Shown here: positions 1-64,000 of the stretch, piece by piece | Layout: each line of letters starts with the position of its first letter | Numbering within the stretch: position 1 is the stretch's first letter | NCBI GenBank assembly: GCA_025358255.1 | Contig: JANYKC010000069.1 | Location: 1-64,000 of the forward strand | Length of the DNA stretch: 64,000 nt | Source of the DNA: Spirochaetaceae bacterium | GTDB lineage: Bacteria; Spirochaetota; Spirochaetia; Treponematales; Rectinemataceae | Direction of reading: 5' to 3' | Translations under genes and position numbers: made by a program | The notes under the pieces: generated by a model | Told to the model about the DNA's origin: nothing | The model's input: only the letters and a program-made list of their open reading frames with translations | The model's database searches: none

Positions 1-1
1 G

Positions 2-1000
2 CCATTCAAGGCGATGGTGAACGAGATCCTCCGCGACATGGATGAAGCCTTGGACGCGATCTACGCGGACTCAGGAAGGCCGTCGATCGCGCCCGAATAT
101 CTGCTCCGGGCCTCCATTTTGCAGATCCTCTATTCGATCCGGAGCGAGAGAGCGCTCATGGAGGAGATCGAGTTTAACATTCTCTTCCGCTGGTTTGTCG
201 GACTCGGCCTCGACGCGCCGGTGTGGGACCACTCCACTTTCACGAAGAACCGGGACCGGCTGCTCGAGTCCGACATCGCGAAGCTCTTTTTTGCGAAGGT
301 CGTGGAGCGGGCGAAGCGAAAGAGGTTTCTCTCCGACGAGCATTTCACCGTGGACGGTTCCCTCATTGAGGCATGGGCAAGCATGAAGAGCTTCCAACCC
401 AAGGATGGGGGCAATGACAAGGACGGCACTGCTGGCGGTGGCAGCAATCCCGACGTGGATTTCCGCGGCCAGAAGCGGAGCAACGACACCCATGAGTCGA
501 AGACGGACACGGACGCGCGGCTTTACCGGAAATCAAATGGATCCGAATCAAAGCTTGCCTATCTTGGGCATGTACTCATGGAGAACCGAAACGGTCTTGC
601 CGTAGATGTCGAGGTGACGCTTGCCACGGGTACCGCGGAGCGCGATGCCGCACTGGCGATGGCGGGTAGGCTCGGCGGGCGGAAGCGCCGGACGCTCGGC
701 GCGGACAAGGGATATGACGCGCTGGCATTTGCCGAGGACCTGAGGGAACTCAACATCACGCCGCACATCGCGCGGCGAAAGGGCGGCAAGTCGGTGGACG
801 GCAGGACGACCCGGCATGAGGGCTACGCAGTCAGCCAGCGAAAGCGGAAGAGGGTCGAGGAGATCTTCGGCTGGGCCAAGACCGTGGGTTTGATCAGGAA
901 AGCCAAGATGCGAGGCAAGGAGAAGATCGACTGGCTCTTCACGATGTGCATCGCGGTTTTCAACCTTGTACGGATGCGGAACATGGAGGCAGAGGCATGA
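2..1000 (+). CDS. IS5-family transposase, N-terminus cut by window edge
   Basis: DDE transposase that catalyses movement of the surrounding element. The reading frame is already open at base 2 (residues PFKA before the first ATG at 14), and the family normally has about 15-20 residues ahead of this point, so the real start is outside the window and the ATG at 14 is internal. The N-terminal DUF772-like helix-rich domain is seen in YSIRSERALMEE, FRWFVGLG and VWDHSTFTKNRDRL. The catalytic region shows FTVDGSLIEAW (first Asp), LGADKGYD (second Asp) and RKRVEEIFGWAK (Glu). No frameshift is visible, so the protein could be active if the 5' part is intact. Confidence 0.9.
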   Translation, partial: PFKAMVNEILRDMDEALDAIYADSGRPSIAPEYLLRASILQILYSIRSERALMEEIEFNILFRWFVGLGLDAPVWDHSTFTKNRDRLLESDIAKLFFAKVVERAKRKRFLSDEHFTVDGSLIEAWASMKSFQPKDGGNDKDGTAGGGSNPDVDFRGQKRSNDTHESKTDTDARLYRKSNGSESKLAYLGHVLMENRNGLAVDVEVTLATGTAERDAALAMAGRLGGRKRRTLGADKGYDALAFAEDLRELNITPHIARRKGGKSVDGRTTRHEGYAVSQRKRKRVEEIFGWAKTVGLIRKAKMRGKEKIDWLFTMCIAVFNLVRMRNMEAEA

Positions 1001-1112
1001 TACGTCATGCCCCCGCGCGCTCCCTTCGGGGCGCGACGGTCGGCCGCGAGGCCTTTCAGGGGCACGTGGAGCCCCAAGATCGACTTTTGCTAGTTATTTC
1101 AAGGCAAAAATG

Positions 1113-1140
1113 CCGGGCGGGCCCTTCGGGCCACGCCCGG
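1113..1140 (+). terminator. GC-rich hairpin at end of IS element
   Basis: CCGGGCG pairs with CGCCCGG, and inside it GGCCC pairs with GGGCC around a TTC loop with one bulged A. There is no T-run, so it is either a weak transcription stop after the transposase or a structural part of the IS tail. Confidence 0.4.
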
Positions 1141-1270
1141 TAGCTGGAATTTCAACAGCCTGCTATATCTGCAAGGCCATCCTCTAAAAGCTCTTCCACG
1201 AAAGGATCGCTGCCCGCAACGAGGGGCGAGGCTGCGTTTTCACCCCAAGTCTCCAGGACAAGGACCGGCC

Positions 1271-2396
1271 ATGGGTATACTTGAGGTCGAGGATGAAGCG
1301 GATGCCGCGATTCTTGTGCAGGAGGCGCCAAGGCGGGAAGGCATCGAGACAAGGAGGGCCGGGTCCACCGGGGAAGCCCTTGGCCAGATCGGCGTGTAGG
1401 GGCGGCATTGGCGTCGATCTGCGCAAGCTTGCGAAAGCCCGATCCCCGTAGGGGAATCGCCATCCTCCTTGAGGGGGAGGCCGGCTCCGGCAAAGAGCTG
1501 GTTGCCCGGAACACTTTAATCGTCAATCTGGATTCGGGCGGCCAACTCATCGGCGCCACCTGCAGCCCCTTCAATGCCGAACTGCAAAGCGGCGAGCCCT
1601 TTGGTTGCGACCGGGGAGCTTTCACCGCTTCCCCAGGAGCCATTGGACCAAGGCCCAGGGGGAAGGTAGGGAAGCTCGGCCTTGCCAAGGGCGGCTCCCT
1701 TTCCCTGGATGAAGTGACGCAGATGCCGCCGGGCTTGCAGGCCAGGTTCCTTCGCATCCGAGAGGAAGGGAGCTTACGCCGGATCGGAGGCAAGGCAACC
1801 GTCCCCCTCGAATGCCGGCTTGTCTTCTCGTCCAGCCTGGACCTCCGCGATGCGGTCGCCAAGGCGCGTTTCCGCGAAAATCTACGGAGGCGCCTTTGTG
1901 GCTGCCGGCTCAGGATTCCATCGCTGCGCGAAAGGCAGGATGAGATCACAGCTCTTGCCGTACGCTTCCTCAAGGGGCTGTCTACACCCGGGCTCTCCAC
2001 CAGCCGCATCGAGACGGGGGCTTTCGCCGAACTAGGGTCGAGGCCTTGGCCCGGCAACATGCGCGAACTCCAGGAAGCCATTGCCGCCTGGGCGCTTTCC
2101 GAAAGCGGGGGGATCCTGCGCGTCTCGGCTTTCCGTCGGGTCCTCGCAAACCCTTACCTTCGCGCGCGGCAAGGTCCCGCACGGGGAAAAACCCTCCGTT
2201 CTCTCTGGAAGCCATGGTCCTCCCCCGTAGGCCTTTCAGGCTGGCCGACCTCGAGCGCGACATTGTCCGCAAGACGCTCGAGAAATTCGGGGGGAACAAG
2301 TCCAGGACGGCGGAATTCCTCGGGATTTCGCGTTCCCAGCTCTACGACAAGCACGCCGAGCAGCCCCCGTCCTCACGCGCTTCGCCGAGGAGTTGA
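1271..2396 (+). pseudogene. Decayed NtrC-type sigma-54 response regulator
   Basis: Remnants of a three-domain enhancer-binding regulator lie in order but in three reading frames. The ATG at 1271 opens a receiver N-terminus (MGILEVEDEADAAILVQEA) that stops at 1397-1399 after 42 codons, so most of the receiver, including the phospho-acceptor Asp, is gone. From about 1408, in another frame, an AAA+ domain shows a Walker A (GEAGSGKE), a damaged GAFTGA loop (GAFTAS), a Walker B-like GGSLSLDEV and WPGNMRELQ. A further frame change between about 2160 and 2210 leads to a Fis-type helix-turn-helix (LERDIVRKTLEKFGGNKSRT, then FLGISRSQLYDK), which ends abnormally. The adjacent IS may have helped inactivate it. 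An intact relative without the Fis domain lies at 7034. Confidence 0.8.
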
Positions 2397-2430
2397 CAGG
2401 GGCGGCGGCAGGGAAGGATAGTGTTTAGCC

Positions 2431-4008
2431 ATGAATAAGCAAGAACCCGCCGTCCGCCGTCGGCTCGCCTGGGGAGCCATCGCCTTCGCCATGGTCCTCT
2501 TTTCCGCCGTGTCCATATCGGTTCCCGGTGCCTTCGCCCAAGGACAGGATCCCAAGGTCCAGGAATTGCGGCGCTATTTCCAGACCATCGAAAGCGCCTA
2601 CCAGTTCATCATCCAGAACTATGTCGATGAAGTGGACGCGAAAAAGCTTTATGAAGGCGCGATGAAAGGCATGCTCGATGCCCTCGGTGATCCATATTCC
2701 CTCTTCCTTGACGAGAAGACCTGGAACTACCTCAACGACACGACCATCGTGGGCCAGTTCGGCGGCATTGGCATCTCGATCGCCAAGCAGGCCATCCCGG
2801 CAAGCGCGCCGGCGGACACGCCATCCTACGTGGAGGTGTTTTCCGTGTTCGACGGCACGCCTGGCTACAAGGCCGGATTCATGCCGGGAGACCTGATCAC
2901 CAAGATCGCCGGGGAGACCACCGCTCCCCTCCTTATCGACGAGGTCATGAAGAAGATCCGGGGCGAGCCCGGAACCAAGGTCACCTTGAGCATCCGCAGG
3001 GGCATCTCGAACTTCGACATCACCGTCACCCGTGCCATCATCGAGATCCCGACCGTGAAAAGCGGCCTAATCCCGACCGGACCGGGCAACGTCGCCTATC
3101 TCCGCATCATGGAGTTCTCGCCCCAGACCTACGGAAGGGTCAAGGATGCCCTCAAGACCTTCGACCAGGCTGGCTATCGGGCCATGATCCTCGACCTTCG
3201 CTCGAACCCGGGCGGCCTCCTCAACTCGGCCGTCCAGATCGCCGATCTTTTCCTTGACTCCGGCGTCATCGTCTCCACAAAAGGAAGGAGTTCCTACGAG
3301 AATGTGGTGAGCTCGGCCCGTGCTGACCTCAGTGTCGGCAAGGACAAGACCATCGTGATCCTCATCAACAAGGGGTCGGCTTCCGCGGCCGAGATCCTCG
3401 CCGGAGCCCTCAAGGACAACAAGCGGGCCTATCTCGTAGGCGAGAACAGCTACGGCAAGGGCTCGGTCCAGCAAATCATCCCCGTGGACGACACCGGTTT
3501 CAAGCTCACGATGGCGCGCTACTACACGCCAAGCGACGAGAACATCGACAAGACCGGCATTCCAGCCGACCTCGAATCCAAGGACCTGTCCCTGAACGAA
3601 GCGGAAACCCTCGACCTCCAGAAGCTCGCCAACGCCGCGTCCATCGAGGTCTGGGTGAAGGATCATGCATCCGCCACCGTCGCCGAGCGCAATGGCTTCG
3701 CCGCCAGCCTCATGCCGACCTACCCGGCGCTGAAGGAAAGCCTCCTCCGTCGCCTCGTTCGTGACGAGCTGACCAGGAAGAACCCGAGCCAGCCGGCTTT
3801 CGACCTCGAATTCGACACCATGCTCGCCGATGCCCTCAAGGCGATCGACTTCCCTGATTACACCGCGAGGCTGCAGGCCGCCAAGACAGTCAAGGAACTT
3901 GTATCAGCCAAGAGAGCCGCAGCGGCCCTCGCCTCGCCCGGCTCTGCGGCTTCGCCTGGGGCGGCGGCTTCGCCTGGCTCGACAAGCTCGACCACGCCGA
4001 AGAATTAG
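2431..4008 (+). CDS. S41 C-terminal processing protease (CtpA/Prc type)
   Basis: Exported serine protease that trims or degrades envelope proteins from their C-termini. The 525 residues start with a charged n-region and hydrophobic stretch (about 11-36) ending AFA, a probable signal peptide. A PDZ domain lies at about 105-200 (GGIGISI, GDLITKIAGE), followed by the S41 core. The catalytic Ser318 sits in NKGSASAAEI and the general base Lys343 in SYGKGSVQQ, with the 25-residue spacing seen in the family. The C-terminal 30 residues are a low-complexity Ala/Ser/Pro/Gly tail with repeated ASPG units. Length and motif order are normal. A hairpin follows the gene and rsmE starts 57 bases downstream. 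Confidence 0.93.
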   Translation: MNKQEPAVRRRLAWGAIAFAMVLFSAVSISVPGAFAQGQDPKVQELRRYFQTIESAYQFIIQNYVDEVDAKKLYEGAMKGMLDALGDPYSLFLDEKTWNYLNDTTIVGQFGGIGISIAKQAIPASAPADTPSYVEVFSVFDGTPGYKAGFMPGDLITKIAGETTAPLLIDEVMKKIRGEPGTKVTLSIRRGISNFDITVTRAIIEIPTVKSGLIPTGPGNVAYLRIMEFSPQTYGRVKDALKTFDQAGYRAMILDLRSNPGGLLNSAVQIADLFLDSGVIVSTKGRSSYENVVSSARADLSVGKDKTIVILINKGSASAAEILAGALKDNKRAYLVGENSYGKGSVQQIIPVDDTGFKLTMARYYTPSDENIDKTGIPADLESKDLSLNEAETLDLQKLANAASIEVWVKDHASATVAERNGFAASLMPTYPALKESLLRRLVRDELTRKNPSQPAFDLEFDTMLADALKAIDFPDYTARLQAAKTVKELVSAKRAAAALASPGSAASPGAAASPGSTSSTTPKN

Positions 4009-4011
4009 GCT

Positions 4012-4035
4012 AAGCGGGGCGGAGACGCCCCGCTT
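4012..4035 (+). terminator. 10-bp hairpin after S41 protease gene
   Basis: AAGCGGGGCG pairs perfectly with CGCCCCGCTT around a GAGA loop, three bases after the stop codon. There is no long T-run (only TTTT 20 bases on), so termination may be partial and allow read-through into rsmE. Confidence 0.55.
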
Positions 4036-4065
4036 CAGGCACGCTTTTCACAAGGACTTGCGTCC

Positions 4066-4914
4066 ATGCGACAGTTCATCCTTCCCGCCGACTGGGACGG
4101 CAGCCCGACCTGCCCCATTGTTGGCGGGCCAGCACGCTACCTCCTCAGGGTGCTTCGCCTCTCCGCTGGAGACGCCTTTGCCGGACTCGATCCTGAGGGC
4201 AAGAGGCGGGACTGTATCGTGCTGGAAACGGGATCCGACTCCCTCCTCGTCTCGGTTGGCCCACCGCGGGAGGCCGGGGAAAGCCTGCCGGACACCCGCG
4301 GCTCCCGCATGCGGGAAAGCAAAAAGGATACCCGAAGTAACGACGGGACCGGACGCATCGGGCTTCCGCGCATGATCCTCATTCAGGGAATCACCAAGGG
4401 ACCGGCGATGGACCTCATCGTGCGCCAGGCCGCCGAAGCCGGGATCGCACGCCTCATTCCCTTTGCGGCGCGGCACTCGGTCGCCATGGCAAAAGACGGA
4501 GCTTCCGGAGGCTCGGGCGTGAAGGTAGAGCGCTGGTCAAAGATCGCGCTCGCAGGGCTCCAGCAATCGGGCTCAGCCATCCGCACCATTGTGGAGGCCC
4601 CTGCAAGCCTTGCGGAGCTTGGCGACAGGCTCAGCCCCCCATGCGGGAAACGGCTTTGCCTCCTCCTCCACGAGACACCACTTGCACAGACCAGCCTCCA
4701 CGAGTATCTTGGCGACGCGCCCGAGGAAATTGTCCTCTGCGTCGGCCCCGAGGGCGGTTTTGCCCGGGAAGAGGTCGACCACTTCCTGGCTGCCGGGTTC
4801 CGGCCCCTTCTTCTTCCGGGCGCCATCCTGCGTGCCGAGACCGCCGCCCTCTTTGCGGTCGCCTCGGTAGAGATCATCCTCTCGGAGCATCGATCATGGA
4901 TTCCCTGTCTTTGA
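4066..4914 (+). CDS. rsmE: 16S rRNA (uracil-1498-N3)-methyltransferase
   Basis: SPOUT-class SAM-dependent enzyme that methylates N3 of U1498 in the 30S subunit. The 282-residue protein has an N-terminal PUA-like RNA-binding part (RYLLRVLRLSAGDAF) and a C-terminal knotted methyltransferase. The signature is LCVGPEGGFAREEVDHF, then LLLPGAILRAETAALF, which forms the SAM pocket. Residues 70-110 contain a hydrophilic insertion with little similarity to the family. AAGGAC lies about 8 bases before the ATG. The last 19 bases overlap the start of the next gene, suggesting translational coupling. Confidence 0.92.
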   Translation: MRQFILPADWDGSPTCPIVGGPARYLLRVLRLSAGDAFAGLDPEGKRRDCIVLETGSDSLLVSVGPPREAGESLPDTRGSRMRESKKDTRSNDGTGRIGLPRMILIQGITKGPAMDLIVRQAAEAGIARLIPFAARHSVAMAKDGASGGSGVKVERWSKIALAGLQQSGSAIRTIVEAPASLAELGDRLSPPCGKRLCLLLHETPLAQTSLHEYLGDAPEEIVLCVGPEGGFAREEVDHFLAAGFRPLLLPGAILRAETAALFAVASVEIILSEHRSWIPCL

Positions 4915-5639
4915 ACCGCATATCCGTCCTTGGCGTCCCGGTCGACATCCTCCCCGAAGACCGGATCGAGGAAGTGGTCGCCTCTTTCGAGGACGGTAAG
5001 AACCACCAAGTCGTACTCCTGTCGCTTTGGGACCTCATGCGCGCAAAGCGCAACCTCGAATACCGCACGATGATCGCCGGAGCGAGCCTTGTCCTCCCCA
5101 TCTCCCTGTCCATCGTCCATGGTGCCCGCTTCCTCAAGCGCCAGGAACCCGTGCGCTACATGCCCTTCGATTTCGCGATCAAGGTCCTCGGCGCCCTCGA
5201 AAGGAAGGGCAAAAGCGTCTACCTCCTCGGCTCCACACGGACCCGGCTCCAGCGGGCCGAGATGAACATCAAGTCCACCTTCCCCGGTGTCCGCGTCGTC
5301 GGCCGCTACACTGGTCGCTACCCGAAAAATGTCGAACCGTCCATCATCGAAGCGGTGCGAAAAGCCACGCCAAGCCTCCTCCTTGTCGGGTTGGGCGTCC
5401 CAGGCAAGGAGCGTTGGATACCGCGCAACCTGCCGAGGTTCAACTCAGGCATCTATCTCTGGTGCTCGGACCTGTTCGAGGTCTTCGCAAAAAGCCACGG
5501 GAAGCCATCACCTGAACTTTTCAGGAAGGGCCTGGAATGGTTGCCGTATTGGCTGAGGAAACCCTGGAGAATCTACCGGGTTTTCATTTTTTTCTGGTTC
5601 GAAGTGCACCTCCTCTTCGCAAGGATCAAGGGCAACTAG
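4896..5639 (+). CDS. WecG/TagA/CpsF-family glycosyltransferase
   Basis: 247-residue GT26-family protein, expected to transfer an N-acetylaminosugar (ManNAc or ManNAcA type) to a lipid-linked intermediate in surface polysaccharide or teichoic acid-like synthesis on the cytoplasmic face of the membrane. Family signs are the N-terminal ILGVPVD-like strand (SVLGVPVDILPED), the YLLGSTRTRLQRAEMNIKS segment, GRYTGRYP, and LLLVGLGVPGKERWI. The C-terminus is hydrophobic and aromatic (YRVFIFFWFEVHLLF), suggesting membrane association. The start at 4896 is chosen because the frame upstream is only a shadow of rsmE. The stop codon touches the end of the neighbouring insertion sequence. Confidence 0.85.
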   Translation: MDSLSLNRISVLGVPVDILPEDRIEEVVASFEDGKNHQVVLLSLWDLMRAKRNLEYRTMIAGASLVLPISLSIVHGARFLKRQEPVRYMPFDFAIKVLGALERKGKSVYLLGSTRTRLQRAEMNIKSTFPGVRVVGRYTGRYPKNVEPSIIEAVRKATPSLLLVGLGVPGKERWIPRNLPRFNSGIYLWCSDLFEVFAKSHGKPSPELFRKGLEWLPYWLRKPWRIYRVFIFFWFEVHLLFARIKGN

Positions 5640-6865
5640 AGTGCTACCGAGAATGTTGGGAAATGCATTCCCGCTTCACGCTGAGATATAAGCGGGACGG
5701 CGCTCGAACCCATCCCTTAGAGGCGTCTTGCGAAGTCCAAGCCAGGTGTCTTCTCCGCATTCGGTCAGGCTTGTACGCGAATGCCAAGCACGCTTTTGCC
5801 AAATATCCCTGAGTCCTTTGCGAATCTCGGCGCTATCCAAACCTGCGACTACAGCATGGCTGCGGCTGTCACCCCGTGACCGATGGCATTTCCGGAAATT
5901 GTGGAAAAACAGATACAATGTCATCCGCTCCATCTGGGCATTCACATTCCGCCCGAAACAGACGGTCTCCCGTACATGTTCGTGCAGGTCTTTTCGAATC
6001 TCGCGATCCAGGTAATTCACCGAGAAAAGGGGATTCTTCAAGGTGCGGGAGGCGCGGGAGGAGATGGTCATATGGACGAGGCGACCTTGCTTTTGCATGG
6101 CCGATGCACAGGCCGAACCCGCAATGCCGCGAGGGTAATCCAGCTTCTCATCTGTCCACAATTCGAGAAAGGGACGAGCTTCATCAGAAAGAACTGAGAG
6201 CGATGCCAAGGCGATTCGAGAAAAGGATTTTTCAGTGCCCTTTGGGTCTGGATGAAACTGGAGCTCAAGCTTTGCCCGCTTTTTCTTTTGGCAGGCGGTC
6301 ATGGCCCCCTTCCTTCGGAGGGTGACATGGTCGCATTCGTATGCAAATTGCGAAATGCGGCCGACAAGGAGGTGGATGTTGTTCGGGTGGAACTGCGACA
6401 CGCAAAAGCTCTCGAACCCGTCGGCGGCAAGATCTTCCACAGGAATGCGTGATGAGGAAAGCAGCGAATCGAATGCGAGGACCTGTCGGGCGGCTCGTCC
6501 TATGCGGTTCTGGATGGACTTTCCCGCGACCTTGTATGCGCGACCTAATGCCCTGATGCTCGAGCATGAGGACAAGCGTTCTGTAAGGTCGTCATAGTCA
6601 TAGACCCGCTTAAGCCAGCAGTCGACCCGGAAAGTCTGTACCGAAAAGGTTTTTCCGCATGTCGAACAACGAAAGCGATTCACCTTCCCAAAAACCTTGG
6701 TCGAGTAGGATCCCCAGGATTCATAGGCTGTAAAGGGATTTGACCTATCATGCCAATGTTCGGAACATAGGGAATTCGAACAAAAGGGCGGCTTGAATTT
6801 GCTCATGCCTGCCTACGCCAGTTGCAGGCGCGCTCGATTGAGTGCCAACAATCTCGGTGGCACTC
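5639..6865. mobile_element. Complete insertion sequence with 19-bp terminal inverted repeats
   Basis: Left end GTGCTACCGAGAATGTTGG (5641-5659) and right end CCAACAATCTCGGTGGCAC (6845-6863) are inverted copies with two mismatches; GAG/CTC just outside extends the match to 22 bp. Between them lies a single zinc-finger transposase gene on the minus strand. Base composition is visibly lower in GC than the flanks, suggesting recent acquisition. No clear target duplication is seen. The left end abuts the stop codon of the glycosyltransferase gene. The same end sequence recurs at 22368-22426 and 42357-42375. Confidence 0.85.
5676..6806 (-). CDS. Zinc-finger transposase of resident insertion sequence
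   Basis: 376-residue protein filling the element bounded by the 19-bp inverted repeats. The N-terminus carries a CxxxxC...CSTCG zinc ribbon (FCSNSLCSEHW, then FRCSTCGKTFS), followed by a helix-turn-helix-like stretch (RALGRAYKVAGKSIQNRIGR). Candidate acidic catalytic residues are the Asp in DLAADGFESF, the Asp in LELWTDEKLD, and an acidic residue in NYLDREIRKD or DLHEHVRETVCFGRN. I recognise the zinc-ribbon transposase architecture (loosely IS1/IS1595-like) but cannot assign the IS family. The frame is intact. The stop lies 35 bases inside one repeat and the start 39 bases inside the other. Confidence 0.8.
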   Translation of the reverse strand: MSKFKPPFCSNSLCSEHWHDRSNPFTAYESWGSYSTKVFGKVNRFRCSTCGKTFSVQTFRVDCWLKRVYDYDDLTERLSSCSSIRALGRAYKVAGKSIQNRIGRAARQVLAFDSLLSSSRIPVEDLAADGFESFCVSQFHPNNIHLLVGRISQFAYECDHVTLRRKGAMTACQKKKRAKLELQFHPDPKGTEKSFSRIALASLSVLSDEARPFLELWTDEKLDYPRGIAGSACASAMQKQGRLVHMTISSRASRTLKNPLFSVNYLDREIRKDLHEHVRETVCFGRNVNAQMERMTLYLFFHNFRKCHRSRGDSRSHAVVAGLDSAEIRKGLRDIWQKRAWHSRTSLTECGEDTWLGLRKTPLRDGFERRPAYISA

Positions 6866-7033
6866 CCTACGGCTTAAAGAGAGTGCTAGCTCGATAGTTC
6901 CTTCTATTAGCCAACTCACAGTCGTCATGCTATACAGATATAAAGCCTGACATGGCACGAACCGCTCCGCCCGCGCATAATATGCGCGTTATTTTTCCTA
7001 TTCTTCGCAGAACGATGCTAAGGTCGGGGCAAT

Positions 7034-8128
7034 ATGAAAACGATCCTCGACGTGGAACCCGATTCCCGAGAGGCGAGTGCGCTAGCTGCTGTGCTTGCGA
7101 ATGAATTTCACCTTGTGCATTGCGCCGAAAACCACCAGGCCGCCGACCATGTCTCCAGCGAAAAGCCAGCGGTTGTGCTGGTCGACCTTTCCCTGCCTTT
7201 GGAAAGTGGGCTTCGCCTCATTTCGAGCATCTCTGGCGGCAATTCTGCGCTCCCCGTCATCGCGATGAGCAGGAATGTCGACCCTCAGACTGTTGTGAGC
7301 GCCATACGGCATGGAGCTTCGGACTTCCTTTCCAAACCGCTCAATCTCGAGGATGTACGCGCCGCGATCCACCGGGCGATAGTCCCGCCTTCGCCCGGTC
7401 CTTTCATCGGCTCAAGCGCGGCGATATTGCGGGTGACGGACACCCTGCGCAAATACGCCCGGCATGAATACCCCGTCCTCATCCTGGGCGAGAGCGGCAC
7501 GGGAAAGGAGCTCGCCGCACGGGCGATCCACGCCCTTTCTCCGCGATTGGCCATGCCTTTCGCCCCGCGCAACTGCGCGGCCTTCCCTGAGGAGCTGATT
7601 GAAAGCGAGCTGTTCGGCTCGTCCCGCGGGGCTTTCACCGGGGCGATCGAGCGTCCTGGCGCCTTCGAGCTCGCCGATGGAGGCACGCTCTTCCTGGACG
7701 AAATTGGCGAAGCCTGCGCCGCGATCCAGGCCAAGCTCCTGCGTGTCCTCGAGACCGGTGAGCTCTGGCGCCTGGGCGACCGCCACATGCGGAAGGCAGA
7801 CGTCCGCCTGGTCAGCGCGACGTCACGAAATCTCAAGGAAGCGGCGGACCGAGGGCTTTTCCGCCATGACCTGCTGTACCGGATCGATACGCTCGTCCTT
7901 GAGATCCCGCCTCTGCGCGATCGCCGCGAGGACGTTCCCGAGCTAGCGGCCTTCTTCGCGAGGAACGCGGCGGGCTCGCGAAAGCGGTTCTCCGCTTTCG
8001 CGCTCGAGCGCATGGTCGACGAGCAGTGGCCGGGCAATATCCGCCAGCTCAAGAATGTCGTCCATCGAGCGATAGTCCTGTCTGGGGAGCGCGAGGAAAT
8101 CGGCGAGGAATTTGTCGTGGTTTACTGA
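7034..8128 (+). CDS. Sigma-54 activator response regulator lacking a DNA-binding domain
   Basis: Two-component output protein that uses ATP to open sigma-54 promoters. The 364 residues comprise a receiver (1-120) with phospho-acceptor Asp51 (VVLVDLSLP) and Lys101 (FLSKP), then an AAA+ domain (about 125-355) with Walker A GESGTGKE (152-159), an intact GAFTGA loop (199-204), Walker B GGTLFLDEIGE and WPGNIRQLKNV. The protein ends 15-20 residues after this last motif, so the Fis-type helix-turn-helix is absent. The acidic pair near the receiver N-terminus is degenerate (DVEPDSRE). Family members without HTH, such as FlgR-type activators, work from solution without enhancer sites. The 3' end overlaps the convergent trmJ by 7 bases. 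Confidence 0.9.
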   Translation: MKTILDVEPDSREASALAAVLANEFHLVHCAENHQAADHVSSEKPAVVLVDLSLPLESGLRLISSISGGNSALPVIAMSRNVDPQTVVSAIRHGASDFLSKPLNLEDVRAAIHRAIVPPSPGPFIGSSAAILRVTDTLRKYARHEYPVLILGESGTGKELAARAIHALSPRLAMPFAPRNCAAFPEELIESELFGSSRGAFTGAIERPGAFELADGGTLFLDEIGEACAAIQAKLLRVLETGELWRLGDRHMRKADVRLVSATSRNLKEAADRGLFRHDLLYRIDTLVLEIPPLRDRREDVPELAAFFARNAAGSRKRFSAFALERMVDEQWPGNIRQLKNVVHRAIVLSGEREEIGEEFVVVY

Positions 8129-8868
8129 CCTGGACCCCCGCTTGACCTCTTTTTTTCCGAAAGGGCAGCCAGCTTGTGGAAAAACGCCTCAAGGTAACGA
8201 AGCTCCGAAGGCGAAAGCGCCGCCCGCTCTGCGGTATCGCGGAGGAGCTCCTTGAGTTCGGTCCCTTGGTTGAGCCTGAAGAAGCCGAGCTCGCCTAGGC
8301 GCAGGGCGATTCGAGCCACCGCTTCGTCGATGTCATTCCGTATCGCCGGTTCATAGCTTCCTGTCCGCTTTTCCAGTGATGCCCGCCTGACTTCGTAACA
8401 GGAGATCTGAACTGCCTGGGCCAGGTTGAGCGAAGGGAATATGCCAGAGGTTGGGATATGGACCGCCAAGCTGCAAAGGTCAAGCTCGTCGGCGGAAAGG
8501 CCTGTGCGCTCATTCCCGAAAACCAGGCATACCTGTCCCGCTCCACGCTGCCATGCCTGTCTGGCGAAGGACTCGGCGTCCACCGAGAAGGATTTCCTCC
8601 TTTCGCCCCGGCGGCGCGTGAAGCCGGCGGAGAGGGTGGACGCGCCAAGGGCCTCTGCCAGGCTGGGGAAACGCCGAGCGCCATCGTACACGTCGGCTGC
8701 ATGGACGGCCAAGGTCCGTAGCCGCACCTCGTCATAGTCGGGGCAATCGGCAAGGATCAGGTGGGTGATGCCCATGGTCTTCATGGCGCGACAGGCCGAG
8801 CCCACGTTGCCCGCTTCCTCGGCATGGCAAAGAACGACGGAGAATCTGGAAAGGTCGGGCTCTGCCAT
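8122..8868 (-). CDS. trmJ: TrmH/SpoU-family tRNA 2'-O-methyltransferase, TrmJ type
   Basis: SPOUT methyltransferase that 2'-O-methylates nucleotide 32 of tRNAs, by family. The 248-residue protein has the TrmJ N-terminal signature VLCHAEEAGNVGSACRAMKTMGI (motif 1, with Asn and Arg of the active site). Motif 2 is LVFGNERTGLSADELDLC, and motif 3 is HIPTSGIFPSLNLAQAVQI. A C-terminal helical extension of about 80 residues, as in TrmJ rather than TrmL, supports the specific name. The start at 8868 has GAGGAG about 6 bases upstream. It converges with the sigma-54 activator gene and diverges from the SDR gene, sharing a short intergenic space of about 110 bases. Confidence 0.85.
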   Translation of the reverse strand: MAEPDLSRFSVVLCHAEEAGNVGSACRAMKTMGITHLILADCPDYDEVRLRTLAVHAADVYDGARRFPSLAEALGASTLSAGFTRRRGERRKSFSVDAESFARQAWQRGAGQVCLVFGNERTGLSADELDLCSLAVHIPTSGIFPSLNLAQAVQISCYEVRRASLEKRTGSYEPAIRNDIDEAVARIALRLGELGFFRLNQGTELKELLRDTAERAALSPSELRYLEAFFHKLAALSEKKRSSGGPGQ

Positions 8869-8895
8869 GGTGCTCTCCTCGCGGCATGGCGCGCC

Positions 8896-8924
8896 TTGCG
8901 GTGCTCTTGCCGGGCACGTATAGT
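8896..8924 (+). promoter_or_regulatory. Sigma-70-type promoter for SDR gene
   Basis: TTGCGG (8896-8901), 17-base spacer, TATAGT (8919-8924). It predicts a transcript starting near 8931, with a 50-base leader that carries GGAGGCAGGAG before the ATG at 8982. Confidence 0.6.
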
Positions 8925-8981
8925 ATCTGCCAGACTGACAGGCCGCAAGGCCGACGCGCGTCGGAGGCAGGAGACTCGAAC

Positions 8982-9749
8982 ATGGAAACCGGACGAGTCG
9001 AGCTCGAGGGAAAGAGGGCCCTCGTCGTGGGCGGCTCGGGAGGCATCGGCGCCGCTGTCGCGGAGGCCTTGGCCGCGCGAGGCGCGGATCTTGTCATACA
9101 CGGTGGGTCCTCTGCGGCGGCCCTGGAGAGAGCGCTTGCCGCGGCGAGGGCGGCCAGGGAGGGGAAGGGCCGGTCAAAGGCTTCCATCGAGGGCTTCCTC
9201 CAAGTGATCGCCCGCCCGCGGGACATCATGGATCGCCTTCCATCGATCGGCAACCTCGATATCTTGGTCTGTGCCTTCGGTCCCTTCCTCAGGGCAGGCC
9301 TCCATGAGACCGGCGGCGGCGATTGGGAAAGGATGGCCCTCCTGGACCTCGCCCTTCCGGGCGCCTTGGCCTCTGCCCTCCTCCCTTCGATGTGCGCGGG
9401 CGGCTATGGACGAATGCTCTTCTTCGGAGGGACAAGGACGGACGCGATACGCGCCTATTCATCGAATGCGGCATATGCGGCGGCGAAAACGGGCTTGGCC
9501 GTCCTCGTAAAGTCCGTTGCCGCAGAATACGCCGACCGGAACGTAGGGGCATTTCTCCTCTGTCCTGGCTTTGTAGACACCGAATTGATGAGCACGGCGC
9601 TGCGGATCGAGCTTGAGAGCCGCGCTCCCCGCGGTCACCTCATCGATGCCCGCGCGGTCGCGGCCTTCGGCGTCGAACTCCTGGCAGCCGACCCACCACT
9701 GGCTTCGGGAGGGGTCATCAACCTGGATGGAGGGCTCAAACTGCCATGA
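8982..9749 (+). CDS. Short-chain dehydrogenase/reductase
   Basis: 255-residue classical SDR-fold NAD(P)-dependent oxidoreductase; the substrate is unknown. The N-terminal Rossmann glycine motif reads VVGGSGGIGAAVAEAL, the NxxG-like segment is DILVCAFGPF, and the active site is YAAAK within SSNAAYAAAKTGL. The canonical catalytic Ser about 13 residues before the Tyr is not present as Ser; Thr residues (FFGGTRTDAI) occupy that neighbourhood and may substitute. The C-terminus has the CPGFVDTEL and ASGGVINLDGG motifs of the family. The ATG at 8982 is chosen because of a strong GGAGG and a promoter just upstream; the frame opens earlier but without support. Confidence 0.85.
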   Translation: METGRVELEGKRALVVGGSGGIGAAVAEALAARGADLVIHGGSSAAALERALAAARAAREGKGRSKASIEGFLQVIARPRDIMDRLPSIGNLDILVCAFGPFLRAGLHETGGGDWERMALLDLALPGALASALLPSMCAGGYGRMLFFGGTRTDAIRAYSSNAAYAAAKTGLAVLVKSVAAEYADRNVGAFLLCPGFVDTELMSTALRIELESRAPRGHLIDARAVAAFGVELLAADPPLASGGVINLDGGLKLP

Positions 9750-9854
9750 TGGGGAAGGCTTCATGGCCTTGGAGCGCCACAAATCCCGGCTTCCTTCAGG
9801 CAGATGGCGAATTCGCCGATACTATACTGTAAAAAGGAGTTACCGATGGTAGGT

Positions 9855-9895
9855 TTGACAACGGAATTGACTTGGTCATAATATACTTCTACAAT
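9855..9895 (+). promoter_or_regulatory. Two overlapping strong promoters for the STAS-PspA cluster
   Basis: Promoter A is TTGACA (9855-9860), 18 bases, TAATAT (9879-9884). Promoter B is TTGACT (9867-9872), 17 bases, TACAAT (9890-9895). Both are close to the sigma-70 consensus and start transcripts 12 bases apart, 30-45 bases before the ATG at 9934. The AT-rich stretch stands out from the GC-rich flanks. Confidence 0.75.
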
Positions 9896-9933
9896 GGTTT
9901 TGATTACTTTGCTGAGCGGGGAAGAGGAGCAGT

Positions 9934-10485
9934 ATGAACAATAACGATATCGTTCCCGGATTCGACGACGAAAAGGACGACAGCCTCAAGATAAAGCTGC
10001 AGAAAGTCGATTCCGTGGACAATTGTCTCACCCTCTTCCTTACCGGTTACATCGATACCTACAATTCGAATTTCTTCCAGAAAAGGGTCGGCAAGGCCAT
10101 CGATGCCGGCTTTATCCGCCTCATCTTCAACTGCGGCGGCCTCAATTACGTCTCCTCCACCGGAATAGGTTCATTCACCGCCTTCCTCAAGCAAGTGCGC
10201 CCCCGCGGCGGCGATATCGTCCTTCTCGAGATCCAGCCCAAGGTATACGAAGTATTCCAGCTCCTCGGGTTTTCCCAATTCTTCAATATTAAGGACAATC
10301 TCGACGAGGCAACCGGCTTCTTCAAGCAGGGCGATCAAGGGGCGGCGGCCTCCGTCTTCCCGAAAATCTTCTCGTGCCCAATCTGCAACAAAAAGCTCAG
10401 GGCGGCCCGTCCCGGTCGTTTCCGCTGTTCCGAGTGCAAGACCATCCTCGCGATAGACAATTCAGGGCAGGTTTTCCTCGGCTAG
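9934..10485 (+). CDS. STAS-domain anti-anti-sigma-like protein with C-terminal zinc ribbon
   Basis: 183 residues. The STAS domain spans about 18-120: LFLTGYIDTYNSNFFQKRV followed by LIFNCGGLNYVSSTGIGSFTAFL, where the Ser in VSSTG is the site phosphorylated in SpoIIAA/RsbV-type proteins. After a short linker, a zinc ribbon follows (CPICNKK, then FRCSECKTIL). The STAS-ribbon fusion is unusual for a pure anti-sigma antagonist and may bind nucleic acid or a protein partner. It is first in a cluster with a YbjN-like protein, PspA and a winged-helix regulator, all on the plus strand, and is driven by two overlapping promoters. The SpoIIE-type phosphatase at 20498 is a possible partner; that link is inference. 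Confidence 0.85.
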   Translation: MNNNDIVPGFDDEKDDSLKIKLQKVDSVDNCLTLFLTGYIDTYNSNFFQKRVGKAIDAGFIRLIFNCGGLNYVSSTGIGSFTAFLKQVRPRGGDIVLLEIQPKVYEVFQLLGFSQFFNIKDNLDEATGFFKQGDQGAAASVFPKIFSCPICNKKLRAARPGRFRCSECKTILAIDNSGQVFLG

Positions 10486-10521
10486 TTACCCTTAAGAATG
10501 TCCTCAGGCTAGGAGGCTTTC

Positions 10522-10908
10522 ATGGCAGGACTCACAAAAATTGAGGGATTTCTCATGGAGCTTGGGGTATCCTACGAGGAAATCGGCGCTTCCACCTGGC
10601 TCATCGAGGATTCCGAAAAGGGCCTTCCCAAGATCATAGTCGCCCTCGCGGAACCGGTCGTCGTGATACGGGCCGGCGTGATGAAGGCCCCTGAGACCAA
10701 CCGGGAGGCCTTTTTCGCCGAACTCCTCAAGCTCAACTGCGATGACTTGATCCACGGGGCCTATGCCCTCGACGGTGACGACGTGGTGCTCCTTGACACC
10801 CTGGAATATGATGGCATGGACAAATCCGAGTTCCAGGCCTCGCTCGACACGATGGGCTTCGCCCTCGCCGAACATTATCCCCTGCTCGCCCGCTTCGCGA
10901 AGAACTGA
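10522..10908 (+). CDS. YbjN-like / CesT-fold small protein upstream of pspA
   Basis: 128-residue acidic protein. The alternating strand pattern (LMELGVSYEEIG, STWLIEDSEKGLPKIIVALAEPVVVIRAG, YALDGDDVVLLDTLEY) resembles YbjN/CesT-fold domains, which act as small binding or chaperone modules. A Shine-Dalgarno (CTAGGAGGC) lies about 6 bases before the ATG. It ends 13 bases before pspA, so the two genes are almost certainly co-transcribed. I infer a role as a PspA partner from position only; no catalytic residue is apparent. Confidence 0.6.
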   Translation: MAGLTKIEGFLMELGVSYEEIGASTWLIEDSEKGLPKIIVALAEPVVVIRAGVMKAPETNREAFFAELLKLNCDDLIHGAYALDGDDVVLLDTLEYDGMDKSEFQASLDTMGFALAEHYPLLARFAKN

Positions 10909-10921
10909 GGAGGAATTTCCC

Positions 10922-11644
10922 ATGGGCATTTTCGAGCGAATGAAGACGGTTATATCCTCGAACCTCAACGACATGATCAATAAGGCGGAGAATCCCGAAA
11001 AGATGCTCAACCAGGTCGTCATCGACATGAATGAGCAGATGATCGAGTCCAAGAAGGCGGTGGCCATGGCCATCGCAGACGAGAAGAAGCTCGAGCGGGA
11101 CGCGGCCGAGAACAAGCGCCAGGCCGAGGATTGGGAAAAGAAGGCCATGATAGCGGTCCGGGCAGGTCGCGACGACCTTGCCAAGGAAGCACTTGTCCGC
11201 AAGCAGGAATTCGAAGGCTACGCCACCCAGCTTTTCACCCAATGGAAGGCCCAGAAGGATGCCGTCGAGAAGCTCAAGGACAATCTCCGCCAGCTCCAGA
11301 ACAAGATCGACGAAGCCACCCGCAAGAAGAACATCCTGATCGCCAGGGCAAAACGCGCGGAGGCCCAGGAGAAGATCAACAAGACCATGTCCAGCATCTC
11401 CGGCAACAAGAGCGCCTTCGATACCTTCGACCGAATGTCCAAGAAGGTCGACGAGATCGAAGCCAGGGCCGAAGCCACGAAGGAGCTGGATGACGCAACG
11501 AGCGGCGCGACCCTCGAGCGGCAGTTCGCCCAGCTCGAGAATTCGGGGGCAGGGGCTGATATCCTCCTCGAGGACCTAAAGCGCAAGATGCTCACGAACG
11601 ACGCCGGTGCGACCGGCACCTCGGGCGCCGGGGGAACGGCCTAG
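10922..11644 (+). CDS. pspA: Phage shock protein A / IM30 homologue
   Basis: Membrane-stress protein of the ESCRT-III superfamily; it binds anionic or stressed inner membrane and forms large rods or rings. The 240 residues begin with the amphipathic helix MGIFERMKTVISSNLNDMI and PEKMLNQVVIDM, then long coiled coils to about residue 215, with the family pattern RKQEFEGYATQL...QWKAQKDAVEKLK. The C-terminal 20 residues are a Gly/Thr/Ala tail. The frame opens earlier, but the ATG at 10922 has GAGGAGG and matches the family start. It is part of the STAS-YbjN-PspA cluster. The PspBC/PspF partners of E. coli are not here. Confidence 0.93.
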   Translation: MGIFERMKTVISSNLNDMINKAENPEKMLNQVVIDMNEQMIESKKAVAMAIADEKKLERDAAENKRQAEDWEKKAMIAVRAGRDDLAKEALVRKQEFEGYATQLFTQWKAQKDAVEKLKDNLRQLQNKIDEATRKKNILIARAKRAEAQEKINKTMSSISGNKSAFDTFDRMSKKVDEIEARAEATKELDDATSGATLERQFAQLENSGAGADILLEDLKRKMLTNDAGATGTSGAGGTA

Positions 11645-11667
11645 ACCCGCGCCGAAGCGCTCGAGCA

Positions 11668-12288
11668 ATGAGGACCTGTGTCGCCACCGATCAGAAGCAG
11701 GCCGATGCGTTGATGAAAGAGGGTGTCGACCACGACTCCCTCTTTTTTTTCGTGCCGACGCCGGGCACTGAAGCCGACAACTTCCCCTGCGCCGATCTTT
11801 ATGTCCTCCCGGCCCAGCTTTTCCTTGTCCTTCCCGAAGGAAGCCTCAAGGCGCCTGTCTTCGCTTTTGGCCATGAAGGCTACATGGTCGCCTGTTTCGA
11901 ACGCGGTTGCATGGACTACCTCAGGGAACCCTGGACAATGGATGAGCTGGCAGCCCGATCGCTGCGCATCCTTCGTTGCAGGGTCAGCCTCGCCGGAAGC
12001 ATGCTCGTGATCACCGGGAGGAACATTGCGACGGAGCGGGGTTCGGTCCGCCTGACCGAGGAGGAGTTCCGGATCCTCCGGCTCCTCGTCCTGAATCTCA
12101 ACAAACCTGTGCCTAGAGCCTCCCTCTGTTCTGCCCTCAATGGCTTTCTTGAAGAGAATTCCCGAGCACCCGATGTCCACATCTCGGCTATCAGGCGCAA
12201 GTTCCGGGCTATTCTTCCGAATGGAACCATGGCACTGAGGGCTTGCCGCGGGAAGGGCTACATGCTTGAAGGCGAATCCTGTGGATAA
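11668..12288 (+). CDS. Winged-helix (OmpR/PhoB-type) regulator with degenerate receiver
   Basis: 206 residues. The C-terminal half (about 105-203) is a Trans_reg_C winged helix: VRLTEEEFRILRLLVLNLNKPVPRASL, then VHISAIRRKF (recognition helix) and RACRGKGYML (wing). The N-terminal half has a receiver-like shape, including GCMDYLREPW in place of the usual GADDYLxKPF, so the conserved Lys is Arg, and no phospho-acceptor Asp can be placed in the expected strand. It probably works without phosphorylation, perhaps by direct sensing. It starts 23 bases after pspA and is likely in the same transcript. The stop TAA is part of a perfect DnaA box. Confidence 0.8.
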   Translation: MRTCVATDQKQADALMKEGVDHDSLFFFVPTPGTEADNFPCADLYVLPAQLFLVLPEGSLKAPVFAFGHEGYMVACFERGCMDYLREPWTMDELAARSLRILRCRVSLAGSMLVITGRNIATERGSVRLTEEEFRILRLLVLNLNKPVPRASLCSALNGFLEENSRAPDVHISAIRRKFRAILPNGTMALRACRGKGYMLEGESCG

Positions 12289-12534
12289 CTCGTGGACAAC
12301 TCAGGGAATACCCCTTGCCAAGCGAGGACTTATGGGCAGCCCCTCAGCTCTTTCGGAGAATTTTCAGAGAAATGCTCAATAAATTGCCAACTGCCCAATT
12401 TATTTCCTTTAATCATAATGATTTACTTTCATTGCCCGGGATACGGTGCTATTGATGCGATTATTCATATTTTGCCAATTTCATTGTCTGGTATGATTTT
12501 GCGTTCAGAGAGTCCGGATGGCGCTTGTGGATAA
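12280..12534. other. AT-rich island with two perfect DnaA-box matches
   Basis: TGTGGATAA (reverse of the TTATCCACA DnaA box) occurs at 12280-12288 and 12526-12534 in the same orientation; a near match, CGTGGACAA, lies at 12291-12299. Between them, about 12360-12520, is one of the most AT-rich stretches of the window. No dnaA, dnaN or recF lies nearby, so an origin is only a possibility; a DnaA titration or regulatory site is another. No credible gene is seen in 12289-12690. Confidence 0.35.
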
Positions 12535-12592
12535 CTTGTGCACTCCCGGGAAAAAAACCTACAAAGGGGCGGGATTGATGGAAAGCGCAGTT

Positions 12593-12644
12593 CTGAACCG
12601 GCAAGCAATCCTGGACAAAAGCCAATGTTATGTTGCCGGGTCAG
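12593..12644. repeat. 52-bp palindrome-ended element, relative of 40215-40321
   Basis: CTGAACCGGCAA (12593-12604) and TTGCCGGGTCAG (12633-12644) are inverted copies with one mismatch. The right half (AAGCCAATGTT, then TTGCCGGGTCAG) matches the right end of the element at 40215-40321, so both belong to one short repeat family. Confidence 0.55.
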
Positions 12645-12657
12645 GAGGGACAAAAGC

Positions 12658-12686
12658 TTGCTTCCCCATAGCCCGCGTGCTACAGT
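12658..12686 (+). promoter_or_regulatory. Promoter for 12694 gene, probably leaderless
   Basis: TTGCTT (12658-12663), 17-base spacer, TACAGT (12681-12686), seven bases before the ATG. An extended -10 (TGGTATGAT, 12489-12497) lies further up in the AT-rich island and could give a leadered transcript. Confidence 0.55.
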
Positions 12687-12693
12687 TTTCTGG

Positions 12694-13620
12694 ATGAAAA
12701 ACTGGCTCGCTGCCGTCGGTCGCTTCCTATCCAGCTTTGTCCTCGTCCTCACCCTCCTGCTTTGCATTTCCGTGCTCGGTGAGAGCGCCGGGGGACGTGA
12801 TTTCGCCGAAATATTGACCGCCATCATCGGCGAGACTGCCCGCCTCCTGCCCCTGGCCGCCACCGCCGCGATCTTTCTCGGGGCCCAATCCTTCAAGCGG
12901 AAGGGGCGGCTTGGGATCATCGGCTTGGCAAGCCTCTTGCTTTTCGGCTTTGCCCTCCTGTCTGGAGGCTTTTCGTTGCGGCGCTTTTCCTCCATCGAAG
13001 CGGGTACTGCCCGTGAAATGAAGGCACCGGCCACCGGTGTCATACAGGAAGTCAAGGATGGCGCCGTCTATATCGGTGGACACGTCGGTGGACAGGCCAG
13101 GACTGTCCTGGCATTCAAGGCCCAAGGCGAAGCGGCTCCCCGTCTCACCTACGCGGAAGAGGCGGGCTATTCGGCAGCAACGGCCAGTCTGGACCTCGGC
13201 GGAAGCAGGTTCGGCATTGGAGAACAGACCAGGGACACCATAGGATTCGCGGGACGATTCCCCGACCTCGAGGGCCGCTTCCTCAATCGCCCTCTCGCGG
13301 CGATCGACGCCCGGTCCATCCCGGAAGCCGCCATTGTCCTGGCAGCCTTTTCTCTCTTGGCCGCATGTCTGGCAGGGCTGGGGACCCTTGCGCGATGGTC
13401 CCTCGTCGGCCTTTTCATGTCGGGCGCCGGCTTCGTCGCCCTCCTGGCTGTCGATGGAGCTCTCGCAAGTCCCATGGTCCGGGATTTTCTCGGAAATTTC
13501 GCGCCGAAAGTGGGCCTGGCCCTTCCCTCCTTTGAATTGGTAACCGCCGGCATCGAAGGCTTCCTTGCCCTCGTCGTGGGAACCATGGTCCTTGCGGCCA
13601 GGCCCAAGGAATCGGAATGA
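12694..13620 (+). CDS. Integral membrane protein of unknown function
   Basis: 308 residues. Three hydrophobic segments lie in the first 100 residues (FLSSFVLVLTLLLCISVL, LLPLAATAAIFLG, GIIGLASLLLFGFALLSGG). A roughly 110-residue hydrophilic, strand-rich region follows, and then three more hydrophobic segments (AAIVLAAFSLLAACLAGLG, LVGLFMSGAGFVALLAV, a C-terminal VTAGIEGFLALVVGTMVL). This suggests six membrane helices with a large extracytoplasmic middle domain. I do not recognise the family. The ATG at 12694 has no Shine-Dalgarno but sits seven bases after a -10 box. It overlaps the next gene by 4 bases (ATGA), so the three genes to 16026 form one operon. Confidence 0.8.
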   Translation: MKNWLAAVGRFLSSFVLVLTLLLCISVLGESAGGRDFAEILTAIIGETARLLPLAATAAIFLGAQSFKRKGRLGIIGLASLLLFGFALLSGGFSLRRFSSIEAGTAREMKAPATGVIQEVKDGAVYIGGHVGGQARTVLAFKAQGEAAPRLTYAEEAGYSAATASLDLGGSRFGIGEQTRDTIGFAGRFPDLEGRFLNRPLAAIDARSIPEAAIVLAAFSLLAACLAGLGTLARWSLVGLFMSGAGFVALLAVDGALASPMVRDFLGNFAPKVGLALPSFELVTAGIEGFLALVVGTMVLAARPKESE

Positions 13621-15293
13621 AGACCGGCAGGCGTATCTTCCAGTCCGTGGTCCTCGTGGACCTTGCCGCTTTTGTCATATTCTTCCTCATCGCCGCCTTC
13701 AGCCGGCGTGCAGACCTGGTCATCCCCCTTTTCGCCGTCAAATGGGAATTGGCAGCGGCCTTCCTGGACCTTGTGCGCTGGCTCCCCTGCCTCCAGTTCC
13801 TCGCCCTGGCCGTCGGAATCGGCTCGCTTCCGGGCAAAAGCGACGAAATCTTCGGCGCTTCCGTCCTTCCGGCGGTGCTGCTGTCCGCGGCCCTGTCGGC
13901 GGCAGCCCTCATCCTCGCTCCCGGCTTCGAGACGACCAAGGGTGGACTCGGGGCGGCAAGCGCACGCTACAATGCGGCCCTGGCTGCGGCCAGCCTCGCC
14001 CTTGACCAATCCCGGCCCGAGGATGCCCGTGCCGCGTACGGCACCCTGGATGCGATCGATCGAAACGATCCCCGCGCCGTCGGCCTCCTGGAGCGCCTTC
14101 GGGGTGCGGAGTTGCGTGCCCATCGGGTGCAACCGAAACTGGCCCCGCTGCCTCAACCCAAACCGGATAAAGGCGCGGCGAAAGAGGAGCTAAGCCGGGC
14201 GGCCGAGTATTTCCGCCAGCGCGACTATTACGCGGCATGGTGGCATTCAAGACGGGCAAGCCAGCTGGATCCCGCGCTCGCCGAAGCGCGAAAACTGGAA
14301 AAGCAGTCTTGGGGTGAAATCCTGGACCAGGGTGGGGGAAAAGAGGACGCTTCCCGCGCCGCCTTCTTCGCGCGGAAGGTGGAAGCCTTCTCCAGGCTCC
14401 GTGCCGGGGACGTCGTCGCAGCCTATGGGCTTTTCCTGGAGCTCGCCGCCGAATCCCCGGGGGATTCCGATGTCCGCCGTTACCTCGCTGAAAGCCTGGC
14501 CTCCATTGAAAAGGAGGCCTTTTTCAAGGACGAAGCCGATACCGCGGCCGAACTCAGCGTCTTCCCCAATTTTTTCGTGATCCTGACCGGGGAACCCGGG
14601 AAGACCCTTGCCTTGGCCGCCCGCGAGGCCGCCTTTGCCCCAGGCGCCGCCTTCTTCTTCGACCTTGAATACCTCGAGGTCGGTTCAGCTGGGCATGAGG
14701 AATCCCACTATCTTTCACCTTATGCGAAGCTCGTGGATGGCCGACTCCTCCTCGAGTCCGTCGAACGGGAAAATCCGCGCAAGGTCTACCTTCCCGCTTC
14801 GCTCAAGGGACAAGAAGCGCCGCGCAGCATCGCCGTGAACCTTGATCCAATCACAAGCTACCGCTTCGCGGCAGGGCAGAGGCGCCCCGCCTCAGTGCCG
14901 GTGGTGGACCTCTACGACGCCGCGATCGCGGCTCCGCGTTTCAAGCTCGACAGCGCTGTCTTCATCCTCGAACTCCTGCGCAGGCTCGGACTGCCCTTTG
15001 CCCTTTTCGGCGCAACCGTGCTCGGGGCGCTCCTTGGCCTCCGCTTCAGGGATCCCATGAAAAAACCAGGGAAAGGCGCCTGGCTCGCCCTACCCGTCAT
15101 GGCAGCCGTAAGCGCTTTGGCATATCTGGCCGTCGACTATACCGACAACATCCTGGCCCGTTGGACCTTGCAGGTCGTGACGGGCCCCGCGGCACTCGCG
15201 GCGAGCTTTGGAATTCGGGCGGTCATCCTGGCAGTCCTCGTGCTGATTGCCGCGACGGTCAGGGAAGCGCCGGGCGTTGCGGAAGAATATTGA
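13617..15293 (+). CDS. Membrane protein with TPR-like central region, unknown function
   Basis: 558 residues. N-terminal hydrophobic segments (VVLVDLAAFVIFFLIAAF, LPCLQFLALAVGIGSL, LPAVLLSAALSAAALIL) precede a soluble region of about 300 residues whose helical repeats look TPR-like (EELSRAAEYFRQRDYYAAWWHSRRASQLDPALAEA). Three or four further membrane helices end the protein (LPFALFGATVLGALLGL, LALPVMAAVSALAYLAV, AVILAVLVLIAA). The plan mirrors the preceding gene: membrane bundle, large domain, membrane bundle. It is translationally coupled to both neighbours. No enzyme motif was found; a scaffold or secretion role is only a guess. Confidence 0.8.
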   Translation: MKTGRRIFQSVVLVDLAAFVIFFLIAAFSRRADLVIPLFAVKWELAAAFLDLVRWLPCLQFLALAVGIGSLPGKSDEIFGASVLPAVLLSAALSAAALILAPGFETTKGGLGAASARYNAALAAASLALDQSRPEDARAAYGTLDAIDRNDPRAVGLLERLRGAELRAHRVQPKLAPLPQPKPDKGAAKEELSRAAEYFRQRDYYAAWWHSRRASQLDPALAEARKLEKQSWGEILDQGGGKEDASRAAFFARKVEAFSRLRAGDVVAAYGLFLELAAESPGDSDVRRYLAESLASIEKEAFFKDEADTAAELSVFPNFFVILTGEPGKTLALAAREAAFAPGAAFFFDLEYLEVGSAGHEESHYLSPYAKLVDGRLLLESVERENPRKVYLPASLKGQEAPRSIAVNLDPITSYRFAAGQRRPASVPVVDLYDAAIAAPRFKLDSAVFILELLRRLGLPFALFGATVLGALLGLRFRDPMKKPGKGAWLALPVMAAVSALAYLAVDYTDNILARWTLQVVTGPAALAASFGIRAVILAVLVLIAATVREAPGVAEEY

Positions 15294-16026
15294 CGTCCGA
15301 CCCTTTGCCGGGCGGCTCATAGGCCTCCTTGCGGGCCTTGTTGGCGGCTGGTTTGGCGTGGCCGCCGGATTCCTCCTTGGAATGATGGTGGATTCGGCCC
15401 GGGCAGACCGGGCAATCCGCGCGTATCTCAGGACGCCCGGAAAAGGTCGGCCCCCCGAAGCGCTGGATGGGCTGGCCGCCGCTGCCTCCCTCGCGCTGCG
15501 CTGGACCGGCTTGCTCGCGCCCGACCTTTCGACACGGAGGGAGCTCTTCGAAAGCATCGCAGGGAAAATTCCCGGCCTTGGGCGCCTCCTTGACGCCGCC
15601 GCGAACGAGGAAGGGCTGGACCTTGGCGGCCTCGCGCGGGACCTTGCCAGCGCGGGGGGAGGCGAGGCCCAGACGATCCTGGCTCGCCACGCCTATGCCT
15701 GCGCGCGCTCGGATGATGCCGTCCTGACCCACGCCAAGGAGGACCTCCTCCGCGTGCGCCTCGCCGATGCCGGTTGTCCTTTGCAGTTGCTTCGATCCGC
15801 ACGGTCCGAGGCTTTCCCAGGGTACAGGGACGCTTGGGAACTCCTTGGCCTTTCCCGAAATGCAGGCCACGCCGAGATAAAACGCGCCTTCCGGAAAAAA
15901 AGCCGGATAGTCCACCCGGACGCAGGTATGGGGGCGATCCAGAAGGGTGGAAGCATCGATTCTTCCGATTTCAGGGCCTTGCGCGAGGCCTATGAATACC
16001 TGGAGAGCCAGGGTGATGCGGACTGA
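15277..16026 (+). CDS. DjlA-like membrane-anchored J-domain protein
   Basis: About 249 residues. A glycine-rich membrane segment near the N-terminus (GLLAGLVGGWFGVAAGFLLGMM) resembles that of DjlA. A middle helical region of TerB/DjlA character (about 60-180) follows, and then a C-terminal J domain (AWELLGLSRNAGHAEIKRAF and IVHPDAG) with an intact HPD motif that should stimulate DnaK ATPase at the membrane. The start is uncertain: no ATG is available; TTG at 15277 (AGGGAA upstream) is preferred over TTG at 15247, and both overlap the previous gene. Coupling to two unknown membrane proteins suggests that the three assemble together. Confidence 0.8.
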   Translation: MRKNIDVRPFAGRLIGLLAGLVGGWFGVAAGFLLGMMVDSARADRAIRAYLRTPGKGRPPEALDGLAAAASLALRWTGLLAPDLSTRRELFESIAGKIPGLGRLLDAAANEEGLDLGGLARDLASAGGGEAQTILARHAYACARSDDAVLTHAKEDLLRVRLADAGCPLQLLRSARSEAFPGYRDAWELLGLSRNAGHAEIKRAFRKKSRIVHPDAGMGAIQKGGSIDSSDFRALREAYEYLESQGDAD

Positions 16027-16052
16027 AAAAGCGTAAAACCCTATTCACCGAC

Positions 16053-16081
16053 TTGGGGTTTGGTTTATATTTCACGCTGCT
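16053..16081 (+). promoter_or_regulatory. Promoter for lipoprotein gene
   Basis: TTGGGG (16053-16058), 17-base spacer, TATATT (16076-16081), about 30 bases before the ATG at 16113. Confidence 0.45.
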
Positions 16082-16112
16082 TATTCTTCCACCGCATTTT
16101 CCGGAGGTTCCC

Positions 16113-17024
16113 ATGAAGCGATCCGGCTTCCTGTGTCTTTCGAGCATTACGCTCGCATCCCTACTATTTGCACTTTCTTGCGCAAGCCAGCCCAAGGCCG
16201 CTTCCGGAACCGCAACCGTGGCAGCTCAGGCGCAAGCCTCTCCCGCCGTGCCTGAAAAGCAGCGGAAGGAACGCATCGTGGTCGTGAAAGTCCCGGTGCT
16301 GGTCAAGGAGGTCTCGCTTTACGCGGACGGCTTGGTCGATGAATACTTCGTCTACAAATATGCCGACGGTCTGCGGGCCCTCAGTTCAAAGGAGACCTTC
16401 GACACTTCCCGGATGGAAGCCATCGAACGCCTCGTCACCGAGGTCGTCGGGGGACGCCTGACGGCTGAAACCGTCCTTGACGCCGATACCCGCGTGCGCT
16501 CGAGGCACGAGTACGGCTACGACGCCGATGGCCGCGTGAACGTGGAGCGGGTCCTCGACACCAAAGGCGCACTCCAGAGCTCCTCGACCTATGCCTACGA
16601 TGCCGCGGGAAACCGGATCGAATGGAAGGCCCTGGACGGCAAGGGAGTCCTCAAGGCCTTGGCGCGGTACTCCTTCAGCTCGGGCAGGCTTGTCCTCATC
16701 GAGATGAGCGACGGATCCGGAAAGAAGACAGGATCGATCAGCATCGAATATGACGCAGCGGGCCTTGTGACCAAGCGCTCGTACAAAGCCGCCGACGGCA
16801 GCCTCCAGAAGTACGAGACCTATACGTATGCGGACGGCAAGGCCACGACGGAGGAAACCCACCGCGCGGACGGCTCGCTCATGACCAAGACCACCAACAC
16901 CTATGGCAGTCTGGGAGAGCTCCTCTCGACGACCACGACGGACGCCGCAGGCTCCGCGAAGGACCGAAGGACTTTCGAGTACAGCATCAGAGAAGACCGG
17001 AAGACGGAAGTCTACTACGAATAA
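16113..17024 (+). CDS. Lipoprotein with RHS/YD-like repeats
   Basis: 303 residues. A signal peptide ending LLFALSC with the Cys at about 23 is a spirochaete-style lipobox, so the protein is expected to be lipidated and surface or periplasmic. From about residue 120, short repeats of Y-x-Y-D-x-x-G-(R/N/L)-x type recur (YDADGRVN, YDAAGNRI, YDAAGLVT, YADGKAT, then TYGSLGELL), like the YD repeats of RHS proteins but too few for a shell. Function unknown. GGAGG lies 6 bases before the ATG. The next gene follows after 12 bases, with its own exported product, so the two probably share an envelope role. Confidence 0.8.
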   Translation: MKRSGFLCLSSITLASLLFALSCASQPKAASGTATVAAQAQASPAVPEKQRKERIVVVKVPVLVKEVSLYADGLVDEYFVYKYADGLRALSSKETFDTSRMEAIERLVTEVVGGRLTAETVLDADTRVRSRHEYGYDADGRVNVERVLDTKGALQSSSTYAYDAAGNRIEWKALDGKGVLKALARYSFSSGRLVLIEMSDGSGKKTGSISIEYDAAGLVTKRSYKAADGSLQKYETYTYADGKATTEETHRADGSLMTKTTNTYGSLGELLSTTTTDAAGSAKDRRTFEYSIREDRKTEVYYE

Positions 17025-17036
17025 GGAAGTGTCCCG

Positions 17037-18206
17037 ATGAAGCGCATCATATCCTTCGCCCTTGCCCTCCTCCTTACCGGAGCGGTTTTCGCCTTCGCCG
17101 ATGAGGAAGCGGAAGTCTACAGGCAGATATACCTCGGAGCCGAAGGGCTACAGCAGAAGCACGGAGCCGCCCTCAGCCTGATCGAACTCAAGGACCGCGG
17201 CATCGCGCCGGTGCTCGCCGAAGCCCTCGGCGAACTCCTCCTCAACCAGAACAGCTACCTCGAGCCTTCGGAAAAGGAGCTCTATGGACGGACGGTCCGC
17301 ATGCTCGCCGTCGCGCTCGGGGAGTTCAAGTACAATGAAGCCGCATCCCTTCTCTGGGACGTCGTCCAGCAGGTGAGCGACCCCCTTGCCAAGTCCGAGG
17401 CCATCCTTGCCTTGGGCAAGATGCGCGCCGCGGATTATGCCGAGCGCATCGCCTTGATGCTCCGCAATTTCGACATCGCCCCCGGGCTGGATCGGCAGGC
17501 GGACGAGAAGATCGCCTACGGCTGCATCGTGGCCCTCGAGAAGCTCAAGGACCCGCGCGGCTACATGCCGGTGTTCTATTCCATGGATTCCTGGTATACC
17601 CTGCGCGTCCGCCAGCAGGCCGAACGCTCCCTCCCCAACATCGTCGCCGACCCCACGGATTCCATCAAGGAACTCCTCAGGAACGAGACCGCGGACCGCA
17701 AGCTCCTGGCGCTCAAGCAGAACGCCATCTCGCAGGCGGCGGCCCCGCGCAAGCTCGAAGCCGCCCTCCTTGCGTTGGACATCGGACAGGCGACCCTGCC
17801 CCACGACAGGACGGAAGCCAAGACCCTCGGAGACCTGCGCAAGCTGGCGATCCGGACCCTCATCGGGCTCCAGTCCAAGGGGGAGGAGCCGGTAACCTAT
17901 CTCGTGCTCTCCTACAACAATGGCTTCGACGACGAGGAGCGCTTGCTCGCCCTCCAGGCAATGGGCACGAACGGCGGCGACGGGGCGGCCGGTGCCCTGC
18001 GCGACATCATCCTCAAGCTCGATCGCGACCAGAAAGCCGGCCTCACCGACGAGACGAGGAACAGGATGGCCAAGGCGGCCATCGAGAACGCCGGCATCAC
18101 GAAAAACAAGCTCGTGAGGTCCGCCTTCCTGGCCGTCATCTCCAACGACAAATGGTCCGGCGGCATCATCCTCGCGGCCCAGAACGCCGCCAAGGCCCTG
18201 CCGTAA
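17037..18206 (+). CDS. Exported HEAT-like repeat protein
   Basis: 389 residues with a clear signal peptide (MKRIISFALALLLTGAVFAFA, cut near AFA). The rest is all-helical with HEAT-like repeats: DPLAKSEAILALGKMRAADYAERIA, DEKIAYGCIVALEKLKDP, VRQQAERSLPNIVADP, DEERLLALQAMGT and RNRMAKAAIENAG. Such proteins are usually periplasmic binding scaffolds; no enzymatic residue is seen. It lies in an apparent operon, 12 bases after the lipoprotein gene and sharing its final A with the start codon of the M24 peptidase gene (TAATG). Confidence 0.8.
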   Translation: MKRIISFALALLLTGAVFAFADEEAEVYRQIYLGAEGLQQKHGAALSLIELKDRGIAPVLAEALGELLLNQNSYLEPSEKELYGRTVRMLAVALGEFKYNEAASLLWDVVQQVSDPLAKSEAILALGKMRAADYAERIALMLRNFDIAPGLDRQADEKIAYGCIVALEKLKDPRGYMPVFYSMDSWYTLRVRQQAERSLPNIVADPTDSIKELLRNETADRKLLALKQNAISQAAAPRKLEAALLALDIGQATLPHDRTEAKTLGDLRKLAIRTLIGLQSKGEEPVTYLVLSYNNGFDDEERLLALQAMGTNGGDGAAGALRDIILKLDRDQKAGLTDETRNRMAKAAIENAGITKNKLVRSAFLAVISNDKWSGGIILAAQNAAKALP

Positions 18207-19369
18207 TGGTGGCCGGAACCGTCCGGGGCGGCGCGGACAACGCCGTCGGGGCGACCGCTTACGCGGAACGCCGAGCCAAGGTGTCCGCGCGCCTGCGCGA
18301 AACGGGCGTAGGCGCCCTCCTCATCGAGGATACCGAAGGGCGCCGCAACCCCTCCGTGAGGTACCTGTGCGGCCAACCAGGCGATGCGCTCCTGGTCATC
18401 TCCGCAAGCGGCAGCTCTGTCCTCATCGCCTGGGATGTCAACATGGCAAGGAGCATGGCGAGCATAGACGACATCCTTGCCTATACGGACTTCCAGCGCC
18501 TTCCCGCCAAGGCCCTCGAGGGCGCCCTGGCCAGGCTTGAGGTCGCTCCCGGCGCCCAGGTGGAGCTTCCCTCCGTGACGCCTTATCCCAGCTATGTCGA
18601 CTTTGTCGAAGCCCTGCCCGACTACGACCTTCTCTGCAAGGCCGGAGGGATGGATGGCTTCATCCTGGACATGCGAGCGGTGAAGGACTCGGCCGAAGTG
18701 GGACTCTACCGCCGGGCCGCCGCCATGACCGACGCCCTGATGGACGAGATCGAGGCCGGCGTGAAATCCGGGCGCCTCGCGACCGAACTCGACGTCGCCC
18801 TCTTCATCGAGCGCGAGTGCCGCATCCGAGGCTGCGAAGGAACCGGCTTTGAGACCCTGGCCGCCGGTCCGTCCCGGAGCTTCGGCATCCATTGCTTCCC
18901 GCCATTCGGCTCCTCGGCCTTCGGCGTCCCCGGAATGTCCATATTGGACTTCGGACTCAAGCTCGAGGGCTACACGACGGACGTCACGATGACCTTCGTC
19001 CGAGGCAGGCGCCCTGCCCGCGCCGAGCTCATGATCGAGCTCGTCGAGCAGGCCTACGCTTCCTGCCTGTCGCGCTGCGGCCCCGGCTCCCCTTCCAGGA
19101 CCGTGGCCCTCGCCGCCGACGAGATCTTCGCCGCACAGGGATTCGTGATGCCCCACGGCCTCGGCCATGGGGTGGGTCTCGAAGCCCATGAGGCGCCCGC
19201 CGTGCGGAGCCGGGCGGACAACACGGCCATCCTGGCCGCCGGCCATATCATCACGATAGAACCCGGCCTTTATGACCCCGACCTGGGTGGAGTGCGGCTG
19301 GAAAACGACGTCCTCATAACCAGCGAAGGCGCCGAGGTGATCACGCACTCACGCATAGTCCGGCTGTAA
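18206..19369 (+). CDS. M24-family metallopeptidase (Xaa-Pro aminopeptidase-like)
   Basis: 387 residues. The N-terminal creatinase/prolidase domain (about 1-150: GALLIEDTEGRRNPSVRYLCG) is followed by a C-terminal pita-bread domain with all five metal ligands: Asp in ILDFGLKLEG, Asp in YTTDVTMTF, His in MPHGLGHGVGLEAHE, Glu in ITIEPGLY and Glu in VRLENDVLI. It probably removes N-terminal residues ahead of proline from peptides in the cytoplasm. The ATG at 18206 overlaps the previous stop by one base, indicating coupling; the frame extends upstream only as a shadow. A strong hairpin terminator follows. Confidence 0.88.
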   Translation: MVAGTVRGGADNAVGATAYAERRAKVSARLRETGVGALLIEDTEGRRNPSVRYLCGQPGDALLVISASGSSVLIAWDVNMARSMASIDDILAYTDFQRLPAKALEGALARLEVAPGAQVELPSVTPYPSYVDFVEALPDYDLLCKAGGMDGFILDMRAVKDSAEVGLYRRAAAMTDALMDEIEAGVKSGRLATELDVALFIERECRIRGCEGTGFETLAAGPSRSFGIHCFPPFGSSAFGVPGMSILDFGLKLEGYTTDVTMTFVRGRRPARAELMIELVEQAYASCLSRCGPGSPSRTVALAADEIFAAQGFVMPHGLGHGVGLEAHEAPAVRSRADNTAILAAGHIITIEPGLYDPDLGGVRLENDVLITSEGAEVITHSRIVRL

Positions 19370-19387
19370 CCATTCATAATTAATACA

Positions 19388-19413
19388 GACGGCACCCGGA
19401 GACGGGTGCCGTC
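19388..19413. terminator. 11-bp hairpin between convergent genes
   Basis: GACGGCACCCG pairs with CGGGTGCCGTC around a GAGA loop. It lies between the M24 peptidase stop and the convergent dihydroorotase stop and probably terminates both directions; T-runs are short. Confidence 0.65.
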
Positions 19414-19440
19414 CTTGTCGCCGGATCCTGCCGGAGCCAA

Positions 19441-20505
19441 TCAAGGACGGGAGCCGGCGGGGCTTGGCGCGATGCCCCAGGGCAGGGTCTTGCCGGCCAG
19501 GAAGGGGACGCAGCCGTCGAGTTCATCGGGGACGGTCCAGGGGGATTCCTCCAGGGCGATGCTTCCCTGGGCCGGGGGGAGACGGTAGAAGGCCGCGCCG
19601 TTTTCGCAGAGGAAGGGGCGAAGCGCGGCTTCGGCGCCGGACTCCACGAAGAGGGAAACGAGTGCCGCAAGGGCGGTTGGAGAGGAATAGATGCCGGCGG
19701 GGGGCTTCGGGCCTTCCTTGGCGGCGCGCGGATGTGGGGCGGAGTCTGAGCCAAAAAAGAGGCGACCACCTCCTTGGCCGGGAGACACTTGGCCGAAAGC
19801 GGCGGCGCGGAGGGCATCGCGGTCGGCGGCGGCCTTAAGGACGGGCTTGCAGAACAGGTGGGGATCGAGGCTTTCCCCCAGGAGCTCGTCCATCGAGCAC
19901 AGGAGATGATGGGACGTGAGGCTTCCTGCCAGCCGATCGGGACCGGCCAGGACAAAATCGAGGGCGATCCGGGTGGACAGGTGCTCGAGGACTATGCGGA
20001 GACCCGGATAGCGCGCGAGCAGGCCCTCCGCCGCGGGGAGGAATGCCCCCTCACGCTCCAGCACCGGGGCGTTAGGATCCTCGCCATGTATGCATAGCAC
20101 CAAGCCGAGCTTTTCCATGGTTCCCAGCGCTTCCGCGACCTGGGCCGGGTCGGAGATCCCGTCGGCGGAATTGGTTGTGGCGCCCGCCGGGTAATATTTC
20201 CCCGCGATCGCTCCGGCGCGGGCGCACTCGCCTACCTGGGCCGCAGTCATCCCGGGAAGGAGCTTGAAGGTCATGAGAGGCTCGAAGGCGTCCATGACCG
20301 TCAAGCTGGCATCGGAGGCCGCCAGGATGGCGGACCGATAGGCGGTGATCGAGGAGGCGTCCACGATGGGCGGTAGGGTGTTCGGCATGACGAGGGCCCG
20401 GCCAAAAAAACCGGCCTCGCGCCTGGTGTAAGCGTTCAGCCGCTCGCCCGAACGAAGGTGAACATGGAAGTCATCGGGTCGCGGCAGGATGATACGCCTA
20501 GCCAA
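19441..20505 (-). CDS. pyrC: Dihydroorotase
   Basis: Zinc amidohydrolase of pyrimidine synthesis (carbamoyl-aspartate to dihydroorotate). The 354-residue protein is of the type II/PyrC class. It has the metal-binding DDFHVHLRSG motif at the N-terminus, ALVMPNTLPPI, the GKYYPAGATTNS segment with the Lys expected to be carbamylated, VLCIHGE, LEHLSTR, HHLL and FFGSDSAPHP (catalytic Asp). The start is taken as TTG at 20505, because GGAG lies 7 bases upstream and this gives a short overlap with the previous gene; ATGs at 20535 and 20529 are alternatives deeper in the phosphatase gene. It is the last gene of a minus-strand operon with unrelated signalling genes. Confidence 0.88.
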   Translation of the reverse strand: MARRIILPRPDDFHVHLRSGERLNAYTRREAGFFGRALVMPNTLPPIVDASSITAYRSAILAASDASLTVMDAFEPLMTFKLLPGMTAAQVGECARAGAIAGKYYPAGATTNSADGISDPAQVAEALGTMEKLGLVLCIHGEDPNAPVLEREGAFLPAAEGLLARYPGLRIVLEHLSTRIALDFVLAGPDRLAGSLTSHHLLCSMDELLGESLDPHLFCKPVLKAAADRDALRAAAFGQVSPGQGGGRLFFGSDSAPHPRAAKEGPKPPAGIYSSPTALAALVSLFVESGAEAALRPFLCENGAAFYRLPPAQGSIALEESPWTVPDELDGCVPFLAGKTLPWGIAPSPAGSRP

Positions 20506-22138
20506 AACTGAACTCCACCATGGAGACATCGTCAAGGAAGCGATCCTGGTCGGAGAGCCGCCTCAGGTTGCCGACGAGGTCCTTGAGGAAGGAGGAGCCA
20601 GCGTCGACTCGGGTGGCGCGGAGGATATCGACAAGCCCGTCCAAACCGAGCATTCCGCCCTCCCCTGTCGGGATCTCGAAAGCGCCATCGCTGAAAAGGT
20701 AGAGGCGGGATCCTGGAGCGATCCTGGTTTCGGCGGTCCGGTATTCGGAGGCGGGATCGAGACCGACGGCGATGCTGGCGGTGGCCAGGTGTTCCGTCCC
20801 TCCGCCGGGCTGGATGAGGATAGCAGGATGGCTGCCCGCAGAGGCGTAGCTCAATGCCCTCGACCCGGCATCCCAGACACCATACCATGCGGTGAGGAAA
20901 AGGTTGTTCTGCCCTTCCATCTGGAAGGCGGCGTTCAGGTGCGCGAGAACGGAGGCGGGATTCCCGAAGTCGGTGCCGGCGAGGGATTGGGTCTTGAGGA
21001 TGTTCATGATCGTCACCGAATACAGCGCCGCACCGATGCCATGGCCGCTCGCGTCGAGGAGGTAGAGCGCCAGGCGCCCGCTTTCCAGCCAGTGGTAACC
21101 GAAGACATCGCCTCCCAGGGAACGCGAGGGGATGAAGACCCAGTCGCTGCGCAGGGAAGGCCCATCGAGCCTGGGAGGGAGGAGTCTGCGCACATATTCC
21201 GCGCCTTCGGAGAGGCCGGCAAAGAGGTCGCGTTCCACCTCGCGCACGGCTGCCACATAGAGCTCCTCCTGGGCCTTCAGCGCCCGCTTTTCGAGGCAGG
21301 ACTCGATGCGCGCCCTAAGGATGACTGGCTCGAATTCGCGGGGCAGGTAATCTTCCGCCCCCAGCTGGATGCAGCGGGCGATGCTCCTGGTATCGTCCAG
21401 GGACGAGATCACGATGACATAGACGGATGAGAGACGGGGGTCGGCCTTGACCGTCTCGAGCAGCTGATAACCGTTCATCGTGGGCATCATCACATCGATG
21501 ACCAGAAGGTCAAACGGCGCCTGACGGAGGATATCCAGGGCAACTCGTCCATCCTCGGCCTGGCAAACGACATGCCCCTGGCGTTCGAGGTGGCGGGCCA
21601 GGATCGCGCGGCTTGATTTGCTTTCGTCGACTATGAGGATGCGGCCGGACCGAGGGGCATGGCCCAGGTCCACTGATTCGAGCCGGGCAGGGAGCATCCC
21701 CGGGGGCAGGAATTCCTCTTCGATGACCGGAGTCGCGGAACCGGCGCCTAAAAGCCCGAGGATGGAGCTGGCCGCTTCAATTATCCTTTCCGCGCCGGGA
21801 AGGAAGCGCTGCCCCAGTTCGCCGTTCGCGCGGTTCTTGGCGCCCTGGGCGAGGGTGACAATGTCGCGGAGGAGTTCCTGCACGCCCGATTCCGGTCCGA
21901 CGGAGGGTTCCTTCGGCCAGTCGCCAGCCGCGGTTTCCCAAAAATCGCCGGACGCCACGTCACGTAGCCGCCTTGCGGCACCCTCGAGACGGTCGAAGAT
22001 GACGGAGAGTTCAGCGTCCCGGAGATCCGCGGCTTCCTGCCTCAGCACCTCACCGTAACCGGCTATTTGATCGAGGCGAGTCCTGACGGCAAGCTGCGGG
22101 TCTGGACCGTCCTCGCCGCCGGCAAGATCACTCGCCAT
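20498..22138 (-). CDS. Receiver-SpoIIE (PP2C) phosphatase
   Basis: 546-residue output protein. An N-terminal helical region (about 1-160) resembles a histidine kinase dimerisation or Hpt-like bundle but has no obvious phospho-His. A receiver follows (about 165-285: ILIVDESKSSRAIL, phospho-acceptor Asp in LLVIDVMMPTMNG), where the usual Lys is replaced (DYLPREFEP). The C-terminal PP2C/SpoIIE domain (about 330-546) has metal-binding Asp residues in SLGGDVFGYHWL, LLDASGHGIGAAL, LYLFSDGAFE and RFLDDVSMV. Such proteins dephosphorylate STAS-domain antagonists in partner-switching systems; the STAS protein at 9934 is a candidate substrate. It overlaps its 44-residue upstream gene by one base (TGATG). 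Confidence 0.9.
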   Translation of the reverse strand: MASDLAGGEDGPDPQLAVRTRLDQIAGYGEVLRQEAADLRDAELSVIFDRLEGAARRLRDVASGDFWETAAGDWPKEPSVGPESGVQELLRDIVTLAQGAKNRANGELGQRFLPGAERIIEAASSILGLLGAGSATPVIEEEFLPPGMLPARLESVDLGHAPRSGRILIVDESKSSRAILARHLERQGHVVCQAEDGRVALDILRQAPFDLLVIDVMMPTMNGYQLLETVKADPRLSSVYVIVISSLDDTRSIARCIQLGAEDYLPREFEPVILRARIESCLEKRALKAQEELYVAAVREVERDLFAGLSEGAEYVRRLLPPRLDGPSLRSDWVFIPSRSLGGDVFGYHWLESGRLALYLLDASGHGIGAALYSVTIMNILKTQSLAGTDFGNPASVLAHLNAAFQMEGQNNLFLTAWYGVWDAGSRALSYASAGSHPAILIQPGGGTEHLATASIAVGLDPASEYRTAETRIAPGSRLYLFSDGAFEIPTGEGGMLGLDGLVDILRATRVDAGSSFLKDLVGNLRRLSDQDRFLDDVSMVEFSFG

Positions 22139-22272
22139 CAGGTCTTCTCGGCCTGCTCTTCGACATATTTGCGGAATTCCTCCAGGCTCATCTTGTCCGA
22201 ATAGACGGGATAGAGGGCCTCGACCAATTCATCAATGCTGGGGAACTTGGCTCCGTCGAGCTTGTACGGCAT
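22138..22272 (-). CDS. Small acidic protein, 44 residues, unknown function
   Basis: It starts MPYKLDGAKFPSIDEL, continues VEALYPVYSDKMSLEEFRKY and ends VEEQAEKT. It is mostly helical and acidic with no cysteines. GAGAGGT lies about 5 bases before the ATG, and the stop overlaps the start of the receiver-phosphatase gene (TGATG), so it is translated with it. Its conservation cannot be judged here. It may be a docking or regulatory peptide for the phosphatase, which is inference from position. Confidence 0.65.
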   Translation of the reverse strand: MPYKLDGAKFPSIDELVEALYPVYSDKMSLEEFRKYVEEQAEKT

Positions 22273-22367
22273 TTCGACCTCTCGTGTGGCGTGGACGGGA
22301 GGGTCAGTTGGCCCTGCTCCGGAGGCATAGCATAGCGAAAATGCTCGGGCTCGGCAACCAATACGAG

Positions 22368-22426
22368 GTGCTACCGAGATTGTTGGTCCATGCCCCCCCC
22401 GCACATCCCAACAATCTTGGTGGCAC
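22368..22426. repeat. 59-bp mini-element: two IS ends facing each other
   Basis: GTGCTACCGAGATTGTTGG (22368-22386) and CCAACAATCTTGGTGGCAC (22408-22426) are inverted, with two mismatches and a 21-base spacer. Each arm is nearly identical to the ends of the insertion sequence at 5639-6865. Transcribed, it would form a long hairpin. It lies between the divergent 44-residue gene and murA, directly upstream of the murA promoter. Confidence 0.8.
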
Positions 22427-22434
22427 TCGACTCG

Positions 22435-22464
22435 TTGACGCAAGGGGCCCGTGGATCGTAGTCT
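22435..22464 (+). promoter_or_regulatory. murA promoter, probably leaderless
   Basis: TTGACG (22435-22440), 18-base spacer, TAGTCT (22459-22464). The start codon is only six bases after the -10 box and no Shine-Dalgarno precedes it. Confidence 0.6.
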
Positions 22465-22470
22465 AGCTTC

Positions 22471-23769
22471 ATGTACAAGTACGTGATTGAAGGCGGCTTC
22501 CCGGTCAAGGGCAGGATCAGGGCCAGCGGCAACAAGAACGCGGCCCTCCCCTGCATCGCCGCCACCATCCTGGCTTCGGAGCCCGTGATCCTGCGAAACC
22601 TCCCGGAAATTGAAGATGTGCAGGTGATGTTCGATGTCCTCCGCCATCTGGGTTCCACAGTCGAGAAGCTCGGGGACCACGATTGGAGGATCGATACCCG
22701 TGCCGTGGAACGCTTCGACATCCCAGCCAAGGAAGCAAGGAAAATCCGCGCCTCCATCCTCTTCGCCGGTCCCCTTCTGGCCCGTTTCGGCAAGGTCACG
22801 ACGCCGCCGCCAGGGGGGGATGTCATCGGCCGCCGCCGGATCGATACCCATGTGCTGGCCTTCGAGGACCTGGGCGCCCGCCTTGAAATAGACCATGAGC
22901 TGAAGTTCACCGCCAACAAGCTTGTAGGCGCCGACCTCTTCCTTGATGAAGCCTCCGTGACAGGCACCGAGAACACCATCATGGTGGCCGTCCGCGCGTC
23001 AGGCCGGACGACAATCCGCAACGCGGCGAGCGAGCCCCACGTCCAGGACCTCTGCAAGCTCCTCGTCGCGATGGGTGCCAGGATCGAGGGCATCGGCTCC
23101 AATGTCCTCGCGATCGACGGCGTGGAATCCCTGGGCGGCGCCGATTTCCCCATAGGGCCGGATTTCATGGAGATCGGCTCCTTCATTGGCCTCACGGCGG
23201 TCACCCGCGGCGAGATCACCATCGAAGGCGTCAAAAGGGAGGACCTGCGGCCCCTCAAGGTCGCCTTCTCCCGCCTCGGCATCTCCTGGACCCTCGCCGG
23301 CGGGGTGGGCGAAGGCGCTGACCTGCTGGTCCCGGTGGGCCAGCAGATGAAAGTCTCGACCGACCTTGGCGGGCAGGTGCCCAAGATCGATGATTCGCCC
23401 TGGCCGGGATTCCCCCCCGACCTGACTTCGATCATGACCGTCGTCGCGACGCAGTGCGAAGGGACGGTGCTCATCCACGAGAAGATGTTCGAGTCGCGCA
23501 TGTTCTGGGTGGACAAGCTCATCGGCATGGGCGCGCGCATCGTGTTGTGCGACCCACATCGTGCCGTCGTCTCGGGGCCCTCTCGCCTCCATGGCGATTC
23601 CCTGACCTCGCCCGATGTGCGCGCAGGCATGGCCATGGTCATCGCGGCCCTCTGCGCGGAGGGCACGAGCACCATCCACAATGTCTACCAGATCGAACGG
23701 GGCTACGAGAACATCGCCGCAAGGCTGCGAGCCCTGGGAGCCCACATCGAGAGGGCAGAGGACTGCTAA
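22471..23769 (+). CDS. murA: UDP-N-acetylglucosamine 1-carboxyvinyltransferase with Cys-to-Asp active site
   Basis: First committed step of peptidoglycan synthesis: enolpyruvyl transfer from PEP to UDP-GlcNAc. The 432 residues have the two-lobed EPSP-synthase fold ([16 protein letters not shown] at the N-terminus; [23 protein letters not shown] at the C-terminus). The catalytic loop reads [16 protein letters not shown], so the residue equal to Cys115 of E. coli is Asp117. Enzymes with Asp here stay active but are not alkylated by fosfomycin. The 3' end overlaps the convergent argD by four bases. It is expressed from its own promoter next to an IS-derived hairpin. Confidence 0.93.
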
Positions 23770-24938
23770 GGCCCCTGGGAGCCGGTGAACGCTCCCAAGG
23801 TATCGCGCAACTTCTCCAGCCCTTCGTCGACCTCCTCGTCCGTGATCACGAGGGCTGGCAGCAGGCGCAGGACATCCTCGCCCGCGGTCAACACGAGAAG
23901 CTGCCGCTTGATGGCCTCCTGCTTGACCTCATCGGGTGACACCGAGACCCTCACGCCGATCATGAGCCCCCTGCCGCGCACTTCCTTCACGACCGGGTTC
24001 CCCCAGGAACGTATCGCCGACATGATGCGCTCTCCCTTGGCTGCCACGACCTCGAGGAAGCCCTCGCCCTTGATGGTCGCGAGCACCGTCCCGACCGCGG
24101 CCATCGCGAGGGGATTGCCGCCGAAGGTCGAGCCATGGTCGCCCTTCCCCAGGACGGTCGCGGCCTCCCCCCTGGCGAGCACGGCGCCGACCGGCACTCC
24201 TCCCGCAAGTCCCTTGGCGAGGGCCACGACGTCCGGCTCGAGGCCAGCCCATGACGAGGCCAGGAAGGAGCCGGTCCTTCCGACGCCGCACTGGACCTCG
24301 TCGGCCATGAGAAGGGCGCCGCGCGCGCGGCAAAGTGCCGCGGCCCTCTGAAGGTAGGCCGGATCGATCGGCACGACGCCGCCCTCGCCCTGGATCGGCT
24401 CGAAAAGGAAGGCGCAGACGTCGTCCGTGAAAGCCGCTTCCAGCGCGGCCAGGTCGCCGGCGCGCACATGGCGGAAGCCCGGCGTGAAGGGACCGAAATG
24501 CTTGCGCAGCTTTTCCTGGCCCGTGGCGGATAGGTCGGTTATCGTACGGCCATGGAAGGACCCCTCGAGGGCCAGGATGACATTCCGCGCCGGATCCATG
24601 CCGTTGCCCCGCTTCCGAGCGACCTTGATCGCGCCTTCGAGGGCCTCCGCCCCTGAATTGCAGAAGAAGACACGCTCGAGTCCGGATGCCCGGCAGAGGG
24701 CCTCGGCGGCCGCTAGGCCTTCCCTCGTCTGGTAATAATTGGATACATGGATGAGGCGGCCTGCCTGCGTCGCGATGGCGGAGACCAGGGCGGGGTGGCC
24801 ATGACCGAGGGAGTTGACCCCGATGCCGCTCGTGAAGTCGAGGAAGCCCTTCCCTTCGTCTGTAAGCAGGCGCGCCCCCCTGCCTTCCGCGAAGACGAGG
24901 CCAGTGCGCTTGTAGGTATCCATGAAGCAGTCGCTCAT
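23766..24938 (-). CDS. argD: Acetylornithine aminotransferase
   Basis: Class III PLP aminotransferase converting N-acetylglutamate semialdehyde to N-acetylornithine (and often acting in lysine synthesis). The 390 residues show [15 protein letters not shown], the PLP phosphate-binding [38 protein letters not shown] with the Asp that binds the pyridine nitrogen, and the Schiff-base Lys in [16 protein letters not shown]. It is the last gene of argCJBD, overlapping argB by four bases (ATGA). Confidence 0.93.
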
Positions 24939-25798
24939 ACGATCATCGTCCCTATTCCGCCGTCAGAGAAGACCTCGAGGAGGAGGGAGTGGGGCGAGCG
25001 GCCGTCGATGATGTGGGCGCGTCTCACGCCTCCCTCGACGGCTTTCGCGCAGCACGTGACCTTCGGGATCATTCCCTTTGATACGATGCCTGACCGGACC
25101 AGGCCCACGACCTCGGATGCGCGCAACTCGGCGATGAGGGTGCCGGCGTCATGTTGGTCCCGCAGGATGCCGGGGACATCGGTGAGAAGGATGAGCTTCT
25201 CCGCGCCGAGGGCGAGCGCGATATCGGCGGCTGCCGTGTCGGCGTTGATGTTGAGGAAGCCCTCCTCGTCGTCCTCCGCGAGCGCCACGGTGGCGACCAC
25301 AGGGAGGAATCCGGCGCCAAGGGCGAACTCGAGGACGGGAACCTTCACCTGGCTAATTTCGCCCACCAGGCCAAGGTCGGCCTCGCCTTCGAGGCGGCGC
25401 GCCGTGAGGAGTCCGCCATCGGCGCCGCACAGGCCGATGGCCTTGCCGCCGCCGCGCTGGATGAGGGCGACAAGGTCCTTGTTGACCTTGCCCGCGAGGA
25501 CCATCTGCACCACGTCCATCGTCTCCTCGTCGGTGTAGCGAAGCCCCGCGATGAACTGCGGCTCCTTGCCCGTCTTCCGGAGGAAGTTGTCTATCTCCGG
25601 CCCGCCTCCGTGGACCAGGACCGTCCGTATGCCGACGGCCATCATGAGGAGGAGGTCCTGGATCACGGCCGCCCTGATGCTTTCGTTGATCATGGCTGCC
25701 CCGCCGTACTTGACCACGACGGTCTTCCCCTTGAAGCGCTCGATATAGGGAAAAGCCTGGGCGAGCACTTCCGCCCTCGCGCTGTCGGTGATTGGCAT
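24935..25798 (-). CDS. argB: Acetylglutamate kinase
   Basis: Phosphorylates N-acetylglutamate. The 287 residues have the amino-acid kinase fold: KTVVVKYGGAAM (catalytic Lys and Gly loop), VLVHGGGPEID, LVGLCGADG-like IGLCGADGGLL, FLNINADTAAADIA and KLILLTDVPGI. The start at 25798 has AAGGAGA upstream, 13 bases after argJ; the frame runs further but only over argJ. The sensitive or insensitive character toward arginine cannot be read with certainty: the N-terminal helix found in inhibited enzymes is partly present (SARAEVLAQAFPYIERFKG). Confidence 0.93.
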   Translation of the reverse strand: MPITDSARAEVLAQAFPYIERFKGKTVVVKYGGAAMINESIRAAVIQDLLLMMAVGIRTVLVHGGGPEIDNFLRKTGKEPQFIAGLRYTDEETMDVVQMVLAGKVNKDLVALIQRGGGKAIGLCGADGGLLTARRLEGEADLGLVGEISQVKVPVLEFALGAGFLPVVATVALAEDDEEGFLNINADTAAADIALALGAEKLILLTDVPGILRDQHDAGTLIAELRASEVVGLVRSGIVSKGMIPKVTCCAKAVEGGVRRAHIIDGRSPHSLLLEVFSDGGIGTMIV

Positions 25799-25811
25799 GG
25801 TTGTCTCCTTG

Positions 25812-27032
25812 CTAGGTCCGGTAGTCGCCATTGATGCGAACGTATTCGTAGGAGAGGTCACAGCCCCAGGCCGTCGCCTGGGCGCCGCCGAGGCCAAGGT
25901 CGACGAGGATGGTGACCTCGGTGTCGCCTAGGACCTTCTTCGCCTTGTCCTCGTTGAAGGGGATGGGCGCGCCGTCCTTGCATACCTCGAGGTATCCGCG
26001 CCCGCTCTCGAAGGCCAGGGCGACCTTGGAGGGGTCGAGGGCCGCGGGGGTGTAGCCGAGGGCGCAGAGGACCCTTCCCCAGTTGGCGTCGGAGCCGAAG
26101 AGGGCGGTCTTCACGAGGCTCGAGGAGATGACGGCCTTGGCGAAAGCGACGGCGTCGGCCTCGCTCTGCGCTCCGGACACGATGCACTCCACGAGCTTTG
26201 TGGCGCCTTCCCCGTCCCGCGCGATGAGGCGGGCGAGCTCGACGTTGATCTCGTCGAGGGCCTCCGCGAAGGCGCGGAAGTCCGCGCCCTTGGAGCTGAT
26301 GGCCTCGTTGCCCGCGAGGCCGTTCGCGAGGGCCACGACCATGTCGTTCGTGCTCGTGTCGCCGTCCACGCTGATCCGGTTGTAGGTCCGCGCGACGCTG
26401 GCCGAGAGCGCCTCCTGGAGGAGTCCACGGTCTATGGCGCAGTCCGTCGTGATGAAGGAGAGCATGGTCGCCATGTTGGGATGGATCATGCCCGAGCCCT
26501 TGGCGATGGCACCGATGGTGACCGTCGTGCCGTCGGCGAGCTCCAGGCTGACGGCGACTTCCTTCTTCATGGTGTCCGTCGTCATGATGGCCTCGCGCGC
26601 GGCGATGGAACCCGAGCTCGAGAGGCCGGCGACGAGGGCATCCATGCCCCGCTCGATGATGGTCACGTCGAGGAGCTCGCCGATGATGCCCGTGCTCGCC
26701 ACGACCACGTCCTCGGCCCGGACAGGGAGGCGCTCGGCGACCAGCTCCGCCATGTGGCGCGCCACCGCCAGCCCCGGTTCACCCGTGCAGGTGTTCGCGT
26801 TGCCCGAATTGACGATGATGGCCTGGGCGATGCCGTCCTCGAGGTGCTCCTTCGTGATCACGACGGGTTGGCCCTTCACCTTGTTGGTGGTGAAACAGCC
26901 GACGGCCACGCAGGGCTTTTCCGAAAGGATGAGGGCGAGGTCCTTCTTTTCCTTGTTGCGCCTGACGCCGCAATGTATGCCCGACGCGGTGAAACCCCGC
27001 GGGGCCGTGACGCCGCCCCTCAAATGCTTCAT
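25812..27032 (-). CDS. argJ: Glutamate N-acetyltransferase / ornithine acetyltransferase
   Basis: 406-residue autoprocessing enzyme that moves the acetyl group from N-acetylornithine to glutamate, giving the cyclic arginine pathway. The self-cleavage site is the Thr in KGSGMIHPNMATMLSFI; other family motifs are GVTAPRGFTASG, VNSGNANTCTG, TGIIG and DGDTSTNDM. The C-terminus ends in the typical DLSYEYVRINGDYRT. Because ArgJ recycles acetyl groups, no ArgE is required; whether this ArgJ also makes acetylglutamate from acetyl-CoA cannot be told. It lies 37 bases after argC. Confidence 0.94.
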   Translation of the reverse strand: MKHLRGGVTAPRGFTASGIHCGVRRNKEKKDLALILSEKPCVAVGCFTTNKVKGQPVVITKEHLEDGIAQAIIVNSGNANTCTGEPGLAVARHMAELVAERLPVRAEDVVVASTGIIGELLDVTIIERGMDALVAGLSSSGSIAAREAIMTTDTMKKEVAVSLELADGTTVTIGAIAKGSGMIHPNMATMLSFITTDCAIDRGLLQEALSASVARTYNRISVDGDTSTNDMVVALANGLAGNEAISSKGADFRAFAEALDEINVELARLIARDGEGATKLVECIVSGAQSEADAVAFAKAVISSSLVKTALFGSDANWGRVLCALGYTPAALDPSKVALAFESGRGYLEVCKDGAPIPFNEDKAKKVLGDTEVTILVDLGLGGAQATAWGCDLSYEYVRINGDYRT

Positions 27033-27069
27033 GCTCGTCCTCCTGCCTTCATGCTTCGGGCTCCTTCCA

Positions 27070-28128
27070 TCAGAATGCCGCCGGCAGCATGGAAATCCCG
27101 GCCCCCTCTTCGAGGCCGAGGGCTATGTTCATGTTCTGGACGGCCTGTCCAGCCGCCCCCTTCACCATGTTGTCGATGCAGCCCACCGCGATCCCCATCT
27201 TCCCCCCGTGGGCCAGGTGCACCGAGATGTCGCAATAGTTCGAAAGCCTGACATTGCGGTTCGTCGCGGCCATGCCGGCCGGAAGCACCCGCACGAATGG
27301 CTCCTGGGCGTAGAATGCGGCATAGGCGGAACGCAGCTCCTCCGCGCTGACCGGTGACGCCAGGCGGAAATAGGTCGTGGAGACGATGCCCCGCCCCATG
27401 GGCGCCAGGTGGGGCGTGAAGACGGATTCGACGCCGACGCCGGCCATCTGCGAGAGGACCATGTCGATCTCCGGGATGTGGCGGTGCTCGCCCACCTTGT
27501 AGGGCGTAAGGGAATCCGCGGCCTCCGCATAATGGCTGCTGCGCGAAGGTTCCCTGCCGGCACCGGTGACCCCCGACTTCGCGTCGATGACGATGCCCTC
27601 GCGCCTGGCGATTCCGAGCCGCAGGGCGGGGAAAAGCGCCAGGGTCGAGGCCGTCGGGTAACAGCCGGGGTTGCCGATGACCCGCGCACGCGTTATGCGC
27701 TCCCGGTTCAGCTCGGGAAGGCCGTAGACGGACCCTGCGTGGAGGCATGGAAAGGCCCAGGCTTTTCCATACCAGGCCGCGTACAGGCCCTCGTCGGGAC
27801 CGAAGCGGAAGTCCGCGGAGAGGTCGATGAAGACCGAGTTGCCCGTGTCGGTCTTCGCCGCCCATTCCTCCGCGAAGCCCGCCGGCCCCGAGGAGAAGAC
27901 CACGTCAGCCGCGCAGGCAAGCTCCGGCGCGACAAGGGCCGAGAGCACCGCCCTTTTCCCGGCCCTCTTCCCTCCGGAGGACAGGTTGGGATAGGCGGAC
28001 TCCAGCGCCTCGCCGGACCGGCTCGTCGAGGCGACGATTATTTCCCCGACATCGGGATGGGAAAGGAGGATGCGCACGAGTTCGGCTCCGGCATAGCCTG
28101 AAGCCCCGATGACTCCACAGGTGATCAC
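27070..28128 (-). CDS. argC: N-acetyl-gamma-glutamyl-phosphate reductase
   Basis: NADPH-dependent reduction of acetylglutamyl phosphate. About 352 residues: N-terminal Rossmann motif GVIGASGYAGAEL, SADFRFGP, the catalytic Cys in VIGNPGCYPTAS, and the HRHIPEIDMVL motif carrying the active-site His. The start is taken as GTG at 28128, which is preceded by AGGAAGG at 4 bases; TTG at 28146 has no Shine-Dalgarno. It is the first gene of argCJBD, with a leader of about 230 bases from the promoter at 28366-28394. argF, argG and argH are not in the window. Confidence 0.92.
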   Translation of the reverse strand: MITCGVIGASGYAGAELVRILLSHPDVGEIIVASTSRSGEALESAYPNLSSGGKRAGKRAVLSALVAPELACAADVVFSSGPAGFAEEWAAKTDTGNSVFIDLSADFRFGPDEGLYAAWYGKAWAFPCLHAGSVYGLPELNRERITRARVIGNPGCYPTASTLALFPALRLGIARREGIVIDAKSGVTGAGREPSRSSHYAEAADSLTPYKVGEHRHIPEIDMVLSQMAGVGVESVFTPHLAPMGRGIVSTTYFRLASPVSAEELRSAYAAFYAQEPFVRVLPAGMAATNRNVRLSNYCDISVHLAHGGKMGIAVGCIDNMVKGAAGQAVQNMNIALGLEEGAGISMLPAAF

Positions 28129-28351
28129 GTGTCCTTCCTCGATCAAGGAATGAAGGGCCGATACGGACCCCGAGCATGGGAAAAGCTTGAAGGATTAACG
28201 ACGGGCGCGGGCTATGCGGAGGCTGGCATGGAAGGGCAGGAGGAGGCGGACGGTGAGGGTATCAGGGGAAGGTGTGGCACCATGAGGGGTGACCGGGGAA
28301 GGGGGAACCCGAAAATGCAGTCCGGAAAAAGGCATAACCAGCCTCCAAGTC
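28129..28351 (-). other. Long argC leader without a credible gene
   Basis: About 225 bases between the predicted argC transcript start and its start codon. An open frame begins near the transcript start (MRLGGWLCLF) but has no Shine-Dalgarno and no arginine run, so I do not call a leader peptide. No clear terminator-antiterminator pair is seen. Confidence 0.4.
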
Positions 28352-28413
28352 GCATATATATGCAGACTATGGACAATATCGGTGCTTTTGTCAACCGTCT
28401 TGCATATTTATGC
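28352..28413 (-). promoter_or_regulatory. arg operon promoter flanked by two ARG-box-like palindromes
   Basis: On the minus strand: TTGACA (28394-28389), 17 bases, CATAGT (28371-28366). One palindrome, GCATAAATATGC (28413-28402), lies just upstream of the -35; a second, GCATATATATGC (28363-28352), covers the expected start point. Their centres are 50 bases apart. This layout fits two-site repression by an ArgR-type hexamer, although ArgR itself is not in the window. The upstream box overlaps the stop codon of the racemase gene. Confidence 0.65.
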
Positions 28414-29121
28414 GTCTTTTTGCGGTCCTGTATGCACCATGAAATCGGCGGCCGCCTTGACGTGCAGCCTGGTGGTATCAAGGTAGGCCAAGGGGAGGTC
28501 GCCGTCTTTCATGACGAGAGGAAGTTCGGTACATCCCAGGATGATGCCCTCGGCGCCTTCCTTCGCCAGGCCCAAGGCGATCTCCCGAAGCCGCAACCTG
28601 GACTCGTCGCGGAATATGCCACGGCAGAGCTCGTCGAAGATGATCGCATCGACCGCCTTGCGCTCAGCGGGGGGCGGGATGATTGTCTCAATGCCGAAGC
28701 GCGCGCGGAGGCGGTCACGGTAGAAGTCCTTTTCCATCGTGAAGATCGTGCCGAGGAGGCCGGCCCGGCGCAGTCCGGCATCCACCATCGCCTGCCCCGC
28801 GGCGTCGGCGATGTGGAGGACAGGAAGGCCTGCCGCCGCCTCGATCTCCCCGGCGAAGAGGTGCATCGTGTTCGTCGCGATGACGATGGCCTCGGCCCCC
28901 GCGCGGGCGAGGCGCAGGCCTTCCTCGACGAGGGCCGCCCCGATCTCCTCCCAAAGCCCGGCCTTCATGCGCTGCGCATACCAGGAAAAATCCACGGAGC
29001 TCAGGACGACACGCGCCGAGGAGAGTCCGCCGAGGCGCAGCGCGACCTCCCCGTTGAGGAGGCGGTAGTACTCCGCCGTCGATTCCCAGGAGAGCCCGCC
29101 GATGATCCCGACCAGACGCAT
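28408..29121 (-). CDS. Aspartate/glutamate racemase family protein
   Basis: 237-residue cofactor-independent racemase (YgeA/aspartate racemase group). The first catalytic position reads IATNTMH, with Thr where many racemases have Cys; the second is GIILGCTELPL with Cys. A Thr/Cys pair is the arrangement described for the E. coli L-Asp/Glu-specific racemase, so this may act on L-substrates in one direction or with narrow specificity. N-terminus MRLVGIIGGLSWESTAEYYR matches the family. It overlaps the upstream aminopeptidase by one base (TGATG), suggesting a peptide-to-amino-acid processing pair. Confidence 0.88.
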   Translation of the reverse strand: MRLVGIIGGLSWESTAEYYRLLNGEVALRLGGLSSARVVLSSVDFSWYAQRMKAGLWEEIGAALVEEGLRLARAGAEAIVIATNTMHLFAGEIEAAAGLPVLHIADAAGQAMVDAGLRRAGLLGTIFTMEKDFYRDRLRARFGIETIIPPPAERKAVDAIIFDELCRGIFRDESRLRLREIALGLAKEGAEGIILGCTELPLVMKDGDLPLAYLDTTRLHVKAAADFMVHTGPQKDA

Positions 29122-30377
29122 CAGGAAAGCCCTCCCTCGCCGATCCGGAAGGTACCGCGCTCGAGGATCAGGGTCGTCCTTCCGGCCTTGTCCGCGCCTT
29201 CGACCACCACGTCCTCCGAGCCGATCATGAAGTCCTCATGGACCATGGATTCATTGAAGCCCTCCGCCGCCTTCACCGCCGCGTCCATGGCAGGGGCGCC
29301 GTCGAAGGCCTCCTCATAGGCCGCGCCCAGGGCGATATGGCAGGCGGCGTTCTCGTCGATGAGTCCGTTGTCGAAGACGAGGCCGCTTCGGTAGATGGGG
29401 CCGGTCGCGTCGACCAGGGCCACCTCGCCAAGGAGGCGGGACCCTCCATCTGTATCGAGGTACCTTCCCAGGCTCGCCTCGTTCCTGGCTGCGCCGAAGC
29501 GGGCCACCCGGCCGCCTTCGAATTCGAACCAGGCGCCCTCGACCTTCGCCCCCAGGACCTGGAGGGGGCGCGTGCAGGCGACCCGGCCCTCGGTCCGCTT
29601 GGCATCCGGGCTCGTGAAGACTTCCTCGGTAGGGTGGTTGGGGAGGAAGAAGCGGCCGTCCACCGTCGTGGAGCCACCACCGATCCAGCGCGAACGCGGC
29701 GAGAGCCCCACGACAAGGTCGGTGCCAGGCCCCGTGAAATGCAGCCGGTCGAGGGCCAGGGCGGTAAGGGCATCGGCCCGCCGCTTGAGGAGGGCGGCGT
29801 GCGCCTTGGCCGTGGCGGCAGGATCGTCGGCATCCAGGCGCAGGATGGGCACGAGGGCTTTCCAGAGCTCTCCTTCGGGGTCGGTGCCGGGATCGCGGCC
29901 CGCGCCGGAGAGCACGTCCTTGCCCCACGCGGCCGTGGGCACGGGGGCCACGCACCAGGGAAGCCGGTTGGACATCATGGCCTCTCGGTAGGGCTTCACC
30001 GCCTGCGACCGCCCACGGGCGAGGCGCTGGAGACGCTCGGGGGCCGCGCCTTCGAGCGCCGCAGGGTCATCCTCGCCGACAAGGCTGAGGCTGTACCAGC
30101 CTTCCTCCACCAAGGTCTCCGCCTCCCTGCTCAGCGAGAGAGAGATGTCGTCCAGGTATTCGTGACGGCAGCCATCGGCGCGGATGCGCGTGAGACGGGG
30201 ATCTGGATAGTCCAGCCTGACCGATCTGGCGCCGAGGGCGTAGGCCCGCTCGGCGATGGCCAGCATGAGGGGGCGGTGGCAGGTCTCCCCCGATACCCGC
30301 AGCCGAGACCCCGCCCTCAGGTCGAGGCAGCCCTCCACAAGAAGGGCTGCATAGCGGTACATCGTCGCATGGTCCAT
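29121..30377 (-). CDS. M29-family aminopeptidase (AmpS/aminopeptidase T type)
   Basis: 418-residue cytoplasmic metallo-aminopeptidase. Metal-ligand and active-site motifs typical of M29 are present: NHPTEEVFTSPD (Glu ligands), GLIDENAACHIALG (Glu/His), and FNESMVHEDFMIGSEDV (His and Asp ligands). The start at 30377 is chosen because AAGGAG lies 8 bases upstream; GTG at 30386 would overlap that site. It is translationally coupled to the racemase gene downstream and follows the sensor kinase gene by about 100 bases. Confidence 0.9.
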   Translation of the reverse strand: MDHATMYRYAALLVEGCLDLRAGSRLRVSGETCHRPLMLAIAERAYALGARSVRLDYPDPRLTRIRADGCRHEYLDDISLSLSREAETLVEEGWYSLSLVGEDDPAALEGAAPERLQRLARGRSQAVKPYREAMMSNRLPWCVAPVPTAAWGKDVLSGAGRDPGTDPEGELWKALVPILRLDADDPAATAKAHAALLKRRADALTALALDRLHFTGPGTDLVVGLSPRSRWIGGGSTTVDGRFFLPNHPTEEVFTSPDAKRTEGRVACTRPLQVLGAKVEGAWFEFEGGRVARFGAARNEASLGRYLDTDGGSRLLGEVALVDATGPIYRSGLVFDNGLIDENAACHIALGAAYEEAFDGAPAMDAAVKAAEGFNESMVHEDFMIGSEDVVVEGADKAGRTTLILERGTFRIGEGGLS

Positions 30378-30475
30378 ACGCTCCACTCCTTGAACCCCGG
30401 GCTTCCGGACCTCGCGCCCTTCACGGGGACCGCGTGGGCGGCCCGGCCAAGCCCTCGATATGCGCCGTCTTCATC

Positions 30476-31933
30476 TCATTCCTTCTCGGGAAAAGCGAAG
30501 CGGACGCGGAGGCCGCCACCATCCTTGCTGGACCAGGAGACATAGCCCCTGAGCTGGGAAGCAAGGCTGTGGATGAGGGAGAACCCCAGCGAGTCCGTGG
30601 CCTCGGGATCGAATTGGGCAGGGAAGCCGGGGCCATCGTCTTCCACCTCGAGCGCTATTTCTTGGGCATCCAAGGCATCGGGCTCGATGGCGAGCCGGAC
30701 GCGGATCCTCGGCGCTTCCTTCTCCCTGCCCCCGTATTTCGCCGCGTTCGTAAGCAGTTCGTTGAGGGCCATCCCCATGGGAAGCGCCCGGTCAAGGGGA
30801 AGCCATACTTCGGAGAGCTCGGTCTCGATGCGGGGTGGGGGCGAGAGGGAACCGCAGATCCCGGAGATGAGGCGCCGGATATAGGCCGAGATATCCACGG
30901 CGGATGCCTCCGGGGAACGGGAAAGCAGGTCGTGGACAAGGGCCACCGACCGGACCCGCTCCTGGCTGTCGCGCAGTATGCCCATCACCTTTGCATCCCC
31001 GCTCTCGCCTTTCGCGAGGTCGAGAAGGCTGGCGATGATCTGAAGGCTGTTCTTGATGCGATGATGGACCTCGCGCAGCAGGCCCATCTTCTCCTCAAGG
31101 GCCAGGCTCAAGACAAGGTTTTTCTTCCTGAGCGCGCCGCCTTCCCTGCGCATGTCGAGGAACATGCTTCGATACGGCTTCATGAGGACTTGGGAGACAA
31201 CCGCCTTGTAGATGAGGAAAAATGAGGCGATGCGGAAGTACTCGCCCAGGTATTCGAAAACCGGAGCCGCTCCGGCCGACAGCAGGGCGGCTGGAGCCGC
31301 GGCGGCCGCCAGTAAGACGGCGGCGACCAGGCGGCGGCGATAGCGTCCCGACGGGAAGGAACGGCGCAGGCGCAAGGCGGAGAGCATCAGGAGGACCCAG
31401 GTAAAGACCGTGTTTGCCAGGGCGAAAGCCAGGAAGTACACCGTGCCCCGCGGCGGCGGAAGGAGACGAAGGGCCGCCACCCCGGCGATGGCAAGGGTCA
31501 CGAGGAAATACGTGGTCCACGCACCGCGCATCTTCACCCCCGTGCGTTCCACGGAAGAAAGGAAAAAAAACGCGAAAGCGAGATACCAGCCGGAAGAGAG
31601 ACGCAGGAAGAGGGCGATGCCTTGGCCATCCGCGCGCGGGCCGTAGCTGGCCATGGTGGACGCCATTTCCAGAAGAGCGATGAAGGCGAAGGAAGGTCCG
31701 AGGAATCGAAGAGAGGGGGAGGCATTGAAGCCCGCGGTATTGCGCGCAAACCCATAGACGACAATGCAGCAGGTGACGGCGAAGATATCGGAGAACAAGC
31801 CAAGGTATGCCCGGTCCCAGCGTGCGAGGATCGCAAGGAGTATCCCGATCGCCACCAGGAAGGCCACGATATCCTGGTTGAGCCTGAAAAGCCTGAGGGC
31901 GAACCGTGCCATTTTCCGTCGAAGGGGAAGCAT
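30476..31933 (-). CDS. Membrane sensor histidine kinase (MASE3-like, HisKA_2)
   Basis: 485 residues. The N-terminal half holds seven or so hydrophobic segments (FLVAIGILLAILA, DIFAVTCCIVVYGFA, FAFIALLEMASTMA, YLAFAFFFLSS, YFLVTLAIAGVAALRL, TVFTWVLLMLSAL, LVAAVLLAAAAAPAALLSAG) and resembles a MASE3-type integral sensory domain. Then come a short coiled coil and a HisKA_2 phospho-acceptor region (LLREVHHRIKNSLQIIASLL, near residue 290), followed by a HATPase domain with an N-box (MALNELLTNAAKYG) and G-boxes (EDDGPGFP, SLGFSLIHSL). GGAGG precedes the ATG at 31933; a TTG at 31945 is less likely. No cognate regulator is adjacent. Confidence 0.88.
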   Translation of the reverse strand: MLPLRRKMARFALRLFRLNQDIVAFLVAIGILLAILARWDRAYLGLFSDIFAVTCCIVVYGFARNTAGFNASPSLRFLGPSFAFIALLEMASTMASYGPRADGQGIALFLRLSSGWYLAFAFFFLSSVERTGVKMRGAWTTYFLVTLAIAGVAALRLLPPPRGTVYFLAFALANTVFTWVLLMLSALRLRRSFPSGRYRRRLVAAVLLAAAAAPAALLSAGAAPVFEYLGEYFRIASFFLIYKAVVSQVLMKPYRSMFLDMRREGGALRKKNLVLSLALEEKMGLLREVHHRIKNSLQIIASLLDLAKGESGDAKVMGILRDSQERVRSVALVHDLLSRSPEASAVDISAYIRRLISGICGSLSPPPRIETELSEVWLPLDRALPMGMALNELLTNAAKYGGREKEAPRIRVRLAIEPDALDAQEIALEVEDDGPGFPAQFDPEATDSLGFSLIHSLASQLRGYVSWSSKDGGGLRVRFAFPEKE

Positions 31934-31977
31934 TTCATCCTCCAAGGCTATGCCCGCGGGAAGCCGGAAACTACGTC

Positions 31978-32006
31978 ACTCTAAGTCTGTACTTCCAATA
32001 TGTCAA
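31978..32006 (-). promoter_or_regulatory. Promoter for sensor kinase gene
   Basis: On the minus strand: TTGACA (32006-32001), 17-base spacer, TAGAGT (31983-31978), about 45 bases before the kinase start. Confidence 0.6.
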
Positions 32007-32044
32007 CAATCCTCCTCCTTCCGCCAGGCGGGCACGCGGGCTGA

Positions 32045-32073
32045 TTGCCTCGGACCTCGCTTTCCGCTAGACT
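32045..32073 (+). promoter_or_regulatory. trpS promoter
   Basis: TTGCCT (32045-32050), 17-base spacer, TAGACT (32068-32073). It predicts a trpS leader of about 210 bases. It diverges from the sensor kinase promoter. Confidence 0.5.
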
Positions 32074-32147
32074 CGAAAGCAGGAAAAGCGAATGAACATG
32101 CCCCATCTTGCTTCCCTTCGTCCCCGAGAGCGCTGGTCTTGGCGCCC

Positions 32148-32208
32148 GGCGGTTTCGTCCACCCGATAGCGGGTGGCAGGGGCGCGGCCCCCGCGAGACG
32201 ACACCGCC
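32148..32208 (+). ncRNA. Candidate structured trpS leader RNA, three-way junction
   Basis: An outer stem GGCGGTTTCGTC (32148-32159) with GACGACACCGCC (32197-32208) pairs at 11 of 12 positions. It encloses two hairpins: CACCC/GGGTG with loop GATAGC (32160-32175) and GGGGC/GCCCC with loop GCG (32179-32191). The shape matches no riboswitch or T-box I recognise. It sits inside the predicted trpS leader, 80 bases before the start codon. GC-rich DNA forms chance stems, so confidence is moderate. Confidence 0.4.
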
Positions 32209-32288
32209 AGAGGGAAAAGGAAGGGTCGCTCCCTGTCAGGGGCCTGTCTTCCCCCGCCGCCAACGATGCCACGCAACGGAGAACAACC

Positions 32289-33344
32289 ATGGAACGCAAG
32301 CGCATCCTCACGGGAGACCGCCCCACCGGCAAGCTCCATCTCGGCCACTATGTCGGAAGCCTCGCCAACCGCGTCCGCCTCCAGGACGAGTACAAGTGCT
32401 TCTTCATCATCGCCGACCTCCACACCCTCACCACCAAGCCCGAGAAGGAGCACATCGAGGCCCTGGCCGACAATGTGCGCTCCGCCGCCCTCGACTACCT
32501 GGCCTGTGGCATCGATCCGGCCAAGAGCGTCATCTACCTCCAGTCCGCCGTGAGCGAGGTCATCGAACTTGCCCTGTATTTCCAGAACCTCATCACCGTC
32601 CCCCGCCTCTCCCGGGTGCCGAGCCTCAAGGAGATGGCCCAGGGCGCCGGCATCGAGGAGATGCCCTTCGGCCTCCTGGGCTACCCCGTCCTCCAGGCCG
32701 CGGACATCCTCCTCCCCCGCGCCCACCTGGTGCCGGTCGGCAAGGACAACGTGGCCCACGTCGAGGTGACCCGCGAGATCGCGCGCCGCTTTAACTTCCT
32801 CTACGGCGAGACCTTCCCCGTCCCCGAGGTCCTCGTCTCGGAGTACGGCTCCCTCGTGGGCCTCGACGGCAACGCCAAGATGTCCAAGAGCCTTAACAAT
32901 GCCATCTATCTCTCCGACGACGAGAGGACGGTCACCAAACGCGTCATGTCCATGTACACCGACCCCAAGCGGGTCTCCGCGGACATACCCGGCACTGTGG
33001 AGGGCAACCCGGTCTTCCAGTACCATGACGCCTTCAACCCGGATAAGGCCGAGGTCGAGGAACTCAAGGCCCGCTACCGCCTCGGTAAGGTCGGCGACGT
33101 CGAGGTCAAGGAAAAGCTCGCCAAGGCCCTCAACCATTTCCTCGACCCGATCCGCGAACGGCGCGCGAAGTACGAGTCCCAGTCCGGACTCGCCGACGAG
33201 GTCGTCTACGACGGCACGATGAAGATGCGCGAGGAGGCCCGCGCGACCCTCACGATCGCCAAGAAGGCGATGGGCATTTCGGCGGTCTGGAACCGCATGG
33301 CGCGCAAGGCCGACGAGGTGAAGAAAAAGCGCGGGGCACAATAG
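32289..33344 (+). CDS. trpS: Tryptophanyl-tRNA synthetase
   Basis: Class Ic aminoacyl-tRNA synthetase charging tRNA-Trp. The 351 residues begin MERKRILTGDRPTGKLHLGH, with HLGH as the HIGH motif. PVGKDNVAHVEVTREIARRFN binds tryptophan and AMP, and NAKMSKSLNNAI (about 196-201) is the KMSKS loop. Length and motif order are normal for the bacterial TrpS group. A short GGAGA precedes the ATG. The frame extends upstream without coding character. Confidence 0.95.
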   Translation: MERKRILTGDRPTGKLHLGHYVGSLANRVRLQDEYKCFFIIADLHTLTTKPEKEHIEALADNVRSAALDYLACGIDPAKSVIYLQSAVSEVIELALYFQNLITVPRLSRVPSLKEMAQGAGIEEMPFGLLGYPVLQAADILLPRAHLVPVGKDNVAHVEVTREIARRFNFLYGETFPVPEVLVSEYGSLVGLDGNAKMSKSLNNAIYLSDDERTVTKRVMSMYTDPKRVSADIPGTVEGNPVFQYHDAFNPDKAEVEELKARYRLGKVGDVEVKEKLAKALNHFLDPIRERRAKYESQSGLADEVVYDGTMKMREEARATLTIAKKAMGISAVWNRMARKADEVKKKRGAQ

Positions 33345-34065
33345 GGAAAGGGGGGAGCGCCTCCCAGGGAAGACAATCCTCGGGCGGGAATCAACCCACG
33401 AAGGACCCCAGGTTGAGCGCCACGATAGAGTATTGTGTCCCGCGGATTGGCGGGGGAAGGGGGGGGCGTCGCGTGGGATGGGACGGCTCCCCCTCGCTCC
33501 GGCCTCCTCGCGGGATCGCGGTGCGCGTTGTGCGATCACGCTGTGGGGGCCTTCGCTGCCCCCACTTCAACCATGCTGGCGGATTGCGGGGGCGGCCGGC
33601 TGCCAAAGGGGCGACCCCTGGGATCCGGCTCAGGCGCCCGCGGACGTGGGGGGCTCGTCCGAAGTCCTTGCTGCTGCCGCCCACGGTCGTCCGGACCGTG
33701 ACCCATTCGCCTCCGTCCACGATCTCCATGATGTCGGCGAGCCCGAAATCATAGGACTCGAGCTTCCCCCGGGTGATGCCAACCTGGATCTCCCGGCCGG
33801 AGCGCCTACGTCGGAACTCCACGTTCGTGCCCGGGATGCCCTGGCCCAAGGGTTCGGGAAATTGGCGCAATGGATGCGGGTCGAAGATGCACAGGCCAGG
33901 ACAATGCCGCAGTTCGAGAACCCGGAGGCCGATGGAACGACGCAAAGTAGCATAGTCGCCGATCGGCCCTATGCAAGCAAGGACGCGGCGAAGCCTCCTG
34001 CACTGCCGCAGGATGCCCTGCCCTGGGAGGGTTTCCCCCATCCCCGGGCAGGCACCTTTCCAGGG
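33345..34065. other. Gene-poor 720-base stretch with possible gene remnant
   Basis: No recognisable gene. A minus-strand open frame (34041 to 33391) has one protein-like patch, roughly 33654-33820, reading REIQVGITRGKLESYDFGLA then DIMEIVDGGEWVTVRTTVGG, flanked on both sides by Arg/Pro-rich low-quality translation. This looks like a decayed or laterally acquired fragment. A hairpin GTGGGGG/CCCCCAC with a nine-base loop lies near 33542-33565. Confidence 0.35.
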
Positions 34066-34068
34066 TGC

Positions 34069-34737
34069 TTACTTTGCCGTGCCGATGGAGATGAGCTCCA
34101 CGTCAAACACAAGTGCCGAGTTCGGCGCTATCTGCTCTCCTGCTCCCTGGGGGCCATAGGCAAGGTCGGAAGGGATGAAGAAGCGGTACTTGCTGCCGAC
34201 GGGCATGAGCTGGACGCCTTCCGTCCAGCCCCGGATCACCTGGGAAAGGCCAAAGGTCGCGCTCTCGTTCCTCGCGTAGGAGCTGTCAAAGACCGTGCCG
34301 TCAAGGAGGCGGCCCTCGTAGTTGACCGTCACCGTGTCCGAAGCCTTGGGCATGGGCCCAGTGCCCAGCGTGAGCACTTCGTACTGGAGGCCGGATGCGG
34401 TGACTTTCACCCCGGACCTCGCCTTGTTGGAGGCGAGGAAGGCCTGTCCGGTGGCGATGTTTTCGCTCGCCCTCCTGGCCTGGGCCGCTTCCACGGCCAT
34501 CTGGATGGCCGCCTGGGCCTGGGCCTGAGAAAGCCTTGTCTTCGAGCCGCGCAGGATGTCCTGGAAGCCCGCCATGTACGCATCGAGGTCGATTTCAATC
34601 CCGGCCGACTTGATATTGGCCGCCATGAGCATGCCTAGGGCATAGCTGGCGTCGTTGGCGGCCGCCGTCGGCTGGTTTTGTGCGGCAAGGGGAAGGACGA
34701 GCGCAATGGCTAGCGCGATCAGGGCAAAGTGTTTCAT
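34069..34737 (-). CDS. FKBP-type peptidyl-prolyl isomerase, exported
   Basis: 222 residues with an N-terminal signal peptide (MKHFALIALAIALVLPLAAQ). The N-terminal FKBP_N helical dimerisation domain (about 25-105: ASYALGMLMAANIKSAG, AAIQMAVEAAQARRASEN) is followed by an FKBP catalytic domain (about 115-222: VTVNYEGRLLDGTVFDSSYA, SQVIRGWTEGVQLMPVGSKY, FFIPSDLAYGPQG, SALVFDVELISI). This is the Mip/FkpA plan: a periplasmic folding helper. The start at 34737 has AAGGA 6 bases upstream; the extra Met at 34743 is too close to it. Confidence 0.9.
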   Translation of the reverse strand: MKHFALIALAIALVLPLAAQNQPTAAANDASYALGMLMAANIKSAGIEIDLDAYMAGFQDILRGSKTRLSQAQAQAAIQMAVEAAQARRASENIATGQAFLASNKARSGVKVTASGLQYEVLTLGTGPMPKASDTVTVNYEGRLLDGTVFDSSYARNESATFGLSQVIRGWTEGVQLMPVGSKYRFFIPSDLAYGPQGAGEQIAPNSALVFDVELISIGTAK

Positions 34738-34897
34738 GTTCATTCCTTTTCTGGAGTCGCTTGTCGGGAATATAGCACAAGCCGATGCCCGAAACCTATC
34801 CTGGGGACAGCCCCCTTTCTGCCGGCCTTGTGCTAGAATATGATCCGGGCGGATTCTGTCGTCCCCGAAGCGCAAGCCTCGCATCAAGGAGCATCAC

Positions 34898-35479
34898 ATG
34901 AAAGTCCTGGCCATAAACGCAAGTCCCCGCAAGGGCGGGAACACCGACCGCATCCTCCGCATGGTCCTGGCGCCCCTGGAGGCGGCGGGGGCAGGGACGG
35001 AGATCATCCAGATAGGCGGGAAAAACATCCGCAGCTGCACGGCATGCATGTCCTGCTTCAAGAACAAGGACGGCCGCTGCGTCCAGGATTCGGACATGTT
35101 CAATGAGGTGGTCGCGAGGTTCGCCGACGTGGACGGCATCATCCTGGGCTCCCCGACCTGGTTCGCGGACGTGACCCCCGACATGAAGGCCTTCATGGAC
35201 CGCGCTGGCTTTGTGGCCCAGGCCAACGGGGCACCGCTCAAGCGCAAGGCCGGGACGGCTGTGACCGCGGTCAGGCGTGGCGGGGCCATCCATTGCCTCG
35301 ATACCATGAACCACTGGCTCCATTACATGCAGACCTACATGGTCGGCTCGACCTACTGGAACATGGTTTTCGGGCGGGAGCCCGGCGAGGCGGAGAACGA
35401 CGCGGAGGGCGTGAAGACAATGCGCAACCTGGGCGAGAATTTCCTCGCCCTCATGCAGGCCCTCGCGGGAGGGAAATAG
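34898..35479 (+). CDS. Flavodoxin-fold NAD(P)H-dependent FMN oxidoreductase
   Basis: 193 residues. The phosphate-binding loop ASPRKGGNTDRIL at the N-terminus binds FMN. SCTACMSCFKNKDGRC supplies a cysteine cluster of the type seen in iron-sulfur flavoproteins (Isf), and ILGSPTWFADVTPDMKAFMDR is the second FMN loop. It may transfer electrons as a dimer; whether an iron-sulfur cluster is bound cannot be told. AAGGAGC lies before the ATG. The next gene starts 4 bases after the stop, so they form an operon. Confidence 0.88.
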   Translation: MKVLAINASPRKGGNTDRILRMVLAPLEAAGAGTEIIQIGGKNIRSCTACMSCFKNKDGRCVQDSDMFNEVVARFADVDGIILGSPTWFADVTPDMKAFMDRAGFVAQANGAPLKRKAGTAVTAVRRGGAIHCLDTMNHWLHYMQTYMVGSTYWNMVFGREPGEAENDAEGVKTMRNLGENFLALMQALAGGK

Positions 35480-35483
35480 CGTC

Positions 35484-36284
35484 ATGGACGTCAGGGAGCA
35501 CAACCGCGAGGCCTGGACCCGCGAGGTCGCGGGCGCCAACAAGTGGACGGTCCCGGTGGACGCGGCCACCATCGAGAAGGCAAGGCGGGGCGAGTGGGAA
35601 GTCCTCCTTACGCCGACGCTCCCGGTGCCCCACAGCTGGTTCGGCGACCTGTCCGGAGCCAGGATCCTCTGCCTCGCATCCGGTGGAGGCCAGCAGGGTC
35701 CCATACTCGCGGCGGCGGGAGCCTCCGTGGGAGCCCAGGTCGCGGTCTTCGACTACTGCGAAGCCCAACTCGACCAGGACCGCATGGTCGCGCGCAGGGA
35801 CGGCCTCGACCTCAAGGTGGTGCAGGGCGACATGAAGGACCTTTCGGCCTTCGCCGACTCCGCCTTCGACCTCATATTCCATCCCGTCTCGAACTGCTTC
35901 GCCGAGGCGGTCGAGCCGGTATGGCTGGAATGCTCGCGCGTCCTGAAAAGGGGCGGCATCCTCCTGGCGGGCTTCTGCAATCCCCTGACCTTCATCTTCG
36001 ACCTCAAGGCCTGGGACGAGGAGGGGACCCTTAGGGTGAGGTATTCCATCCCCTACTCCGATGTCGCACAACTTCCCAAGGAGGAGCTCGAGGCCAGGGT
36101 GGCCTCGAAGAAGGCCCTCGAATTCGGCCACAGCCTGGGAAGCCAGATCGGCGGACAGCTGGCCGCGGGCTTCGCGGTCCTCGGTTTCTTCGAGGACGAC
36201 TTCGGCCATCTGGACGGCTCGGAGGGCTGCCTCCTCGATCCCCATATCAAGACCTTCATCGCCACCCGCGCGGTTAAGCTCTAG
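35484..36284 (+). CDS. SAM-dependent methyltransferase (class I)
   Basis: 266 residues. SAM-binding motif I reads ILCLASGGGQQGPILAAAG, motif II VFDYCEAQLDQD, and motif III VVQGDMKDLSAFADSAFDLI; the post-motif is VLKRGGILLAGF. The fold resembles the Methyltransf_11 group; the substrate is unknown. It follows the flavoprotein after four bases and may modify a product of that enzyme, which is inference only. Confidence 0.85.
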   Translation: MDVREHNREAWTREVAGANKWTVPVDAATIEKARRGEWEVLLTPTLPVPHSWFGDLSGARILCLASGGGQQGPILAAAGASVGAQVAVFDYCEAQLDQDRMVARRDGLDLKVVQGDMKDLSAFADSAFDLIFHPVSNCFAEAVEPVWLECSRVLKRGGILLAGFCNPLTFIFDLKAWDEEGTLRVRYSIPYSDVAQLPKEELEARVASKKALEFGHSLGSQIGGQLAAGFAVLGFFEDDFGHLDGSEGCLLDPHIKTFIATRAVKL

Positions 36285-36377
36285 GCAGGCAGGGGCGGTT
36301 GCGCCTTCCGAAAAAGCCAATCGCCTGACAACCCGGAAACGACGGCCACGTGGTCGCCCGGCCATCGAGGAGCCTCC

Positions 36378-36863
36378 ATGAAAGTAGCCATCCTTGCCCC
36401 TGGGTCCTTGAGCGACATCCAGGGCATGATCCAGGACGGCAAGATGCACAGCGTCCCTGAACGGGGAAATGCCCTGGCTACGATGATCCACTCCGCGAGG
36501 CAGATGAAGGTGAGCTCGCGGATCCTGGCCGAACATGCGCCCAGGGCAGCGCGGGGGACGCGGCTCGTGATCGGCGGCATCACTGGGGCATTCATCGGGC
36601 TTCTTGAGCCCCACGAGGGCCTCGCCGCGTCCATCCATGAAGGCCTTTCAGCCCGGAAAATGAATGCGCGCGCCGCAGCCTTGGGGGCGCGCATCCGGAA
36701 GGAGGACGGCGTCGCGAAGGCGGTCGATTTCATCGAGGGGCTAGCGCAACCGCCATGCCGGATGCAAAATGGCGGCATGAACCACAGCCTTGAATCACTC
36801 CCCGCGCAGGAGGACCATCTCCTAGTTTCGGTAGTCCTGTCGGCGCTGGGTAAATCGACATGA
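36378..36863 (+). CDS. Unrecognised protein coupled to GNAT gene
   Basis: 161 residues beginning MKVAILAPGSLSDIQGMIQD. An N-terminal strand-turn and a central hydrophobic, glycine-rich segment (TRLVIGGITGAFIGLLEPHEG) are notable; the C-terminal 30 residues look disordered until a final hydrophobic strand (HLLVSVVLSALG). I do not recognise it. It is supported as real by GAGGAG before the ATG and by a four-base ATGA overlap with the acetyltransferase gene. Confidence 0.6.
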   Translation: MKVAILAPGSLSDIQGMIQDGKMHSVPERGNALATMIHSARQMKVSSRILAEHAPRAARGTRLVIGGITGAFIGLLEPHEGLAASIHEGLSARKMNARAAALGARIRKEDGVAKAVDFIEGLAQPPCRMQNGGMNHSLESLPAQEDHLLVSVVLSALGKST

Positions 36864-37789
36864 CGGGAGGAGAAGGGAAAGCCTCCGCCATCTCGCTGCG
36901 TGCGATGACGACCGGGGACCTTGCCGTCGTCGATCCCCTCCTCATGGCGGCCTATGGCAATCCGAAGACCTTCGAGCCCCGCCTCAAGCGCTTGCTCCGG
37001 ATCGAGCCCGAAGGCTATCTGGTCGCCTGCGAGGAGGGGCGCCCCGTCGGCACGGGGGGCCTCACGGTCATGGGAAAGGTCGCCTATGTCGGCCTCGTCG
37101 CCGTCGACAAAGAGCACCAGCGGAAGGGCATCGCCAGCGCGCTCATGCGGCGCGTCCTCGACATGGCCCAAGAGCGCGGCTGCGCGACCGTCCTCCTCGA
37201 CGCCTCGCCGGAGGGCAGGCCCCTCTACGAGAAGCTCGGCTTCATCGCCGAGGACATGGCTGGGGTCTGGAAGCGCCCCGAAGGGATGGCGGCCGGGGCC
37301 GCCGCCATGGTCAATGATTATCACAATTGGTCGCTTTCAAGCCTCGCCCTCGAGATGGGGCGGACCGGAGCCGACGGCCCCGGCCCGGTCGACGAGGTCG
37401 TCGCCTTCGACCGCGGCTGCTGGGGCGCGGACCGCTCCCGGACCCTCGCCTCCTTCGCCGCCGACGACCCAGTCCACTTTTTCCTGGCCCGCGATCCTGC
37501 CGGCCGCCTTGGCGGCTACTGCGTCCACCAATCTGCCGACGGACTCGTCGGACCATTCGTCTGCGCCGACCACGGGGCCGCGCGGATCCTGCTCGGGAAG
37601 ATCCTGGAAAAAAAAGGGGAGGCTGCCCTCATGGCCTACCTCCCCGCCGCGAACCAGGACGCGATCCGCCTTTTCTCCGGTCAGGGCTTCACGCTGGCCA
37701 GGAGCAATACCCACATGAGGCTCGGCCCCGCCCTCGCCGGCTCGCGCAGACGCCTCATATATTCACAGGCCAGCTTCGCCCTGGGCTGA
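36860..37789 (+). CDS. Two-domain GNAT-family N-acetyltransferase
   Basis: 309 residues. The N-terminal GNAT domain (about 10-135) has the acetyl-CoA loop VDKEHQRKGIASALMRR and the C-terminal strand RPLYEKLGFIAED. The second half (about 150-300) is a YitH/DUF1248-like GNAT-related domain (DEVVAFDRGCWGADRSR, YCVHQSADGLVGPFVC, AIRLFSGQGFTLARSN). The substrate is unknown. Translation is coupled to the preceding unknown gene. Confidence 0.85.
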   Translation: MTGGEGKASAISLRAMTTGDLAVVDPLLMAAYGNPKTFEPRLKRLLRIEPEGYLVACEEGRPVGTGGLTVMGKVAYVGLVAVDKEHQRKGIASALMRRVLDMAQERGCATVLLDASPEGRPLYEKLGFIAEDMAGVWKRPEGMAAGAAAMVNDYHNWSLSSLALEMGRTGADGPGPVDEVVAFDRGCWGADRSRTLASFAADDPVHFFLARDPAGRLGGYCVHQSADGLVGPFVCADHGAARILLGKILEKKGEAALMAYLPAANQDAIRLFSGQGFTLARSNTHMRLGPALAGSRRRLIYSQASFALG

Positions 37790-37893
37790 GAAAAAGCGCC
37801 TGCCGACCTGCGGGCAATCCGCCCTCACCGGGTCTATACTTGTACCGATCGCGCTGGTCCCCGCGCCGGGGACGGCCTTCCCGGAGGTGTCCC

Positions 37894-38871
37894 ATGTTCC
37901 ATCCCGATGAAGTGATCTTCGCCCCCACAGGACAATGCAACCTCAGCTGCCTGCATTGCGGGGTTTCCCGTCCTTCCGCGACACTCCCGGCCGCCGCGGC
38001 AATAGCCTTCCTCGAGGAATGCGGGACGGGCGGCATCGAGAAAGTGGGCTTCTCCGGCGGGGAACCCTTCCTCGAACCCGATTTCCTTTGCGAAGTCTCG
38101 CAGGCGGCGGTGGGCCTTGGCATGCTCTTCGATCGCCTCATGACGAACGCCGTCTGGTTCAAGGACGAAGCCGGACTCAAGGCGATCCTGGGAAGGCTCT
38201 TCGAGGCGGGCTTCGACGGGAAGTTCGGCGTAAGCGTGGACAGCTGGCACGAACAGGACATCGACAAGCTCCTGCTCTTCATCGCCTCGGTCTTCGAGAT
38301 CTGGGGGCGTCGGGACTGCGTCGACATCCTCTCGGTGAGGGCCCCCGACGAAGGGGCTGCCCTCGAGAAACTCGCTTCGATCGCGCGCCGCTTCTCAGGG
38401 GAGCTCATCCTCGAGAAGGGCGAGCCGGCCATGATCTGCGACAACGGCTTCGAGGCCAGGCTCGCGACGGGGGAGGACATTCCGGAAGCCCTATCCATCG
38501 ACGTCTACCGCTTCCCCTGTTCCGCTCCGGCCCATGCCGGATCCTGGAAGGCGGAGGCCTGGTTTGTGGACGACTTCTGCGAAGGTCCCGGCAATGTCCT
38601 CTACGTCCATCCCAACGGCGCTGTCGCGGCTTGTTGCGGCTTTGCCAACGAAAACCCGAGCCTCCTCCTTGGGCGCATCGGCATCGATGGCCTATCGGCC
38701 ATGATGGCCAACGCGGCCTCCAATCCCCAGGTCGTCGCCTGCTACCAGACAGGCCTCGGCAAGACGCGGACCCTCCTCGAGGCTGCGGGAACGGTCTTCC
38801 CCGGAAAGACGGACGACCAGTGCTTTTTCTGCGATTGGCTCTGCGCCAAGAGCCTCATCGGCAAAGGCTGA
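37894..38871 (+). CDS. Radical SAM protein with C-terminal cysteine cluster
   Basis: 325 residues. The radical SAM 4Fe-4S motif CNLSCLHC lies near residue 15 (CxxxCxxC), with FSGGEPFLEPDF as the GGE motif that binds SAM. The C-terminal part carries further cysteines (AACCGFANENP and CFFCDWLCAK), as in SPASM/twitch-type auxiliary clusters. Such proteins often modify peptides or proteins, but no peptide precursor gene is visible next to it. GGAGG precedes the ATG; a possible -10 box TATACT is at 37835-37840 with no convincing -35. Confidence 0.85.
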   Translation: MFHPDEVIFAPTGQCNLSCLHCGVSRPSATLPAAAAIAFLEECGTGGIEKVGFSGGEPFLEPDFLCEVSQAAVGLGMLFDRLMTNAVWFKDEAGLKAILGRLFEAGFDGKFGVSVDSWHEQDIDKLLLFIASVFEIWGRRDCVDILSVRAPDEGAALEKLASIARRFSGELILEKGEPAMICDNGFEARLATGEDIPEALSIDVYRFPCSAPAHAGSWKAEAWFVDDFCEGPGNVLYVHPNGAVAACCGFANENPSLLLGRIGIDGLSAMMANAASNPQVVACYQTGLGKTRTLLEAAGTVFPGKTDDQCFFCDWLCAKSLIGKG

Positions 38872-38879
38872 GCACCGCC

Positions 38880-40235
38880 TTGTCCCGGACTCCGCCTCGC
38901 CCCGCATTCCCTCCCCTGCGAGAGACCATCGAGACCGCGGTGGCCCGGCGCATCGCGGCCGACGCATCGGGACTTGGGCGGGATTTCGCTGACGCTGCCC
39001 ATAATGCCGGTGCCATACGCGCCGACGGTGCCATACGCGCCGACGGTGCCCGCCGTGCCGCGGGCCTGGAAGGCGCGGCCGCAGCCCTGCGCCACCTCTC
39101 CTCCGTCCAGATCGACACGATCTCCGTTGTCGAACGCGCCCACAACCACATCCTCTGGTCGCGCTCCCCGCGATTTGCGCCTGGGCAGCTAGCGTCCCTG
39201 GAAGCCAAGCCGAGGCAGGCCATCGAATACTGGTCCCACGCCGCCGCCTATATCCCGATCGCAGAGTACCGCTATTGCCTGCCCCGGATGGAACGCGTGC
39301 GGCGCGACGGACACGACTGGTTCGAAGCCGACGCCAAGACGGTTGCCCTGGTCCTGGACCGGGTCGCGGCCGAAGGTCCGCTGCGGGTCCAGGATTTTGA
39401 AGGCCCCAAGGCTGGGGCGAATGGATGGTGGTCCTGGAAGCCTGCCAAGGTCGCCCTGGAGTACCTCTTCCACGCAGGCATCCTCGTCTCCATCGGGCGC
39501 GAGGGCTTCCAGAAGCGCTACGACCTGGCCGAGCGCGCCCTTCCCGACGGCCTCGACCTCGGCATGCCGGACACGGAAGAGATGGCGGCCTATTACGTGG
39601 ATGTCGCCGAGAAAAGCCTGGGCGTCTTCCGCATGGCGGACGTGGCCTACGGCAGGCGCGACCTGCGCGAAGGCCTCACTAGCAAAATCGCCCAACGTGT
39701 CGAGGATGGAAGCCTGGTCCAGCTCATGGTCGAGGGCATGGAAGACGGGAAGGCCTGGTACGCGTCCAAAGCGCCCCTGGGGACGGGCGCCGCTCCAGAG
39801 GGAAGCCCGCGGTCCCGGCGGGCCAGGGCTTTCGTCCTGTCGCCCTTCGATCCCCTTGTCATAGACCGACGGCGCCTCAATGCCCTCTTCGGCTATGACT
39901 ACCAGGTCGAGTGCTATGTGCCCGAGAGGAAACGCCGCTTCGGCTACTTCGCCCTGCCGATCCTCTTCCGTGACAGCGCGGGCGGAGCGGTTTTCGCCGG
40001 CCTCCTGGACGCCAAGGCCGAACGCGCCGCGCGGGTCCTCACGCTCCGCCGCCTGTCGGTGTCAGGCATCGCGCCTCCACGGCGCTCCTCCTTCGCCGCC
40101 GCCTTGGCCGCGGAGCTCGCCCGCTTTGCGGCGTTCAACGGTTGCGACCGACTGGAGCTCGGCGTGCTCGAGGCCGATGACGGCCGCCTCGAGGCCGAAG
40201 TGCGCGCGCGCCTTCTTACTGACCCGGCAACCTGA
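38880..40235 (+). CDS. YcaQ-like winged-helix DNA glycosylase family protein
   Basis: About 451 residues of the HTH_42 (AlkX/YcaQ) family; characterised members remove bulky or crosslinked bases from DNA. Family marks are SSVQIDTISVVERAHNHILWSR near the N-terminus, EYWSHAAAYIPIAEYRYCLPRM, a central winged-helix part (AKVALEYLFHAGILVS), and LSPFDPLVIDRRRLNALFGYDYQ near the C-terminus. The QIDTI-type motif thought to be catalytic is kept. The start is uncertain: TTG at 38880 or GTG at 38940. Residues near 45 contain a duplicated six-residue unit (GAIRAD twice). The last codons and stop come from the inverted-repeat element at 40215. Confidence 0.82.
   Translation: MSRTPPRPAFPPLRETIETAVARRIAADASGLGRDFADAAHNAGAIRADGAIRADGARRAAGLEGAAAALRHLSSVQIDTISVVERAHNHILWSRSPRFAPGQLASLEAKPRQAIEYWSHAAAYIPIAEYRYCLPRMERVRRDGHDWFEADAKTVALVLDRVAAEGPLRVQDFEGPKAGANGWWSWKPAKVALEYLFHAGILVSIGREGFQKRYDLAERALPDGLDLGMPDTEEMAAYYVDVAEKSLGVFRMADVAYGRRDLREGLTSKIAQRVEDGSLVQLMVEGMEDGKAWYASKAPLGTGAAPEGSPRSRRARAFVLSPFDPLVIDRRRLNALFGYDYQVECYVPERKRRFGYFALPILFRDSAGGAVFAGLLDAKAERAARVLTLRRLSVSGIAPPRRSSFAAALAAELARFAAFNGCDRLELGVLEADDGRLEAEVRARLLTDPAT
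39009..39044 (+). repeat. Two perfect 18-bp tandem units in coding sequence
   Basis: The unit GGTGCCATACGCGCCGAC occurs twice back to back, followed by a partial third copy. It is in frame and adds GAIRAD repeats to the YcaQ-like protein, so slippage would change length without a frameshift. Confidence 0.8.
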
Positions 40236-40321
40236 CATCGGGTGCTCTTCCCTGATTCTGGCCTGTCGCCAAGGGTCAGGATCAGGGGCCCAAGCCAATG
40301 TTCGGTTGCCGGGTCAGTAAG
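40215..40321. repeat. 107-bp element with perfect 18-bp terminal inverted repeats
   Basis: CTTACTGACCCGGCAACC (40215-40232) is exactly inverted at 40304-40321. The interior is itself partly palindromic (CCTGATTCTGG against TCAGGATCAGG). It lies between two convergent genes, and each arm supplies the final codons and stop of one of them. A related element is at 12593-12644. It could act as a bidirectional terminator as well as a mobile miniature element. Confidence 0.75.
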
Positions 40322-40946
40322 GGAGCAATACCCGCGCCATCCTCTTGGAAATGAGGGCGGCTTTGACGCCTCCCGCCGTGAGTTCGCCCAGGCGGGACTC
40401 GAATAGCCCGCGGGACCCGAGGGGGAGCTCGATGGCGAGGTGGACAACCTCGGCAAAACCCTCCTCGACGATGCTCGCGCCGCACTCGGCGGCCACCATG
40501 CGCAGGCGGTCGAAGTGATGGTAGGGGAGGTCGAACTCGAAGCGCCCCGTCTCCACCATGGCCGCACGGCGCGCCTGCCGCAGGACTGCCTGGCCGGCTT
40601 CGGTATAGGCCTTCACGAGGCCGCCCGTCCCGAGCAGGGTACCGCCGAAGTACCGGGTCACCACGACCGCGATGTCGCCCAGCCCCGAGCCCTTGAGCAC
40701 GGCCAGGAGAGGACGACCCGCCGTGCCGGAGGGTTCTCCGTCATCGGCGCAATACTCGCTCGTGGAGTTGCCTCCGCCGATTATGAATGCCGGGACATGG
40801 TGGGTCGCATCGGGGAACTCGAGGCGCTTCGAGGCGATGAAGTCCCGCGCTTCCTCCACCGAAGCGACGGGGGCAAGGTCAGCGATGAAGCGAGAATTGA
40901 CCACAACGACCTGCGCACGCACGGGTTCGAAGGGAACGATGAGCAT
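40314..40946 (-). CDS. YigZ/IMPACT-family protein
   Basis: 210 residues of the UPF0029 family (YigZ in E. coli, IMPACT in eukaryotes, linked to translation control). The core signature is present: SRFIADLAPVASVEEARDFI, then ATHHVPAFIIGG, DDGEPSGTAGRPLL, and VVVTRYFGGTLLGTGGLVKAY. The C-terminal DUF1949-like domain (about 135-205) completes the plan. The final PY and stop derive from the adjacent inverted-repeat element. The start codon lies seven bases after a TATACT -10 box on the minus strand (40959-40954) with no Shine-Dalgarno, suggesting a leaderless mRNA. Confidence 0.88.
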   Translation of the reverse strand: MLIVPFEPVRAQVVVVNSRFIADLAPVASVEEARDFIASKRLEFPDATHHVPAFIIGGGNSTSEYCADDGEPSGTAGRPLLAVLKGSGLGDIAVVVTRYFGGTLLGTGGLVKAYTEAGQAVLRQARRAAMVETGRFEFDLPYHHFDRLRMVAAECGASIVEEGFAEVVHLAIELPLGSRGLFESRLGELTAGGVKAALISKRMARVLLPY

Positions 40947-41093
40947 GGAGGCAAGTATAGCACGGCAGGCACTGTTGCCCCGTCCTCACCAGATGCCGGG
41001 GAAAAAGCTCACGGCGGTCTTGGGGAGAAGCTTCCCCCGCCGAGGAGGGCTTTAGACCTGGCCGCCGTCCCGGTTTTCGTCCATGGCCTTTCC

Positions 41094-42260
41094 CTATCCT
41101 CGGCCATCCTCGAGGCTCTTGCCGTCGCGCTTGGCGTCCCGGAGGTCGAAAGCGCCCTTGATGAACCGCTTGAGGCCGGACAGCGCCGGTCCAAGCCCGA
41201 TCAAGGCCCCCGCACCGAGGGCAATGAAACTTTGGGTCGTCGAGTAGTAATACATGCACCCGCCAAAGATCGCCGCGGCCACGATGAAATTCGTGAAGCC
41301 CTTGGAAATCTCGGTACGGGCCTTGTCCTGGCGTTTTGCGATCTCGGAAGGGCCGACAAGGCGCTGCGGGGACAGGTCCCGGAAGTTGTCATCGCTCAGG
41401 TCGGCGCCGGCCTCGCCGGCTCCCTCATCATCACCCATGGTTATCCTCAATCCGAGCCCCTTGCCCTCGCCGCCGTCAAGCACGGTCACTTCTGCCTTGT
41501 TCGCCGCCGCCTTCGCCTTCTCCCCCGCGCTGATGGCGGCATCAGCCGAAGAGGAGGTCGCATCGGCGATGCTCTTGGCGATGGCCCGGCCGATGGCCTC
41601 GCGTGCCACGGCGCGGACGGCGCTACGCGCCGCGGCCCGCGCCGCCTCACTGGTCTCCCGGGAACCGGGTCGCCGCGCTTCCCCAAGCGGGGGCCCTGTC
41701 GCCGTTTCGTCCCGCCCAGCGGTTTCCGCTTCAACCGTTGAATCCACGGCCTCGAGGATTTCATAGATATCCAGGGGCCGCTCGATGTTCTTGAGCGAAC
41801 GGCCGGCCAGCTGGCGCATGGACAGGTCGAGCTTGTTGGCGACTTGGCGCCAGACATCCTCGGATATGAGGATCTGGCCGGGGCCAGCCTCGGCCTTGAC
41901 CCGCGCGGCGACATTGACACCGTTGCCATAGACGCGGTTTTCGTCGCGCCAGATCTCGCCTAGATGGATACCTGCCCTCGGGCTGAGCCTTTCGTCGAGG
42001 GGCCTGGCCCGCCCGAGGGTGCAGGCCGAAAGCCTCAAGTGGATGGCACACTGGACGGCCCCCACCGCGCTGCCGAAAACGATGAGGAGCTCGTCGCCCG
42101 TCGCGTCCACGAGCTCTCCCCCATGCTCGGCTATGAGGGGGTCAACCAGGGTGCGGTATGCGTCCAGGAGGCCAAGTGCCCTCGGCTCGTCCCGCGCGAG
42201 GAGCTCGGTGAAGCCGGCGAGCTCGACAAAGAGGATGGCGGCGAGGGAGGTCGTTCGCAT
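41094..42260 (-). CDS. Class III nucleotide cyclase-domain protein with C-terminal membrane segment
   Basis: 388 residues. The N-terminal class III cyclase domain (about 1-170) has AAILFVELAGFTELLAR, where the first metal-binding Asp is Glu, then VDATGDELLIVFG with the second metal Asp, and VYGNGVNVAARVKAEAGPGQ with the Asn and Arg that stabilise the transition state. A long Ala-rich helical linker (about 200-265) and a short hydrophobic C-terminal stretch (NFIVAAAIFGGCMYYY, FIALGAGALIGLGPAL) follow. The Asp-to-Glu change may reduce activity or alter metal use. The start at 42260 is chosen as the first Met before the domain; upstream frame is shadow of the kinase gene. Confidence 0.82.
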   Translation of the reverse strand: MRTTSLAAILFVELAGFTELLARDEPRALGLLDAYRTLVDPLIAEHGGELVDATGDELLIVFGSAVGAVQCAIHLRLSACTLGRARPLDERLSPRAGIHLGEIWRDENRVYGNGVNVAARVKAEAGPGQILISEDVWRQVANKLDLSMRQLAGRSLKNIERPLDIYEILEAVDSTVEAETAGRDETATGPPLGEARRPGSRETSEAARAAARSAVRAVAREAIGRAIAKSIADATSSSADAAISAGEKAKAAANKAEVTVLDGGEGKGLGLRITMGDDEGAGEAGADLSDDNFRDLSPQRLVGPSEIAKRQDKARTEISKGFTNFIVAAAIFGGCMYYYSTTQSFIALGAGALIGLGPALSGLKRFIKGAFDLRDAKRDGKSLEDGRG

Positions 42261-42353
42261 ACGCGGATAGTAGCTCAGGTGGGGAAAGGGAACAAGCGCC
42301 GGGAGGACCTTGCACGAGCGGACCTTCGACCTTATGCTCTCGGACATCTTGGC

Positions 42354-42383
42354 TTCCCAACAATTTCGGTAGCACCCTAGAAT
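42354..42383 (+). promoter_or_regulatory. Deoxynucleoside kinase promoter overlapping IS end
   Basis: TTCCCA (42354-42359), 18-base spacer, TAGAAT (42378-42383), six bases before the ATG. The spacer and part of the -35 come from the solo inverted repeat. Confidence 0.5.
42357..42375 (-). repeat. Solo IS end inside deoxynucleoside kinase promoter
   Basis: CCAACAATTTCGGTAGCAC, reverse complement GTGCTACCGAAATTGTTGG, differs by one base from the arm at 22368-22386 and closely matches the IS ends at 5641 and 6863. No partner arm is seen within 200 bases. Confidence 0.75.
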
Positions 42384-42389
42384 GGCAGC

Positions 42390-43034
42390 ATGAAGAAATA
42401 CCTGGTCCTTGCCGGCAACATCGGCGCGGGAAAATCCACCCTCGTCGGTCTCTTGGCCGAACGCCTCGGTTTCAAGCCCTACTATGAACCGGTGGCCGAA
42501 AACCCCTACCTCAGCGATTTTTACGCCGACATGGTGCGCTGGGCCTTCCACTCCCAGCTCTTTTTCCTGACCCACCGCGTCAAAAGCCACCGCGCCCTCA
42601 TGAACGAGCCTTGGTCGGTCGTCCAGGACCGCTCCATCTACGAGGACGCAGAGGTCTTCGCCCGGAATCTCCATGAACAGGGCAGCATGACGGATCGCGA
42701 CTGGGACAGCTATCGCGAGCTCTATCGCACCCTCATAGGCCTCCTGCCGCCCCCCGACCTGGTCGTCTACCTCCGGGCATCGGTACCCACCCTCAAGAAG
42801 CGCATCTCCATGCGGGGTCGGGATTTCGAGGCGGCAATCCCCGACGGCTACCTGGGCGGCCTCAACCGCCTCTACGAGGAATGGATAGCTTCCTTCGACC
42901 TGGCACCCGTCCTGGTGGTCCCGGGAGACCGCCTCGACTTCGTCGCCGAGTCGAAGGACCTTGATTCCATCGTGACCACGATCACGGAACGGCTCCGTGA
43001 TCGACAGGGCGCCCTCTTCCCCTGGGACATGTAG
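42390..43034 (+). CDS. Deoxynucleoside kinase (dAK/dGK type)
   Basis: 214 residues. It phosphorylates deoxynucleosides in the salvage pathway. P-loop LAGNIGAGKSTLVGLLA at the N-terminus; YYEPVAENPYLSDFY (substrate Glu); VVQDRSIYEDAEVFAR, the ERS-like motif with the catalytic Asp-Arg; PPPDLVVYLRAS; and a LID-like KKRISMRGRDFE. Length fits the Firmicutes dAK/dGK group rather than thymidine kinase. The gene has no Shine-Dalgarno and starts six bases after its -10 box. Confidence 0.88.
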   Translation: MKKYLVLAGNIGAGKSTLVGLLAERLGFKPYYEPVAENPYLSDFYADMVRWAFHSQLFFLTHRVKSHRALMNEPWSVVQDRSIYEDAEVFARNLHEQGSMTDRDWDSYRELYRTLIGLLPPPDLVVYLRASVPTLKKRISMRGRDFEAAIPDGYLGGLNRLYEEWIASFDLAPVLVVPGDRLDFVAESKDLDSIVTTITERLRDRQGALFPWDM

Positions 43035-43119
43035 TGTACGGATTTTCCCACGGCAAGCCAGGCTTTTAGTACCTTTCGATGAGGCGAATCGCCGCCGCGA
43101 CAGGATGCAGGAGGTTTAT

Positions 43120-43641
43120 ATGGCAACGATCATGCACAGGGGAAACGAGATTCATACGACGGGAACCTTGCCCGCCATCGGCTCCAAGGCTCCGGGGTTT
43201 CGTCTCGTGAAAAGCGACCTATCCGACGCCCATTTGGAGGATTTCAAGGGAAACGTGAAGATCCTCAACATTGTGCCGAGCCTCGACACTTCGATCTGCG
43301 CCTTGTCAGCGAAGAAGTTCGACGCGGAGGCCGGCAAACTCGATGGAGTGGTCGTCCTCAACATCAGCGCCGACCTGCCCTTCGCCGCATCCCGGTTCTG
43401 CAAGGCCGAGGGCCTCTCCAACATCATCGCCCTTTCCCAGATGCGCGATCGGGCCTTCGGCCATGACTATGGCGTGGAAATCGTGGATGGTCTCCTTGCC
43501 GGCGTCCTTTCCAGGGCTGTCGTCGTCGTGGACGCCCAGGACAGGATCTTCTACACCGAGCAGGTCGGGGAGATCGGACGAGAGCCTGACTACCCGGCAG
43601 CCTTGGCGGCAGCCAAGGAAGCCGCAGGAATCCGCACCTAA
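43120..43641 (+). CDS. tpx: Thiol peroxidase (atypical 2-Cys peroxiredoxin)
   Basis: 173 residues. Reduces peroxides with thioredoxin. The peroxidatic Cys lies in VPSLDTSICALSAKKFD and the resolving Cys in SADLPFAASRFCKAEGL, the pair diagnostic of Tpx. FGHDYGVEIVDGLLAGVLSRAVVVVD completes the signature. Start at 43120: AGGAGG lies about 5 bases upstream, and the frame upstream is not coding. It stands alone between the kinase and HD-GYP genes. Confidence 0.95.
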   Translation: MATIMHRGNEIHTTGTLPAIGSKAPGFRLVKSDLSDAHLEDFKGNVKILNIVPSLDTSICALSAKKFDAEAGKLDGVVVLNISADLPFAASRFCKAEGLSNIIALSQMRDRAFGHDYGVEIVDGLLAGVLSRAVVVVDAQDRIFYTEQVGEIGREPDYPAALAAAKEAAGIRT

Positions 43642-43682
43642 AAAGCCCAATTCCGACATACGACGCACTATACTCATCCGTG

Positions 43683-44720
43683 ATGAGCGACAAAGAGCGC
43701 CCGACCATTCTCTGTGTGGATGATGAACGCATCGTCCTCCTCAGCCTGAAATCCAAGCTGCGGGCCCAACTGGGGTCGGAAGCCCGGATCGAAACGGCCG
43801 AGTCCGGGGAGGACGCCCTCCACCTCGTGGACGAGCTCATCCTCGAGGGGGTTCCCATCGCCCTCGTCCTCTCCGACCTCCGGATGCCGGGCATGAACGG
43901 CGATGTCCTCCTCGCGAAGATCCGGGAAAAAAGCCCCGACACCCTCAATGTCCTCCTGACCGGCTATGCCGACCTTGAGGCCGTGGCCAACGCGGTGAAC
44001 AGGGCCGGACTGTATCGCTACCTTACCAAGCCCTGGCGCAGGGACGACCTCATCCTGACCGTCAGGGAAGCCTTGCGCTCCTGGTCCAGCGAGATGCTCC
44101 TGCGGGAGAAGAGCCGCACCATCGAGCTCCTCACCGTGGCCATGGTCACCGCCCTTGAAAACGTCAACCTCGTGAGCGACGAGGACACCGGTCATCATGT
44201 GCGCCGCGTCGGGGCATACTCGCGCATCATCGCGGAAGGCATGAAGACCGAAGAAAGCTTCCTGAAACGCATTGGCCTCTATGCCTCCCTCCATGACATC
44301 GGCAAGGTGGGCGTCCCGCGGGAAATCCTGATATCAGGCCTCCGCTACAAGCCGGAGGAGCGCGACCTGATGAAGCGCCACGTCGAGTACGGCGGCCGGA
44401 TGCTCGATATGGAGGGCGTGGACCGGATGGCGCGCAACGTGGCCCTCTACCACCATGAGCGCTGGGACGGCAACGGATACGCGAAGGGTCTCGCCGGCGA
44501 GGACATTCCCATCGAAGCCCGGATCGTGGCCGTGGCAGACGTCTTCGACGCCCTCACGACAGCCAGGCCATACAAGAAAGCCTTCACCCCCGATGACGCC
44601 GTGAGGGAGATAAGGGAGGGCTCAGGCAAGGCCTTCGACCCCACCGTCGTCGACGCCTTCCTGGCCCGCTTGGACGACATCATCGAACACTGCGCCTGCA
44701 ACTCCCCCACGAAGGGATAG
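43683..44720 (+). CDS. Receiver-HD-GYP response regulator
   Basis: 345 residues. The receiver (about 5-125) has ILCVDDERIVLLSL, the phospho-acceptor Asp in ALVLSDLRMPGMNG and the Lys in YLTKPWR. The HD-GYP domain (about 150-335) has YASLHDIGKVG (HD), HVEYGG, HHERWDGNGYAKGLAGEDIP (the GYP triplet is GYA) and VADVFDALTTARPY. Members hydrolyse cyclic di-GMP; the GYP-to-GYA change is outside the metal site and activity is plausible. A TATACT box at 43669-43674 lies eight bases before the ATG (or five before GTG at 43680), again fitting a leaderless transcript. Confidence 0.88.
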   Translation: MSDKERPTILCVDDERIVLLSLKSKLRAQLGSEARIETAESGEDALHLVDELILEGVPIALVLSDLRMPGMNGDVLLAKIREKSPDTLNVLLTGYADLEAVANAVNRAGLYRYLTKPWRRDDLILTVREALRSWSSEMLLREKSRTIELLTVAMVTALENVNLVSDEDTGHHVRRVGAYSRIIAEGMKTEESFLKRIGLYASLHDIGKVGVPREILISGLRYKPEERDLMKRHVEYGGRMLDMEGVDRMARNVALYHHERWDGNGYAKGLAGEDIPIEARIVAVADVFDALTTARPYKKAFTPDDAVREIREGSGKAFDPTVVDAFLARLDDIIEHCACNSPTKG

Positions 44721-44901
44721 TCCGCCGGCCACCGGCCCTGCGCGGATCACCCCAGAGGGCTCGGAGGAGATCACGGAGGGAAAAGGAAGGGAGGATCGGC
44801 GTGGGAAGCAAGCCTCCCAGCGCCAACCCTCCCCTGGTTTCCTCTCCGTGGTCCCTGCGCCCAGGCCCGACTGGTCCCCATGGCGCATGAAACCAAGGTA
44901 A
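44721..44901. other. Intergenic space between convergent HD-GYP and fhs genes
   Basis: About 180 bases. No gene, and no clear T-run terminator; a few GC-rich stems are possible. Confidence 0.5.
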
Positions 44902-46665
44902 TTACGACAATCCGCTGATGAGCCCGGTCTCGGTGTCGATGTCCATCCCGAGGTAGCCCGGTTTCGAGGGCAGGCCAGGCATGGTGTTGATGTCGCCGGA
45001 AAGCGGGTAGACAAATCCCGCGCCGGCCGCCAGCCTGATGTCGGTGATCGGGAAGGCGAAGCCCTTAGGGGCTCCCTTCATCGCGGGGTCGTGCGAGAAG
45101 GAGTACTGGGTCTTGGCCATGCAGATCGGGAGCTTGTCGTAGCCGAGCTTGGAGAAGGTCTCGATCTTTGACTCGGCATCCGGCGAGTAGGTCACGCTGC
45201 CGGCTCCGTATACCTCAAAGGCTATCTTCTCGATCTTCGCCTTGATGGAGAGCTCGAGGCCATAGAGGGGGGCCGCTTTCGAGGGTCCCGCGCTGGCCTT
45301 GTCCACGGCCCGCGCAAGGTCGGCGGCGCCTTCGCCACCCTCGGCCCAGTTCCGGGTCACGACGGCGTCAGCCGCCCCTGCGGCGATGGCCGCCTCGCGG
45401 ATGAGGTCCCACTCGGCCTGGCTGTCCGTCGGAAATGCGTTTATCGCCACCACGGCCGGAAGGCCGAATTTCCTCATGACGGCCAGATGGGCCACGAGGT
45501 TGGCCAGGCCTTTCTTCACGAGCTCGCGGTCCTCCTGGATATAGGCGGCGGCCAGCGGCTTGCCAGGCGTGACCTTTGGCCCGCCGCCGTGCATCTTGAG
45601 GGCGCGGACCGTGGCCACGACGACTGCCGCGTCGGGCATGAGGCCCGAGGCCCGGCACTTGATGTCGATGAACTTCTCGCAGCCCATGTCCGCTCCGAAG
45701 CCCGATTCGGTGACCACGAAGTCGCCGATCTTCACGCCCATGAGGTCGGCGAGGATGGAGGAGTTGCCATGGGCGATGTTGGCGAAGGGCCCTGCATGCA
45801 CGAAGGCCAGCTGCTCCTCGAGGGTCTGGAGGATGTTGGGCTTGAGGGCGTCCTTCATGAGGATGGTCATCGCGCCTGCGACACCGAGGTCTTCGGTGGT
45901 CACCTGCTTGCCCGACTTGTCCAGGCCAAGGACGATGCGGCCGATGCGCTCCCGGAGGTCCTTGAGGCTCGTGGCGAGGGCCAGGATGGCCATGACCTCG
46001 GAGGCGACCGCGATGTCGAATCCGGCCTCCCGCAAGGGGCCGTTGTCGATGCCGCCCACGCCTGTCATCACCTGGCGGAGGGTGCGGTCGTTCATGTCCA
46101 TCACGCGGCGCCACCAGACCTCGTAGGGATCGAGGTTGAGCTTGTGGAGGCCGAGCTTCTCGAAATAGGCCTCTGACCAGCGCGACTCATGGTACATGCG
46201 GGCGTCGAGCGCGGCGGCGCAGAGGTTGTGGGCAGCCTCGACGGCGTGGATGTCGCCGGTGAGGTGGAGGTTGAAGTCGGCCATGGGCACGATCTGCGAA
46301 TAGCCGCCGCCCGCCGCCCCGCCCTTGATGCCGAAGGTCGGACCCATCGAGGGTTGCCGGATCGCGGCGATCGCCTTCTTCCCGATGACGCCGAAACCCT
46401 GGGCCAATCCCACCGTGGTCGTCGATTTGCCCTCGCCCAAGGGGGTGGGCGTGATCGCCGTGACATCGATGTACTTGGCGCGATTGGGAAGCGCGGCCTT
46501 GTCCTTGAGGAACTCGAGCCTCACCTTCGCCTTGTCCGAGCCATAGTGCTCGATATATTCCTCGCCGATGCCATAGCGTGCGGCGATTTCGGAAATTGGC
46601 CGTACCGAGGCCTCCTGGGCAATGTCTATGTCGCTTGGTACCGGTTTGCGCTTCGTAACGGACAC
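44902..46665 (-). CDS. fhs: Formate--tetrahydrofolate ligase
   Basis: ATP-dependent formation of 10-formyl-THF from formate; central to the Wood-Ljungdahl methyl branch and to one-carbon supply. The 587 residues carry the P-loop ITPTPLGEGKSTTTVGLAQG, RQPSMGPTFGIKGGAAGGGYSQ and the EKFIDIKCRASGLMPDAAVVVATVRALKMHGG region typical of Fhs. It is slightly longer than the usual 555-560 residues because of the N-terminal 25 residues. The start is GTG at 46665, six bases after GGAGG; the frame continues upstream without coding support. No folD or acs/cdh genes are adjacent, so acetogenesis cannot be inferred from this window alone. Confidence 0.95.
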   Translation of the reverse strand: MSVTKRKPVPSDIDIAQEASVRPISEIAARYGIGEEYIEHYGSDKAKVRLEFLKDKAALPNRAKYIDVTAITPTPLGEGKSTTTVGLAQGFGVIGKKAIAAIRQPSMGPTFGIKGGAAGGGYSQIVPMADFNLHLTGDIHAVEAAHNLCAAALDARMYHESRWSEAYFEKLGLHKLNLDPYEVWWRRVMDMNDRTLRQVMTGVGGIDNGPLREAGFDIAVASEVMAILALATSLKDLRERIGRIVLGLDKSGKQVTTEDLGVAGAMTILMKDALKPNILQTLEEQLAFVHAGPFANIAHGNSSILADLMGVKIGDFVVTESGFGADMGCEKFIDIKCRASGLMPDAAVVVATVRALKMHGGGPKVTPGKPLAAAYIQEDRELVKKGLANLVAHLAVMRKFGLPAVVAINAFPTDSQAEWDLIREAAIAAGAADAVVTRNWAEGGEGAADLARAVDKASAGPSKAAPLYGLELSIKAKIEKIAFEVYGAGSVTYSPDAESKIETFSKLGYDKLPICMAKTQYSFSHDPAMKGAPKGFAFPITDIRLAAGAGFVYPLSGDINTMPGLPSKPGYLGMDIDTETGLISGLS

Positions 46666-46846
46666 AATGAGCCTCCTCACATGTTGCACTAGAAACTAAT
46701 CCCGACTGGCTGCCGCGTCAACGACAGAAGCAGCCATTGACGATCTCGTCTCCTCGGCCGAAGAGGGAAGTCCGGCAGCTGCATGACAAAATACCTGTCC
46801 ATGTCATAATAAAATAATAACTTTCTCTAATTCGAAAGAAATACTC

Positions 46847-46874
46847 TTGAATGTCCAATTTAAAGTACTATATT
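46847..46874 (+). promoter_or_regulatory. Promoter for beta-helix lipoprotein gene
   Basis: TTGAAT (46847-46852), 16-base spacer, TATATT (46869-46874), within the AT-rich intergenic region 46690-46960, which holds no gene. It leaves an 80-base leader with TGGAGG before the ATG. Confidence 0.5.
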
Positions 46875-46960
46875 TTGGGTATGCTCTGACTTTCGCTCTG
46901 CGATGTAAGAAAGCGTAGAAAATTGGCTCCTTTTTTATCTTATTTCGTAGTGGAGGTCGT

Positions 46961-48499
46961 ATGAAGACTAGTAGATCGATCGTCTGGGTCCTTTTGCTCG
47001 GCCTGGTATTGGTGCTCGGCTCCTGCGCCAATATTCTGCAGCTTTTTGGAGCCGCGGACCCGACCCTGACCATTTCCGCCGACACCGCCGCCCTCGTGGT
47101 CGGTGGAACGGCCGCCGAAACCTCGGTTACCATCACCGTGACGGCACTCGACAAATCAGGAAAGGCTGACACCTACACCGCTGTCAGCAACCATGCCACG
47201 ATCGCCTCGGTCACCAAGACAACGGCCAGCTTTACCATCACCGCGGTCGCCGTAGGAACGGCGGAAATAACCGTAACCAGCGCCGGCGGCGTCACCAAGA
47301 CGGTCACCGTCACGGTAACCGCGCCGGCGGCCACGACGACGCTCGCGACGCCGGCCGCCTTCACCAAGACGGCGATGACCGCCGATGGCGGCACCTTCAC
47401 CTGGACCGCGGTGACTAACGCGTCGGACTATTGGCTGTACCATAGCACGTCCAACAGCATCTCATCCGCCGTCGGCACGAACTTCACCGGGACGAGCGGG
47501 ACCATGACCGGCCTCTCGGCAAGCACGGCCTACTACTTCTGGCTCACCGCGGACGCCACAGGATACCTCGAGAGCGATCCGACGGCGGCGATCGGACCCT
47601 ATACGACCCTTTCGGGCGTTGCGGTCACTCCGCTGGCCACTCCCGGGACCTTCGCCTATGTGGCCGCGAGCGTGACGGATTCGACCGCCGACTTCAGCTG
47701 GAACGCCGTCACGAACGCTACCGGCTATTACGTCTATTACGGCACGGCCAACGATTCCGCCGCAGCGACCTCATGGGACGGTCCCTTCACCGGCACCACC
47801 GGGACGGTGACTGGCCTCGCTCCCAGCACCCAGTACTACTTCTTCGTCACCGCCTACGACAGCACCGCCGCCCATAGCGAGAGCGCGAAGTCGGCAAGCA
47901 CCGTGACCGCGACGACCGTGGCGAGCCAGTATACGATCACGACCGCGGTGAACTGGTCTGGCGCAAAGCACCTCACCCAGAACCTCTACATCGACCAGGG
48001 CGGAAGCGTCACCATAGCGGCCGGCACAGTGGTCACCCTCGATCCCGGAGTGTACATCTATGTGAACTATACCACCACCGACAACACCGACTATCTCACT
48101 GGTGGCAAGCTCATCGTTAACGGGACCTCCGGCAGCAAGGTCACCTTCAAGACCTCCGTTCCACCGACGACCAGCTATACGGAAGGGTGGTACGGCCTTT
48201 ATGTCTATGCGGGCGGTTCGGCTGTGATTGCCAATGCCATCATCCGCGACGCCGGCAACTATTGCGCGATCGAGAATTCGGGCGCCCTCAACATCCAGGA
48301 CAGCACGATATCGCTCAACTGGGACGGCGGCATCAACGTATCCAATTCGCATGCCGCGACCCTCGTGCAGAACAACGTCATCGAGAACAACTTCCTGTAC
48401 AACTTCGGCTCGGAGTGGGAGCTCGACATCGGCGGCAACGCCTTCGTGACCTACGCCGGCAACACCGGATCCGACCTGGTGGCCTTTACCAAGCCCTGA
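46961..48499 (+). CDS. Lipoprotein with Ig-like, fibronectin III and parallel beta-helix regions
   Basis: 512 residues. A lipoprotein signal ends VLVLGSCAN with Cys at about 23. The next 95 residues are a BIG2-like immunoglobulin fold (LTISADTAALVVGGTAAE to VTVTVTAP). Two fibronectin type III-like repeats follow (FTWTAVTNASDYWLYHSTS to GLSASTAYYFWLTA; FSWNAVTNATGYYVYYGTA to GLAPSTQYYFFVTA). The rest is a right-handed beta-helix (GSVTIAAGTVVTLDPGVYIY, IVNGTSGSKVTFKT, NAIIRDAGNYCAIENSGALN). It is a probable surface adhesin or carbohydrate-binding protein. A related protein lies at 49565 on the other strand. Confidence 0.85.
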   Translation: MKTSRSIVWVLLLGLVLVLGSCANILQLFGAADPTLTISADTAALVVGGTAAETSVTITVTALDKSGKADTYTAVSNHATIASVTKTTASFTITAVAVGTAEITVTSAGGVTKTVTVTVTAPAATTTLATPAAFTKTAMTADGGTFTWTAVTNASDYWLYHSTSNSISSAVGTNFTGTSGTMTGLSASTAYYFWLTADATGYLESDPTAAIGPYTTLSGVAVTPLATPGTFAYVAASVTDSTADFSWNAVTNATGYYVYYGTANDSAAATSWDGPFTGTTGTVTGLAPSTQYYFFVTAYDSTAAHSESAKSASTVTATTVASQYTITTAVNWSGAKHLTQNLYIDQGGSVTIAAGTVVTLDPGVYIYVNYTTTDNTDYLTGGKLIVNGTSGSKVTFKTSVPPTTSYTEGWYGLYVYAGGSAVIANAIIRDAGNYCAIENSGALNIQDSTISLNWDGGINVSNSHAATLVQNNVIENNFLYNFGSEWELDIGGNAFVTYAGNTGSDLVAFTKP

Positions 48500-48535
48500 G
48501 GATTGGGAGGCCGGAGTCGCTGAACGCCGATGGAT

Positions 48536-48569
48536 AGAGGGGCTGCCCGAAAGGGCAGCCCCTCTTTTT
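48536..48569 (+). terminator. Strong intrinsic terminator
   Basis: A 13-bp perfect stem AGAGGGGCTGCCC / GGGCAGCCCCTCT with a GAAA loop, followed by TTTT. It ends the lipoprotein transcript. Confidence 0.92.
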
Positions 48570-48628
48570 GCGCCTCCTGTGGGCACCAGTCATGCCTTCG
48601 CCGCAAGCGACTCCCTCCTGCCTTCGCG

Positions 48629-48657
48629 TTGACAAGGTTTTCGCGCCGGAGTATCGT
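48629..48657 (+). promoter_or_regulatory. HEPN-MNT promoter, probably leaderless
   Basis: TTGACA (48629-48634), 17-base spacer, TATCGT (48652-48657), seven bases before the ATG at 48665. No Shine-Dalgarno precedes the start codon. Confidence 0.6.
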
Positions 48658-48664
48658 CAACGAT

Positions 48665-49072
48665 ATGGCATACAGCGGAGCGGCAAAAAAAGCCCTTGGG
48701 CAACTCGAAAAAGCATTGCGCTTTGCCAAGGACGCCGAAGGCAAGGACCCCGACCTCTTTGAGCAATTCAGGAACTCGGTGATCCAGACCTTTGAATACT
48801 CCTACGAACTGACCACGAAACTGCTCCGCCGCTGCCTTGCCGAAAGGGCAGCAGCGGAGGACGAAATCCTGACACAGTCATTCCCGGACCTGCTGCGCGT
48901 CGCCGCGCACGATGGCTTGATTGAATCCGTTGAACTCTGGTTGGCATTCCGGACGGTGCGCAACAAGACGAGCCATGGCTACGAGGAATCCTTCGCCGCG
49001 GAAGCGTATGCCCACGCAGCGGAATTCCTGTCTGCGGCGACAGCCCTTCTTCGCGTCCTGGAGCCAGGATGA
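48665..49072 (+). CDS. HEPN-domain toxin of HEPN-MNT pair (HepT-like)
   Basis: 135-residue all-helical protein of the HI0074/nucleotidyltransferase substrate-binding family. The C-terminal third carries RNKTSHGY, an exact R-X4-H-X-Y motif: R and H are the RNase residues of HEPN toxins, and the Tyr is the residue that the MNT partner modifies with AMP in characterised HepT/MntA systems. The stop overlaps the start of the MNT gene by four bases. The ATG at 48665 is placed seven bases after a -10 box. Function as a toxin is inferred from motif and partner. Confidence 0.85.
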   Translation: MAYSGAAKKALGQLEKALRFAKDAEGKDPDLFEQFRNSVIQTFEYSYELTTKLLRRCLAERAAAEDEILTQSFPDLLRVAAHDGLIESVELWLAFRTVRNKTSHGYEESFAAEAYAHAAEFLSAATALLRVLEPG

Positions 49073-49368
49073 AACCGATCCCGGGCATCGCACCACGAGA
49101 CCTAGCCAATCTGGCTGCCATGCTCGAGCCCATCATGGGGGATCATTCGCTATCCCTGTTCGGATCCCGCGCCCGTGGCGGCTACGGCGACTTCTCGGAC
49201 ATCGACATCGTCGCCGAGGGGACCGAGCCGATCCCGCTCGCCGTCTTGGCCAAGGTGGAAAGCGCCCTCTCGGAATCGGACTTGCCCGTCAAGGTAGACC
49301 TGGTGGACGCCCGCCGGGCCTCGGCCGAATTCCTCGAACTCATCGCCAAGGACCTCGTTCGGCTCTAG
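49069..49368 (+). CDS. Minimal nucleotidyltransferase antitoxin of HEPN-MNT pair (MntA-like)
   Basis: 99 residues. The pol-beta-type core reads LSLFGSRARGGYGDFSDIDIV, with the GSRARG and SDID metal-binding signature; a third acidic residue lies in VKVDLVDARR. In the characterised pairs this enzyme adds AMP to the HEPN toxin tyrosine and silences it. Length is typical of minimal MNT proteins. It is coupled to the toxin gene by ATGA and sits between two lipoprotein genes, a common accessory-island position. Confidence 0.87.
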   Translation: MKPIPGIAPRDLANLAAMLEPIMGDHSLSLFGSRARGGYGDFSDIDIVAEGTEPIPLAVLAKVESALSESDLPVKVDLVDARRASAEFLELIAKDLVRL

Positions 49369-49506
49369 ATCCTTCCTTTCCCAGGAATCCCTAACAGCAT
49401 CTGCCTCTGCGTTCCCTGCGTGAAGACACTCACTTCTCAGTACGTCCTTGCCTTCTCCCGCTTCCTCGCCCACTCAAGCCCAATCCCGACTTGGTGCGGC
49501 GCCAAC

Positions 49507-49533
49507 AAGGACGGGGGACTTGCCCCCGTCCTT
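49507..49533. terminator. Bidirectional hairpin between MNT gene and convergent lipoprotein gene
   Basis: AAGGACGGGGG pairs perfectly with CCCCCGTCCTT around ACTTG. Short T or A runs flank it. It probably stops transcripts from both sides. The surrounding 49369-49564 holds no gene. Confidence 0.7.
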
Positions 49534-49564
49534 CTCGATCAATTGACAGGTCCGCTGTTCGATT

Positions 49565-50962
49565 TCAAGGCACGTAGTCAGCGATGCTGATGTTGCTGAA
49601 GGTATTCCCCGCCTCCGTGCATCCGGTCCCGATCCAGTTCTTGTCGATCCCGTACTCGGCGTATGAGAAAGAACAATTCGTGACGGAGTTGTTGTTGCCG
49701 TTGCCCATATTCAATGCGGCGGACGAAGCCCAACCAGGCCCGGAATAGATGAAGTCGCAGTAGGCGAATGTGGAGGAGTTGCTGCTGGCGAGGTCTATCT
49801 CGCCCCAATCGCCCATGGCGGGGGTCCCCGTTACGGCATTGATCGAGGTAAAGGTGATGTGCTTGGCCGTGGTGCCGACTGCCGAGACCTGGCCATTGGC
49901 CCCAAGCACCAGTCCTGCCCCGTAGTTCGAATACTTGGCGAATTTGACCGTGACGCCGGGATTGATCGTAAGCGTCTGGTACACCGTCGGAACTGCGGCG
50001 ACAACGTAGGGGGTCTTGGTCGAAGCCCAAGTTTGGTTGGCATCGATGGAGCCAGAGTACAGGATCCCGGGGAAAAGATTCGGGTTGGCGCTGGCAGCAT
50101 CCGTGAAGGTATTCGTGTCATCCATCGCCACCGCGCTATTGATGCTCACGGGGTATTGCCCGAATGTTCCGCCGGTGTTTCCATAGATGCTGTTGCCCGT
50201 GATCGACGTACCCGCACCGGCCGCTCCGGCGTCGATGGCGCGCACGTTGTCCGTGAAGACACAGTTCGCGACCGTCGTGTTCGAGGCTGTATCGATGGTG
50301 AGCGCAGCATCGCCTCCTATGCCTGAGTACTTGAACACGCAATACGTGAATGACGAATTGGAGCCGTTCACCGCCACCTGTCCCCAGTCCCCGGCGGCCG
50401 GAACGGCCGTATCGGAGGTAAACGTGATCGGGGAATCCGAGGTGCCATCCGCGACAAGTTGTCCGGCGGCGCCCACGATGATCAGCGATCCGATGTTGGA
50501 ATAGGGGCGCATCTTCACCGTCACGCCCGGCTCGATGGTCAACTTGGCGGATACGTTCAAGGTACCGTCGATCAAATAGGTATTGCCTGAGCTCCAGGTC
50601 GTCGCGGTCACGATGTCCGTGGTCCAAGCGATGCCCGGAACGGTCACCGCGCAGGCCGCGGTCTTGCCGCCATCCGTGGTCGTTGCCGTGATTGTCGTGG
50701 TGCCTTTGGCGACCGCGGTCACAAGGCCGGAACTCGAAACCGTCGCGACCGTCGCGGCCGAGGACGACCATGTGACGGTTTGGGTCGTTGCCGTGGCGGG
50801 CGCGACTGCAGCCGACAACTGCTGGGTCGATCAGACCCAGATCGTGGCGGCCGCCGCATCGAGCGATACGCCCGTCACGGCCACCGAAGCAAGCGGACCG
50901 GCGCATGCCAATATCAGGAGCGAGCAAACGAAAACCGTGACAAACCCGACCATTCGGTTCAT
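49565..50962 (-). pseudogene. Beta-helix lipoprotein gene interrupted by an in-frame TGA
   Basis: The start at 50962 has GGAGG 7 bases upstream. A lipoprotein signal (FVCSLLILACAG) and the first strand of a BIG2 domain (VAVTGVSLDAAAATIWV) run into TGA at 50833-50831, and the same frame continues STQQLSAAVAPATATTQTVT and on for 420 codons to a normal stop. BIG2 domains have Gly at the stop position (VGSTQQL), so a single GGA to TGA change explains it. The remaining protein has two parallel beta-helix units that repeat each other (LTIEPGVTVKMRPYSNIGS and LTINPGVTVKFAKYSNYGAG). It could be a true pseudogene, a sequencing error, or read-through. Confidence 0.8.
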
Positions 50963-51501
50963 ACAGGTACCTCCATTTTTTCTTGCCGAAAGCTGGATTT
51001 CCCGAATGAACCAAAACACATGCCATCCATGCAGAATCGCCTGCCTTCGGGTCCGATTCTACCGCGCCAATGCTTCACGTCAAGCCAGTCCTGGATCAAT
51101 GCCGTCCCAAAATCTCCATCGGGCTCAATTCCATTGCTGTTTCAGCGTCACTTTTCGCGTCAGCCATCGCGAATATCCTACAGCGTGCTTGGAAGGCGAT
51201 CGCTCAGCCGGGCTATTCCATCGAAAGCCAGGCCCCATCTCGGATTTGCCGAAGGCGAGCATCCCAACCCATTTAACAATTCGCGGATACTGCCAACAAG
51301 GCTTATAGCGCCAAAAAGGAGGAGTCCATCGCCGCTGAATCCATACCGGCGCCCTTGCTGGATGCCGGCCGAGCTTCAAGTTGCCAACTCAAGCCAATCG
51401 CCTGGGACCTCGATTGACTCCACGTCCTTGCTTCCCTGCGATCCCTCGGACCTTCTTCGTTGTCGCCACCCAGTCCCCGCCAGGGACTCCTCTCCCCTTC
51501 C
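50963..51501. other. 540-base region without a recognisable gene
   Basis: It separates the interrupted lipoprotein gene from the next minus-strand gene. Composition is less GC-rich than neighbouring genes and codon pattern is poor in all frames. Short open frames exist on both strands but none has a Shine-Dalgarno and recognisable sequence. Confidence 0.5.
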
Positions 51502-52974
51502 TCAGAAAGTCCTGGCCCTCGTCCGCCGCTTCGCGCCCGAGGTGATGACAAACAACGAGATAATGGCTCCAATTATGATGAGCAGGCCGACGATGTAGGC
51601 CAGTCCCCGCAGGTCCGCGGGGGCCTTCCTCGGTGCCGCCACCGCGGCCGGGTCGCGCGCGTAGGCCATGAAGGCACGGCTGGCCGAGCCAAGGTCGGAG
51701 AAGACCGGCGCTAGGGCGGCCTCATAAGCCTTCGCCTTGTCCGGGTCGGCCTTAATGAGGTCGTCGCGGACGCTGTGGCCGCCGATCGCTCCGATGTCCA
51801 CATGGGGATCCGACGTGATCGCGGCCGGGAAGGTCCTGACGGTAAGGCTGTCGATTGCCCGTCCGCGGTCGAAGGCGCGCTTCGAGACGACGTCGAAAAG
51901 GTAGCCGTTGCGGTAGGGGATCTCCGGAGGAGCCGCCGGAGCAAGCCCGGTTCCTCGCAGCGCGGCGAAGAGGGGCGAGGCGGCATCGTCGCCGGCGAAC
52001 TCCGCCAAGGCGCTGTAGGCGTAGTCCTCGAGGATGTAGTGGCGGTTCGAGAGGAGGATCATCTCGCCGTCCTTGGCCGCCTGGCTGCCGGTCGAGTAGA
52101 GCCAGAGGATTCCAAGGGCGGATTTTCCCGGGATGCAGGAGGCGTGGTAGGGCTGGGCCATGTCGGCCAGGTAGTGGAGGGCCCAGCCGGCGAATCGATA
52201 GCCCCAATAGGCATGGCCCTCGGCGAAGGAGAAGCGGGCAAGCTCGGTGTAGAGACGGAAGCGCCAATCCGCGAGGGAGATGCGGGTGAAGGCCGCGGCA
52301 AGCTTGATCACGGGATCCTCGTGGGCGAAGGCCATGTGGAAGGGCGCCTGGCTGCCGTAGGGGAGGGCGGGATTGCCGAAGCCCTGGACGCCGAAGCCGT
52401 AGAGGGAAGCCAGCTCGCCCTTGTTGTCCGAAAAAAGACCGATGTCCATGCCGTAATCGGGCTCGTCCGAGGCGGATGCGACGACCTCCAGGGCCTTCAC
52501 CGGAAGGCCAGGGGACAGGGCCTTGAAGGGGCCGTTCGGTAGGTGGTTTTCGAAGCGATCCACGTCGGCGACGGCCAGGTCGGGTCGGCCGTCGCGGGGG
52601 GTCCCGGCCTGGAGTTGCACGAAGAGGGGGAAGGGAACCCCCGGATTGACGCGGATGGCGTGGAGGAAGGCGAGCCTGAGCGATGCGTCCGGCTCGGTGC
52701 CATTGAAAACCAGCTCCGCGGGCAGGGCTTTGTAGTCCTGGATGTCGCGGCGGGCCTCGGTTTCCAGGCGGGCCAGGAGGGCCGGAAGCTTGGCCTTTTC
52801 GGCGAGGAGGAAGGCTTCAAGGGTTTCCGCCTTCACGACGGCAGCTGCGCCACCGCCTTGGGCAAAAGCTTCGTTGCCGAGGGCGAGGTAGCTCAGTTGG
52901 GCGTGGTTGTCCCAGGCGGCGGCGAGCATGACGGTTCCAAGACCCAGCAGGGCCGACGCAAGCATTCGTCGCAT
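51502..52974 (-). CDS. Exported zinc-dependent phospholipase C / S1-P1 nuclease-like protein
   Basis: 490 residues. The signal peptide (MRRMLASALLGLGTVMLAAA) would be cut to leave an N-terminal Trp (WDNHAQLSYLAL), as in phospholipase C and P1 nuclease, where Trp1 binds zinc. HYLADMAQPYHAS matches the family H-x3-D-x5-H zinc segment, and SNRHYILEDYAY supplies a further His. The C-terminus has one membrane helix (GLAYIVGLLIIIGAIISLFVI), so the enzyme would face outward, anchored. Whether it acts on phospholipid or nucleic acid is unknown. The start at 52974 is chosen for AAGGA spacing; an ATG at 52983 overlaps the upstream stop. It forms an operon with the aldo-keto reductase gene. Confidence 0.75.
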   Translation of the reverse strand: MRRMLASALLGLGTVMLAAAWDNHAQLSYLALGNEAFAQGGGAAAVVKAETLEAFLLAEKAKLPALLARLETEARRDIQDYKALPAELVFNGTEPDASLRLAFLHAIRVNPGVPFPLFVQLQAGTPRDGRPDLAVADVDRFENHLPNGPFKALSPGLPVKALEVVASASDEPDYGMDIGLFSDNKGELASLYGFGVQGFGNPALPYGSQAPFHMAFAHEDPVIKLAAAFTRISLADWRFRLYTELARFSFAEGHAYWGYRFAGWALHYLADMAQPYHASCIPGKSALGILWLYSTGSQAAKDGEMILLSNRHYILEDYAYSALAEFAGDDAASPLFAALRGTGLAPAAPPEIPYRNGYLFDVVSKRAFDRGRAIDSLTVRTFPAAITSDPHVDIGAIGGHSVRDDLIKADPDKAKAYEAALAPVFSDLGSASRAFMAYARDPAAVAAPRKAPADLRGLAYIVGLLIIIGAIISLFVITSGAKRRTRARTF

Positions 52975-52979
52975 GTCTC

Positions 52980-54128
52980 TCATTCCTTGGTGAGGTAATC
53001 GTGGGCTTCGGCGAGGCGGTCGGGAATGGCAATGCCCTGGGGGCACTTGGTCACGCAGACGCCGCAGCGGGTGCAGGCGTCCGCGCCCGTTCCTTCCGAT
53101 AAATAGCCGCTCCGGTACCAGGAGGAACGGTCGGCCCTCACGTCGAACATCTCCGCCGCGTTCCAGAGGCCGAACACGTCGGGGATGGCCACCTTGCTCG
53201 GGCAGGGCTGGCAATAGCCGCAGGTCGTGCAGGGGACTTTCTCGCGCGACATGTAGACCTTGCGCGCCTCGTCCAGGACAGCCATCTCCGACCGCGTGAG
53301 GGAATTGGCCCTGGCGGCGTCGGCCACCGCGGCGTTGGCCCAGACCTGGTCCACGCTCCCCATGCCCGAAAGCACGGTCACGACCTCCTGCCGCTCGAGG
53401 GCGAAGCGCAACGCCCACTCTGCTGGAAGGCGGGGCTTTTCCCAGCGCCCCAGGACCTGCCTGACGGCGGGGGGCGGGCTGGCAAGGGCGCCCCCGCGCA
53501 AGGGCTCCATGACGACGACCCCGACCTCGCGCGCCGCGGCGTGCCTGATGCCCGCCAGGCCGGCCTGGTAGTCGCGATCCACATAATTGTACTGGACCTG
53601 GCAAAGATCCCAGGACGGATAGGCGTCGATGATGCGGATGAAGGCCTCGTGGGAATCATGGAAGGAAAAACCCAGATGGCGGATGCGGCCATCGCTTTTC
53701 GCCTTCTCCATCGCGGCGAGGCCTCCGGTCCTCTCCACGGTGCTCCATCGCTCGGTGGAGAGGGCATGGAAAAGGTAGAAGTCGATGCACGCCGTGCCGA
53801 GCCGCCCGAGCTGCTCGTCGAGGTAGCGGTCCCAGTCGCCAGGCTCCTTGACCTTCCAGACCGGGCTCTTCGTGGTCAGGGTGAAGCGGCCCCGGAGGCC
53901 GGTGTGGTCAAGCGCGGCGCCGATGGCTCCCTCGCTCCTGCCTTGGTGGTACACATAGGCGGTGTCGAGGTAGTTCACTCCCGCCTCGGCGGCGGCGAGC
54001 AGCATGGACTCGAAAGCGGCCTGGTCGATGTCCCCGCTCTTGCCTTGCAGGACAGGCAGGCGCATGCAACCAAGACCCAGGCTGGACACTTCGTGATCGT
54101 CGACTCGGGGGAAGCGGCGGTACAACAT
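52980..54128 (-). CDS. Aldo/keto reductase with C-terminal 2[4Fe-4S] ferredoxin domain
   Basis: 382 residues. The (beta/alpha)8 aldo-keto reductase part (about 1-290) has LGLGCMRLP, NYLDTAYVYHQGRSE (catalytic Asp and Tyr), TTKSPVWK (Lys) and DFYLFHAL (His). The C-terminal region has CTTCGYCQPCP and CTRCGVCVTKCPQGI, two cysteine sets for 4Fe-4S clusters, as in the Fer4_17-linked subfamily; it could couple ferredoxin and NAD(P)H chemistry. Start at 54128 matches the family N-terminus (LYRRFPRVDDHEVSSLGLG); ATG at 54182 is an alternative. It diverges from the GlmS-like gene. Confidence 0.88.
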   Translation of the reverse strand: MLYRRFPRVDDHEVSSLGLGCMRLPVLQGKSGDIDQAAFESMLLAAAEAGVNYLDTAYVYHQGRSEGAIGAALDHTGLRGRFTLTTKSPVWKVKEPGDWDRYLDEQLGRLGTACIDFYLFHALSTERWSTVERTGGLAAMEKAKSDGRIRHLGFSFHDSHEAFIRIIDAYPSWDLCQVQYNYVDRDYQAGLAGIRHAAAREVGVVVMEPLRGGALASPPPAVRQVLGRWEKPRLPAEWALRFALERQEVVTVLSGMGSVDQVWANAAVADAARANSLTRSEMAVLDEARKVYMSREKVPCTTCGYCQPCPSKVAIPDVFGLWNAAEMFDVRADRSSWYRSGYLSEGTGADACTRCGVCVTKCPQGIAIPDRLAEAHDYLTKE

Positions 54129-54232
54129 GAGGGCATTGTGCCGCGATGCGCCTTCCTCGTCAACCTTGAACCCAAAGGGCATTCTTCATGATATCATCCA
54201 TCCAAAGCGTCCTGGAAAAGGGGAGTGATTCT

Positions 54233-56731
54233 ATGTGCGGTATCGTTTCCATAATGTATCACGACGACAATCCCGACCTGGGCAAGGAAGCCGCGGCCCT
54301 CCTTCGCCGCCTTGAATACCGGGGCTATGATTCCACCGGGGCGTCCTTCATGGACGGCTCGGGGAAGATCGAGCTCATGAAGAAAGTCGGCGCGCCCAGC
54401 CGGGTCTGCAAGGAGCTCGGCGTCGAGAAATGGGGCGGGCGGCGTTTCATCGGCCAGGTCCGATGGGCCACCTATGGCGCGGTCACGGACGTGAACAGCC
54501 AGCCCCACCATGTGCGCTGCAAGATCGAGATGGTCGGAGCCCACAACGGCAACATCTCCAACACCGACCACCTCAAGTCCTGGCTGACCTCCCACGGGCA
54601 CGCGGTCGTCTCCGACAACGACGGCGAGATCATCGTCCACCTGGTCGAGGAGCACTACGCGGCGAACCTCGCGGCCCCCAGCGAGCCGCTCAAGGCCATG
54701 CGCTCCGCCTATGCCGCTTCCGGACTCAAGCCCGGCCTCCCCGACGGCGTCCTCCTCATGATAGACGCCATCCGGAAAGCCGAAGGCCTCGCGGAAGGCT
54801 CCTATGCCGCCGCGGTGTCCGACCCCAAGGTCGAGGGCATCTTCGCGATCAAGTCGGGCTCTTCGCTCTACGCCGGCTTGGGCATGGACGACCGGGGCGA
54901 CTTCATCGTCGTCTCGAGCGACCTCACCTCGGTCCTCTCCAAGACCCGTGCCCTCATACCGCTGGCCGAGGGCGAGGGCCTGTGGTTCACGGAAAAGGAC
55001 TACCTCATCTTCGGCCTCGCGGGCGAGGCTTCCTTCGCCAGGCCCCGGCTCAAGCGGTCCAAGCTCGGCGTACATGACACCGCCCTCGATCCCCGCTACC
55101 GCCATTACATGGAACAGGAGATCGCCGCGGGTCCCACCAACATCGATGCCATCCTCCGCTACTATTTCAAGGATCCAGCCTCGGAAGCCCTGGCCGCCGC
55201 CCTCGAGGAAAAGCGGGAGGCCGCGAAGGAAGTCGCCGACCGCCTCGCCGTCCTCGGAGACCACTTCAAGGGGGAGGAGCTGGCCAAGGGACTCGCCGAG
55301 CTCCTTGGTTCGCCGGCATGGTCCGAGGTCTCAGGCCGCCTCAAGGCGGAAGGACTCGGCCCCGAAAGCTGGGCGAGCGGCAGGGGCGTCTCAAGCGGAG
55401 GCGGACCCAAGTACCAGTCGGACGAGGCCGCCCTCCTCGCCGAGCTCGGGCATCTTTCCCCGGCGCGGTCGAAGGAGCTGGACCTCTGCGATTCGATCTT
55501 CGTCTGGCGCAAGCGCAGGGCGGTCCTCCGCTGCAAGAACGAGCTCTCCGCCGCCATACTCGAGGCGGCCAAGTCGGGCGGACGCGTCTTCCTCCTTGCC
55601 TCCGGCACCTCCCATCATGCCTCCCTCGTCGGAGCGACCTTTTTCGATCGCCTCGCGGGCATCCCGGTCTATCCCTGCAACCCGGGGACCTTCCGTTCGA
55701 TGTACGCCTCCTCGCTCACGGGCAGGGACTTCATACTTGGCATCAGCCAATCAGGAGAGACCAAGGACCTCGTGGACGTATTCCAGGAGATCCGCGACCG
55801 CGTTCCCGGCCTCACCCGGGCCTGCCTCGTCAACAACGAGAACAGCCGCATCCCGCAGGAGCTCTCGGACTTCTACCTCCCCCTCCTCTGCGGCCCCGAG
55901 GTGGCAGTCGCCGCGACCAAGTCCTTCATGAGCCAGCTGGCCGTCCTCTACACCGCCGCCGCAGGCATCGCGCTGCCCGATGCCGAGGTCGCCCTCCACC
56001 TGTCCCAGGCCCGCGACCTAGCCGCCAAGTCCCTGGAAAGCCTCCAGGGCGAGGTGGAAATCGCTGCGCGGCACCTCTACCTGCGGCCTTCGATGCATGT
56101 CCTGGCCGCCGGGCAGATCGGTCTTGCCAGGGAAGGCGCGCTCAAGGTCCGCGAGGTAGTCCTGAACCATGCCGAGGGCTACGACGCCGCGGAATTCAAG
56201 CATGGACCCAACACCATCCTCGGCAAGAACACCATCTTCTCCGTGGACGACCTGGCGGGGATCGTGGGCGCCTACCGGGACGCCGTGGCCGCGGACCCCG
56301 AATTCGCCGCCCTCGCTCCCCTGGACGCGCTGCGGGACAGACCGTCCCTCATCGAAGGCCTCTTCCGGGACTATCCCCTCATTTTCGTCTGCCCCCCTGA
56401 CCCGCGCGAGATCCGCGTCACGATCAGCCAGATCCACACCCACAAGATCCGAGGCGCAGACGTCGTGGTGATCGCGGAGCGGAGCAACGACCTGGCCCTC
56501 GCGGCCGGTGGCGTACCCGCGGGAAACGACCACTATTGGTCGAAGTACATCGAGCTCCCCTCCTCGGGCGACCCGAGCCTCTTCGTCTTCGCCGCCGCCT
56601 CCGTCCTCCAACTCCTCGCCTACCGCATGTCGGTCCTGAAGATGGAGTACCTCGACCACCTTTCGGTCGCCGACCACGGGGTCCACCCCGACGCCCCCAA
56701 GAACGTGTCGAAGTCGATAACCGTCGACTGA
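54233..56731 (+). CDS. glmS: Glutamine--fructose-6-phosphate aminotransferase, oversized variant
   Basis: 832 residues versus about 600 for usual GlmS. The GATase_6 domain starts with the catalytic Cys2 (MCGIVSIMYH), which fixes the start at 54233; GQVRWATYG and GAHNGNISN follow. HYMEQEIAAGPTNID (about 291-305) marks the normal end of this domain. A roughly 130-residue extra helical segment (about 310-440) precedes the first SIS domain (LASGTSHHASLVGATFFD, LGISQSGETKDLVD). The second SIS domain keeps the isomerase residues (ALKVREVVLNHAEGYDAAEF and FKHGPN). The C-terminus ends KNVSKSITVD, like the KSVTVE tail. It supplies GlcN6P for peptidoglycan and lipid precursors; the insertion may alter regulation or oligomer state. 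Confidence 0.85.
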   Translation: MCGIVSIMYHDDNPDLGKEAAALLRRLEYRGYDSTGASFMDGSGKIELMKKVGAPSRVCKELGVEKWGGRRFIGQVRWATYGAVTDVNSQPHHVRCKIEMVGAHNGNISNTDHLKSWLTSHGHAVVSDNDGEIIVHLVEEHYAANLAAPSEPLKAMRSAYAASGLKPGLPDGVLLMIDAIRKAEGLAEGSYAAAVSDPKVEGIFAIKSGSSLYAGLGMDDRGDFIVVSSDLTSVLSKTRALIPLAEGEGLWFTEKDYLIFGLAGEASFARPRLKRSKLGVHDTALDPRYRHYMEQEIAAGPTNIDAILRYYFKDPASEALAAALEEKREAAKEVADRLAVLGDHFKGEELAKGLAELLGSPAWSEVSGRLKAEGLGPESWASGRGVSSGGGPKYQSDEAALLAELGHLSPARSKELDLCDSIFVWRKRRAVLRCKNELSAAILEAAKSGGRVFLLASGTSHHASLVGATFFDRLAGIPVYPCNPGTFRSMYASSLTGRDFILGISQSGETKDLVDVFQEIRDRVPGLTRACLVNNENSRIPQELSDFYLPLLCGPEVAVAATKSFMSQLAVLYTAAAGIALPDAEVALHLSQARDLAAKSLESLQGEVEIAARHLYLRPSMHVLAAGQIGLAREGALKVREVVLNHAEGYDAAEFKHGPNTILGKNTIFSVDDLAGIVGAYRDAVAADPEFAALAPLDALRDRPSLIEGLFRDYPLIFVCPPDPREIRVTISQIHTHKIRGADVVVIAERSNDLALAAGGVPAGNDHYWSKYIELPSSGDPSLFVFAAASVLQLLAYRMSVLKMEYLDHLSVADHGVHPDAPKNVSKSITVD

Positions 56732-56751
56732 TCGCCCTCCGCCAGCCTACC

Positions 56752-56783
56752 GGGCCGTCCCGCGGGGACGGCCCCTCTTTTTT
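56752..56783 (+). terminator. Strong intrinsic terminator after glmS
   Basis: GGGCCGTCCC / GGGACGGCCC stem with GCG loop, then CTC and a run of six T. Confidence 0.92.
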
Positions 56784-56814
56784 CCCCGCCTTTTCGGGTG
56801 CCGGTTTTTTGGTG

Positions 56815-56843
56815 GAGACAGGAGGCCCCCGGCAAGCTATCCT
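56815..56843 (+). promoter_or_regulatory. Promoter for phosphoesterase gene, probably leaderless
   Basis: GAGACA (56815-56820), 17-base spacer, TATCCT (56838-56843), six bases before the ATG at 56850. No Shine-Dalgarno is in position. Confidence 0.45.
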
Positions 56844-56849
56844 AGTCCC

Positions 56850-58214
56850 ATGGCCCCAGCCCCGAAGCGCCGCTACCTCTGGATCCTCCTTCCCCTCGCC
56901 GCGGCCGCGGCCCTCGGCCTCGCCGCCGCCGGCAGCGCGCCCCTGCGGACAGGGCAGGCGGTCGAGGAGGGAAGGTCCCTGGCGGCCCCGGCAAGGGGCG
57001 AAAGCGGCTACCTCCTGGCCGTCGCGACCGACCTCCACTTCCTCGCCGGGAGCCTCCATGACCGGGGCGAGGCCTGGCTCTCGGCCTCCCGCACGGGAGA
57101 CGGCAAGGACCTCGACCTCGTCGGCCCCATGCTCGACGCCCTCGCCTGGGACCTCGCGGCCAGCAAGCCCGACCTCCTCGTCATCACCGGCGACCTCAGC
57201 CTGAACGGGGAGAAGGCGAGCCACGAGGAGCTCGCCGCCCGCTTCGCGCGCATCGAGGCCAATGGCACCAAGGTCTTCGTCCTTCCTGGGAACCACGACA
57301 TCGACAACGGCTGGGCCCGGAGCTACCTCGGCAAGGCCGCGAGGAAGGCCGAGACGACCTCGGCCGCCAGCTTCGCCGGGATCTACCGCGACTTCGGCTG
57401 GGGGGAAGCCATCTCCCGCGACGTCGGGACCCTGTCCTATGTCGCCCAGCCCCTCCCCGGCCTCCGCCTCCTCATGCTCGACAGCTCGGCCACCTCCCCC
57501 TCCGAGCCCGGCGGCGACCTCCCCGAGCCGACCCGCGCGTGGATAGCCGCCAGCGCCCAGGCGGCCCGCGAGGCCGGCGCGCGGCTCGTGGTCGCCCTCC
57601 ACCACAGCCTCCTCGACCACAGCCCCATGATCACCGTCGGCTACACGCTTGACGGCTCCGCCGCCCTCGCGGACTTCTTCGCTGGCCTCGGCATCGGCTT
57701 CGTCCTCTCCGGCCACATCCACATCCAGGACATCTCCCAGGCCGACACCGCGCAGGGCAGGTTGTACGACATCGCCACCAACGCCCTGTCCGTGAATCCC
57801 CACCAGTACGGCCTCCTCAGGCTGGATGGCCAGGGGAAGGGGATGGAGTATTCGGCACGGCCGCTGGACGTGGAGGGCTGGGCCAGGGCGACGGGACAGG
57901 CTGACCCCCGCCTCCTCGGTTTCGCATCCCACTCGGAGGCCTTTTTCCGCGGGGCCTCGGCGGCGATGGCGGACCGGGCCGCTTCCGCCCTCGGCGCGGG
58001 CCGATCCGCCGACGCGGAGGCGATGGCGCAGGTACTCGGCACCCTGAACCTGCGCTTTTTCGCGGGGAGGGAGGACCTCAACGCCACCGACCTCGCTTCC
58101 TCGCGGGGCTGGAGGCTCTGGGAGGAGGCGCCTCCGGGCTTCCTGTCCGCCTACGCGAAGAGCATTTTCGCGGATTCGCCCCCCTCGGACAACGAGCTTC
58201 GCATCGGAGATTGA
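56850..58214 (+). CDS. Calcineurin-like metallophosphoesterase, membrane-anchored
   Basis: 454 residues. An N-terminal hydrophobic segment (LWILLPLAAAAALGLAAAG) is a signal or anchor. The dimetal phosphoesterase motifs are complete: VATDLHFL (D-x-H), VITGDLSLNGEK (GD), LPGNHDIDNG (GNHD), VALHHSLL (H) and LSGHIHIQD (GHxH). The C-terminal 110 residues are a less conserved helical extension. It probably acts outside the cytoplasm on an unknown phosphoester. It ends 35 bases before the GxGYxYP gene, with a short CCCGCC/GGCGGG hairpin between, so they may be partly co-transcribed. Confidence 0.87.
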   Translation: MAPAPKRRYLWILLPLAAAAALGLAAAGSAPLRTGQAVEEGRSLAAPARGESGYLLAVATDLHFLAGSLHDRGEAWLSASRTGDGKDLDLVGPMLDALAWDLAASKPDLLVITGDLSLNGEKASHEELAARFARIEANGTKVFVLPGNHDIDNGWARSYLGKAARKAETTSAASFAGIYRDFGWGEAISRDVGTLSYVAQPLPGLRLLMLDSSATSPSEPGGDLPEPTRAWIAASAQAAREAGARLVVALHHSLLDHSPMITVGYTLDGSAALADFFAGLGIGFVLSGHIHIQDISQADTAQGRLYDIATNALSVNPHQYGLLRLDGQGKGMEYSARPLDVEGWARATGQADPRLLGFASHSEAFFRGASAAMADRAASALGAGRSADAEAMAQVLGTLNLRFFAGREDLNATDLASSRGWRLWEEAPPGFLSAYAKSIFADSPPSDNELRIGD

Positions 58215-58249
58215 CAACAACCCGCCTCGGGCGGGGGGAGGAGGCCGGC

Positions 58250-59701
58250 ATGGGCGCGATCAGGGTCGAGCTTCTCGATGTATCCAGCCTTGCCTACGAG
58301 GACAGGCTGACCGCGGCCTCCCTCCAGGGCCTCGTGAACCGTGGGTCCGGAGAGGGACCTGAAGGCCCTCGCCTCTTCCTCGATTATGGGACCTATGACG
58401 ATCCCGCCTCGCGGAGGACCAACTCCGTCATGATGACGGAGGAAGACTGGTCCTCCCGCTACCGGAGATTCCTCCTCCGCAACGACCTCGACAACCTCGA
58501 TGCCTACACGGCCGCCTACGGCCTCGAGGTGGAGAGGCTCGCCAGCCTCGACGAGGCGGTCACGCGGCACCGCGCCCTCCTCGCGGGATGCGTCGTCTGG
58601 GATCCCGGCCTCCCCGATTCGGTCAACGCGGCCCTCAGCCTCGCGGGCCTCGAGGACCTCCTCGTGGTCGGCCCCGCCCGCCTGGAATGGGCCAGGCGCC
58701 TCGGCCTCGAGCCCCGCGTCGACCTCCGCGGTCGCTTCAAGGACCGCGTCGCCCTGTACGAGTGGGCCTTCCTGGAGCTCAGGCCCCGCTGCCAAGCCGG
58801 AGCCGCCTGCTCGAACGAGCCCCACTGGAAGCGGCCCGAGTTCGCCGACTACATCGTCGGGAAGCGCCTCTTCGCCTTCGGCCTCTCCTCCTACGAGAAG
58901 GGCGGACTCCGCGGGCTGGGCCACGGCCTCCTCCTCTTCCTGGTGGCGGGACCCTGGCTCCTCCGCGATGCGGCCTTCGCCTGCGGCCTCGACGCACCCC
59001 TCCGCCGCCTGGCCCTCCGCCTCCTTGCCCTGGGCTCGCCGGAGACCGCCCTCATGAACACCGCCGAACTCGGGGGCTTCCGCCGCCCGGAACGTGGCAG
59101 TGTCCCCTTCAACTGGGAGGTCCAGCCCCTCCTCGCCGAGCTCGCCCCCGCCCTCCTCGGCCTCCTTTTCCGATCCCTCACGCCCCAGGACCTCCTCGTC
59201 GCGGGACCTTCCGGCGCGGGCTATGTCATCCCGCCCCTCGTTCCCGACCTCCCCGCCTATTTCCGCGCCAGCGCGGCCAGCTGCGCCACGGCAGGTATCC
59301 GCGTCGTGACGAGCTACACGGGAGACCCGCCCCGCCGCGTCCTCCGCGACCATGGCCGCGCCGAAGGCTTCCTGGGCTTCCTCGCTGGCTACTTCCACCT
59401 CGGCCGCCTTCCCGCCCACCTCGTGGGGGGAAGGCCCTTCGTCGCCAACGCCTGGCCTCCCGTCGACGCGATAGGCGCCACGATGGAGGAGACCATGGCG
59501 GGCATCCGCGCCCTCGTCGAAGGGGAAGGCCCCCTCCCCCGCTTTGTGGGCTGCCACCTCTTCGCCTACCGCAGCACCGTGGCCGACGTGGCGGCCTTCG
59601 TGAAGACCCTCGACGCATCGAAGATCAAGGTCGTCCGCGGCGACGAGTTCCTCGCCGCGGCCGCCATCCATCTCTCCCCTGGAGGTTCATATGGCAGATA
59701 G
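58250..59701 (+). CDS. GxGYxYP-domain putative glycoside hydrolase
   Basis: 483 residues. LTAASLQGLVNR near the N-terminus and the SGAGYVIPPLVPD segment (the GxGYxYP motif, last Tyr replaced) identify the GxGYxYP family, annotated as putative glycosidases of unknown substrate. WPPVDAIGATMEETMAGIRALV and FVGCHLFAYR are further conserved-looking stretches. No signal peptide is seen, so it acts in the cytoplasm, on sugars imported by the symporter encoded next. GGAGGAGG precedes the ATG at 58250, which is preferred over an upstream frame opening at 58211. It overlaps the transporter gene by 11 bases. Confidence 0.75.
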   Translation: MGAIRVELLDVSSLAYEDRLTAASLQGLVNRGSGEGPEGPRLFLDYGTYDDPASRRTNSVMMTEEDWSSRYRRFLLRNDLDNLDAYTAAYGLEVERLASLDEAVTRHRALLAGCVVWDPGLPDSVNAALSLAGLEDLLVVGPARLEWARRLGLEPRVDLRGRFKDRVALYEWAFLELRPRCQAGAACSNEPHWKRPEFADYIVGKRLFAFGLSSYEKGGLRGLGHGLLLFLVAGPWLLRDAAFACGLDAPLRRLALRLLALGSPETALMNTAELGGFRRPERGSVPFNWEVQPLLAELAPALLGLLFRSLTPQDLLVAGPSGAGYVIPPLVPDLPAYFRASAASCATAGIRVVTSYTGDPPRRVLRDHGRAEGFLGFLAGYFHLGRLPAHLVGGRPFVANAWPPVDAIGATMEETMAGIRALVEGEGPLPRFVGCHLFAYRSTVADVAAFVKTLDASKIKVVRGDEFLAAAAIHLSPGGSYGR

Positions 59702-61055
59702 GGTTCCCGGCAAGGTGAAGCTGGCCTACGGCGTGGGAGACATGGGCGCGGCCATGCTCACCGCCATCACCCAGTTCTTCCTCATGATCTACTACACCGA
59801 CGTGGCCCTCATCAATCCGGCCATCGTCGGCTCCGCCCTCATGGTTGGGAAGCTCACCTGGGACGCGGTGAACGACCCCATCTTCGGCTGGCTCTCCGAC
59901 CGCACGAAGACGCGCTGGGGAAGGCGGAGGCCCTGGCTCCTCTTCGCCGCGGCCCCTTTGGCGCTCGTCACCTGGCTCCTCTTCTCCATCCCCACGGGCC
60001 TCCAGGGCGGCGCGGCCTTCTGGGTCGTCTGCCTCTCCTTCCTCCTCTTCGACACGGTCCACACCATCATCACGGTCAACTACTCGGCCCTCACGCCCGA
60101 ACTCTCCAGCGACTACGACGAGCGCACGTCGATCACCACGGTCCGCGAGATCTTCACGGTGCTCGGCTATATCCTCGGAGCAGCGACGACGACCCTGGTG
60201 GCCGAGTTCTTCTCCAAGACGGTCGGCCTTGGCCGCCATGCCTCCTACAGCGCGATGGGAGCCTTTTTCGGCGTCGTCGCCATGGTCGCCATCCTCATCA
60301 CGGCCTTCGGCGTGCGCGAAACGGGGCACGCCACCGAGCCTGCGAAGATACCGCCCTTCAGGGCCGTGGTCTCGACTTTCCAGAACAGGCCCTTCATGTG
60401 GCTCATGGGCTGCTTCCTCCTCACCAGCCTGGCCTTCACCCTCCTCACGACCCTCCTTCCCTACTACCTCACCTACCAGCTCGAGATGTCCAAGGAAATG
60501 CCACTTGTCATGATGACCATGCTCGGCGCCATCGGCCTCTTCCTCTACCCGATGAAACTCCTCACGGACCGCATAGGGAAGGGCCCCGCCTACGCCGCGG
60601 GACTGGGACTGGCCGCGCTGGCCTGCGCCGCGACCTTCTTCATGCCCCATCGCCCCACGGCCCTCATCTACGTCATCGGGGCGGTGGCCGGCATGGGATT
60701 CTCCGCCCAGTGGGTCTGCCCTTGGTCCATGCTCCCCGACGTCATCGAGTACGACGAGCTCCGGACAGGACAGCGCCAGGAAGGCATCTACTACGGGATG
60801 TGGAATTTCATCACGAAGTTCACCAACGCCTTCGGCATCGCCCTCGTGGGATTCTCCCTCTCGATCTTCGGCTACATCGCCAACCAGCCCCAGTCGGAGC
60901 GCGCCCTCTTCGGCATCAAGCTCTTCTTCGGGCCGGCCTCGGCGATCGCGATCCTCGTGGCCCTGCCCTTCCTTGCCACCTACCCCATCACCAAAAAAAG
61001 CCACGCCCTGATCGTCGCCCAGATAGCGGAGAAAAGGGCCGCCTCCGGCGCCTGA
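59691..61055 (+). CDS. GPH-family sugar:cation symporter
   Basis: 454 residues, 12 predicted membrane helices, MFS_2 fold (glycoside-pentoside-hexuronide group, MelB-like). The family marks are YGVGDMGAAML, the cation-site region DAVNDPIFGWLSDRTKTRWGRRRP between helices 2 and 3, and QEGIYYGMWNFITKFTNAFG. Coupled to the GxGYxYP protein gene, it probably brings in the glycoside or uronide that the enzyme acts on. TGGAGG precedes the ATG. Confidence 0.9.
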   Translation: MADRVPGKVKLAYGVGDMGAAMLTAITQFFLMIYYTDVALINPAIVGSALMVGKLTWDAVNDPIFGWLSDRTKTRWGRRRPWLLFAAAPLALVTWLLFSIPTGLQGGAAFWVVCLSFLLFDTVHTIITVNYSALTPELSSDYDERTSITTVREIFTVLGYILGAATTTLVAEFFSKTVGLGRHASYSAMGAFFGVVAMVAILITAFGVRETGHATEPAKIPPFRAVVSTFQNRPFMWLMGCFLLTSLAFTLLTTLLPYYLTYQLEMSKEMPLVMMTMLGAIGLFLYPMKLLTDRIGKGPAYAAGLGLAALACAATFFMPHRPTALIYVIGAVAGMGFSAQWVCPWSMLPDVIEYDELRTGQRQEGIYYGMWNFITKFTNAFGIALVGFSLSIFGYIANQPQSERALFGIKLFFGPASAIAILVALPFLATYPITKKSHALIVAQIAEKRAASGA

Positions 61056-61077
61056 GCCTTGGACCAAGGGGATAACC

Positions 61078-61887
61078 ATGCGACTCGAGATCTTCATCGT
61101 CGATGCGTTCACGGAGCACTTCGGCTGCGGCAATCCGGCGGGCGTCCTCATCCTCGGAGAGGACGGGAAGGAGCTGACGGACGAGGTCCTCCAGAAGATC
61201 GCCTTCGAGGCATGCAAGTCGGAGACTGCCTTCGTCTTCCAGGAGGAGGGCGGCTTCTCGATCCGCTGGTTTACCCCCATGAAGGAGATGCCCCTCTGCG
61301 GCCACGCCACCTTGGCGGCCGCCAAGGTGCTCTTTGAAAGGAACCCCCATTGGGAGTCCTTGTCCTTCGGGCATGCCAACGGGCGCATCGACATCGGGAA
61401 GGACGCGGAAGGGAACATCGCGATGACCTTCCCCCTGGACAACTACACGAGGACCCCGGTGGAAAGCCTGTACAGGTCCTTTTTCCATATCGAGGATTTC
61501 GAGGACTGCCTTGTCGGGGAAAAAACGGGCAAGGTGGCGTTGGTGGTCGATCGCGGCTTCGACCTCACCTCCATCAGGCCTGATTTCGCGATGATGCGCC
61601 GAAGCGGCGGCGTTTTCTCCCGTGGGATCGGGGTCACCAAGGCCTCCGACCGATACGACTTCGAGACGCGCTACTTCAATCCCTGGGCAGGGGTGGACGA
61701 GGATCCCGTGACGGGTTCGGTCCACACCCTCCTTGGCCACTACTGGAGCGATGTCCTGGGAAAGAGGCGCCTCGTGGCATACCAGAGATCGCAGCGCCCC
61801 GGCATCCTCCTCCTGGAAATCAAGGAAGGCAGCATCGTGATAAGCGGCAAGGCGAGGATCGCCATCGAGGGTTTCCTGAGACCTTGA
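61078..61887 (+). CDS. PhzF-family isomerase/epimerase
   Basis: 269 residues with the two-domain diaminopimelate-epimerase-like fold. FIVDAFTEHFGCGNPAGV at the N-terminus, the catalytic Glu in CKSETAFVF, RWFTPMKEMPLCGHATLAAA, and RYFNPWAGVDEDPVTGSVHTLLG are all present. No other phenazine genes are nearby, so PhzF here is a generic isomerase of unknown substrate. It starts 22 bases after the symporter gene and may belong to the same sugar-utilisation operon. Confidence 0.88.
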   Translation: MRLEIFIVDAFTEHFGCGNPAGVLILGEDGKELTDEVLQKIAFEACKSETAFVFQEEGGFSIRWFTPMKEMPLCGHATLAAAKVLFERNPHWESLSFGHANGRIDIGKDAEGNIAMTFPLDNYTRTPVESLYRSFFHIEDFEDCLVGEKTGKVALVVDRGFDLTSIRPDFAMMRRSGGVFSRGIGVTKASDRYDFETRYFNPWAGVDEDPVTGSVHTLLGHYWSDVLGKRRLVAYQRSQRPGILLLEIKEGSIVISGKARIAIEGFLRP

Positions 61888-61918
61888 CCCACCGCTTCCC
61901 CCCCGCGCCTTGTGCGCT

Positions 61919-62764
61919 TCAGCGTATGCCGAACTCCCTTCGCGCGAAGGCTTCCAGCACGGGGCGGAGGGCTGGATCCGCGGCGGCATTCCGCAGGATG
62001 GCGTCGAGGTAGCCTGCAGGCTCGCCGGTGTCGAGGCGCTCGCCCTGGACCCGCGCATACGCGACCTTGCCCGCCGCGATCAGGCGATCGAGCGCGTAGG
62101 CATGGAAGTACTCGCCCTTTTCGTGTTTCGCCCAACCTTCCGCGAGGAGATCGAAAAACTCGGGGGTATAGAGGTAGCGGCCAATGGAGACCTCGTGGGA
62201 AGGCTCCTTGCCGGGGGTCGGCTTCTCGACGAAGCCCCGGACGGAGATGCCGTCAGGGGCGGGATCCACGACGCCGTAGCGCGAGACATCGCCTGGCTCG
62301 AGGATGGTGGCCATCACGCACTTGCCCGTCCTCTCATGGACCTCGACGAGCTGGCGCGCGAGGGGCTTCTCTCCCACGTGGAGGTCGTCTGGGTAGGCGA
62401 CGACGCAGGGCTGGCCGCCCATGAGGGAACGCACCTGGAGGAGCGCGTGGCCGGTGCCGCGCATCTCGCGCTGGCGCACGAAGGAGATCTCCGCGTCGGG
62501 CGGGGCGATGGAAGCGAGCTTGTCCGCCCTTCCCTCCCGCCTGAAGATCTCCTCGAGCTCCATCTCGCGGTCGAAGTAGTCCTCGAGGGCTTTCTTGCGC
62601 CGCGAGCTGATGATGACGATCTCGCGGATGCCCGAGGCGACGAATTCGTCCACGATGTACGCGATCGAGGGCCGCGTACCGACGGGGAGAAGCTCCTTGG
62701 CGACCGTCTTCGTGACGGGGAGGAAGCGCGTGCCGTAGCCCGCGGCGACGATGATGCCTTTCAT
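61919..62764 (-). CDS. galU: UTP--glucose-1-phosphate uridylyltransferase
   Basis: 281 residues. Forms UDP-glucose for glycolipids and polysaccharides. The nucleotidyltransferase loop GIIVAAGYGTRFLPVTKTVAKELL, VIISSRRKKALEDYFD, VAYPDDLHV with the metal-binding Asp, and GFVEKPTPG are diagnostic. Length is normal. It converges with the PhzF gene. The start codon lies six bases after the -10 box, with no Shine-Dalgarno, suggesting a leaderless mRNA. Confidence 0.94.
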   Translation of the reverse strand: MKGIIVAAGYGTRFLPVTKTVAKELLPVGTRPSIAYIVDEFVASGIREIVIISSRRKKALEDYFDREMELEEIFRREGRADKLASIAPPDAEISFVRQREMRGTGHALLQVRSLMGGQPCVVAYPDDLHVGEKPLARQLVEVHERTGKCVMATILEPGDVSRYGVVDPAPDGISVRGFVEKPTPGKEPSHEVSIGRYLYTPEFFDLLAEGWAKHEKGEYFHAYALDRLIAAGKVAYARVQGERLDTGEPAGYLDAILRNAAADPALRPVLEAFARREFGIR

Positions 62765-62770
62765 GCGCCC

Positions 62771-62800
62771 ATGCTACCGCAGCGCGTCCTTCCCCTTCAA
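62771..62800 (-). promoter_or_regulatory. galU promoter, probably leaderless
   Basis: On the minus strand: TTGAAG (62800-62795), 18-base spacer, TAGCAT (62776-62771), six bases before the galU ATG. Confidence 0.55.
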
Positions 62801-62825
62801 TAGCGGGCCGCGGCCCTAGCCGCCT

Positions 62826-63089
62826 CTAGTCCCGGAACACCGGCAGGCGCCCGAGGCAGACAAGACCCTCGCCCGAATGGCCGCCTTCCTCGAGGAGGGC
62901 GGCTGCCCTTGCGGCGACCGTGCAGGGCACCTGGGCAAGGAGGGCCTCGGGGGACGACAGCGAGCCACCCGTGGCGATCGACCGTGCCGCTCCCGCCAAG
63001 GCCTCCCCAGGGTAGGGCTTCCGGGACTTCCAGGCCACGACGAGCAGGTCGCGGGTGAGTCCCGCTATCACGATCCGGTGCTTGTCCAT
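62826..63089 (-). CDS. Small protein of unknown function downstream of YeiH gene
   Basis: 87 residues, beginning MDKHRIVIAGLTRDLLVVAW. A strand-helix pattern followed by an Ala-rich helical second half (EALLAQVPCTVAARAAALLEEGG) is visible; no family is recognised. The start lies 5 bases after the stop of the YeiH-type gene, with GGTGAGG just ahead, so it is probably translated with it. Confidence 0.5.
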   Translation of the reverse strand: MDKHRIVIAGLTRDLLVVAWKSRKPYPGEALAGAARSIATGGSLSSPEALLAQVPCTVAARAAALLEEGGHSGEGLVCLGRLPVFRD

Positions 63090-63093
63090 GGCC

Positions 63094-64000
63094 TCACCAG
63101 GCTCCCGTGAGCGCCTGGGCGCCGAGGGAGACGACGGCGACCGTCGCCCAGCAGGCAAGCCCCAGGGCGATGGGCTTCCATCCATTGCGCAGGAGCTTCC
63201 CGAGGTCCGTGTTGAGGCCGATCGCCGACATCGCGACAATTATGAGGAACTTTCCGCCCTTGCCGAGGAAGGCCGTTGCTCCCAGGGGAAGGACAGCTGC
63301 CGTCCGGATCACCGATGCCAGGAGGAAGCCCAGGACGAACCAGGGAAAGGCCCGGAGGAAGCCGAACCATCCGGGCGCCCGGGAGGGCATTGCGGTGGAT
63401 CGCGCCGTGCGCCTGTGCGCGAAGGCCAGGACAAGGCAGATTGGCATGATGAGAAGGGTCCGCGTGAGCTTCACGACGGTGGCGTAGGCCCCTGCCGCGT
63501 CGCTATAGGAATAGGCGGCCGCGACCACCGAGGAGGTATCGTTGATCGCCGTCCCGGCCCACATGCCGAAGCCGCGGTCGGAGAGGCCGAGAAGGCGGCC
63601 AAGGGCCGGGAAAAGGAATACCGCCACCACGTTGAAAAGGAAGATCGTGGAGATCGCATGGGCGACTTCCTCGTCTCCCGCCTCCACGATCGGGGCCACC
63701 GCGGCGATCGCGGAACCGCCGCAGATCGCCGTGCCCACGCCGATGAGGAGGCTCGATTTCCCTCCGATCCTGAGGAGGCGCGAGCCGGACCAGGCCACGA
63801 GGAAGGCCGCGGCCAGCGTGAAACCGAGGACATACAGGGATTCGGCGCCTGTCCGCATGACGCTCGCCAGGTTCATCTCGAAGCCCAGGAGGATAATGGC
63901 CGCCTGGAGGACTTTCTTGGAAGCGAAGGCTATCCCCGGCCGGAAGCGGGGCGGGCGCTTCCAATAGGCGGCGACCATGCCGAGGAGGATGCCGAAAACC
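63094..64000 (-). CDS. YeiH-family putative sulfate exporter, cut by window edge
   Basis: Integral membrane protein of the UPF0324/YeiH family. At least 300 codons are present; the frame is still open at base 64000 (FGILLG precedes the Met at 63978), so the N-terminus is missing. About eight membrane helices are seen, with the family motifs FASKKVLQAAIILLGF, SSLLIGVGTAICGGSAIAAVAPIV, GTAINDTSSVVAAAYSYSD and SAIGLNTDLGKL. The transport role is inferred from the family annotation; substrates are poorly tested. Confidence 0.88.
   Translation of the reverse strand, partial: VFGILLGMVAAYWKRPPRFRPGIAFASKKVLQAAIILLGFEMNLASVMRTGAESLYVLGFTLAAAFLVAWSGSRLLRIGGKSSLLIGVGTAICGGSAIAAVAPIVEAGDEEVAHAISTIFLFNVVAVFLFPALGRLLGLSDRGFGMWAGTAINDTSSVVAAAYSYSDAAGAYATVVKLTRTLLIMPICLVLAFAHRRTARSTAMPSRAPGWFGFLRAFPWFVLGFLLASVIRTAAVLPLGATAFLGKGGKFLIIVAMSAIGLNTDLGKLLRNGWKPIALGLACWATVAVVSLGAQALTGAW

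Follow-up and report, generated by a model that had tools for sequence, protein, structure and literature searches.

In bacteria, arginine synthesis is the standard case of control by a repressor, and leader-peptide attenuation is not known to take part in it. In the tryptophanase operon of E. coli, a ribosome that halts at the end of the leader ORF (TnaC) protects a Rho site; TnaC arrests at a high level of its amino acid and induces breakdown, whereas stalling on the argC leader described below would be expected at a low level and would induce synthesis. The closest known system to the argC and argG leaders is Salmonella speF orf34 (SpeFL). Like them it is a short leader ORF, and its consecutive Arg codons sense arginine and it is linked to Rho termination and a C-rich site, as is proposed for argC and argG; it differs in that it controls polyamine synthesis, in that its sensing Arg codons stand at positions 12-13 and not at the end, and in that RNase G also degrades the mRNA as part of its output, with a hairpin after the stop codon (PMC6386406). 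The ilvB1 leader of M. tuberculosis is likewise enriched, ahead of a pathway gene, in the codon of the pathway amino acid, but it uses an intrinsic terminator, whereas the argC and argG leaders mostly lack one and serve arginine (PMC13236596). The Rhodobacterales uORF motif before cysS likewise abounds in codons for the amino acid of its pathway; the main text of that paper, which screened Spirochaetes among other phyla, contains neither argC nor argG (PMC8632094). The carA leader peptide of Pseudomonas aeruginosa precedes a gene common to arginine and pyrimidine synthesis; the gene and the phylum are different (mentioned in PMC4997734). Searches of open-licence PMC papers aimed at arginine leader peptides or attenuation gave no paper on such a peptide ahead of argC or argG; the "ArgC" in PMC13245402 is a protease specificity, not the gene.

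The window, which is the whole 64-kb stretch of DNA analysed, carries on its minus strand argC (27070..28128, GTG start), argJ (25812..27032), argB (24935..25804, with a start codon of our choice) and an argD-type acetylornithine transaminase gene (23766..24938). By NCBIfam the genes are those of the argC-argJ-argB-argD operon named in the original prediction. The region from 29121 to 35479 holds ordinary neighbours, namely an M29 metallopeptidase, a MASE3 histidine kinase, a class I (W/Y) tRNA synthetase, an FKBP isomerase and an FMN reductase. We propose, with a probability of about 0.68, that argCJBD is under two stacked arginine controls, consisting of ArgR operators and of leader attenuation that probably acts through Rho. 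In what follows, genomes are labelled G (G000 is the host), loci L, and families f.

The promoter of the operon (28366..28394, minus strand) consists of TTGACA (28394-28389) and CATAGT (28371-28366) with a 17-bp spacer and matches the consensus at 10 of 12 positions. As had been claimed, it is accompanied by two palindromes, one just upstream of TTGACA and one over the expected start point, 50 bp apart centre to centre on both sides of the promoter: GCATAAATATGC lies 5' of the -35 element (28402..28413, minus strand, read 28413-28402), and GCATATATATGC covers the expected start point (28352..28363, minus strand, read 28363-28352). The upstream box reaches into an ORF for an amino-acid racemase on the minus strand (28408-29121) and overlaps its last codons and stop codon, so that this operator lies partly in coding DNA. 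The palindromes are not a product of chance. The pattern GCATAWATATGC is expected 0.01 times in the 64-kb window and is present at two sites, and in the whole 4.14-Mb assembly the pattern GCATAWWTATGC occurs at these two sites only (control, 0). The boxes score 22 and 21 in an 18-mer ARG-box model, and neither the single-box nor the wide-pair score of the argC upstream region was reached by any of 200 dinucleotide shuffles. TTGACA also stands upstream of argC in most relatives, and pairs 50-52 bp apart around it were found in G001, G003, G016 and G007. Rfam returned two sub-threshold microRNA models over the palindrome pair when 27900-28600 was searched (E 0.084 and 0.21), which were taken as chance.

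The ARG-box consensus is TnTGAATwwwwATTCAnA, to which the 18-bp argC palindromes are related with GCAT halves, and GCAT-type half-sites are known in Streptomyces. ArgR/AhrC operators are imperfect palindromes of ~18-20 bp at arginine promoters. In E. coli, 3 bp separate the two 18-bp boxes, and there are precedents for wide spacing in the argC boxes of B. subtilis, 11 bp apart, and the malE-malR boxes of S. coelicolor, 83 nt apart (PMC3293853). A relaxed pattern, GCATNNNNATGC, matched at 90 places against 6 for its backwards control. The strict double-box pattern, searched in 392 genomes of the phylum, matched in the host genome only, and the scored 18-mer model was therefore applied instead to upstream regions, with 200 dinucleotide shuffles per region as control and without the argC loci L036, L038, L040 and L041. 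The host argG has the tandem boxes TATGCATATATATTCGGT / ATTGCATAAATATACTTG and the host OTC (ornithine carbamoyltransferase) gene has GACGTATATTTATTCTGA / GGTAATTACTTATGCATC, each pair 21 bp centre to centre and each matched in score by 0/200 shuffles. At a p value of at most 0.01, 12/19 argC regions have a single box, and 8/13 argG and 8/14 OTC regions have tandem boxes. Box-like sites precede argC, argG, OTC and argR in many relatives, with half-sites that mix TGCAT, TGAAT and TGTAT; before argR itself they were seen in several relatives, and the host argR has a weak candidate (score 17).

An argR, the absence of which was to have spoken against the original prediction, was found in the host genome (L049, G000:C56:93611-94078). 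It is the one ArgR found there; its protein (P0002) matches PF02863 with 62.4 bits, above the cut-off, and TIGR01529 with 109 bits, below the cut-off of 130, and it aligns with solved arginine repressors. Since argR is present and degenerate tandem boxes at 21 bp precede argG and OTC, the argC palindromes are very probably ArgR operators, a reading which the original prediction had offered and which the box-like sites at relatives' arginine genes also support. What did not hold was the "classical" geometry: a gap of 2-3 bp between boxes, as in E. coli, was found at argG and OTC, whereas the argC pair stands 50 bp apart around the promoter. Operators of this type are familiar; what is unusual is their spacing at argC. 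The GCAT half-site was borne out at the argC pair, but the exact GCAT palindrome, which had been expected near other arginine genes, is found nowhere else in the genome, and its absence from those genes had been named as a result that would speak against the original prediction; what recurs there are the degenerate boxes at argG and OTC.

The pocket of this ArgR bears on how strongly it would respond to arginine. Solved arginine repressors have GDDT at the pocket motif, and among 30 homologues (L049 and L050-L078) the motif is GRDN in 23, GQDN in four, GDD in one and GEN in one, and is cut off in one. In E. coli ArgR, arginine is held by its guanidino group at the first of these Asp residues, Asp128 (PMC2880562). 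In our reading, the changed residue of GRDN and GQDN aligns with Asp128, and the predicted co-repressor pocket of the host ArgR is altered. This unusual pocket, the restriction of the exact palindrome to the argC promoter and the position of its upstream copy in the 3' end of the racemase gene would all suit a different regulator in place of ArgR, such as one connected with the racemase gene. We regard that as very improbable, because box variants recur before relatives' argC, argG, OTC and argR, because the 21-bp spacing at argG and OTC is of the ArgR type, and because the boxes are missing at argG (L095) and OTC (L118) of G010, a 97% complete draft genome in which no ArgR match was found (absence from a draft genome is not proof of gene loss). 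The argC of G010 (L022) has only a weak box (score 19, p 0.03), far from the likely promoter. Boxes were also not found at argC of G018, which has an ArgR homologue, or at OTC of G008, G013 and G014, all with ArgR.

About 25 nt past the expected start point lies a second element, a Shine-Dalgarno sequence TTGGAGG (28342..28348, minus strand) and a predicted leader ORF of 46 codons (28195..28335, minus strand), MPFSGLHFRVPPSPVTPHGATPSPDTLTVRLLLPFHASLRIARARR-stop, the stop codon of which lies 66 nt before argC. Its tail is SLRIARARR-stop, that is, it closes on Arg-Ala-Arg-Arg-stop. Being a short, apparently translated ORF between the promoter and the first gene with a run of Arg codons, it has the make-up of an attenuation leader and is proposed as an arginine sensor; in-frame selection was measured in related leaders (see below). 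The original prediction had mentioned neither this ORF nor the overlap with the racemase gene.

Leaders of the same type were found in related spirochaetes. By eye, 18/20 argC loci in families f1 and f2 show a leader that has Arg as its last residue or next to it; L133 is the contig of L036, which ends early, and was counted for L036 in this number. The reading excluded L042, with only the last part of argC, as well as L045, L047 and other weak argC matches, and at argC of G003 and G010 no leader was found. The argC tails include RARR, VRR, FRRR and YRR; of the 18, two end weakly in RK and another in LR, and a further one ends in RRP. When 80 named argC loci were scanned, the leader type appeared in L130, L131, L132 and L134; L133 has the leader and fails the filter. 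The 400-nt context of L130 is identical to that of G016, and a second Arg-tailed ORF overlaps the L130 leader; three ORFs in the Clostridia records L156, L176 and L203 were of other kinds. A sister leader precedes argG in 11/13 loci of family f1. In the host it reads MMPFSVTAPSSPAVRRLRRLRRR and ends in RRLRRLRRR-stop, and in relatives the tails are RLRRR, RLRRP, RLRRS, RLRSR, RLRRG and RLRRSRR. No argG leader was found in G006 and G013, and the upstream regions of the partial argG loci L096, L097 and L091 (at a contig start) lay outside the reading. In the f5 regions (argC L038, L040 and L041; argG L079, L085 and L090) no leader was found, and none was seen in 12 OTC upstream regions. Behind argG at L087:3-2697 stands a lyase gene consistent with argH (PF00206, 216 bits; ASL_C2 under the cut-off); as this argH-like gene adjoins argG, the argG leader probably controls argGH.

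Between genera the bodies of the leaders are poorly conserved, and AT-poor DNA favours Arg codons, as would be expected if they were nothing other than chance ORFs in C-rich 5' leaders. This is extremely unlikely in view of an automated scan for ORFs that are preceded by a Shine-Dalgarno sequence and whose last six codons include three or more for Arg. It found them in 15/27 argC regions against 0.45 expected from same-dinucleotide shuffles (with L036 in the set at a wrong offset) and in 8/18 argG regions against 0.25 expected (two of the 18, L217 and L218, having been preselected). A strict DNA pattern for RLR[RS][RS]-stop, applied to 251 genomes of the order, points the same way against chance: it matched 18 places in 17 genomes, across families f1, f2, f4 and f5, and its backwards control gave two matches in the 251 genomes. 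By tblastn, 16/18 places lie directly upstream of argG (13) or argC (3), with the gene start within 290 nt. Seven of the 18 were already known when the pattern was designed, and nine of the 11 previously unknown places were verified before argG or argC. One place (G016:C164) has a typical leader and an AAGGAG that resembles a Shine-Dalgarno sequence, and 89 nt remain from it to the end of the contig; another (G016:C157) lies inside other DNA and is a chance match. A loose Arg-tail pattern gave 149 matches in the host genome against 115 for its control and was discarded.

Purifying selection in frame argues further against chance ORFs. In two clades, neither of them the host species, pN/pS in frame was 0.51 (g12) and 0.43 (g13) without stop codons, and in the shifted frames it was 1.25 and 0.97 (g12) and 0.52 and 2.12 (g13), all with stop codons. 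In these two clades the leader evolves as a protein. Among 34 leaders gathered by eye, the last codon is Arg in 28, by means of five different Arg codons, and the second-last codon is Arg in 31. A Fisher test on a set of 30 leaders (94/180 versus 73/737) is biased, as these leaders were chosen by eye and in part on account of their tails, and fairer tests are the automated scan and the 11 previously unknown pattern places. The tail codons CGC CTC CGT are conserved also as DNA, so that an RNA-level role for them is possible.

As Arg codons close the leaders before arginine genes, we strongly infer, from sequence comparison, that the leaders sense arginine, as Arg-tRNA, via the ribosome; Rho as their output we infer weakly. 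The transcript of the host leader is C-rich and G-poor (28141..28335, minus strand; 84 C and 34 G in 195 nt), a possible Rho-loading region, and of the 25,522 windows in the 64-kb stretch the argC leader has the greatest excess of C over G. The C-over-G excess of 26/30 leaders is in the top 5%, and that of 21/30 in the top 1%, of same-length windows at their own locus, where the windows overlap and are not independent. The C excess is missing from four argG leaders, which may act in another way. The host genome has a rho gene (G000:C3). Sites resembling intrinsic terminators occur in 4/30 leaders, and on the argC strand at the host leader no terminator-like site, that is, no hairpin with a U-tract of the trp/his type, was found.

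The output could instead be at translation, with no part for Rho: the Arg-codon stretch (with CCUCC) would pair with the Shine-Dalgarno sequence of argC or argG, and a stalled ribosome would free it. Conservation of CGC CTC CGT as DNA would fit, as would the folding models, in which the Shine-Dalgarno of the main gene is largely base-paired (its mean unpaired value being 0.18 for argC and 0.26 for argG; 27/30 leaders, the three omitted having no recognised Shine-Dalgarno). We nevertheless consider this unlikely, as a modelled ribosome on the Arg codons does not release the Shine-Dalgarno (0.18 to 0.17 in 16 argC and 0.26 to 0.29 in 11 argG leaders, with a gain above 0.2 in 1/27) and as its pairing partners differ between genomes (14 leaders). 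Rho termination is favoured because terminators are rare, the Shine-Dalgarno is not opened in the models, the leaders are C-rich and G-poor and rho is present.

According to the proposed reading of two stacked controls, ArgR would in a first layer bind the two boxes 50 bp apart and block the promoter. In a second layer, the argC transcript would open with the leader ORF ending in Arg codons, and argGH would have the sister leader. When Arg-tRNA is scarce, the ribosome would stall at the last Arg codons, next to the stop codon, and would shield the RNA or block Rho, so that the genes are expressed. When arginine is plentiful, the ribosome would complete the leader and leave, exposing the C-rich, G-poor RNA, and Rho would probably terminate transcription before argC. 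The leader need not depend on ArgR, since G010, with no argR found and no argG box, keeps its argG leader. A wider reading, which we put forward tentatively and with some doubt, is that Arg-ended leader peptides with an Arg-Leu-Arg-Arg-Arg-stop consensus are the arginine sensor of arginine biosynthesis across this order of spirochaetes, acting via Rho. The peptides may then carry the main arginine signal, as most ArgR of the group have Arg or Gln at the position of E. coli Asp128 and may be partly arginine-blind. In the boldest form of this reading, the tail would be an arrest peptide that answers arginine at the stop codon. Taken on its own, an arrest of the nascent RLRRR at the stop codon by free arginine or a related metabolite, and not by codon starvation, would account for a tail that abuts the stop and is conserved as the sequence RLRRR and not as Arg count alone. 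It is nonetheless decidedly improbable: by its simple sign, arginine-induced stalling that protects the RNA would raise synthesis at high arginine, and the argC tails vary.

If the proposed reading of two stacked controls is true, the argC and argG leaders would offer a compact system for the study of Rho and of stalling close to a stop codon. The tail pattern picks out arginine operons, with few false matches, even where a genome lacks annotation. An Arg-codon attenuator placed under ArgR, and kept before argG in G010, would mean that the two strategies of controlling arginine synthesis can be layered and exchanged.
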